Shown here one piece after another: positions 1-29,772 of a DNA stretch of 29,772 nucleotides (position 1 is its first letter; every line of letters begins with the position of its first letter). Both the position numbers and the translations under genes were made by a program. The notes beneath the pieces were generated by a model that saw only the letters and a list, made by a program, of their open reading frames with translations, was not told the origin of the DNA and ran no database searches. Source of the stretch: a virus; the IMG/VR virus record IMGVR_UViG_3300028925_007344, positions 1 through 29,772 of that record; one strand, 5' to 3'.

Positions 1-295
1 CCACTTTCGCTCTGAACTTCAACTAGACCCCCGGTTTCGGCTCAAACAAAGGGCTTCTGGCGCCTCAAACACGCCAGGATCGACGCTGCTGGACTGCAAT
101 CGCGCAGATGTAGGGCAAGTCATCGACCCCGGTGGGGCGCTTACGATGGATTGCAGGGCGTATGGTGGCAGTGGCAGCGCCAGCTCCCCTCCCCCCTGGC
201 ATGTTGTTTCGCTGGGGCGGAGTCACCGCAGCCCACAAGGAGGGAGGCCACGGGACTCGACGCCACCAGCACGCAGCCGTGAAGCATGCGTTGAT
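1..295. other. Left-end region without a supported gene
   Basis: No convincing gene is seen on either strand. On the minus strand there are only short open frames of 34 and 49 codons with no recognisable content. A weak 6-bp inverted repeat (CTGGCG/CGCCAG, 57-77) could form a hairpin downstream of the HNH gene, without a good T-run. In many phages an HNH nuclease gene lies next to the packaging site and terminase genes, so this stretch could be near a genome end; that is inference only. Confidence 0.4.
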
Positions 296-673
296 CTAGT
301 ACTCTTCCTTGTGCCTCATGTGGAACGGCACCCTAGGTCCCCGGGCATCGGACTCGATGCCTGTCTTGGTCCGGTGACACGGCACGCAGAGCAGACGGAT
401 GTTGTCTGAGTAGTCGGTGCCGCCGTCTATCAGCGGAATATGGTGGTCTACGCTCAGCTTCACGTCAGCGTTCAAGCATGCTGCGCAAGCGTAAGATCCA
501 GGGTTAGCCAAGTACGCTCGGCGGACCCTGGCTGCTGCACCATCGCCAGGTGCGGTCGTGCGGTGATGATCCTTGCGCCTGCGTGCTGCACGGTGATGAG
601 CAACGCAGCGGACCTTGCCGTTGTAAACAAGCGTGCCGCAGTCCAAGCAAGGGATGGGCGGGATCGATATCAT
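296..673 (-). CDS. HNH endonuclease
   Basis: Small HNH-family nuclease, 125 aa from the chosen start. The HNH core is visible as VDHHIPLIDGG, then DNIRLLC, then CVPCH, giving candidate catalytic His77/His78, Asn91 and His100. Cys pairs at about 9/12, 63/66 and 96/99 probably bind structural zinc. The open frame continues to 739, but only the ATG at 673 has a ribosome site (TGAGG, 8 nt upstream); the longer form has none. It is the last gene of the leftward replication operon. HNH proteins next to terminase genes often assist cos cleavage and packaging; since terminase is outside the window, that role is inferred. Family is sure, start and role less so. Confidence 0.85.
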   Translation of the reverse strand: MISIPPIPCLDCGTLVYNGKVRCVAHHRAARRRKDHHRTTAPGDGAAARVRRAYLANPGSYACAACLNADVKLSVDHHIPLIDGGTDYSDNIRLLCVPCHRTKTGIESDARGPRVPFHMRHKEEY

Positions 674-743
674 CGTCAGCGCCTCATCCATCGCGTAAAC
701 TGCCTGCACTATCATATGTGTCCAGAATCGGATCTTCATGCGG

Positions 744-1553
744 TTACAGCAAGGAAATAAGCTGCGTTCTTGCAGTGATCAGCATGCGAGTTGCGCTCGT
801 CTGATGCACGCCAAGGATGAGCCCGACCTCTTCGTCGGTGGCCTCACGGTTGCCGAAGTACTTGATCGAGATGATCTCCCGATGGGCCTCCGACAACTGC
901 CCTAGTACAGCATCAATGCGACCGGACGCTTCGAGTCTCGACAGAAGCCCATCTTCGAAGCTCGCTGCATGGTCTACGACGTCCTCTTCTTCGAGCTCGA
1001 AGCCGTCCCAGTCATCGACCTTGGCTGGCTCGTTGATCGAGTCGACCGAGTAAACCATTGCGAGCGCATCTTCGCCCCGGGCTATCTCAGCGTCATCGAG
1101 GTCCTCGATGTCCTCGTGGTGTACCTTGTTGGCGAGCAGCGACGTCTTCCGAGGAAGAGCGATGCCGTACCGTAGGGCAGCTTCAGCGTCAGTGATCGAG
1201 CCAGCGATGTACATGCGAGCGTACGTCATGAACCTGGCTTCGCCTCCTGGCACGTAAGCGTCGAGCGCCTTCAGCACGCCTACACGGCACTCGGCAGCGA
1301 GATCGTCCTTGATGCCCTTGGAGCCATCTCGGGCATGTACAGCTTCCAGGATCATGCCCTCGCATTCTAGGACCAGCAACGCACGGGCAGTCTGCTCAAC
1401 AGACCGCTCATGCACACCGAATGACTTGCCGATCCTCTTTATCTCGCGCTTCTGTGTGGAATCGGCGTCTCCCATGTAGACCTCGTGCGCAAGAGCCTCC
1501 TGCTCTGCGGTCAGCTCGACATAGGGCATCTCGAACAGCGGTATCCGGCTCAT
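744..1553 (-). CDS. Sigma-70-like transcription factor
   Basis: A 269-aa protein with the layout of a small sigma factor. Residues about 81-128 (KDDLAAECRVGVLKALDAY, then ARFMTYARMYI) match sigma region 2, which binds core RNA polymerase and the -10 box. Residues about 209-266, from RIDAVLGQLSEAHREII, match the region 4 helix-turn-helix that contacts the -35 box. An acidic linker (about 146-200) separates them. The start overlaps the previous stop by ATGA. It sits at the end of the replication operon, as expected for a factor that switches on a later gene class. Candidate targets are the repeated TTGGTT-17-TACATT promoters in this window (inference). Because region 2 is somewhat divergent, a sigma-like DNA-binding regulator is the alternative. 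Confidence 0.75.
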   Translation of the reverse strand: MSRIPLFEMPYVELTAEQEALAHEVYMGDADSTQKREIKRIGKSFGVHERSVEQTARALLVLECEGMILEAVHARDGSKGIKDDLAAECRVGVLKALDAYVPGGEARFMTYARMYIAGSITDAEAALRYGIALPRKTSLLANKVHHEDIEDLDDAEIARGEDALAMVYSVDSINEPAKVDDWDGFELEEEDVVDHAASFEDGLLSRLEASGRIDAVLGQLSEAHREIISIKYFGNREATDEEVGLILGVHQTSATRMLITARTQLISLL

Positions 1554-1888
1554 ATCGATCCCTCAACTGACAGTTCAAGCGCAGCCTGAGCACGACGCAG
1601 TTGGTACAACGCATCGGTGATCGCTTTCTCGCCCTGCGCCCTGGTGGGCGACTTCGCAAGGTTGGCGACAGCTGCGTTGCCCGTGCGGTCCGTCGTGTCA
1701 GAGCTCCGGCCACCAGGCTCCATGTTCCAGCCCGACTTGATGCCCCGTTCCTCATACAGCCACTGCGACAGGGTCGCCAGCTCCTTTGAGAGCCGTTGGA
1801 TCTCCATCAGTGACACGTCGAACCATTCCTTGCGTGCCGAGAGTTGTGTCATCCTCTTGTCGGCCTTGCTGATTCCTTGTGTACTCAT
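1550..1888 (-). CDS. Hypothetical protein between polymerase and sigma-like genes
   Basis: A 112-aa protein I do not recognise. It is predicted mainly helical, with a possible coiled coil around residues 20-50 (EWFDVSLMEIQRLSKELATL) and another helix at the C-terminus (ITDALYQLRRAQAALELS). The ATG at 1888 is chosen because the stereotyped ribosome site AAAGGAGCAAC lies just upstream and the ATG overlaps the polymerase stop (ATGA). No catalytic motif, signal peptide or membrane segment is seen. The tight overlap with both neighbours shows it is co-translated with the DNA polymerase and sigma-like genes. Confidence 0.75.
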   Translation of the reverse strand: MSTQGISKADKRMTQLSARKEWFDVSLMEIQRLSKELATLSQWLYEERGIKSGWNMEPGGRSSDTTDRTGNAAVANLAKSPTRAQGEKAITDALYQLRRAQAALELSVEGSI

Positions 1889-3636
1889 CTCGTTGCTCCT
1901 TTGTTGTCGTAGCCTGCGCCCCAAGATGGGCCGAAGACCTCGCTGTCTGTTGCGATCTTGACGCCGTGGAAGTCGTCCATCGACATGATGGATCCGATCT
2001 CCTTGGCGAACTCGTGTTCTGTGCCCGATGGCGCTTGCCAGAGCACTTCATCGTGCACAACCATTAGGACATGGTCGAAGAGGCCCGCTGCGTCGATCCT
2101 CAGCAGTGCCTGAGCCAGAATGTCACGTGCAGTGGACTGCACGAGGTAGTTTGTGGCGCTGTAGACACGGTCACGGTCGAGCGGTAGCACACGGCCCGTC
2201 ACGGTTTTCACATGGTATTTTTCACGTGCCGCAGTGGTCTGCACCGAGTCCGACCAGCGCCGCACACCGGGGTAAGTCCGTGCGAACCCTTGCAGCGTCT
2301 TCTTGGCTTCCGGCATCGAGATACCGGCCTGCTCAGACAGGGCCGATGGTCCTCCGCCGTAGACGGTGAGGAAGTTGGCCATCTTGCCGACCTTGCGGCT
2401 CACCTTGGCTGCGTCGGCGGTCATCTGATGAAGATCAGCGCCGTCCTTGAACGCTTGCAGCATCGTCTTCTCCTGAGCGAGAGCTGCGAGCACACGGAGC
2501 TCCACGGCCTGGTAATCGGATGCGCCCATGACCATGCCGGGATCGGCAACGAACATCGAACGGATCGAAGCGTCACCGGACGGCAACTGCTGCAGCGGCG
2601 GGTTGGACACGGACATGCGCCCAGTGCGGGCACCAAGAGGTCGGATCCATGGATGGCTTCGATGGTCGGAGCCCAGAAGCTCCAACGTGCCTTCAACGTA
2701 CGATGTCCTGGACTTGTTGGCCCGTCGCATGTCGAGCACTGCCGAAGCCAGCGGACTGTTGGGCAGCGTCGCCAGAACAGACTCGTCAGTTGAGAAGTCG
2801 CCTCCTGGCGTCTTCTTGGTCAGCTTCACGCCAGCCAGCAGCAGCGCCTCACGGAGTTGCTTGCCTGAGCGAGGATTCGTGACGCCCAGCTTTACGGCGA
2901 TGTCCTCTGCGGCTTGGGCGTCAGCTTCGAGGCTCTTACCGAGCTCCGTGGCGTATCGCTTGTCGACGAGCATGCCCTTAGAGGTCAGCTTGGCCATCAG
3001 ATGCGCCAGTTGGCGTTCGAACTCCAACAGCCTACCCATGCCACGCTCGATCACGGTCGGTTTCAGCTCTTCGAACAGACGGAATGTCAGCACGGCGTCC
3101 AGACCGGCGTATCGCACATAGTCGGGCTGCCGAATGTCGACTTGGGCCCAGCCGGTGTTCTTGGTCCAGCCCTTGTCCCGGAAGTGGGCCACCAACGCTT
3201 TCTCGCCGTCGGTTGAGTCCGCCCCGAGCAGCTCGGCACACAACGACTTGAGGCCATGCCGTTTTGAAGGGTCCACGAGGTGCGACAGCATCGCCGTGTC
3301 GAAAGCGAACGGGAACAGCTCAAGCATGCCCATCGAGAGCAGGTCGAACGGTGCGTTGTGGAAGATTAGGCCGACACCGGAGTGCAGCGAGTCCTTCCAG
3401 AGCCGGTCGAAGCGTCCCCCGGCCTCGAAGACCCATGCCGTATTGGCGTCGCCGATCTGCACGAGCCTCAACGACCATCCGTCGCAGAACACGTCCAACC
3501 CTGACGTCTCGGTGTCAACTGCGACCAGGTTCCGGTCACGGAACCACTCTGTGAACGCAGCAGCGTCATCTGGTGTTCGCACTGGGCACACGGTGGCACC
3601 GAACGGTGCTTTCAGTTCTTCAGTTCGCTCGGTCAT
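1885..3636 (-). CDS. DNA polymerase I (family A) with 3'-5' exonuclease
   Basis: Replicative phage polymerase of 583 aa. The DnaQ-like proofreading domain is complete: ExoI VDTETSGLD (Asp41, Glu43), ExoII FHNAPFD (Asn94, Asp98) and ExoIII YAGLD (Asp180). The polymerase domain follows, with RTGRMSVSNPPLQQLP at 337-352, motif A SDYQAVELR (Asp374), motif B RKVGKMANFLTVYG (about 414-427) and motif C VVHDE (His528, Asp529). It lacks the 5'-3' exonuclease domain of bacterial Pol I, as is usual for phage enzymes of 550-650 aa. Start and stop overlap both neighbours by ATGA, so it is translated together with the primase-helicase, its probable partner at the fork. Confidence 0.97.
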   Translation of the reverse strand: MTERTEELKAPFGATVCPVRTPDDAAAFTEWFRDRNLVAVDTETSGLDVFCDGWSLRLVQIGDANTAWVFEAGGRFDRLWKDSLHSGVGLIFHNAPFDLLSMGMLELFPFAFDTAMLSHLVDPSKRHGLKSLCAELLGADSTDGEKALVAHFRDKGWTKNTGWAQVDIRQPDYVRYAGLDAVLTFRLFEELKPTVIERGMGRLLEFERQLAHLMAKLTSKGMLVDKRYATELGKSLEADAQAAEDIAVKLGVTNPRSGKQLREALLLAGVKLTKKTPGGDFSTDESVLATLPNSPLASAVLDMRRANKSRTSYVEGTLELLGSDHRSHPWIRPLGARTGRMSVSNPPLQQLPSGDASIRSMFVADPGMVMGASDYQAVELRVLAALAQEKTMLQAFKDGADLHQMTADAAKVSRKVGKMANFLTVYGGGPSALSEQAGISMPEAKKTLQGFARTYPGVRRWSDSVQTTAAREKYHVKTVTGRVLPLDRDRVYSATNYLVQSTARDILAQALLRIDAAGLFDHVLMVVHDEVLWQAPSGTEHEFAKEIGSIMSMDDFHGVKIATDSEVFGPSWGAGYDNKGATR

Positions 3637-6056
3637 CGCAGGTCCTCCAAGGAAAGTCCGGTTGGGCCGGGTTCGATGTCCAGTGTAGCGGGCTCAGGCA
3701 GCGATTCAGCACTGTCTGACGGGACTGCCCCGACCGCTATGTCGGTCCAGACTTGCCCTGAGTTGGTGCGCTTACGCATGATGCCCCGCTCTTCTAGGGC
3801 GCCTGCAAGAGCGATCTTTGACCAACGGAGCTTCTCCGGCGTCAGCTGTTCATCGCACCACTCCAAGTAGGCCCGGTAGACCTCAAGTGCAGTGGCACGG
3901 CCACCAGGACTATCGGTGATCATGCCGGGGTAGAACCCGCCGAGAGCGTCGGAGGTGCCCCTGTAGTCTGCGGTGGCGTTCACGACACTGTCGGGGTCCT
4001 GTAGGCCGTCACGTGACCAGTCAACTGCGCCAGCAACCGCCCATGCCAGAATCCCTTCGGACTCGGCGATGAGCTTGTCGGTCAAGTAGTGGTCACGGTC
4101 CTCTTCTTCGAAGTACCGTTTGAACGGGATTAGCTTCACACGGCGCCACAGACCCTCATCGGCACCACGGAACCGTGGCTTGTGGTTCGTGGCCAGCAGG
4201 ATCAGGAACGTCGGCCTGAACGAGAAGAACTCTTTGCGCATGAAGCGTGCCGTCACGAGGTCGGAGCCGGTCAGTCGCTTGATCGTCGACTCGTTCATTG
4301 GTGCAGCTGCGTCCCCTTCTGACGCAACGACGAGGCGTGCGCCCATGAGTGCTGCGACGTCGTTGGGGATGCCTCCGCCACCTGGCTTCGACTCGAACGT
4401 CGAGAACGGGGTCGTTGTCGTGACATCGGCGAAGAGCCTTGACAGTGTGTCGTTGAAGACGCTCTTTCCGTTGGCGCCACGCCCGTACATGACGGCGAAG
4501 CATTGCTCGGACGTGTGGCCGGTGATTCCGTAGCCGATGAGCCGTTGCATGTAGCTCGGCATGCCTGGCATGTCCGGGAAGATCTCTTCGAGGAAGCCGA
4601 CCCATCTGTTGGCCTTCGCTTCCGGCCTGTAGTTGACGTCGATGATCTTCGAGATGAATAGCTCAGGGTCGTGCGGTCCCAGAAGTCCAGTGCGGAGGTT
4701 CACGACGCCGTTGGCGACAGCGAGCAAGTCGTAGTCTCCGTCGAGTTGGTCGACGTGCATTGCCACACCTGGAAGGGCCTGGCATTCTCTGATCATCGAG
4801 TCGAGTGCCCTTGTCGACTGCGAGCGCTTGCCCCAAGAGATGACTGCGCCAGCGTCGACGTCGCCCTCCTCTTCGAGCTTGAACCCGGAGTCGAGGATAG
4901 CTTCGACTACCTCGTGGGCTGCGGTCCGCACACGGTCGTGCGTATCGAACGCCCACACCTTGCCGGTCCACAGAAGGAACCCGATCTCGGGCACGAACCG
5001 TACCAGGCCACCAAGGTGATGGCGCAAACGTCGGGAGTTGCCAAGGTCAGTGAACTGGAACTTGGGCTCCGCTTCATCCGTATCGTCGTCCACTGCGACG
5101 TGGTCGATTGCGGCTTGCTTGGCGTTGCGGACAGCGCCAGCGAGCCCTGTTGCGAAGCTTTCACGATCCGACGTGAACCACTCGTTCAGGTCGCCGATGC
5201 CTTCCGGCAGCGACATGACGGCAACATCGATGCCTTCGCCAGCCAGCGCAGCGGACAGCGAACGACCGAAGTCGATGCCAGCACGATCGTTGTCGCCACA
5301 GACGATGACCTTCTTGCCACGGAGGCCAGCAGCCAACGTGCGCTTCAGGGCATCGTTGCGTCCCAGCGAAGCGCCACGGACAGCGATAGCAGCGAACCCG
5401 GCAGCGTATGCTGTAAGGGCGTCAGATGGCCCCTCAGTGACCAGGACATAGTCGAGGCCTGTCTGTGGGTCCATGACAGCGAGCGTCGCCCACGAGGACC
5501 CTTGCGGGTTCCGCAGTCCGCACCAGCGCACAGAAGACTCGCCCAGTGCACGTCCCTGTAAGCCACGTGGCACGCCATCGAAGCCGAGGAACGGCACCGT
5601 CAGCCGGTCGGCGTCAGAGAACTTGCCGAGCGTGGCTTCCCAGCCGATGCCGTCATCGAAGCCGAGCGACAGGTCAGCAGCGTCAGCTGTCGACATGCCG
5701 AAGCGGTCTTCGATGTAGGCAGCAGCAGACGAGCCCGGTAGGGCAGCGGCAGCCGTGGCCACATACTCGAACAATGCAGTGAACTGTTCCAGAGACGGAG
5801 TGGCGTCGCCACCTGAGGCTACTTCTACCTCGCCGGTCGGGTCCCAGCCGAACAGGTCCGCCGCTGTCATCTTGAGCGCCTTCAGCACTGCGGTCTTCGA
5901 GCAGCCAGCACGGCAGTGCAGCAGCATGGCGTCGCCATCGACTGCTACTCGCAGCGACGGGTCGGTGTCGTTGTGGGCCGGGCACGGCACGACATAGCCG
6001 TCGTGCTCCCGCGCCACTGCATCGAACTGCCCGATCCACTCATTCAGCTTCTTCAT
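3633..6056 (-). CDS. Primase-helicase (zinc finger, Toprim, D5/SF3 helicase)
   Basis: An 807-aa bifunctional replication protein. The N-terminus has a CHC2-like zinc finger (Cys25, His28, Cys48, Cys52). The Toprim primase core follows with VTEGPSDA (Glu208, Asp212) and CGDNDRAG (Asp255, Asp257). The C-terminal half is a D5/P4-type superfamily 3 helicase: Walker A GRGANGKS (525-532), acidic Walker B region VVASEGD (about 577-581), sensor LLATNHKPR and an arginine pair in GLWRRV (638/639). It should prime and unwind phage DNA for the family A polymerase encoded directly downstream. Overlaps at both ends are ATGA. All domains appear intact. Confidence 0.96.
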   Translation of the reverse strand: MKKLNEWIGQFDAVAREHDGYVVPCPAHNDTDPSLRVAVDGDAMLLHCRAGCSKTAVLKALKMTAADLFGWDPTGEVEVASGGDATPSLEQFTALFEYVATAAAALPGSSAAAYIEDRFGMSTADAADLSLGFDDGIGWEATLGKFSDADRLTVPFLGFDGVPRGLQGRALGESSVRWCGLRNPQGSSWATLAVMDPQTGLDYVLVTEGPSDALTAYAAGFAAIAVRGASLGRNDALKRTLAAGLRGKKVIVCGDNDRAGIDFGRSLSAALAGEGIDVAVMSLPEGIGDLNEWFTSDRESFATGLAGAVRNAKQAAIDHVAVDDDTDEAEPKFQFTDLGNSRRLRHHLGGLVRFVPEIGFLLWTGKVWAFDTHDRVRTAAHEVVEAILDSGFKLEEEGDVDAGAVISWGKRSQSTRALDSMIRECQALPGVAMHVDQLDGDYDLLAVANGVVNLRTGLLGPHDPELFISKIIDVNYRPEAKANRWVGFLEEIFPDMPGMPSYMQRLIGYGITGHTSEQCFAVMYGRGANGKSVFNDTLSRLFADVTTTTPFSTFESKPGGGGIPNDVAALMGARLVVASEGDAAAPMNESTIKRLTGSDLVTARFMRKEFFSFRPTFLILLATNHKPRFRGADEGLWRRVKLIPFKRYFEEEDRDHYLTDKLIAESEGILAWAVAGAVDWSRDGLQDPDSVVNATADYRGTSDALGGFYPGMITDSPGGRATALEVYRAYLEWCDEQLTPEKLRWSKIALAGALEERGIMRKRTNSGQVWTDIAVGAVPSDSAESLPEPATLDIEPGPTGLSLEDLR

Positions 6057-6427
6057 GTCCTGTCTCCTTGTCCATCGATTGCCGCACGGCCTTCGATCAC
6101 TTCGTTGATGATACCGGCGAACGTGTCGAGATCCAACACGACGAACGCTTCGCCGACGTTCTTGTTTCTGCGCTTCGCAACAACGACACCGATAGGTGCC
6201 CCAGCTGCAAGCCCTTGCTCAGCGACTGCGTCGATCCACTCGGGCAGCCGCATATGTCCATGGTCTTTGGCCTGGATGACAAGGTCGGGCATCTCACGAA
6301 TTTCGATGTCTCCTTGGTCAGCACGGCCACGTTGCACCTTCCTCAAGGCGCCGAGACCAAGGGCCACGAGGTGGTTGACGATAGCCGATTCCCACCTTGT
6401 TCCCTTGGCCTTGTTCGCATTCGCCAT
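6053..6427 (-). CDS. PD-(D/E)XK nuclease, resolvase-like
   Basis: A 124-aa protein resembling archaeal/phage Hjc-type Holliday junction resolvases and restriction-like nucleases. Near the N-terminus KGTRWESAIVNHL carries the conserved Glu on the first helix. The catalytic strands are RGRADQGDI, with the metal-binding Asp, and LVIQAKDH, the expected (E/Q)xK element. The ATG at 6427 is chosen over an upstream ATG because it forms a TGATG overlap with the previous stop. Being fused by overlap to the primase-helicase gene, it most likely resolves recombination or replication intermediates before packaging. Family assignment is good; resolvase rather than another nuclease role is inferred. Confidence 0.75.
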   Translation of the reverse strand: MANANKAKGTRWESAIVNHLVALGLGALRKVQRGRADQGDIEIREMPDLVIQAKDHGHMRLPEWIDAVAEQGLAAGAPIGVVVAKRRNKNVGEAFVVLDLDTFAGIINEVIEGRAAIDGQGDRT

Positions 6428-7005
6428 CAGTCCTCTTCTCCCCATGCTTGGCCTTCGATGTCGTGTATCTCGTTGACTAGCTGGATCATGTTCGAGACAC
6501 GGTCCACCGGGTCGATGGCTTCAACGCCAGCGGCAGCAGCAGCTTCGAACATGAACGGCTGCGTTGCACCGAGCACGAGGGCATCGAACAGGTTGACGAC
6601 ACGTCCAAGGTCCTTCTCTTGCAGCATCGGAGCGATGACGCCCTTGTACGAGTTCCATGCGGTGAGCATGGACACGGCAGCAACCCAGCCGCCAACGATG
6701 GCGTCTTCGTTGTGCTCGTACTCGAAGTCGAGGATGTCATCGACCGACTCGTGCAGCACTTCGGCGTACGCCATGAACATCGGCGTATCGCCGACGATCG
6801 CAGACATTCGTTCCGGCTCGGTTGCGTGCCATTCCAGCGAAGCCTCTTCCAGTCCTGGCACTTCCAGGACCGGTGAACGGAGGACCTCATCTTCGAGGCC
6901 CTCCGTTGCACGAAGCTCACGCCGTATCCTTGTCACGCCGAGCGAGAAGAAAGCGGCAAACGTTGCCACGACTCCCGCTGCGACGTACAGGAACGGCGCG
7001 ACCAT
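6427..7005 (-). CDS. Membrane-anchored hypothetical protein
   Basis: A 192-aa protein I do not recognise. Residues about 3-22 (FLYVAAGVVATFAAFFSLG) form one transmembrane segment, followed by an RIRRELR basic stretch, which suggests an inner-membrane anchor with the C-terminal domain in the cytoplasm. The rest is acidic and mainly helical (for example the DDILDFEYEHNED region). It is locked between the RDF-like gene (TAATG overlap) and the resolvase-like gene (TGATG overlap), so it belongs to the replication operon. Tethering of phage DNA or proteins to the membrane would fit, but there is no direct evidence. Confidence 0.75.
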   Translation of the reverse strand: MVAPFLYVAAGVVATFAAFFSLGVTRIRRELRATEGLEDEVLRSPVLEVPGLEEASLEWHATEPERMSAIVGDTPMFMAYAEVLHESVDDILDFEYEHNEDAIVGGWVAAVSMLTAWNSYKGVIAPMLQEKDLGRVVNLFDALVLGATQPFMFEAAAAAGVEAIDPVDRVSNMIQLVNEIHDIEGQAWGEED

Positions 7006-7682
7006 TAGAAGGCGCCAGTCTCGTCGACGACGGCTTCGCCGATGGTGACAACCGGCTTCATGTACGAGATGCTCTCACCGGCGGCGTTCGTGAACTCCAC
7101 GAGCTCCTTCACGATCGTCGCATGAGCGTCGCCGTCAACCTTGCCGAAGCGAGCTTCGACGTCGTTGATGTCCTTGGCGAAGCCCCATGCAGACGAGTAG
7201 AACCGGAAGATCCCCTCGTTGACGAGGTTCGGTGTGTCGAGCCGGAAGAACAGACCGACTGATGGTTCGCATCCGGTGCCTTGCTTGGCGGCAGCTTTGC
7301 GCTCCGGCAACGTCGACGGGCATGCGCAGTCAGCGCAGTTCCCCGAGTCGTCAGCCTTCTGCACGATGCCGTCGCACTCCCGGATCTTGCCGTTGCGTCC
7401 CCACAGAACCATGTTGGCCTTGATGCCCACGAGGATCACGTCGAGCTTGTCGACCTCGGTGATCACCTGCAAGCCTTCAGGGCTTTGGGTCTCCCATTCC
7501 TCGACCTCGCCGCCGTACGAGTTGGCGACGGTCTCCATGACGCCACGTTCCGGCGAAGTGAACCGCCAGGTCGGCAACGACATCGGACGGCCGTTGAGCT
7601 GCATGCCCGACCGCATCGTTCCGATGAAGTCATCTGCTGGCTTGCGGACGTCTTCACTGTTTACTTCGAAGATGTTGATCAT
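7005..7682 (-). CDS. Recombination directionality factor-like protein (phiC31 gp3 type)
   Basis: A 225-aa protein with the pattern of the gp3-like family, whose founding member in phage phiC31 switches the serine integrase from integration to excision. Visible features are the WRFTSPERGVMETVANSYGG segment (about 39-58), a GLQVITEV strand, and a Cys cluster from ECDGI through NCADCACP to GTGCEPSVG (about 102-141) that probably binds zinc. FRFYSSAWGFAKDI follows. Many phages without a visible integrase carry this family, so a replication or DNA-binding role is equally possible. No integrase is encoded in this window. RBS AAGGAGTTCAGGAAA precedes the ATG. Confidence 0.7.
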   Translation of the reverse strand: MINIFEVNSEDVRKPADDFIGTMRSGMQLNGRPMSLPTWRFTSPERGVMETVANSYGGEVEEWETQSPEGLQVITEVDKLDVILVGIKANMVLWGRNGKIRECDGIVQKADDSGNCADCACPSTLPERKAAAKQGTGCEPSVGLFFRLDTPNLVNEGIFRFYSSAWGFAKDINDVEARFGKVDGDAHATIVKELVEFTNAAGESISYMKPVVTIGEAVVDETGAF

Positions 7683-7735
7683 TTTCCTGAACTCCTTGGT
7701 TGAACTGCCGACAGCGGACGCTGCCGACGAGGTAC

Positions 7736-7760
7736 TTGCCTTGCCTTGCCTTGCCTTGCC
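7736..7760. repeat. Five tandem TTGCC (GGCAA) pentamers
   Basis: Five exact TTGCC units in a row, reading GGCAA on the transcribed strand, directly after the TAA of the Cas4-like gene and before the RDF-like gene. A 9-bp imperfect hairpin with two G-U pairs (7707-7728) follows in the direction of transcription. The array may be a simple slippage repeat, or a protein or ribosome binding array in the 53-nt spacer before the next ribosome site. Confidence 0.8.
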
Positions 7761-8546
7761 TTACTCGCTCGACACGGGCCTCTCGCCGTGCGAGATCGCC
7801 GAACCGACAACGCCCTTCTTGAGGTTCTTCTCCCAGTCGAGGACCGTGCTCAGAGCACGGAACACGTCCATGAGCTCCACGTCAAGCTTGATGGGCACGA
7901 ACGACCAGCCTTCAGGGCGTGAATGGAACACTGCGCAACCTTCGATGGTTGGCATGTCCACCAGCGTCCCGTCTGGCAGTATGATCGAATCAGCAGCAGC
8001 GTATGCGTTCAGCTGCAAAGCAACTTCGGCATGCACGCCCGACTTCGTCGTCTTGTTGTCACCCATCACGGTCTGCCCGTTGATCTCAGCGATCCAGTCG
8101 AACGAACCGGCGTAAAGCGGATCGTCTGACCACACCGTGTCCTCAAGGAACAGGAAGTTCGGTGAGAACTCTTCGATCCACTCGTGGAAGTTCTCCACGA
8201 ACGGCTGCAGGTCCGGGTGCACACGGCCGATGTCTTCGCCCTTGGCGATGCGTTCGTACAGCTCGTGCACTTCGGTGCCGACGTTGGCGGAGCCACTGGT
8301 CGAACGCATCGGTGCGCGCTTCAGCCAGTCGATGGCACCGACCTTGTCGTTTAGCGCCAGCTGCACGAGTGCCCCGGCGTTCTCGACTGCATGCTCCGCT
8401 ACGACTTTCGCCGCCCAGAACTTCAAGAACTCCTTCGGGATCATGTTCAGGACGCTGGTCACGCCAGGCGCTTGCCGGTCGTCATTCGGGTTGATGTAGA
8501 AGCGGCTGCCCGCTTTCTTGAACGTCTGTACTTTCGGTGCTGTCAT
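7761..8546 (-). CDS. Cas4/RecB-like PD-(D/E)XK nuclease
   Basis: A 261-aa exonuclease-like protein. The order of motifs is that of Cas4/RecB nucleases: a His in GTEVHELYERI (about 90-100), then YAGSFDWIAE with the first metal Asp, then VMGDNKTTKSG supplying the second acid and catalytic Lys, then LQLNAYA with the conserved Gln and Tyr. The Cys cluster of true Cas4 proteins is not evident. Such genes are common in actinophages, where they are thought to process DNA ends during replication or recombination. The ATG at 8546 follows the stereotyped ribosome site CAAGGAGCAACGAC and overlaps the previous stop (ATGA). No Cas1 or CRISPR array is present. Confidence 0.85.
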   Translation of the reverse strand: MTAPKVQTFKKAGSRFYINPNDDRQAPGVTSVLNMIPKEFLKFWAAKVVAEHAVENAGALVQLALNDKVGAIDWLKRAPMRSTSGSANVGTEVHELYERIAKGEDIGRVHPDLQPFVENFHEWIEEFSPNFLFLEDTVWSDDPLYAGSFDWIAEINGQTVMGDNKTTKSGVHAEVALQLNAYAAADSIILPDGTLVDMPTIEGCAVFHSRPEGWSFVPIKLDVELMDVFRALSTVLDWEKNLKKGVVGSAISHGERPVSSE

Positions 8547-8830
8547 GTCGTTGCTCCTTGGTTGTTGGCTTTGCGTGCTTTCTGGTTGCGGTGGACTGTC
8601 TTGATCCTGGTCGGGTCGAATGACCGGATCTGTGACCGGCCGTATCCGCCCGTTACCGGCCCGTAGCACGTGACCCAATCGCCACGAGGCGACACGACGT
8701 GCTCGATGAAGCTGAACCGGCCACGTTCGCCGCGCACCGTAATCTCCATGCCTTCGCTGAGTTCAGCGAGGCCATCGAGCTTGATGCACCTCGACCGTGT
8801 CCAGTTGCTCAGTGCTTGCGGATGATCCAT
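8543..8830 (-). CDS. Small hypothetical protein, first gene after promoter
   Basis: A 95-aa protein I do not recognise. The middle part (SEGMEITVRGERGRFSFIEH) reads like a small beta-barrel of the SH3/KOW kind, and the C-terminus is basic (TRIKTVHRNQKARKANNQ), so nucleic acid binding is possible. The ATG at 8830 is chosen for its ribosome site AAGGAGATAG. It is the first gene downstream of the promoter at 8858-8886 and leads the replication operon; the next gene overlaps it by ATGA. A 6-codon frame (ATG AAG CAA CCA AGG AGA TAG) lies in the leader and covers the ribosome site. Confidence 0.75.
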   Translation of the reverse strand: MDHPQALSNWTRSRCIKLDGLAELSEGMEITVRGERGRFSFIEHVVSPRGDWVTCYGPVTGGYGRSQIRSFDPTRIKTVHRNQKARKANNQGATT

Positions 8831-8857
8831 GTCTATCTCCTTGGTTGCTTCATGTTC

Positions 8858-8886
8858 AATGTACTGGGCTCGTTGCCCGAAACCAA
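8858..8886 (-). promoter_or_regulatory. Phage promoter copy 1 (TTGGTT-17-TACATT)
   Basis: On the minus strand the -35 box TTGGTT (8886-8881) and -10 box TACATT (8863-8858) are 17 bp apart. The surrounding bases CG before and TC after the -35, and GA after the -10, are shared with the three other copies, while the spacer differs. It lies just past the end of the ClpP-like gene and faces the replication operon. It is the most divergent copy. Confidence 0.8.
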
Positions 8887-8930
8887 CGCCGCCGAAGATC
8901 TTTCTCCGGCGACGTTGGCAACGCTGCATG

Positions 8931-9677
8931 TCACGCCTTGCGACGCTTCTTGCTCTTGCTCTTGCTCTTGCCGTTGGGGAGACGACCACGGACTTCGTCG
9001 ACGAGACCGAACTCAAGGGCCTCTTCGGACGACAGCCACCAGTCGCGACGGTCCCACGACTCCTTGATGATCTCGACCGTCATCGATGTACGTGCAACGA
9101 AGATGTCGATGATGCGAGCCTCAACTCGACGGATCCATTCGACACGATCCTCGTTCTCGTACGTCTTGCCTTGCATACCGAAAGCGGCACGATGAATCAT
9201 CGTCCAGCTCTCGGCACCGGCCCAGCGAGTGTCACCGGCCTGCACCAAGATGCCCGCCATGGACGCAGCCATGCCCGAGACACCGGTCGTGATGTGGTGA
9301 CCGAGATCGGATAGGTCGCGGATGAAGTCGAAGAGGATGAACCCGTCGACCACTGAACCTCCACCGGACGAGAAGATGATCTCGATGTCGCAGCCAGGGT
9401 CCCGTCTGCTCCATTGGGTAAGTGCGATCATGCATGCACCAACCGACGCCGACGACACTTCGCCATCGAACCGGTAGATGTTGTTGTGCTTGTCCGCAGA
9501 CCTACGGTTGGCGTCGTCGGCCTCAGCTTTGCTGGCAAGGATCGTCGCAACGGTCGCCATGGCGGAGGCTTCGATAGCTTGCGCTTCGAACAGTGCCGCC
9601 TCGGCATCGAGCTTCCGTGCCGACGCTGCCTTCTCTGCATTGGACCTCACTGGTGCTGTCTTCTTCGTCGTATTCAT
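8931..9677 (-). CDS. ClpP-like serine protease
   Basis: A 248-aa protein with a ClpP/crotonase-fold protease domain. The domain shows IIFSSGGGSVVDGF (ClpP oxyanion strand region), then GVSGMAASMAG with the nucleophile Ser139, then SWTMIHRAAFG with His162. SSEEALEFGLVDEV near the end matches the C-terminal ClpP helix. Residues about 12-62 form an Ala/Glu-rich helix not found in bacterial ClpP, and the C-terminus is Lys/Ser-rich (KSKSKSKKRRK). ClpP-like proteins in phages usually mature capsids, but here a separate prohead protease is next to the capsid gene, so another role is likely. The ATG at 9677 has ribosome site TAGGAGTAACCCA; an in-frame ATG at 9725 overlaps the previous stop and is possible. 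Confidence 0.9.
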   Translation of the reverse strand: MNTTKKTAPVRSNAEKAASARKLDAEAALFEAQAIEASAMATVATILASKAEADDANRRSADKHNNIYRFDGEVSSASVGACMIALTQWSRRDPGCDIEIIFSSGGGSVVDGFILFDFIRDLSDLGHHITTGVSGMAASMAGILVQAGDTRWAGAESWTMIHRAAFGMQGKTYENEDRVEWIRRVEARIIDIFVARTSMTVEIIKESWDRRDWWLSSEEALEFGLVDEVRGRLPNGKSKSKSKKRRKA

Positions 9678-9721
9678 TGGGTTACTCCTAGGTTTAGGCT
9701 TCGGATCTTGCTTGTCTTCGT

Positions 9722-9937
9722 TCATCGCCACCATCTCCGTAGCGGATCGAGCCGGGTCGGAATGACCCGCTCGAAGTGCAACGCCAGGAAGAGGAACAAC
9801 GGGCGGACCCATGCTCTCCGGCGGTACACGGCTGCCGAGATGGTCTCTCGGTCACCGGCGATCGCCCAGCAGTCGTAGACCGCTGCGACTGCCGCAATGG
9901 CCAAGATGGCACGTTCACCTTCAGTGGTCACGGCCAT
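9722..9937 (-). CDS. Small membrane protein of actinophage type
   Basis: A 71-aa protein with a hydrophobic N-terminal segment (about 10-27, AILAIAAVAAVYDCWAIAG) and a second one (about 45-55, RPLFLFLALHFE). The GDRETIS motif between them and the LDPLRRW end resemble small membrane proteins common in actinobacteriophages, which usually sit in early or accessory regions and have no known function. The ATG overlaps the end of the upstream coiled-coil gene by 17 nt, with a GGGGGGA ribosome site. Confidence 0.65.
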   Translation of the reverse strand: MAVTTEGERAILAIAAVAAVYDCWAIAGDRETISAAVYRRRAWVRPLFLFLALHFERVIPTRLDPLRRWWR

Positions 9938-10160
9938 GCCAACCGTCCCCCCCGGTCTCGTCTTCCTCTGCGGCTTCTTCGCCGAGGATCCGGTTCACTT
10001 TCTTGAGCGCAGCAAGCGCCAAGTTCAGCGTCAGGATCTCGGCACGGAGCCGGACGACTTCAGACTGAGCTCTTGCGAGCAGGGCCTGGTCAGCTTTCGG
10101 CACGTGCCTGTCGTCTGCCCGGGTCGGGATGTAGCCGAACCGGTTCTCGGGGTAGTTCAT
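9921..10160 (-). CDS. Small coiled-coil hypothetical protein
   Basis: A 79-aa protein. Residues about 25-65 (LARAQSEVVRLRAEILTLNL and the following stretch) have heptad spacing of Leu/Val/Ile and form a likely coiled coil; the C-terminus is acidic then Gly/His-rich. The ATG at 10160 is preceded by the stereotyped site AAAGGAGCAACACC. An in-frame ATG at 10193 overlaps the stop of the upstream small gene (ATGA) and would add 11 residues, but has no ribosome site of its own. Confidence 0.7.
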   Translation of the reverse strand: MNYPENRFGYIPTRADDRHVPKADQALLARAQSEVVRLRAEILTLNLALAALKKVNRILGEEAAEEDETGGDGWHGRDH

Positions 10161-10189
10161 GGTGTTGCTCCTTTGGTTGGTTGGGTTGG

Positions 10190-10285
10190 TCATGTCGGGA
10201 CCGCGATTGCGTGCGACCGCCAGATGAAGAACAGGACGACCGCAGTGACGATCAGTGCCGCCCCGACGACCTCTCGGATGTGCAT
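10190..10285 (-). CDS. 31-aa single-pass membrane peptide
   Basis: A short frame starting 2 nt after the stop of the zinc-ribbon gene and overlapping the next possible start by ATGA. The peptide begins MHIREVVGAALIV and continues with a hydrophobic run to FFIW, followed by Arg-Ser-His. It is a single transmembrane helix with a short tail, fitting the compact gene spacing. Codon spacing and overlaps support it; no homologous family is recognised. Confidence 0.55.
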   Translation of the reverse strand: MHIREVVGAALIVTAVVLFFIWRSHAIAVPT

Positions 10286-10287
10286 GC

Positions 10288-10521
10288 TCAGTCCCATCCG
10301 TTGTGGCCGCAATACCACACGTCTACGGCTGCTGCGGGCAGCGCATCGAATACGTGGTCGACAGTGTCCCGGTGGCCACGCTCATGCGCAGCGTTCCAGT
10401 ACCCGCAGCCTGAGCACGAGCGCTCGGCGTCGGCTGCCGCCATGAAGAATGGCAGATCGAATCTCGATGGCGCCGTCTTGCCGCAATGGCATCGGGCGAC
10501 ACGTCCTTGGATGTTCGTCAT
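10288..10521 (-). CDS. Zinc-ribbon-like small protein
   Basis: A 77-aa protein. CHCGKTAP near residue 11 and CSGCGYWNAAH at about 36-46 provide two Cys pairs, as in a zinc ribbon; a later CGH could add ligands. The ribosome site is CAAGGAGCAAGGAC and the ATG overlaps the HNH gene stop (ATGA). Function unknown; zinc ribbons of this size in phages often bind nucleic acid or host proteins. Confidence 0.7.
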   Translation of the reverse strand: MTNIQGRVARCHCGKTAPSRFDLPFFMAAADAERSCSGCGYWNAAHERGHRDTVDHVFDALPAAAVDVWYCGHNGWD

Positions 10522-11330
10522 TGTCCTTGCTCCTTGTCCTTGTTGTCGTCACGAGGTCGGCGGCTTGCCGCCTCGTCTTCCCACCGTGCAGCCCTCAAAG
10601 CGTTGTCACGGATGACCGCCCGGTTCGAGCATGTCAGCCAGCCGATGAGCCTGTCGGTGAAAGTCATGACTCCATTGTACCACACGTCTGATCGCGTTCC
10701 TCGGTCAGCTCGTTCGGCCAAGAGCCGAATGAGCTGATCGTGTTCCTCGGTCAGCACGGCGAACTCTTCCTCGGTCCGCTTTCCTTTGACCATGTTGCAG
10801 CGGGCGCACTTCAGCGCCAGGTTCTCGGCGACGTCCTTTCCGCCACGTGCCAGCGGCACGAGATGGTCGACGTGGATCTTCTCACCGGCCCAAACGATCT
10901 CGGACATCTGCCGGTCGCAACCGGAGCACGTCGGGTCGGCGTGTCGGTCGATGGATTCGTACAGCTTCCGGTTGCTGCTCAGCGAATGAATAGCGCACGA
11001 CTGCTGCACGCCCGACGGTCGGTGCGAGTCAAGGCTGAACGCTTGCAGTGGGCATGAGCCTCCGCCCTTGCGGCACGGTTGCATGCCGCCACGGTCACGG
11101 GCCTTGTTCCATTCCCAAACCTCGACATGTCGTTCCCATGTCTCCATCGCAGCACGGCGAGCTCCACGGTCACGGAAGTTGGCAGTGTTGCATGTCCGGC
11201 AGTTGCCCTGCAGGCCAGACGTATTCGATGCGTTCTTATTGAACGAAGCCCACGGCAGCCAGTCGGTGCAGTTGCTGCAGCGCCTCGTTCCGTTGACGTA
11301 GTTCGTTGACACGTTCACGTTGCCGCCCAT
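10518..11330 (-). CDS. HNH endonuclease with N-terminal zinc ribbon
   Basis: A 270-aa nuclease. The N-terminus has CSNCTDWLPWASF and GNCRTCN, a treble-clef or ribbon module commonly joined to HNH domains in phages. The HNH core is at about 130-180: CSGCDRQM, HVDHLVPLARGG with the catalytic Asp-His, then ENLALKCARCN with Asn and the second Cys pair. About 90 further residues follow, rich in Arg and charged residues. The TGATG overlap with the upstream 40-aa gene fixes the start. It may be a free-standing homing nuclease or a DNA-processing enzyme; placement in the accessory region, away from terminase, favours the first. A TACAAT preceding an internal ATG (about 10667) might allow a shorter C-terminal product. 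Confidence 0.85.
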   Translation of the reverse strand: MGGNVNVSTNYVNGTRRCSNCTDWLPWASFNKNASNTSGLQGNCRTCNTANFRDRGARRAAMETWERHVEVWEWNKARDRGGMQPCRKGGGSCPLQAFSLDSHRPSGVQQSCAIHSLSSNRKLYESIDRHADPTCSGCDRQMSEIVWAGEKIHVDHLVPLARGGKDVAENLALKCARCNMVKGKRTEEEFAVLTEEHDQLIRLLAERADRGTRSDVWYNGVMTFTDRLIGWLTCSNRAVIRDNALRAARWEDEAASRRPRDDNKDKEQGQ

Positions 11331-11452
11331 CAGGTTTCCTCTGGGTCATCGAACATGCAGTCGACCGGCATGAAGCTCGGGCCGTCGGCGATGTCGTAGT
11401 CGGGCAGCTCGAACGTGCGGCTGCTGCTGGTCTGGATCTGGAACTTGGTCAT
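11330..11452 (-). CDS. 40-aa hypothetical protein after RNA element
   Basis: A 40-codon frame beginning MTKFQIQTSSSRTFELPDYD, acidic (about 8 Asp/Glu), without membrane segments. The stereotyped ribosome site CAAGGAGCAACAGC stands directly before its ATG, and its stop overlaps the HNH start as TGATG. The structured RNA element at 11474-11545 lies immediately upstream. No family recognised; context makes it a real gene. Confidence 0.7.
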   Translation of the reverse strand: MTKFQIQTSSSRTFELPDYDIADGPSFMPVDCMFDDPEET

Positions 11453-11473
11453 GCTGTTGCTCCTTGTCTCGGT

Positions 11474-11545
11474 GACCCGGTCGGGTCCTTGCCTTCGTGC
11501 GACACCGGGTCGTGAACCCTCGCCGGTCTTTCACCGGGGTGCCGC
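11474..11545 (-). ncRNA. Repeated structured RNA element, copy D
   Basis: Minus-strand RNA with P1 GCGGCAC/GTGTCGC (7 bp, one G-U) closing two hairpins: P2 CCGGT-GAAAG-ACCGG and P3 GGGT-TCACG-ACCC. A 10-11 nt linker leads to P4 GACCC-GACC-GGGTC, then the ribosome site and ATG of the 40-aa gene. P2 differs from the other copies at two positions, both changed on both sides so that pairing is kept. The element is best described as a cis-acting leader RNA. Confidence 0.75.
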
Positions 11546-11552
11546 TCCTGTC

Positions 11553-11714
11553 TCACCTTGCGTTTCGGCGGGTCCTGTTCTGCTGCACGCCCTGTACAGC
11601 GTAGAACTGGGCGTACTCCTTCTCGACACCGAAGCCGTTCTTGCCGATGCCCATGGCGGACATGGACTTGCCCCACCGTACGAGAGGTGGATGTGATCCC
11701 GGCAAGCACTTCAT
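11553..11714 (-). CDS. 53-aa basic hypothetical protein
   Basis: A 53-aa basic protein beginning MKCLPGSHPPLVRWGK and ending NRTRRNAR. The ATG overlaps the stop of the upstream membrane peptide (ATGA), with GAGCGGTGGGA upstream as a weak ribosome site. The open frame extends upstream inside the lipoprotein gene, but that extension is only a shadow. No family recognised. Confidence 0.6.
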   Translation of the reverse strand: MKCLPGSHPPLVRWGKSMSAMGIGKNGFGVEKEYAQFYAVQGVQQNRTRRNAR

Positions 11715-11785
11715 CGTTCCCACCGCTCCAGGACGATGGTTCCGATGACGATCACTGCGATCACTGCGATGGCTGCGAGCATCAT
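11711..11785 (-). CDS. 24-aa membrane peptide
   Basis: A tiny frame encoding MMLAAIAVIAVIVIGTIVLE then Arg-Trp-Glu-Arg: one transmembrane helix with a basic end. Its ATG overlaps the lipoprotein stop (ATGATG) and its stop overlaps the next ATG (ATGA), so it is tightly coupled to both. The pattern of coupled overlaps is the main support. It could be a small membrane effector acting with the lipoprotein. Confidence 0.5.
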   Translation of the reverse strand: MMLAAIAVIAVIVIGTIVLERWER

Positions 11786-12243
11786 GCACCGCAGTCTGTG
11801 TCGAGCGTTTGCCAATCGCCATCCACGAAGCGGAGGCTTTCAGTGTCACCTTCGCTGCCGAAGTTGCCCCACATCTCAGCAGCCTCTGAGCCTTCCACGA
11901 ACGACGTGGACACGAACGACGTGGCGCCAAGGTTGAAGTCGATGACCTCTACCACCAGGTCTCCAGCGATGTCGTCGAGCTTGAGGCCAGTGAATGCCTC
12001 GACCATTGCGAAGTCTCCTGCGATGTCCGCCCCGGTGGACCCGGCGCATCCGTCGTGCGCAGCCAGCCAGCCGAAGTCTCGATCAGCGACGGCGGCGATC
12101 GCAGTTGCGAAGTGAGCCCGAAGACCAGCCTCAGTTTCCTCCGGGACACTGGGCCCCGATCGAGTCGAGGCGCAAGCCCCGACTACCATCACCAGCGCTG
12201 CCGCCACTGCCACTGCCTTGATCCTTGAATTGTTGTTGCTCAT
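11782..12243 (-). CDS. Phage-encoded lipoprotein
   Basis: A 153-aa exported lipoprotein. The N-terminus has a basic start, a hydrophobic core (about 9-21) and a lipobox VGAC with the lipidated Cys24, followed by ASTRSGPS. The mature part is acidic. Its pattern, ending in SLRFVDGDWQTLD, is reminiscent of NTF2-like surface proteins; this is a weak impression. Surface lipoproteins made by phages often block superinfecting phages or change the host envelope, which is a plausible but unproven role here. Ribosome site CAAGGAGCAGCAACA; the structured RNA element at 12265-12334 stands just upstream. Confidence 0.85.
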   Translation of the reverse strand: MSNNNSRIKAVAVAAALVMVVGACASTRSGPSVPEETEAGLRAHFATAIAAVADRDFGWLAAHDGCAGSTGADIAGDFAMVEAFTGLKLDDIAGDLVVEVIDFNLGATSFVSTSFVEGSEAAEMWGNFGSEGDTESLRFVDGDWQTLDTDCGA

Positions 12244-12264
12244 TGTTGCTGCTCCTTGTTCGTT

Positions 12265-12334
12265 GACCCGGTCGGGTCCTTGCCTTCGTGCGACATCGGG
12301 TCTCGAACCCTCGCCAGCCTGCGCTGGATGCCGC
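12265..12334 (-). ncRNA. Repeated structured RNA element, copy C
   Basis: P1 GCGGCAT/ATGTCGC, P2 CCAGC-GCAG-GCTGG, P3 GGGT-TCGAG-ACCC and P4 GACCC-GACC-GGGTC on the minus strand. The last P1 pair is T-A where other copies have C-G, with both sides changed. It separates the end of the upstream gene from the lipoprotein ribosome site. Confidence 0.75.
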
Positions 12335-12342
12335 TGCTTGCT

Positions 12343-12621
12343 TCAGAGATCGAAGTCGGCCGCCGTGAGCGCCTTCGGGTCCTCGCACTCCAGGAACATT
12401 CCCCAGCCGGGACCGTCCGCCCACGCATCGTAGGTGCGTTCCTCGGTCGGCGTGCATGCACGACGTGGAGCGTTAGCGCCAACGGACTCACGGAACGCTG
12501 CGTAGCCACAATCGAACCACGTCTCATAGTCGGCGTCATGCTCTGAGTTTTGGTAGTTCTGAATGTTGCGGGCGTTGATCGCATCGATCGTTGCCTTGGT
12601 CGTAGCCTTAGATGCGTTCAC
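12343..12621 (-). CDS. Hypothetical acidic protein
   Basis: A 92-aa protein from a GTG start. The middle holds DADYETWFDCGYAAFRESVG and the end GPGWGMFLECEDPKALTAAD; it is acidic and probably cytoplasmic. No family recognised. The GTG at 12621 is chosen because the stereotyped site CAAGGAGCAACGAA precedes it. An in-frame ATG at 12678 overlaps the previous stop (ATGA) and would give a 111-aa form starting MNNTESKDP; translation through the P4-like hairpin at 12644-12657 would then be needed. Confidence 0.7.
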   Translation of the reverse strand: MNASKATTKATIDAINARNIQNYQNSEHDADYETWFDCGYAAFRESVGANAPRRACTPTEERTYDAWADGPGWGMFLECEDPKALTAADFDL

Positions 12622-12643
12622 TTCGTTGCTCCTTGTGTTTGTC

Positions 12644-12657
12644 GACCCGGTTGGGTC
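12644..12657 (-). repeat. Isolated P4 hairpin of the RNA element
   Basis: GACCC-AACC-GGGTC, identical to P4 of the copy at 13998-14067, followed at similar distance by the AAGGAGCAAC ribosome site. The P1-P3 part is missing; instead the start of a reading frame (MNNTE) is fused directly upstream. It may be a truncated copy of the element. Confidence 0.6.
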
Positions 12658-12674
12658 CTTGCTCTCGGTGTTGT

Positions 12675-12872
12675 TCATCGGACAACCTCGACCGTCTCGT
12701 CGGAGTGGAATTTCCGGAGGTACGTGCATCGAGATCGCCATGCGACGTATACGAAGCGCTTGTCGTCGAGGTCGACTTCTGTGGCGGTGTGGACTACGCC
12801 GTTTGGGGCAACGAACCTGTCGCCCACCTTGAGCTCGGTGACTGGTGTTGTGGTGATCTCGGTGTTGTTCAT
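12675..12872 (-). CDS. Small beta-rich protein from a putative leaderless mRNA
   Basis: A 65-aa protein starting MNNTEITTTP. The pattern VGDRFVAPNGVVHTATEVD, DKRFVYVAW, suggests a small SH3-like barrel. The ATG is only 7 nt from the end of the -10 box TACATT, so transcription should begin at or next to the ATG; no ribosome site is present. The first seven residues (MNNTEIT) are identical to those of the gene at 14078-14212, owing to an 86-bp repeat. Function unknown. Confidence 0.7.
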   Translation of the reverse strand: MNNTEITTTPVTELKVGDRFVAPNGVVHTATEVDLDDKRFVYVAWRSRCTYLRKFHSDETVEVVR

Positions 12873-12937
12873 GTACCTCAATGTACGGGTCATGCGAGCA
12901 GAAACCAACGTCGCACCGAAAGAATCTCGGAGAAGTT
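12852..12937. repeat. 86-bp direct repeat, left copy
   Basis: Matches 14192-14277 with a single mismatch (12922 versus 14262). It spans the region upstream of a promoter, the promoter and the first codons MNNTEIT of the gene. The two copies are in the same orientation, 1340 bp apart, and bracket the phospholipase D-like gene. Confidence 0.95.
12880..12908 (-). promoter_or_regulatory. Phage promoter copy 2 (TTGGTT-17-TACATT)
   Basis: The -35 TTGGTT (12908-12903) and -10 TACATT (12885-12880) boxes with a 17-bp spacer identical to the copies at 14220 and 16236. The ATG of the 65-aa gene begins at 12872, leaving 7 nt after the -10 box, which points to a leaderless transcript. Confidence 0.85.
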
Positions 12938-13974
12938 CATCGGTGCGTCCCGGACTGCGAGCCATCGATGATGCCATGGAACTTTGAGTAGGCGACGAAG
13001 TCGGATGCGTGCCGTGACTGCACTGACATCTCGTCGTTCGTGGTGAACGACCGCCCGACCATGTTCGTTGAGCCGGTGATCACCAGCGTCTTGCCCTGGC
13101 GGCCGTTGTAGGTCCCGGAGAACGCCAGGAACTTAGCGTGCACGTTGGATTGGTGCTCCGCCTCGAACTTCGTTTCGGTAGCCGTAGCCGGTGCCTTGAT
13201 CCAATCGTGTAGGCGGGCCCGGTACGTACCGGACCAAACCAGGTCGACCTTGCAGCCACGCTTCGCAGCTTGGCGAAGCTCAGAGATAAACGCCCGGGTT
13301 ATGCGCCCCGGCTTCATGTGCCCGAAGGCCAGCTGGATCACGCAGTCGGGGCCAGACATCTTCGCAACCCGACGGCCGTAGAAGTCGAGGCCACTCGCCC
13401 CGGGCACCATCATGCCGTATCCGCCATCGTAGGCTGCCGTGTACCGGTCATCGTTGGACGTCACGGCAGCAACGATCGCAGCGTGCGTACGTGGGGCATC
13501 GGCCCTACGGATCAACATGGCGCCCTCGAACAGGGTCGAGCCGGGGCCCCAGTTGCCGGACGACACGAGCGCCCAGTCATCTGCAGCGATCACCTTCTGG
13601 TGGTTGATGAACGTCCCTGAGCACGAACTGTCGCACACGGTGACGGCGGCGCCGTTGGCACGCAGCTCGTCGAGGTACCGCCCAGACAGCCACGTCACTT
13701 GCCGGGCCTCGGTGCGTAGCGTGACGGCGACGCCCCGCCCGAGAGCGTCGATCAGCGCCCGATGGATCTCGGCGTTGCGGTAGACGAAGATCGAGATCCT
13801 CAGATGGTCGCCAGCAGGAGTCGCATCGACCCGGGCCTCAACGTCGTCGTGTAGCTCGTTGGCCGTGCCGACGATACTGGTAGGCTCAGCAGCTGCAGCA
13901 GCGTCACCGACGCCAACAACAGACGCAGCAGCGAACACTGCTACCGCAACGATCGTGCAGCCAACCTTGTGCAT
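12937..13974 (-). CDS. Secreted phospholipase D-like protein
   Basis: A 345-aa protein of the phospholipase D superfamily with two HKD motifs. The first is NHQKVIAADDWALVSSGN (His125, Lys127, Asp132, Asn141) and the second NVHAKFLAF with TGSTNMVG downstream (His279, Lys281, Asn304). Residues 1-29 form a signal peptide: Lys3, a hydrophobic core IVAVAVFAAASVV and a small-residue run DAAAAA ending near residue 29. The product should therefore be exported. PLD-fold enzymes cut phosphodiester bonds in phospholipids or nucleic acids; substrate cannot be read from sequence. The start at 13974 is preceded by GAGGAGCAGG and by an RNA element copy. The upstream open frame to 14148 overlaps that element and is rejected. 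Confidence 0.9.
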   Translation of the reverse strand: MHKVGCTIVAVAVFAAASVVGVGDAAAAAEPTSIVGTANELHDDVEARVDATPAGDHLRISIFVYRNAEIHRALIDALGRGVAVTLRTEARQVTWLSGRYLDELRANGAAVTVCDSSCSGTFINHQKVIAADDWALVSSGNWGPGSTLFEGAMLIRRADAPRTHAAIVAAVTSNDDRYTAAYDGGYGMMVPGASGLDFYGRRVAKMSGPDCVIQLAFGHMKPGRITRAFISELRQAAKRGCKVDLVWSGTYRARLHDWIKAPATATETKFEAEHQSNVHAKFLAFSGTYNGRQGKTLVITGSTNMVGRSFTTNDEMSVQSRHASDFVAYSKFHGIIDGSQSGTHR

Positions 13975-13997
13975 GTAACGCCCTGCTCCTCGTTCGT

Positions 13998-14067
13998 GAC
14001 CCGGTTGGGTCCTTGCCTTAGTGCGACACCGGGATCTGATCCCCGCCAGCCTGCGCTGGAGTGCCGC
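13998..14067 (-). ncRNA. Repeated structured RNA element, copy B
   Basis: P1 GCGGCAC/GTGTCGC, P2 CCAGC-GCAG-GCTGG, P3 GGGAT-CAG-ATCCC and P4 GACCC-AACC-GGGTC on the minus strand, ahead of the phospholipase D-like gene. P3 differs in sequence from all other copies but keeps a full hairpin, which is strong evidence for selection on structure. Confidence 0.75.
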
Positions 14068-14077
14068 TGCTTCGCGT

Positions 14078-14212
14078 TCAGCCTTCGAGGATCTGCGTCC
14101 CCCAGACTTCGACCAGCGCGCTGCGCTCATCATCTGAGGTCGCTGCACGGTAGATGGCCTGCGCCTTCATCATCTTGACTTCTTCTCGCTGGGTGATCTC
14201 GGTGTTGTTCAT
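14078..14212 (-). CDS. 44-aa protein from a putative leaderless mRNA
   Basis: A 44-aa charged helical protein beginning MNNTEITQREEVKMMKAQAI. The ATG stands 7 nt after the -10 box of the promoter at 14220-14248 and has no ribosome site. The first seven residues are shared with the 65-aa protein at 12675-12872 through the 86-bp repeat, and the rest is unrelated. Its stop lies 10 nt before RNA element copy B. Confidence 0.65.
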   Translation of the reverse strand: MNNTEITQREEVKMMKAQAIYRAATSDDERSALVEVWGTQILEG

Positions 14213-14277
14213 GTACCTCAATGTACGGGTCATGCGAGCAGAAACCAACGTCGCACCGAAACAATCTCGGAGAAGTT
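14192..14277. repeat. 86-bp direct repeat, right copy
   Basis: Same orientation and one mismatch relative to 12852-12937. It carries the promoter and the start of the 44-aa gene; its right end overlaps the DnaA-box-like TTGTCCACA by two bases. Confidence 0.95.
14220..14248 (-). promoter_or_regulatory. Phage promoter copy 3 (TTGGTT-17-TACATT)
   Basis: The -35 box at 14248-14243 and the -10 box at 14225-14220 have a 17-bp spacer. It is the first promoter after the terminator at 14589-14618, so it should start the accessory transcription unit (44-aa gene, phospholipase D-like gene and beyond). Confidence 0.85.
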
Positions 14278-14588
14278 GTCCACAGTCTGGGAGGGGCGGA
14301 GTGACGGAGTGCTGTAAAAGAGCACTTTCCAGGTTGACTGCACATATAGGAGGAACTTCTGGGGGGAACGATGTAGAAGTGCTCTAAACCGTCACTTTTG
14401 ACACGATTGACCGCTCTGAGTGGTCGTGTGACCCCTGTGAGTGACGTCTCAGCCCTTTCCACACGTCGAGTGGTGACCCTCCGGGGGTCAGCCGCCGACC
14501 GTCCGTGCTCTTTTCAGCACGATCGTGCTCTTTTGAGTGACGAAAACAGCACGCCCAAACCAGAGTTATCCCCAGACAGACGACGAAA
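14263..14588. other. Gene-free repeat region, candidate origin or control region
   Basis: No supported gene. It has TTGTCCACA at 14276-14284 (perfect for the actinobacterial DnaA box) and TTATCCCCA at 14566-14574 (one base off the general box). GTGCT/AGCAC pairs recur: 14308-14326 (AGTGCT..AGCACT), AGTGCT at 14378-14383, 14504-14521 (CGTGCT..AGCACG) and 14524-14553 (CGTGCT..AGCACG). Most are followed by CTTTT or (C/G)TAAA, and CGTCACT or its complement GTGACG recurs nearby. Such clustered inverted sites suit an initiator or repressor. The region sits between a terminator and the first accessory promoter. Confidence 0.5.
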
Positions 14589-14618
14589 GGCCCGCCCGCC
14601 AGGGTAGGCAGACGGGCC
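14589..14618 (-). terminator. Leftward intrinsic terminator
   Basis: On the minus strand a 12-bp stem (10 Watson-Crick pairs and two G-U pairs) with a 6-nt loop TACCCT is followed by TTTCGTCGTCTG. It ends the structural and lysis transcription unit 11 nt past the small reading frame at 14630-14719. Confidence 0.75.
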
Positions 14619-14629
14619 GATCGGCATAG

Positions 14630-14719
14630 TTAGCGGCGTATTTCCAGGACCTTCAGAGTGTTGCTGGCAGTTCCGGCGATGGCGTATACCGCCACGCCAG
14701 CTGGTAGATGGATCGACAT
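14630..14719 (-). CDS. Small frame, possible -1 frameshift extension of the upstream gene
   Basis: The frame reads MSIHLPAGVAVYAIAGTASN and ends VLEIRR, typical of a beta-rich phage structural piece. GCGGAG precedes the ATG and could be a ribosome site, giving a 29-aa product. However the frame is open upstream (VTRPTGVSTTTGFHLAAEST) right through the 3' end of the gene at 14776-15075, in its -1 frame. There the Lys/Ala repeats read as Gly-Gln-Glu-Gly-Ser repeats. A -1 frameshift would join the two into one longer protein. The stop lies 11 nt before the terminator, which argues that this frame is really coding. Confidence 0.45.
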   Translation of the reverse strand: MSIHLPAGVAVYAIAGTASNTLKVLEIRR

Positions 14720-14775
14720 GGTCGACTCCGCTGCCAGGTGGAAGCCGGTCGTGGTTGAGACGCCGGTCGGCCGGG

Positions 14776-15075
14776 TTACTTGGCTGTCTTGCGCCGTGCC
14801 GGTGCCTTCTTGGCCGGAGCCTTCTTGGCCGGAGCCTTCTTGGCTGGTGCAGGCACGGGTGCGTCGTTGGTCACGATCGCTTTGCGTGGCCGTGAAAGAC
14901 GGTCGTCTTCGTGGAGCTCACCTTCCGAGATCGTCTCGTTCTTGCGGAGACGTTTTGGCCTCGGTGCTTTCGGTCCGTAGACGACGGACCCGGAGGGGAA
15001 CGTCACGACGGCCTGGTCGGATGCCCCGACGATGGCGTGCGGGTTGGTTGGGTCGATGTACTTGATCATCGGCAT
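14776..15075 (-). CDS. Hypothetical protein with Lys/Ala-rich tail
   Basis: A 99-aa protein. Residues 1-35 (IKYIDPTNPHAIVGASDQAV) look beta-rich. A basic middle part is followed by a histone H1-like tail of repeated APAKK units ending RRKTAK. Such tails in phages can bind DNA or polyanions. The stereotyped ribosome site CAAGGAGCAACAACC precedes the ATG. It is the last full-length gene before the terminator; see the possible -1 extension into 14630-14719. Function unknown; a minor structural or decoration-type protein is one option. Confidence 0.7.
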   Translation of the reverse strand: MPMIKYIDPTNPHAIVGASDQAVVTFPSGSVVYGPKAPRPKRLRKNETISEGELHEDDRLSRPRKAIVTNDAPVPAPAKKAPAKKAPAKKAPARRKTAK

Positions 15076-15109
15076 GGTTGTTGCTCCTTGGTTGGTTGAG
15101 TTGTTGGGG

Positions 15110-15328
15110 TCACGCTGGGGTGACGTTGCGTCTTGCAGATGTTGCGACGCCGATGACGCCGATGACTGCCAGGATTATTCCGTCGACGTCGAGCCCTGTT
15201 GCGAACTCGACGAGCTCCGTGCCCGATACGCCGACGACGTTGGCTATCGCCATGACTATGGCTGTCACTGCAGCACGAACCATGACTGGCTCCCGCCTGA
15301 TGATGGCCTTGATTGTTTCGATGCTCAT
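15110..15328 (-). CDS. Holin-like small membrane protein
   Basis: A 72-aa protein with two hydrophobic segments: about 16-34 (VRAAVTAIVMAIANVVGV) and about 48-64 (VDGIILAVIGVIGVATSA). The N-terminus is charged (IKAIIRREPV) and the C-terminus short and basic (RRNVTP). The IRREPV start and RxxVTPA end recall putative holins and membrane proteins of actinophages. It would form membrane lesions that let the endolysin out. The endolysin gene is 9 kb away, so the lysis genes are not in one cassette. ATGA-type overlap with the upstream gene. Confidence 0.65.
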   Translation of the reverse strand: MSIETIKAIIRREPVMVRAAVTAIVMAIANVVGVSGTELVEFATGLDVDGIILAVIGVIGVATSARRNVTPA

Positions 15329-15657
15329 TGCTGGTGCTCCATGGTTGTGCGCTGTCCTCGGTTGAGGGATTGCAATGCGAGAAGGTTCCAGACCGCAGCG
15401 CTGAGATGTTCGGTGCCGGACTCCTCGTCTAGTTCTTGTCCGCCGATGAACTTGGTCAGATGCCGGACAGCAGCGTCGGTGTATTCCTGGTCGGGTTTGC
15501 CGCCGAGCATGAAGTTGGGTAGTCCTGTTTCTTCGTCGTCCGGGTACTTGTCTCGCCCGACTGCCATATGGATGGCGAGCTGCTCAAGGCCACGAGCCAT
15601 CCAGAGGATCTGGCTCATCTCGGGCTTGCCAGCGTTGTCTCTCGCTGCGGGCTTCAT
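15325..15657 (-). CDS. dATP/dGTP pyrophosphohydrolase-like protein (MazG-like fold)
   Basis: A 110-aa protein matching the N-terminal domain family of phage dATP/dGTP diphosphohydrolases (all-alpha NTP-PPase fold). The pattern is visible in order: NAGKPEMSQILWMARGLEQLA, GRDKYPDD, LPNFMLGG, then DAAVRHLTKFIGGQELDEES and TEHLSAAVWNLLAL. The Glu/Asp residues in the last two helices are the expected metal ligands. It would hydrolyse dNTPs to dNMPs, shifting the nucleotide pool during infection. Phages with modified adenine bases use a related domain to remove dATP, but no base-modification gene is visible here. It overlaps both neighbours by ATGA-type junctions. Confidence 0.75.
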   Translation of the reverse strand: MKPAARDNAGKPEMSQILWMARGLEQLAIHMAVGRDKYPDDEETGLPNFMLGGKPDQEYTDAAVRHLTKFIGGQELDEESGTEHLSAAVWNLLALQSLNRGQRTTMEHQQ

Positions 15658-15824
15658 GCCATGTCCTGGTAGTCGACTGGGTGCTTGGGCTTGCGCCGGT
15701 AGTCTTTCGGTGAGGCGAACACGGCTGCACGTTCTCGTCGGCCGTCTGCCATGTCGGCGACCTTGCCTTCTCTTCGGATGCGACGAAGTGTGCGCTGGTC
15801 CTCTTTGCTGATTGATGGTTTCAC
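15654..15824 (-). CDS. Small basic hypothetical protein
   Basis: A 56-aa basic protein, VKPSISKEDQRTLRRIRREG followed by more charged residues, ending HPVDYQDMA. The N-terminal half may be a helix that binds nucleic acid. GTG at 15824 is chosen because CAAGGAGCAACACC lies before it; the upstream open frame runs through P4 of the RNA element. Its stop overlaps the next ATG (ATGA). No family recognised. Confidence 0.65.
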   Translation of the reverse strand: MKPSISKEDQRTLRRIRREGKVADMADGRRERAAVFASPKDYRRKPKHPVDYQDMA

Positions 15825-15843
15825 GGTGTTGCTCCTTGTTGTC

Positions 15844-15916
15844 GGCCCGGTTGGGCCATTGCTTGCGTGCGGCACTGGGTCGTGAACCCTCGCCAGCCCT
15901 TACGCTGGGGTGCCGC
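15844..15916 (-). ncRNA. Repeated structured RNA element, copy A
   Basis: P1 GCGGCAC/GTGCCGC (7 Watson-Crick pairs), P2 CCAGC-GTAAGG-GCTGG, P3 GGGT-TCACG-ACCC and P4 GGCCC-AACC-GGGCC on the minus strand. P1 is fully paired here, where other copies have a G-U, and P4 has C-G where others have A-T, both sides changed. It precedes the ribosome site of the 56-aa gene. Confidence 0.75.
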
Positions 15917-15958
15917 TACCTCGGTTTACACGGTGGTGTTCCTGTAAACCAAGGTAGC
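15915..15958 (-). terminator. Long hairpin, terminator-like, without T-run
   Basis: A 16-bp inverted repeat with one mismatch position (a G-U on one strand) and a 12-nt loop; arms at 15915-15930 and 15943-15958. It lies 10 nt after the stop of the 71-aa gene and runs directly into RNA element copy A, sharing two bases with P1. With no T-run it may work with Rho, protect the mRNA end, or switch with P1 folding. Confidence 0.5.
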
Positions 15959-15968
15959 GGTCCTACGA

Positions 15969-16184
15969 TCAGAAGTTCATCTCCATCCACACGTCCAGCG
16001 TGATCGCCCAGCGAGCATCCATGACCGACTCGACAGCGCAGTTGTCGCCGTTCGGGTAGTGCACGACCGTGGCGCCGCCAGGCACCATCGAGACCTTGTG
16101 GTCTCCGTAGCCGAGCACAGCGCCGTTCTTGGTCAGCCGTGACAGGCGGACTGGGTTGGACGGGAACGCTGGTGAGTCGGACAT
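15969..16184 (-). CDS. 71-aa hypothetical protein with its own promoter
   Basis: A 71-aa protein, MSDSPAFPSNPVRLSRLTKN then GAVLGYGDHKVSMVPGGATV, ending in a Trp/Met-rich stretch (WAITLDVWMEMNF). Beta-rich N-terminal half; no signal or membrane segment. The ribosome site AGGAGG is strong but sits in the loop of a 4-bp GGCC hairpin (16188-16200). The gene is the first one after the promoter at 16236-16264. No family recognised. Confidence 0.7.
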   Translation of the reverse strand: MSDSPAFPSNPVRLSRLTKNGAVLGYGDHKVSMVPGGATVVHYPNGDNCAVESVMDARWAITLDVWMEMNF

Positions 16185-16206
16185 GGGGGCCTCCTAGGCC
16201 TTGGTG

Positions 16207-16224
16207 GCGGGAACTGTTTCCCGC
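16207..16224 (-). promoter_or_regulatory. Leader hairpin between promoter and ribosome site
   Basis: GCGGGAA-ACAG-TTCCCGC, a 7-bp stem with 4-nt loop, starting about 11 nt after the -10 box of the promoter at 16236-16264. It would be near the 5' end of the mRNA, ahead of the GGCC hairpin that presents AGGAGG in its loop. It may protect the mRNA 5' end or be part of translation control. Confidence 0.5.
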
Positions 16225-16235
16225 TGACAAAGATC

Positions 16236-16264
16236 AATGTACGGGTCATGCGAGCAGAAACCAA
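16236..16264 (-). promoter_or_regulatory. Phage promoter copy 4 (TTGGTT-17-TACATT)
   Basis: The -35 box at 16264-16259 and the -10 box at 16241-16236 have the same 17-bp spacer as the copies at 12880 and 14220. It lies 19 bp after the stop of the membrane-protein gene. Unlike the two leaderless copies it has a leader of about 45 nt with two hairpins before the ATG at 16184. Confidence 0.85.
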
Positions 16265-16282
16265 CGTCGCCCCGAAAGAATC

Positions 16283-16519
16283 TCAGATTAGTGCAACTGC
16301 GATCGATACCGCTGCGCCGATGACCGCCACAAGGATCGTCATCAGCATGCGGGTCTGTCGTAGTTGCCCGATGCGGAGCTGCTCGACGCCAGCGGTAAGC
16401 GTCACGAAGCGCAGGTCCATGAGCTTCTGCCGTTCTGACACGATGGTGTCAAGTACCGCAAGCCTGGATGCGACAGTTGCGATGTTGTCGTGATCGTCGG
16501 TTACTTCTCTCGGTGCCAT
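16283..16519 (-). CDS. Coiled-coil membrane protein, holin or lysis-accessory type
   Basis: A 78-aa protein. Residues about 10-50 form an amphipathic helix (ATVASRLAVLDTIVSERQKL), and the C-terminus is one transmembrane segment (LMTILVAVIGAAVSIAVALI). This layout, soluble helix then a C-terminal anchor, resembles XhlA-type lysis-associated proteins. The start at 16519 is chosen for ribosome site GAAGGAAACATCA; a GTG at 16558 overlapping the previous gene is the alternative. A second holin-like protein is encoded at 15110-15328. Confidence 0.65.
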   Translation of the reverse strand: MAPREVTDDHDNIATVASRLAVLDTIVSERQKLMDLRFVTLTAGVEQLRIGQLRQTRMLMTILVAVIGAAVSIAVALI

Positions 16520-16547
16520 TGATGTTTCCTTCTTCTTGGTCGTGCTG

Positions 16548-16691
16548 TCAGTCGTCACTGGCAGCTGCCGCCTTCAGCTCTTCGATCTCTTTAGCTTGCA
16601 TCTCGTTGAGGACACGCAGCACGGCACGTTCAAGCACGACAGGGTCGAGCTCTTGGACGACTTCTAGGATTCGGGTTGGGTCTGGGTTCAT
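16548..16691 (-). CDS. 47-aa helical hypothetical protein
   Basis: A small frame between the spike gene and the holin-like gene. It starts MNPDPTRILEVVQELDPVVL and ends AAAASDD; predicted as two acidic helices. TAAGGAA upstream of the ATG is a suitable ribosome site, and its end overlaps the alternative GTG of the next gene. Position suggests a lysis or tail accessory protein; no family recognised. Confidence 0.65.
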   Translation of the reverse strand: MNPDPTRILEVVQELDPVVLERAVLRVLNEMQAKEIEELKAAAASDD

Positions 16692-16701
16692 CACGGGTTC
16701 C

Positions 16702-18165
16702 TTAGGTTGCTTGCGTTGGTGGACCAGTACGGTCCGGTGTGTTCGGGAATGGGCGCTGCTCAGCTGGGAACAGTTCGTTCCACATGCGCTCGATCAGGAC
16801 CATCATCAGGGCCGGGACCCGGTCGTACATGATGGACCACGGGGCGCCGTCACGGTAGGTGACAACGTCGGTCAGTCCAGCCTCGTCAAAGTTCTCGGCG
16901 ACCCAACCTGCGAAGCGACGGTCCGAAGTGTCCGGGTCGTCGATGTCTCCGTCGGTTACCGAACGCCACGTGATCGGGTCCACGTCGAACAGTTTCTTGG
17001 CTTCTTCGAGCTCGATGACGGCACGGTCAGTCTTGAACTCGCCCTTCGAGGTGACTTCTTTGAACCGGCCGGATCCGCCGATGTTGCAGTTGGCTGCGGT
17101 AGCGGTCGTCGTGATGTTGGGCATGCGCCAGTCGGTGCCGTAGATGTAGTGCGTGACCGTGTTGGCGGACTTGCCTAGATCGATTCGTCCGGTGTCAAGA
17201 ATCCTGATCCATGCGTTACCGGTGTCGTTGTTCACGTAAGTGTCGCCGGAGACCAGCCCCACGTATCCCATCCGGGAACCGGCGGAGTTCTGGAAGGCGA
17301 TGTATGTCGATGCAGCGGTCACGGGCGACGTGGCGACCGATTGCCGTAGGTTCAGGGCGCTGCTGCCGTCCGTGACCACATAGGTCGGCTCGAACATTTG
17401 GACGTTGCTGGCAGTTACACGCAGTCCTTCGCCGCCAGCGGCAGTGAGGCTTACTTCGCCGGTGGTTTTCAGGTACATGCCGCAATCAGTGTCGCTGGAG
17501 AACCCGTAGGTTGGGGCCGTGACAGACCCGTTCGGTCCTTGGTTCTTCATCGTGAATGTCTCGGAGGTGGCAGTGATCGTTCGGCGGGTGCCGTTGCCAA
17601 CCGAGAACGCCAGGTTGCCTGCACCGTTCAAGTACATGCCGGTGTCGGTGTCGGACGTGAACGAGTAGGCGGGGGCGGACGCTGCCGCTGACGCTGCCCG
17701 CTGAGGCAACGTCGTCGTCTCGGTCGTGCCCGAGATCGTACGGCGCACAGAGGCTCCGGTCGAGAAGCCGATGCTGTTGGCGGTGGCGTTGTACATGCCG
17801 GTGTTGTTGTCGGCCGAGAACGTGACGGATGGCGCTGCCGCCGACCCGGCTGAGAATCCGATCTCTACAGCTGCAAGTATCTCCGCAGTTGTCTGATCCT
17901 TTGTTGCCGCTGATTCGATGGCGTCCAGTTTCGTTGACCGGGCTGAGCCTTCGATTGCAGCTGCGGTAGCGGTGCGGGTCGTGTCGGTGCCGGTGTCTAG
18001 CTCGGCGACGGTGAGTAGCTCAGAGATGCCCGCCACGGTCGTCGACGCCGAAGGGCTCGATGCGCCAGATGGCACGGCTGACAGGCCACGCTCGACGCCG
18101 GTGATCCTCTTCAGGATGCTGGCAAGTTCGTGCACGAGGTTGGGTTGGTGGATTGGGTCTGTCAT
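16702..18165 (-). CDS. Tail spike or fibre with S74-type intramolecular chaperone
   Basis: A 487-aa protein. Residues about 100-270 contain repeats of the form YSFTSDTDTGMYLNGAGNLA found in phage fibre shafts (three clear copies around GMYN and GMYL). The C-terminal ~120 residues match the peptidase S74/endosialidase chaperone: TSKGEFKTDRAVIELEEAKK, FAGWVAENFDEAGL, then WSIMYDRVPALMMVLIERMW. In this family the chaperone drives trimerisation and then cuts itself off at a Ser in the first strand; Ser-Lys in TSKGEFK is the likely site but is divergent. It should recognise the host surface. TGATG overlap with the upstream baseplate gene. Confidence 0.85.
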   Translation of the reverse strand: MTDPIHQPNLVHELASILKRITGVERGLSAVPSGASSPSASTTVAGISELLTVAELDTGTDTTRTATAAAIEGSARSTKLDAIESAATKDQTTAEILAAVEIGFSAGSAAAPSVTFSADNNTGMYNATANSIGFSTGASVRRTISGTTETTTLPQRAASAAASAPAYSFTSDTDTGMYLNGAGNLAFSVGNGTRRTITATSETFTMKNQGPNGSVTAPTYGFSSDTDCGMYLKTTGEVSLTAAGGEGLRVTASNVQMFEPTYVVTDGSSALNLRQSVATSPVTAASTYIAFQNSAGSRMGYVGLVSGDTYVNNDTGNAWIRILDTGRIDLGKSANTVTHYIYGTDWRMPNITTTATAANCNIGGSGRFKEVTSKGEFKTDRAVIELEEAKKLFDVDPITWRSVTDGDIDDPDTSDRRFAGWVAENFDEAGLTDVVTYRDGAPWSIMYDRVPALMMVLIERMWNELFPAEQRPFPNTPDRTGPPTQAT

Positions 18166-19238
18166 CAGAATGCTCCTTGCGATGCGAGCCCCATGGACAG
18201 AGACTCAGTGCCGTTGCTGTCGACTGCCACAGAATACGAGGCGATGCGGTAGCTTCCGGCTATGTCGAGCCATCCGACGGATCCACGGACAGCGACGATG
18301 TCGCCGTTCTTGAATGAGCCGACGTGCGGTGTACGTCCCGATGCGACTGCCACGGTCAGTGCGACCACTGGCAGAGATCCACGTTGTGACAGCTGCTCGG
18401 AGTGGGCGGTCAGTGTTGCCGTCTCTGAAACAGATGGGTGCGCCTCGATGGATTCCAGGCGTGGCACTGACAGTTCCAGCGTGGCGTTGGCCGTCGACTG
18501 GGTTGCGGTCTCGGTGTCGCCGGATGCCCACGCCAACGTGTTGACTGCAGTGCCGTTGTTCGTGACCGACACGTTCGCCAGGTTCGATGCGATGTCTAGG
18601 ACGATCCCTGTTGACCTTCCGGTCTGAGGGAACGACGTTTCGAAAGACTTGACGATCGAACCCGAAGACCAGTAAGAGCGGATCTCCATGTCGAAGCCGC
18701 CGTCTAGGTTCGTCAAGTCTTCCAACGCTTCGCCGACGGGTTTCGAGTAGTCGGCGCTGTAGGTCCGGTCACGGGTCGTCCCGGTCGCAGTCGAGTTATC
18801 GACAACGCCGATAGTCGACGCTGTCTGCGCAGTGTTGATCAGGCCCCACGCAATCGCGGTCTGCTCCGTCGCAGCGTAGGTTGCGGTAGCCGTGATCAGT
18901 CGACGGTTGAAGTAGCCGAGGAACCCAGTCGCCGATATCTTCGCTGAACCCTTCTCGATGTCAGCCGTGTATCCCCAAACGATGCCGCCCCAAACGATGG
19001 CGCCGTCTCGTTCAACGAACACCATGGTGCGCCCATCGGTTGCGAAGTTCGCTGCCGTGATCTCGGGGCGTGCAACGGAGCTAGGCAACGTCACGGCCGT
19101 GTCGGTGTCCAACGGAATTGTCGCTGACAGAGACCCGGCGCCATTCAGCGAGCTGCTGAACGTGAACGACGTCACGGGCAGTTCGCCATGGATAGACCCG
19201 GACGACGTCGCTGCGTACAACATTCGGTAATCAGCCAC
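18165..19238 (-). CDS. Minor tail protein, baseplate hub-like
   Basis: A 357-aa protein. The N-terminal part (LPVTSFTFSSSLNGAGSLSA, then IPLDTD and VFVERDGAIVWGGIVWGY) resembles tail-hub or Gp37-like proteins of siphoviruses that infect actinobacteria. The centre (YSADYSKPVGEALEDLTNLD) and the C-terminal beta domain (GDIVAVRGSVGWLDIAGSYR) agree with this. It probably closes the tail tip below the distal tail protein. It starts with GTG at 19238, preceded by AAGGAGCCACC. No lytic domain seen. Confidence 0.7.
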   Translation of the reverse strand: MADYRMLYAATSSGSIHGELPVTSFTFSSSLNGAGSLSATIPLDTDTAVTLPSSVARPEITAANFATDGRTMVFVERDGAIVWGGIVWGYTADIEKGSAKISATGFLGYFNRRLITATATYAATEQTAIAWGLINTAQTASTIGVVDNSTATGTTRDRTYSADYSKPVGEALEDLTNLDGGFDMEIRSYWSSGSIVKSFETSFPQTGRSTGIVLDIASNLANVSVTNNGTAVNTLAWASGDTETATQSTANATLELSVPRLESIEAHPSVSETATLTAHSEQLSQRGSLPVVALTVAVASGRTPHVGSFKNGDIVAVRGSVGWLDIAGSYRIASYSVAVDSNGTESLSMGLASQGAF

Positions 19239-19249
19239 GGTGGCTCCTT

Positions 19250-19933
19250 CTAGACGTAGTCAAGGGTGACGGTCAGTACAGTATCGGCAAGTGTGGACGA
19301 CAGGACTGAATACGAGTCGTCTTGCCCGCCAGCGGATGTCACCGGGGTCAAGTTGTTCGTGATAGCCAGCTCGTTGTCGTCCAAGTATGGCGTCAGTGCT
19401 TCCATCGACGTGAACGTGTGGAAAGTCTCGGTGACCCAACTGAAATTCATCGATCGGGTCTTCCGGCCTGTTGCGTCGCAGGTGCCGGTGCCGGATCCGT
19501 AGCCACCAAGGTTCGCACCGAAGTACCAGGAGTCACCGGATGGCATGGTGCCATTGCCGCCTATCTCTCGGTACAGCTTCAGCGTCGTGTCGGTGACCAC
19601 TGGCCGGATCGCCAAGGCTTGCGCCAGGGTGAGGCCGGTGCCTGAGTCGGTTGACGTGATGAAGTCGTAGTAAGTGACACGGTCACCGAAGTCCCATGAT
19701 CCGACCTTGGCGCCAGATGCCGCCCATGTCGTACCGAAGCCGGTCGATGACTCGACTGACACTGGCACGAACGTGTAGACCACTGGGTCGGACTTCGTGT
19801 AGAACTCTTGCCAGGTTCCGGCGACGTTCACATAGCCGTTGGTGACGTCGGTCCATGTTCCGCCGACGTTGGTTGTAAGTCCAGGTGACACGACTTCTTC
19901 CCATGTCCCGGCTACGTTTGTGTAGATTGGCAT
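19250..19933 (-). CDS. Minor tail protein with NVAGTW repeats
   Basis: A 227-aa beta-rich protein. The N-terminus has three short repeats, TNVAGTWEEV, TNVGGTWTDV and VNVAGTWQEF, a feature seen in minor tail and fibre proteins where they form small beta modules. The rest is Ser/Thr/Gly-rich and probably a receptor-contacting or fibre domain. It sits between the repeat fibre gene and the hub-like gene. No named family recognised. Confidence 0.65.
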   Translation of the reverse strand: MPIYTNVAGTWEEVVSPGLTTNVGGTWTDVTNGYVNVAGTWQEFYTKSDPVVYTFVPVSVESSTGFGTTWAASGAKVGSWDFGDRVTYYDFITSTDSGTGLTLAQALAIRPVVTDTTLKLYREIGGNGTMPSGDSWYFGANLGGYGSGTGTCDATGRKTRSMNFSWVTETFHTFTSMEALTPYLDDNELAITNNLTPVTSAGGQDDSYSVLSSTLADTVLTVTLDYV

Positions 19934-19940
19934 GATGCTC

Positions 19941-21014
19941 CTAGTACTTCAGCCAGATGTCACCGGCTGAGCCGCCCGATGGGGCAGACGTCGACGGTGT
20001 GATCTTGCGGCCGGTGCCACCAGCGGACCCAGCGTAGTACGCTGCGGCAGCTTCGGTGTCCCGGGTGATCGTTGATGCGATGCGTGCGTCGGCGACAGTT
20101 CCCGACGTGACCTTCGCACCTGAGATGTCATCCATGTACGCAGCAGCGACAGTGCCCGATGTGATCTTCGAGCCGGGGAAGTCTGAGATGTAGTTGTACG
20201 AGACAAGGCCCGATGTGATCTTCGCACCTGAGAGGTTGTCGACGTACGCTGCAGCGACAGTGCCCGATGTGATCTTCGCACCTGAGATGTTGTCGATGCG
20301 TGCTGCAGCGACAGTTCCCGATGTGATCTTCGAACCGTCGAGGTTGGGGATTCGGGCAGCGCCGAACGTTCCGGTAGTGGTATCGCCAGCGTCAAGCGCA
20401 GCGACGGTAGATGTGCCGTGACTATGCGAGTCATCGGCAACTACGGCCGTCACGGTTGCGTCGCCGGTCGAGAAGTTGATTGCGCCGGAGCCGGTTGCGT
20501 CGCCAGCCAGAGTGATCGTCCCAGAGGACAGCACGGGAGTGCTCTGCGTGATGTTGGCGGTGACGATCGTTGTTGCCAGGGCGGCGACCTCGACGGTCGC
20601 CAAGAGCAGCGAGCTCGCAGGCTGAGACGGAGCCGACGGAGAAGATGCAGGCGTGCCCGCAACTACTTCGAGTGTCCACACGTCGGTCACGGTCGAGTAG
20701 TCGGTGTCCTCGACCATCGCAACGACGAGGTCGATGCGCGGGTTGGTGGCATCGGATGCCGTGACGGCGACGTTCGTGACGCTCTGTGATTCGACGAAGT
20801 AGGTGCCTTGGAAGGAGTCCTCGGTGCCCTTGATCCATGCACGGCCCGCAGAGATATCCACCGACATGTTGGCGGTTGCCTTCTCGGTGACGGCCATCTC
20901 GGATGCGGCAGCGACGCCTTCGTCGTCCTTGGTGAGAGAAGCGAACATACGACGCACGTTCTGAGCCGGGTGCGTCCCGGCCGTATTGAAGACTGGTGGG
21001 TTGGTTGTTGCCAT
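19941..21014 (-). CDS. Tail fibre / upper baseplate protein with 18-residue repeats
   Basis: A 357-aa protein. The N-terminal domain (about 15-145; NMSVDISAGRAWIKG, NPRIDLVVAMVED, EVVAGTPASSPSAPSQPASS) is common in tail-tip proteins of actinophages. A short HSHG motif (197-200) may bind metal, as in short fibres. Residues 225-314 hold five 18-residue repeats of the form SGAKITSGTVAAAYVDN, a fibre shaft motif. The end (KITPSTSAPSGGSAGDIWLK) is a common fibre C-terminal tag. ATG 21014 chosen for ribosome site AAGGAGCCACACC; the listed upstream extension crosses the previous stop. Confidence 0.75.
   Translation of the reverse strand: MATTNPPVFNTAGTHPAQNVRRMFASLTKDDEGVAAASEMAVTEKATANMSVDISAGRAWIKGTEDSFQGTYFVESQSVTNVAVTASDATNPRIDLVVAMVEDTDYSTVTDVWTLEVVAGTPASSPSAPSQPASSLLLATVEVAALATTIVTANITQSTPVLSSGTITLAGDATGSGAINFSTGDATVTAVVADDSHSHGTSTVAALDAGDTTTGTFGAARIPNLDGSKITSGTVAAARIDNISGAKITSGTVAAAYVDNLSGAKITSGLVSYNYISDFPGSKITSGTVAAAYMDDISGAKVTSGTVADARIASTITRDTEAAAAYYAGSAGGTGRKITPSTSAPSGGSAGDIWLKY
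20073..20342. repeat. Five 54-bp coding repeats in the fibre gene
   Basis: Five tandem in-frame units of 54 bp encode the 18-residue repeats of the fibre protein. The middle unit has drifted (ISDFP, SYNY). Identity is high enough for the count to change by recombination, which would alter shaft length. Confidence 0.85.
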
Positions 21015-21025
21015 GGTGTGGCTCC

Positions 21026-21889
21026 TTAGATGAATGCGCTGCGCCACGTGGCGAGCATCGAGGCGTCGGCATGGAATGCGTCAGCAGTGAACTTCAGTTC
21101 GTTGGCGCCAGGCTGCAACTGCAACCAGGTCGACGAAGCGTCAAGCTCCGAATATCGGGAAGCGGTGCCGTTGAGCAGCACTGTCCGGTCGGTCGTGTTC
21201 ACGATGTAGTAAGTCCCGGCGCCGATCGTGCCCGTGAAAGACATCGACTCGCCATTGGTTTGGTTCGTTACAGCAGGGTCAGTGACGGGGCCAGTCAGCT
21301 TCAGCGACACGCCAGCCTCGAACGTTCCGTTGTTGGTGGCGGCGACCGTACCGGGTGCCCCACCGGAACCGGTGGCGGTCCATGGGAACGTCACGATCGG
21401 AAGGTCGAACCCGCCCGTGGCCACGGGTAACCCGGTCGTATCGGACTGCGCCAGATCGGCGTATATCCGCGGGTCGGTTGCGACGAGCTGCACGGATGCC
21501 CGGGTGAGGCCCCGGACAATGTCCAGGCCGTGCGCCACGGAGCGGTTGCGGACCCGGGCGTTGACTCTACCGGCGTCTCCGCCAGCAGCGCCAGGTAGCT
21601 GGAACGTCATCGCTTGTTCAGCGCCTGGCTTGAACGCCAGAAGGAACTCGTCGACCCTCGTCTGCATGTCTGCAGCGTTGATCGCATAGATGTCCATGTC
21701 GAGCGTGATGATACGCCTACCAAGGAAGTCGTCGCCCGGGTGCTCGCCGTGTTGCCGCAGCAGCACCTTGTCTGACGTTCGCACGCCAGGCATGTCGAGC
21801 ATGCCTGATACTTCGACCAGGCCGAAGTCGGTGTCGCCACCAACAGACAGCCCGTCAAACTCCACTTGCCAATCTCCAGTAATCGCCAC
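21026..21889 (-). CDS. Distal tail protein (Dit-like, siphovirus tail component)
   Basis: A 287-aa protein matching the siphovirus tail component family. The N-terminal half (DWQVEFDGLSVGGD, MLDMPGVRTSD, GDDFLGRRIITLDMDIYAIN, QTRVDEFLLAF) forms the ring that attaches to the tube and tape measure end. The C-terminal half (about 150-287) is a beta-sandwich domain (VSLKLTGPVTDPAV, YYIVNTTDRTVLLNG). It directly follows the tape measure gene, as usual. Starts with GTG at 21889 after AAGGAGCCATC. Confidence 0.85.
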   Translation of the reverse strand: MAITGDWQVEFDGLSVGGDTDFGLVEVSGMLDMPGVRTSDKVLLRQHGEHPGDDFLGRRIITLDMDIYAINAADMQTRVDEFLLAFKPGAEQAMTFQLPGAAGGDAGRVNARVRNRSVAHGLDIVRGLTRASVQLVATDPRIYADLAQSDTTGLPVATGGFDLPIVTFPWTATGSGGAPGTVAATNNGTFEAGVSLKLTGPVTDPAVTNQTNGESMSFTGTIGAGTYYIVNTTDRTVLLNGTASRYSELDASSTWLQLQPGANELKFTADAFHADASMLATWRSAFI

Positions 21890-21898
21890 GATGGCTCC

Positions 21899-23800
21899 TT
21901 AGATGTTGCCGGTCTTTATCGCCCAAGCGACTTCACGACCGATCTCGTACGGGTCTGCGTCTGTTGACACGAACACGGTGACGCCTGATGAACCTGCGTT
22001 GTCCAGCGGCCGAACCTCTGCGCCGACTGGCAGGTTGAGGAACTCGGGGCCAGCTTCGCCGACCATGACTGTACCCGGACTGGTAAGCGTCCCGCCCTTG
22101 GCGAGCCTCGGTATCTTCGGCACGCCGAACGTCTGACCGCCGAACGTATACGCACCCCGGCCATCTAACGGGACGTCGAGCGACATCTTCGGCAGCGTGA
22201 AGCTGAGCGAGTTCCACTTATCGATGATCCAGTTTATCGCCCCTTTGAAGGCGTCCTTCAGTCCGTCGAAGGCGCCGATGGTGGCATCCTTGATCTTGCC
22301 GGGTAGCTTCACGAACCAAGTGACAATCTTGGCGCCGATCTTGATGATCTTGACTTGCACTTGAACCCACGTCGATGCAAGGATCCACATGAATGTCACG
22401 ACCGGTTCAATCGCGTTCCAGATGCTCTGGAAGATTGGCGGCACGTTGTCCCTCAGCCAGTGGAATGCCACGACGGCTGCGTCCTTCATGCCGTCAACGG
22501 CAGACCGGAAGAAGTCAACGTTCTGATATGCCCAAACGACACCGGCGGCAAGTAGCGCTATGGCTGCCGTGATCAAGAGCACTGGTGCGTTGGCGACTAT
22601 CATTGCTGCAGCTGCTGCAGCCCACGCAGCTGCCTTCGCCCAGACCAGTGGAATGACTACGCCGAGAGCGAGGACCAGGCCCCCGCCTAAGATGACAGCG
22701 AGACCGACCCAGACCCAGTCATGGTCCTTGATGAAGTTCACGATGTTGCGGATGACCGGGAACAGGTCGTCTCTGAACCATCCGGCAACGCTCTGGATTG
22801 CTGGGATCAACGCTGTCGTGATCCAGTCGACGAGGCTTTCTAGGACTGGTATGAGCTTGGCCTGGATCAGGTTCCCCATGATGGCGAGTCTGTCGCCCAT
22901 GGTCTCTGTTGCATCAGCTTGCAGGTCGACGGCACCGGCGTTCTCGCCGAGCAGCCCGCTGAAATTCTCAAGGTCGACGTTGCCGGATCGCACGGCTGTC
23001 GTCATTCGCTGGGCGCCTTCTGCACCGAACGCTGCGGTAGCAATGTTCAGCGCTTCGGTCTCGGTCGCTGCGTCCATCATGGACTGCACGACCAGTTCCA
23101 GTTGTTCTTGCCCGTCTCCGCCTTCTGATGCGACGCCACGGAAGAACTTGTTCAGGCCTGGACCGATCTTGGTCACGTCGACGCCAGCCTGAGTGAGCTG
23201 GCCGAAGAACGCAGAGGTCTCTTCGAGAGTGAACCCGGCGTTGGCCATCAACGGCCCGAATTTCGTCATCGAGCCCATCAGAGATTCTAGCGGTGCGCCC
23301 GTTGCCTGAGACACGGTCACCAGGTCGCTGAGAACTTCGTCGACACTTGAGTCGGTGCCGAACTGTTCCATGGACTGACTGACGCTCGTGATCAAGCCAG
23401 AGACGTCCTCGGAGCCCATGACTCTTGCGGCGTCCAGGAACAGTTCTCCGGTCGTCACGGCCTCAGCGCCGGACTGCCCGAACATCGTGTTCACGTCTGC
23501 CATTGCGCCAGCAACAACGTTGAGGCTCTCAGGGACTTTCTCGCTGAGGTCGACGGCTGAGTCGAACACGGCCTGCAAGTCTTCGCCGATTAGTCCTGTG
23601 CCCGCAGTGATCGTGTTCTTTGCTTCTTCGATGTTGGAGCCGAGCTTGACGGCGCCTGCTGCTAGCGCTGCGACACCGACGCCTATGGCAGCACCGGCCT
23701 TCTTGCCGAAGTTCTTGAGGCCAGATTCGGCCTTGCCTATGGCTTGCAGGAAGTCCTTGGAATCGCCAGTGACCTTGATCTTGATGGGCTTCGACGCCAT
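21899..23800 (-). CDS. Tape measure protein
   Basis: A 633-aa protein. The N-terminus shows the TP901-type tape measure core (KAESGLKNFGKKAGAAIGVG, then SNIEEAKNTITAG, LIGEDLQAVFDSAVDLS). Residues about 375-435 are strongly hydrophobic (VWVGLAVILGGGLVLALGVV and a following Ala-rich stretch), the membrane-active segment thought to help DNA cross the host membrane. The end (KGGTLTSPGTVMVGEAGPEF) is the usual C-terminal motif. At about 1.5 angstrom per residue the tail would be near 95 nm. It follows the two chaperone products, as is typical. Ribosome site AGAGGACTACCCCC. Confidence 0.95.
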   Translation of the reverse strand: MASKPIKIKVTGDSKDFLQAIGKAESGLKNFGKKAGAAIGVGVAALAAGAVKLGSNIEEAKNTITAGTGLIGEDLQAVFDSAVDLSEKVPESLNVVAGAMADVNTMFGQSGAEAVTTGELFLDAARVMGSEDVSGLITSVSQSMEQFGTDSSVDEVLSDLVTVSQATGAPLESLMGSMTKFGPLMANAGFTLEETSAFFGQLTQAGVDVTKIGPGLNKFFRGVASEGGDGQEQLELVVQSMMDAATETEALNIATAAFGAEGAQRMTTAVRSGNVDLENFSGLLGENAGAVDLQADATETMGDRLAIMGNLIQAKLIPVLESLVDWITTALIPAIQSVAGWFRDDLFPVIRNIVNFIKDHDWVWVGLAVILGGGLVLALGVVIPLVWAKAAAWAAAAAAMIVANAPVLLITAAIALLAAGVVWAYQNVDFFRSAVDGMKDAAVVAFHWLRDNVPPIFQSIWNAIEPVVTFMWILASTWVQVQVKIIKIGAKIVTWFVKLPGKIKDATIGAFDGLKDAFKGAINWIIDKWNSLSFTLPKMSLDVPLDGRGAYTFGGQTFGVPKIPRLAKGGTLTSPGTVMVGEAGPEFLNLPVGAEVRPLDNAGSSGVTVFVSTDADPYEIGREVAWAIKTGNI

Positions 23801-23813
23801 GGGGGTAGTCCTC

Positions 23814-24244
23814 TCAGGACATGACCGGAACTGTGCCGGGCTTTCTTCCGTTGCTTGCTGGGTGCTCTTGCATTGATTCGAGCAGTGCCTTGTACTTCCA
23901 CATCTGCATGCTGTCTAGCTCGGCAAGTGATAGCCCGAACTCACGGCAGACTGACACCTTCGCCAGCCACTGGGACTTGTCTAGGTCCCGTCGGTAGGGT
24001 CCGGCTTCTTCTCCGTCAGCGCTGCGACCATCTCCGAAAGCCGCATAGATGCGGTGTCCTCGTAAGTGAACGACGGGTCTGTTCGCTGCCCGGTGATGGT
24101 GGCGAGAGCTCTGATCATTCTGATCTCGGATGCGTCGCCCATCTTCGAAAGCGAGCAGCCGACCAACTCTTCGAGATGTTCGGCTTCGCCCAGCGTAAGG
24201 TCATCGAGGTCTAGGCTGATCTCTTCTGCACGGTCTTCGGTCAT
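23814..24244 (-). CDS. Tail assembly chaperone, long form by -1 frameshift
   Basis: The short chaperone frame ends at 23981, but a -1 frame open across its 3' part continues to 23814. It encodes RRDLDKSQWLAKVSVCREFG, then a stretch ending ELDSMQMWKYKALLESMQEH, the typical C-terminal pattern of the frameshifted G-T tail chaperone. This frame has no good start of its own. No canonical X XXY YYZ heptamer was found in the overlap; possible slip sites are GGACCCT and CGGGACC close to the zero-frame stop. The long form recruits tape measure and tube protein during tail assembly. Confidence 0.75.
23981..24244 (-). CDS. Tail assembly chaperone, short form
   Basis: An 87-aa acidic protein (TEDRAEEISLDLDDLTLGEA, then EELVGCSLSKMGDASEIRMI) of the size and position of the G protein of lambda-type phages, just upstream of the tape measure gene. 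The ATG at 24244 follows GAAGGACTTGACC. It coats the tape measure protein while the tail forms and is not part of the finished virion. Confidence 0.8.
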   Translation of the reverse strand: MTEDRAEEISLDLDDLTLGEAEHLEELVGCSLSKMGDASEIRMIRALATITGQRTDPSFTYEDTASMRLSEMVAALTEKKPDPTDGT

Positions 24245-24246
24245 GG

Positions 24247-24660
24247 TCAAGTCCTTCTTGTAGATAGATCTTCGGTGATCTTGTTCAGTTGCTTCTCGTA
24301 CGCTGCACGGACTTCGTCCTGCCGCTTGTCGTATGCCTCATATATGAACGGACGTGCGGGTATGCCCCGGGCAGCCCAGCCGAAGTGGATTGGGCCTGCG
24401 TACTGCACGCCCTTCGCTGTACCAGCCTTAACGAACGCTGCGGATGGTCCGCCCTGAGATCCAATAGACTTGGCGAGCTTCCCGGATGCGACCGGTGCGA
24501 CCGTCTTGGCTTCGTCGGCAACAATCTGGCCTGCAGCCTTGTTCGCTTTACGGATCTCTTTCGCCGTGTCTTTGTCTTTGGCTTTCCGCAGCGCACGCTG
24601 CAGATCCTTCAGCCCTTCGACCTCGACACCGATCATGCCGTTCTTCTTCTTCGCTGCCAT
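24247..24660 (-). CDS. HK97 gp10-like tail completion protein
   Basis: A 137-aa protein of the HK97 gp10 family. GVEVEGLKDLQRALRKAK at the N-terminus, then an Ala-rich helix (AAGQIVADEAKTVAPVASGK), LAKSIGSQG, and GIPARPFIYEAYDKRQDEV near the end are characteristic. It helps join the tail to the head. It is unusual that it lies after the tube gene and the endolysin; in most siphoviruses it comes before the tube protein gene. TGATG overlap with the endolysin. Confidence 0.85.
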   Translation of the reverse strand: MAAKKKNGMIGVEVEGLKDLQRALRKAKDKDTAKEIRKANKAAGQIVADEAKTVAPVASGKLAKSIGSQGGPSAAFVKAGTAKGVQYAGPIHFGWAARGIPARPFIYEAYDKRQDEVRAAYEKQLNKITEDLSTRRT

Positions 24661-25469
24661 CAGATCACCAAGGCTTCCCGTAGTTTACGCCAGACAGCTT
24701 TGCCGACGACGATGTCGCCCTGATACGAGACCCGGACCAGGCCGACGTCTTTGCAGAACTGCAGGACGGCACGTGAAGTGGCCGGGCCCCATGGGCCGGT
24801 ACCAACGATGTCGTATCCAAGGAATCCTAGAGCCCGCTGCAAGGCGTCGATGCGACGCTTGCGCCAGACGAACACGTTGCGGATGTCGTTTACTCGAAGG
24901 TTCGCACGTCCGATGCGTGGAAGCTTCGGTGCCTCCGGCCCAGCCAGCACGATGACCGGCGCAGCTTCAGACTTGACGTCAGAAGCGACCGGCATGCCAC
25001 GACTGATCCATTCGGTTAGAGCTTCACCAGGGCACGCAGTTGACCAGGCGTCACGGTGAGGCTTGACGTCGAGCTCACGGCCGACGTGGCGGTTGATCGA
25101 CTCGATCTGTTCACGGACAGCGAGCAGCGCATCGACAGAAACCTTCTGGCCTTTGCCGACACCGACGAAGATGCTGTACGACTTGCCAGCCTCGGAAGGA
25201 GATGTTGCTCCGTCTTGCACATTGAAGCCACGCCCACCGAACCTGTTGCCAAGGACATCGACTAGGAAGCTGTAAGCCACATCCCGGTAGTTCGAGGTCG
25301 TCGTATTCAGGTGGTATCGCTGGATCGCCCTCGGAAGAGCGAAGCCGGTAAGCGTGATCGGCGGTCCGTTGTAGTGGACGAAGATGGTCTCGACGTTGGC
25401 GTCGGACATCTCGGTCGGTGGACGCTTCCAGGGTGCTGCGCCCCACTGGGCACGGTTGTAGTAAGCCAC
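24660..25469 (-). CDS. Endolysin: N-acetylmuramoyl-L-alanine amidase with binding domain
   Basis: A 269-aa amidase_2/PGRP-type lysin. Zinc ligands are His32 (FVHYNG), His138 (KPHRDAWSTACPG) and Cys146. DVAYSFLVDVLG matches the family's DVxYxFLxD strand. It cuts the bond between MurNAc and L-Ala in the host wall. The C-terminal part (about 200-269; RIDALQRALGFLGYDIVGTG, WGPATSRAVLQFCKDVGL) is a peptidoglycan-binding domain of the PG_binding_1 type. No signal peptide. The GTG at 25469 is chosen for ribosome site AGAAGGA; an upstream ATG frame would translate through the hairpin at 25499. Its place inside the tail cluster is odd and could mean a virion-associated lysin. Confidence 0.85.
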   Translation of the reverse strand: MAYYNRAQWGAAPWKRPPTEMSDANVETIFVHYNGPPITLTGFALPRAIQRYHLNTTTSNYRDVAYSFLVDVLGNRFGGRGFNVQDGATSPSEAGKSYSIFVGVGKGQKVSVDALLAVREQIESINRHVGRELDVKPHRDAWSTACPGEALTEWISRGMPVASDVKSEAAPVIVLAGPEAPKLPRIGRANLRVNDIRNVFVWRKRRIDALQRALGFLGYDIVGTGPWGPATSRAVLQFCKDVGLVRVSYQGDIVVGKAVWRKLREALVI

Positions 25470-25498
25470 TGATATCAGTCCTTCTGCACGGGATAGAA

Positions 25499-25530
25499 GG
25501 GCCTGGCAGCTCCGTGCAGCCACCAGGCCC
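25499..25530 (-). terminator. Hairpin after the tail tube gene
   Basis: Outer stem of 8 bp (GGGCCTGG/CCAGGCCC), a 2x2 internal loop, 3 more pairs and a 6-nt loop, followed on the minus strand by TTCTAT. It starts 8 nt past the tube stop. It may be a partial terminator or a 3'-end stabiliser that raises tube protein yield over the genes downstream. Confidence 0.6.
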
Positions 25531-25537
25531 CGATTGG

Positions 25538-26512
25538 TTAGAGCGCCGTGTCGGTGCTCTTGATGTTGACCGTGACCATAGGGTTCGTGCCGTCGTGCAA
25601 CACAACGAACGGCATGGTCTGGCGGGTCGTCTCCGACCTTGAAGCTGTCGGGGATTCACCGGTCCACTGACAGTTGGGGATATCAATCTCGAACTCGTAA
25701 TTGTAGCCGGACTCGATGACTGCGCCGGTCCACTTCACGTTGATGTCAACGAGTGTTCCAGCGACCCACTCGGCGTACCGAGTAGTAGCGTCGAAGTCGC
25801 CCGAGAGCGAACCAGTGAAGGACGGAGAACCGACCCGGACGGGTTCAGACTTGAGCGTCGAAGCCGCAAGGTATCGGCGGTCGGTCTTCATGCCAAGGTC
25901 GGCGTTGAAGGTGAACGAATCAGTGTAAGCGTAAGCCGAGCCACCAATCTCAACGACAGCGTCAGTCCACGCAAACGGAGTCTGGGCAGCAGGGTAAGCC
26001 GCTGTCGCAGTGGCCGTCGAGATGTCGACGTCTTCGAAGTCGTAGTCGACGTTGGCGACCAGGAGGCCACCTACATCCTGAGACAAACCCCAGCCAGTGA
26101 CCTTGCAGCCGTGATGAGTGAACGCTTGAGGAGTGGAGTTGTCAACCAACGGGCGAACAACTTGAATGGTGTACGAGTCAGCCGTACCGGCCTGCTCGCT
26201 GGTATGGGCTTGGCTGTACTGCGTGGTAGCGCCAACGATGGTCGGCCCCGACACTGCGCCGAGTAGACCCTCGACGAGCATGCCCATGCCCTTGTTCATG
26301 ACGTCAAGTTCGAGCGAGCCAGTGCCGCCCATGTTGACCGTGACGACACGGTCAGACCGTTCGCCCTCGTAATCGCTGCGCATGCCGGAGGACACGAGAC
26401 GTTCCTGCTCACGCTTGAACGAATCACCGTGCCCTTCGAAGCTGCGAGTCAGCGATACGGGCGTGCCGTAGGTTGACTCCTTGCCGATGTGAATTGCTCC
26501 GTCGAGGCTCAT
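25538..26512 (-). CDS. Major tail tube protein
   Basis: A 324-aa protein of the phage tail tube family. It has the usual start (DGAIHIGKESTYGTPVSLTR), a repeated-domain pattern (GTGSLELDVMNKGMGMLVEG, FTGSLSGDFD) and the segment CKVTGWGLSQDVGGLLVANV. It polymerises into hexameric rings around the tape measure. At 324 residues it may have an extra outer domain. ATGA overlap with the 65-aa gene. The hairpin after it fits a high-expression structural gene. Confidence 0.85.
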   Translation of the reverse strand: MSLDGAIHIGKESTYGTPVSLTRSFEGHGDSFKREQERLVSSGMRSDYEGERSDRVVTVNMGGTGSLELDVMNKGMGMLVEGLLGAVSGPTIVGATTQYSQAHTSEQAGTADSYTIQVVRPLVDNSTPQAFTHHGCKVTGWGLSQDVGGLLVANVDYDFEDVDISTATATAAYPAAQTPFAWTDAVVEIGGSAYAYTDSFTFNADLGMKTDRRYLAASTLKSEPVRVGSPSFTGSLSGDFDATTRYAEWVAGTLVDINVKWTGAVIESGYNYEFEIDIPNCQWTGESPTASRSETTRQTMPFVVLHDGTNPMVTVNIKSTDTAL

Positions 26513-26706
26513 TTGGTGGGCTTCCCTTCAGTTGGTTTGGATGCAGGTTTCGAGATCCAGTCTCGGTTGCCTGCAAGACTCTTCGCCTCGTTGGCAAGGA
26601 GCTTGATGCTGTCGCCGGTTGCGACAGTGAACTTTCGGCCGGTGTCAGCGAAGATGATCTCGATCTCCAACGCTCCGACATACGTGCACTTCTTTGATGC
26701 TGCCAT
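26509..26706 (-). CDS. 65-aa protein preceding the tube gene
   Basis: A 65-aa protein, MAASKKCTYVGALEIEIIFA then DTGRKFTVATGDSIKLLANE, a beta-rich core with a Lys/Pro-rich end. TAATG and ATGA overlaps tie it to the head-tail genes on both sides. It could be a small tail or head completion protein; no family recognised. Confidence 0.7.
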   Translation of the reverse strand: MAASKKCTYVGALEIEIIFADTGRKFTVATGDSIKLLANEAKSLAGNRDWISKPASKPTEGKPTK

Positions 26707-27161
26707 TAGACAAGCCTTCCCATGACCTTGATCGTCATGTCCACAGTTGTCCGAGGCGACCCCACGTCGCCAGAAAGATCGGTCGACCAACTGAACGTGT
26801 CAACAACAGCCCAGATGACTCCGTCGACGCTGAGCGTAGTGTCGAGCGCCATGATGTCCTCGATGGCCCCGACCAGGGCGGCGGCCCGTAGTTCGTTCGT
26901 GTCGACAGCTGCCTTCGATGCAACCTGCACCGTTAGCTCCACGTCGTAGGTCTCGTCACGTCGCCGACGACCGGAGTGCAGCGACTGCTGCTCGTTGTCG
27001 TGCAGCGTGACCGAGTTGCCTAACCATACGACTTCATCCCGGCGATCGGCTGCAGGTTCGCCATACTCGATCTGTACGAGCGAAGCAACCATCGTCGAGT
27101 CAGCCACAAGGGCAGCGTACAGAGCGGCACGGAAAGCTGCGACCGTAGTGTGCGTTGCCAT
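26706..27161 (-). CDS. Tail terminator / completion-like protein
   Basis: A 151-aa protein with a helical start (TVAAFRAALYAALVADSTMV), then EYGEPAADRRDEVVWLG and the alternating strands RRDETYDVELTVQVAS, ending VDTFSWSTDLSGDVGSPRTT and VDMTIKVMGRLV. The alpha/beta pattern, size and position before the tube gene agree with tail terminator (gpU/gp17-like) proteins that cap the tube and bind the head connector. Sequence identity to a named family is weak, so the assignment rests largely on place and pattern. Confidence 0.65.
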   Translation of the reverse strand: MATHTTVAAFRAALYAALVADSTMVASLVQIEYGEPAADRRDEVVWLGNSVTLHDNEQQSLHSGRRRRDETYDVELTVQVASKAAVDTNELRAAALVGAIEDIMALDTTLSVDGVIWAVVDTFSWSTDLSGDVGSPRTTVDMTIKVMGRLV

Positions 27162-27742
27162 CAGCCAACCGCCGGAGGACGAGACATGCGGCGGAGCAGC
27201 ACTGCGTTCACTTCAGGAAGCGACGTGGGACCGTACTTGCCTGGCATGGCGTTTATTCGGAAGTCGCCAGCAGCGGTGGTCACTTGAATGGCGTTGTCGG
27301 GAGCTTCCGACACGAGCTTCAGCACATACCAGCGAGACAGCTGACGGGCAGCCAGCTCGATGTCTGCGGGCACCGTGGTAGTGGCACCGGCAGCGAGGAC
27401 GATGACGACGTTGCGGCCCTGCACGGCAGACGTGAAGATGCCCGTGTCACGAGTGACGATGCCGCCAGGTCGTACGACCCAGCCAGCGACGCTTGCGACA
27501 GCGACTGCGTCGACAGTGGCGGACGTGACCGAGATCAGGTCTGCGACGTCTACCCAAACACGGTCAGTGTCATTGCCGTCGACCGTGACCGTATGGGCCT
27601 TGGATTCGAATGATGTCCCTGTGAACTCGTCGATGATGGACGTCGCCCATGATATGCCCTCAGTCAGTAGGGCGTCGGTGTATACGACAGTGTCCGACAG
27701 CTTTGAAGCCAGTCGGATGTCTGCGAGGTTGGTGTAAGCCAT
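27161..27742 (-). CDS. Head-tail connector (adaptor) protein
   Basis: A 193-aa protein. The helical N-terminal part (LADIRLASKLSDTVVYTDAL, ISWATSIIDEFTGTSF) matches gp6/gp15-like adaptors, whose helices ring the portal. The middle is a beta domain (VTVDGNDTDRVWVDVADLIS) and a second helical part follows (ADIELAARQLSRWYVLKLVS). It is the first gene after the capsid gene and its hairpin. Ribosome site GAAGGGACATC. Confidence 0.75.
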   Translation of the reverse strand: MAYTNLADIRLASKLSDTVVYTDALLTEGISWATSIIDEFTGTSFESKAHTVTVDGNDTDRVWVDVADLISVTSATVDAVAVASVAGWVVRPGGIVTRDTGIFTSAVQGRNVVIVLAAGATTTVPADIELAARQLSRWYVLKLVSEAPDNAIQVTTAAGDFRINAMPGKYGPTSLPEVNAVLLRRMSRPPAVG

Positions 27743-27783
27743 GATGTCCCTTCAGGGCGGATTGATTCGGAGAACATGCCGAA

Positions 27784-27821
27784 GGTGGCAGCCCCAGCGT
27801 TTCTAGGCTGGGACTGCCACC
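27784..27821 (-). terminator. Hairpin after the major capsid gene
   Basis: A 15-bp stem with one G-U pair and an 8-nt loop; arms 27784-27798 and 27807-27821. It starts 15 nt after the capsid stop codon. There is no T-run, so it may partly end transcription, or shield the capsid mRNA 3' end. Confidence 0.65.
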
Positions 27822-27836
27822 AACAGCGGATTACTA

Positions 27837-29021
27837 TTACAGCTGTGTCAGAACGCGGATCCCGTTGGTGTCAACGATCGCCGAGTCGGCACGAGCCAGG
27901 AAACGCCACGACACGAGGTCGTTGGCGAAGCCATGATCGTCACTGCGCTCGATGCGGATCGGGCCCGCCATACGCACGTAGAACGTGGAGAAGTCACCGT
28001 AGACGACAGAGTCGACTCCGGTGGCTGTAACGCCGACGTTCTCGTCGGTGAAGATCGGCTTGCCGAGCAGCATGCCCGGTGCGCCGGTCCGGCCGTCAGC
28101 GGGCTGCCAGAGGTAGTTGCCGTTGCCGTCTTTGAGCTGGCGGATCTCTGAGAGAGTCGCATCAGCGACAACCCAGGAAGCGTTCGCTTGGTACGGAGCG
28201 GTGACCGAGTGTTGCAGGTCGATGAGCTCGTCGACAGCACTGACGGTCGCCGAAGCGGCAGTCACGCCGGTCGCTGCGAGATCGACGCCGGAAGGCTGGC
28301 TTGAGCCAGAACCGGAGACGAAGTGGGCGTCCATGCCTCGACCAAGAGCGGAGCCGCCCTGGCGAGCAATGAAGCCAGCAGTGTCGAAAGCCGAGTCGGA
28401 GATAAGTTCGCTCGATGACTGAACCATGAAGCCGTACTTGTAGGCATTCAAGGAAACGGTCGCGAACTGCGGGTCACTCTCGGTGATCGAGCCAGCTTCA
28501 GCGATGATCGCTGCAGCACTGTAGGAGGTCGTCTTCGGGATGTCGATCTGCTCGCCGCCCGTGGTACGGATGACGGTCGCAAGCGACATGATCGGAGAAG
28601 CGACGAGCATATGCTCGACGATCTGGTTGTACATCGAGGTGGGAACGAGTTCCGCACCGTCGGTGGCAGTGCCAGCAAGAAGGTCACGAGCCTCGAATGA
28701 ACGAGCCTCACCGTTAACCATCGCATCGAAGGCACGCTTCTCAGCTTCATGGGCGTTGTCTTCGACGACTTCCGAAGCGGCAGCGTTGTCGAAAGCTTCG
28801 AGCTTGGCCCGGGCTTCGACTGCTTTGGCTTCACGTTCGAGTCCGGCCAAGCCGCCTTGAACTTCACCGTCGAGAGCAACGATGTCGCTCTCGAACTTGC
28901 GCTCTTGGGCGACTTCTTCGCCCGTAAGCTCACGGCCTTCAGCGGCCTCGTGGATATCTCGCACTGCTTTCACAGCGGCGTTGCGGGCCTCAATGGCGCC
29001 CTTGACTGATTCAATGCTCAT
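27837..29021 (-). CDS. Major capsid protein, HK97 fold
   Basis: A 394-aa capsid protein. The first ~100 residues are a charged coiled coil (GREVLTGEE-like region, then RKFESDIVALDGEVQGGLAG, LEREAKAVEARAKLEAF), the delta domain used for scaffolding and removed by the prohead protease. The mature part follows from about AEKRAFDAMVNG. Typical segments are ELVPTSMYNQIVEHM, TGGEQIDIPKTTSYSAA, SSELISDSAFDTAGFI and a long P-domain/spine region, ending with FARADSAIVDTNGIRVLTQ. The gene directly follows the protease and has a GAAAGG ribosome site. Confidence 0.95.
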   Translation of the reverse strand: MSIESVKGAIEARNAAVKAVRDIHEAAEGRELTGEEVAQERKFESDIVALDGEVQGGLAGLEREAKAVEARAKLEAFDNAAASEVVEDNAHEAEKRAFDAMVNGEARSFEARDLLAGTATDGAELVPTSMYNQIVEHMLVASPIMSLATVIRTTGGEQIDIPKTTSYSAAAIIAEAGSITESDPQFATVSLNAYKYGFMVQSSSELISDSAFDTAGFIARQGGSALGRGMDAHFVSGSGSSQPSGVDLAATGVTAASATVSAVDELIDLQHSVTAPYQANASWVVADATLSEIRQLKDGNGNYLWQPADGRTGAPGMLLGKPIFTDENVGVTATGVDSVVYGDFSTFYVRMAGPIRIERSDDHGFANDLVSWRFLARADSAIVDTNGIRVLTQL

Positions 29022-29084
29022 GGTTGAGCCTTTCGTGATAGTTGGATGTTCGGGACTGTCCTGGATGCCGAGTGCGTTAGCGGC

Positions 29085-29717
29085 TCAGCGAATGAAGCGA
29101 TGACGAACAACGAGAAGTGGCTCAGCTTGCATTGCCGAGTCGGCTTCTTCGTCGCCGTTGTTGTCGCTGCAGATTCTTGCTTCGAGCTCGCCAGCGGCAG
29201 CAGCCGCAGCCAGCTCGTCGATATCGATCGAGTGATCGGCTGCGAGACTACGCAGAGCCGCACTCGTGTCCTGGTAAGCGGGAACCGTTACAGGTCCGAC
29301 GTCACGCAGAGCAACTTCTTGGAGTACACGGTGCGTTCCGGTCCAGTCGTCCTTTATGACCCGGAACCCGAACGACGACCCTTTGAGGTCGCCCCGGCCG
29401 AGAAGAACACCGACGTCACGGCCAAGCTGAGTGTCGGGAAGGTCGATCTCGTAACCGAGACCGCGATCATCTTTGTTGAGCCTCAACGTCCCGGAGGACG
29501 ACCGACCAAGAAGCATGTCCATCTCGTGGTTGAAGAGACCAAGAACGTCGGTCTCTTGAATGGTCTTGTCGAAAGCGGACCGGCCGACAGACTCGGTGAA
29601 GCCGCCGATGTTGGTCGGGGAATCGAACACGGCTGCGTAACCGACAGCGGTGATTCCACCGCCGTCAGCACTTCGCAGCTCGAAGCCTTCGTCTAGGTTG
29701 CGTCGCTCGTTGCTCAT
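29085..29717 (-). CDS. HK97-type prohead protease
   Basis: A 210-aa serine protease of the U35/S78 type. The catalytic residues expected from HK97 gp4 are at the right places: His64 (GLFNHEMDMLLGRSSSGTL), Ser114/Ser115 (LKGSSFGF) and the acid in VALRDVGPVTVPAY (about 135-148). The start has the family pattern GYAAVFDSPTNIGGFTE. It cuts the capsid delta domain during head maturation. The C-terminal ~50 residues are acidic and probably removed by self-cleavage. ATGA overlap with the portal gene. Confidence 0.95.
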   Translation of the reverse strand: MSNERRNLDEGFELRSADGGGITAVGYAAVFDSPTNIGGFTESVGRSAFDKTIQETDVLGLFNHEMDMLLGRSSSGTLRLNKDDRGLGYEIDLPDTQLGRDVGVLLGRGDLKGSSFGFRVIKDDWTGTHRVLQEVALRDVGPVTVPAYQDTSAALRSLAADHSIDIDELAAAAAAGELEARICSDNNGDEEADSAMQAEPLLVVRHRFIR

Positions 29718-29770
29718 GCTGGGCCTTCCGTGATTGGTTCCGTTGGCGGAAGCGCCTCGGGGTCGATGTC
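29714..29770 (-). CDS. C-terminal end of an upstream gene, probably portal (partial)
   Basis: The last 18 codons, DIDPEALPPTEPITEGPA, ending in a TGA that overlaps the protease ATG. The acidic, Pro-rich end and the place just before a prohead protease are typical of portal proteins. The 5' part lies beyond the window, so the name rests on gene order. Confidence 0.65.
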   Translation of the reverse strand, partial: DIDPEALPPTEPITEGPA

Positions 29771-29772
29771 CA

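Follow-up and report, generated by a model that had tools for sequence, protein, structure and literature searches.

We analysed a window of 29,772 bases, the full length of a linear IMG/VR record from an actinophage-like siphovirus. The window carries genes for capsid, prohead protease, tail, tape measure, endolysin, exonuclease, primase and DNA polymerase, together with genes for a Gp3-like recombination directionality factor, a RusA-like resolvase and a sigma-like factor. The 29,772-base record is probably a fragment, as neither a terminase nor a portal gene could be identified in it. An actinobacterial host is likely, because the primase is 45% identical to Arthrobacter phage primases and the capsid protein is matched best by genomes of Pseudonocardia and Glutamicibacter. 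Gene order from the minor tail genes to the polymerase resembles that of Arthrobacter phage VResidence, which carries a serine integrase, making a temperate life style plausible. Membrane proteins and an endolysin occupy the VResidence interval that here holds a gene of the phospholipase D (PLD) superfamily. The endolysin-type gene of the window (24660-25523, minus strand) lies among the head–tail genes, not at the VResidence lysis position, and is conserved at 63% in related contigs L003-L005. Also on the minus strand are a Clp-protease-like or head maturation protease-type gene in the early region (8931-9812), additional to the prohead protease at 29085-29771; an HNH or endonuclease VII-like gene whose product weakly resembles the HNH domains of IscB and Cas9 (10518-11330); and a gene for a short protein matching the dATP/dGTP diphosphohydrolase N-terminal domain (15325-15657; 1e-18).

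The PLD gene (12937..13974, minus strand) is an intact open reading frame of 345 codons that starts with ATG at 13974, downstream of a GAGGAG Shine–Dalgarno sequence, and encodes a predicted exported PLD-fold protein of 345 amino acids. Its codon usage and GC content are near those of the core phage genes, with GC (63.6%) slightly higher than theirs. Two stretches of the protein score over the curated Pfam cut-off for PLDc_2 (PF13091; 4.6e-20, 72.2 bits, cut-off 27) and the gene lies in a record that also carries structural (capsid, tail, tape-measure) and replication (primase, polymerase) genes, as expected from the preliminary description of a phage-encoded PLD-superfamily protein. Motif 1, HQKVIAAD (13579..13602, minus strand; H125, K127, D132), is followed by SSGNW (N141), and its H and N are invariant in 9/9 aligned sequences. 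Motif 2, HAKFLAFS (13117..13140, minus strand; H279, K281, and S286 replacing Asp), is followed by TGSTN (S302, N304) and NDE (313-315), leaving its H, K and GSxN residues intact. By sequence and alignment, TGSTNMVGRSFTTNDE (13030..13077, minus strand) supplies the GSxN and acidic residues of the second active-site half. The half-sites thus take the forms SSxN and GSxN (SSGN, GSTN). The same description had claimed two complete HKD motifs; the strict pattern, HxKx4D in both halves, is complete in the first (H125-K127-D132) but reads HxKx4S in the second (H279-K281-S286), so the claim was wrong by one residue. Both Asp positions vary across homologs in the nine-row alignment (D132 column, DERTEAAST; S286 column, SESDDETDD).

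The N-terminus, MHKVGCTIVAVAVFAAASVVGVGDAAAAA followed by EPT, includes the protein's most hydrophobic segment and has the form of a classical Sec-type signal peptide, predicted to span residues 1 to about 29 (13888..13974, minus strand) with its hydropathy maximum at residues 4-20. A hydrophobic leader is also present at the N-terminus of 7/8 homologs, in agreement with the earlier claim of a clear signal peptide. All four mature cysteines (C114, C118, C211 and C241) are invariant in 9/9 aligned sequences; a guess from the sequence would pair C114 with C118 and C211 with C241. The His and Asn residues and the four cysteines common to all nine sequences support family membership and an exported, oxidised location, and we infer that the protein is exported, oxidised and enzymatically active. 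The sequence supports the earlier description of a phage-encoded, exported PLD-fold protein.

Two 86-nt repeats, 99% identical and 1340 bp apart, flank the PLD gene. The upstream copy (14192..14277, minus strand) contains TTGGTT-17-TACATT and a probable leaderless ATG, the downstream copy (12852..12937, minus strand) begins at the PLD stop codon, and a third, incomplete copy occupies 16208-16293. The promoter-like TTGGTT-17-TACATT is present in 3/3 copies with an ATG close behind in both full copies; this promoter reading was made by eye, and a consensus scan found no sigma-70 promoter. The repeats could offer a recombination route for gain or loss of the cassette. Between the promoter-like repeat and the leader of the PLD gene lies a 44-codon open reading frame (14079..14212, minus strand).

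A leader of about 90 nt directly precedes the start codons of four neighbouring accessory genes. On the minus strand, its copies lie before the PLD gene (13982..14068), before a gene for a putative lipoprotein (12248..12335), and before genes starting near 15825 (15828..15917) and near 11453 (11456..11546); a degenerate fifth copy (12625..12687, minus strand; 32 bits with the leader model) retains hairpin C and the Shine–Dalgarno sequence. The putative lipoprotein (11782..12243, minus strand; 153 amino acids, lipobox VGAC) has no family match and is a possible surface partner of the PLD protein. The minimum-energy fold is the same in all four full leader copies: a three-way junction with a hairpin, hairpin C, before the Shine–Dalgarno sequence (z-scores -1.6 to -2.65). 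With stems assigned by hand, 21/21 counted pairs are kept, four of them with compensatory changes on both sides, a count that comes from few copies and from stems picked in those same sequences. Rfam gave no match up to E = 5, and searches elsewhere with the leader model found no convincing copy; we judged the single match in 296 genomes, at a chromosomal gene end with hairpin C poorly paired, to be chance.

As a single query, the PLD protein found no relatives in phage, plasmid, IMG/VR or genome-contig collections, and relaxing the phage search to E up to 10 added chance-level Listeria phage matches only. Among 396 Actinomycetota genomes it gave one weak match (27% identity; E = 1.4e-4 per genome, which is weak over the whole 396-genome search). 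A two-row profile built on this match retrieved further secreted PLD-like proteins, down to 8e-33, and a profile of five rows detected members in 6/61 genomes of one actinobacterial family, 2/6 of them already in the profile. Because these iterative profiles contain the query, the shared cysteine pattern makes the stronger case for membership. The protein is 20-25% identical to secreted two-domain PLD-like proteins of Actinomycetota (L195, L197, L196, L203-L206), which likewise have a hydrophobic leader, two PLDc_2 domains, four cysteines and His and Asn in both half-sites; the cysteine pattern was checked in these L loci. H125, N141, H279, K281, S302 and N304 are invariant in the nine-row alignment, as are the four cysteines. 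The phage protein differs from these relatives in being phage-borne, in keeping the motif 1 Asp where theirs vary and in its shorter loop after motif 1. We conclude from the leader, the two domains, the four-cysteine pattern and the statistically supported sequence relation (the single-sequence match, then the profiles) that the phage PLD protein is a new, divergent addition to a known family of secreted actinobacterial PLD-like proteins. A tblastn search with one family member also matched Streptomyces plasmid genes annotated 'phospholipase D-like domain-containing protein' (for example, WP_331737964.1). Another actinobacterial member (L163:49-2505) is fused to an apparent glycerophosphodiester phosphodiesterase domain, recognised by eye.

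Among viruses, a strict motif pattern, which finds this window and some family members and misses L196, found nothing in IMG/VR. No PLD domain was present in 30 viral records linked by the capsid protein, the closest of which do not span the accessory region. PHROGs gave a single match, phrog_17878 (unknown function; E = 0.0014), so that no known phage enzyme family was matched, and among viral predicted structures just four matched at E <= 0.001, including a single phage structure, from Microcystis phage LMM01. Viral sequence searches have little power at 20-25% identity, and relatives at such divergence could be missed. Finding no other phage copy, in searches of low power at this divergence, agrees with the earlier suggestion that phage genomes do not normally include exported PLD proteins. 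Phage-carried exported enzymes as such are not a new idea, since prophages of Streptococcus pyogenes encode exported nucleases and a phospholipase A2 (spd, sdn and slaA; PMC13292671), likewise exported nuclease and lipase types carried as phage accessory genes, in their case in streptococcal hosts. The phage-borne PLD version appears to be rare within the collections searched, at limited search sensitivity. We take the folds of the spd, sdn and slaA products to be unrelated to the PLD fold.

An AlphaFold model built from nine sequences reached moderate to low confidence (pTM 0.62, mean pLDDT 60). Foldseek comparisons with this model suggested full-length matches to two-domain PLD-fold proteins, namely polyphosphate kinase, the Serratia PLD 7E0M, vaccinia F13 and PLD3/PLD4, and matches over one domain to Nuc and NucT. 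The highest query TM-score among the matches listed was that of 7E0M (0.61). In profile comparisons, Nuc was the top solved match of the five-row profile (8e-11), whereas the nine-row profile placed 7E0M, a phospholipase D, first (5.9e-12), NucT second and Nuc third. The comparison with PLD nucleases and phospholipases that had been proposed for this protein therefore supports a PLD fold and yields nearest relatives of both types, 7E0M and NucT/Nuc, at similar scores. The Serratia plymuthica enzyme 7E0M resembles the phage protein in its signal peptide, two domains per chain and GS motif (PMC8004604) but has two complete HKD motifs and is only 14-15% identical over the structural alignment. 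Nuc (1BYR) and NucT (6EHI) share the PLD fold and GSxN with the phage protein (profile E 1e-8 to 1e-10) but are single-domain proteins with one HKD motif each, unlike the two domains per chain found here. Several family members match NucT and DrmC models weakly, and one matches plasmid Nuc-type proteins by tblastn.

Assignment to DrmC, DpdK or cardiolipin synthase was rejected on model scores. The phage protein scored 19 bits with the NucT model (cut-off 297), 18.7 and 14.9 bits with NCBIfam cardiolipin synthase models (cut-offs 281 and 787), 22.9 bits with that for DISARM DrmC (133) and 17.7 bits with that for DpdK (100). For Streptomyces-type phospholipase D, the first GG/S motif lacks GG (SSGN, GSTN; criterion from PMC8004604).

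The substrates suggested earlier, lipid, extracellular DNA and competitor DNA, are all candidates, since the nearest solved relatives include both 7E0M, which is a phospholipase D, and the nucleases NucT and Nuc, at similar scores; our literature search found no paper testing the substrate of the secreted actinobacterial PLD-like family. In the PLD superfamily, two halves form one active site and catalysis passes through a phospho-histidine intermediate. In the phage protein, the two PLD halves would form a single active site in which one His would give rise to the phospho-enzyme and the other would serve as general acid/base. We give about an even chance to the reading that this is an accessory, moron-type actinophage gene for an exported, disulfide-stabilised, two-domain PLD-superfamily phosphodiesterase that probably acts outside the membrane, perhaps on nucleic acid. 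The placing of Nuc at the top of the five-row profile and of NucT and Nuc second and third in the nine-row profile, the weak matches of several family members to NucT and DrmC models, the plasmid Nuc-type matches and the GS motif point weakly to a nuclease, and we weakly favour nucleic acid over phospholipid. GS rather than GG is common to Nuc, NucT, Zuc and the Serratia PLD and sets them apart from Streptomyces PLDs (PMC8004604); the substrate argument from GS is weak, since 7E0M, the top nine-row match, has GS too. Tentatively, the candidate substrate would be extracellular DNA, debris DNA around lysing cells or incoming DNA; lipid attack near lysis would be an alternative use. Against this reading, the second Asp is missing, which leaves enzyme activity putative, and the structure model is of low confidence.

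An exported phospholipase D that cleaves membrane lipids of the host or its neighbours, for example in auxiliary lysis or envelope remodelling, is a real but less probable alternative to the nuclease. The leading places of 7E0M in query TM-score, among the matches listed, and in the nine-row profile would suit it, although Nuc and NucT score almost equally and Streptomyces PLDs have a GG that is missing from the half-site. The fusion of one actinobacterial member to a glycerophosphodiesterase-like domain, identified by eye, points the same way. So does position: in the corresponding interval, between its minor tail genes and the Cas4 exonuclease, VResidence encodes membrane proteins and the endolysin, so an envelope-acting enzyme would fit a gene at the lysis-gene position of a related phage too; the endolysin of the window, however, lies elsewhere (24660-25523). 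We consider it unlikely that the protein is a catalytically weak or inactive PLD-fold protein with a cell-surface binding role, such as excluding other phages. Motif 2 without its Asp, the shorter spacing of the first motif (SSGN) and 75-80% divergence from every homolog would be consistent with such a role, but both half-sites keep all their His, Lys and Asn residues and the Asp positions vary in homologs too. A cytoplasmic, non-exported enzyme of 403 amino acids is very improbable: the frame is open upstream as far as a GTG at 14148, but this extension would cross the conserved leader and its Shine–Dalgarno sequence, whereas the ATG at 13974 has a good Shine–Dalgarno sequence, opens the signal peptide and gives an architecture like that of the family.

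The leader may be a more unusual feature than the PLD enzyme itself. Repeated elements just upstream of several phage genes, the SAS and ESAS repeats, are known from cluster K mycobacteriophages; ESAS is described as a pair of imperfect 17-bp inverted repeats flanking a variable spacer (PMC3203893). The leader resembles SAS/ESAS in its repetition, position and inverted repeats, and differs in being longer, with a predicted three-way junction. We raise, as a tentative and somewhat doubtful proposal, that the accessory genes, including those for the exported PLD protein and the lipoprotein, are co-switched through one repeated structured leader, which would be a new kind of phage cis-acting RNA.

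RNA-based co-regulation of accessory genes in a phage could be tested on this repeated folded leader. The small phage version of the PLD protein, which keeps the conserved residues, would be convenient for substrate testing of the PLD-like family. If the preferred reading of the protein as an exported phosphodiesterase holds and the enzyme is active, an actinophage would arm infected or lysogenic cells with an enzyme akin to the secreted enzymes of actinobacteria themselves.
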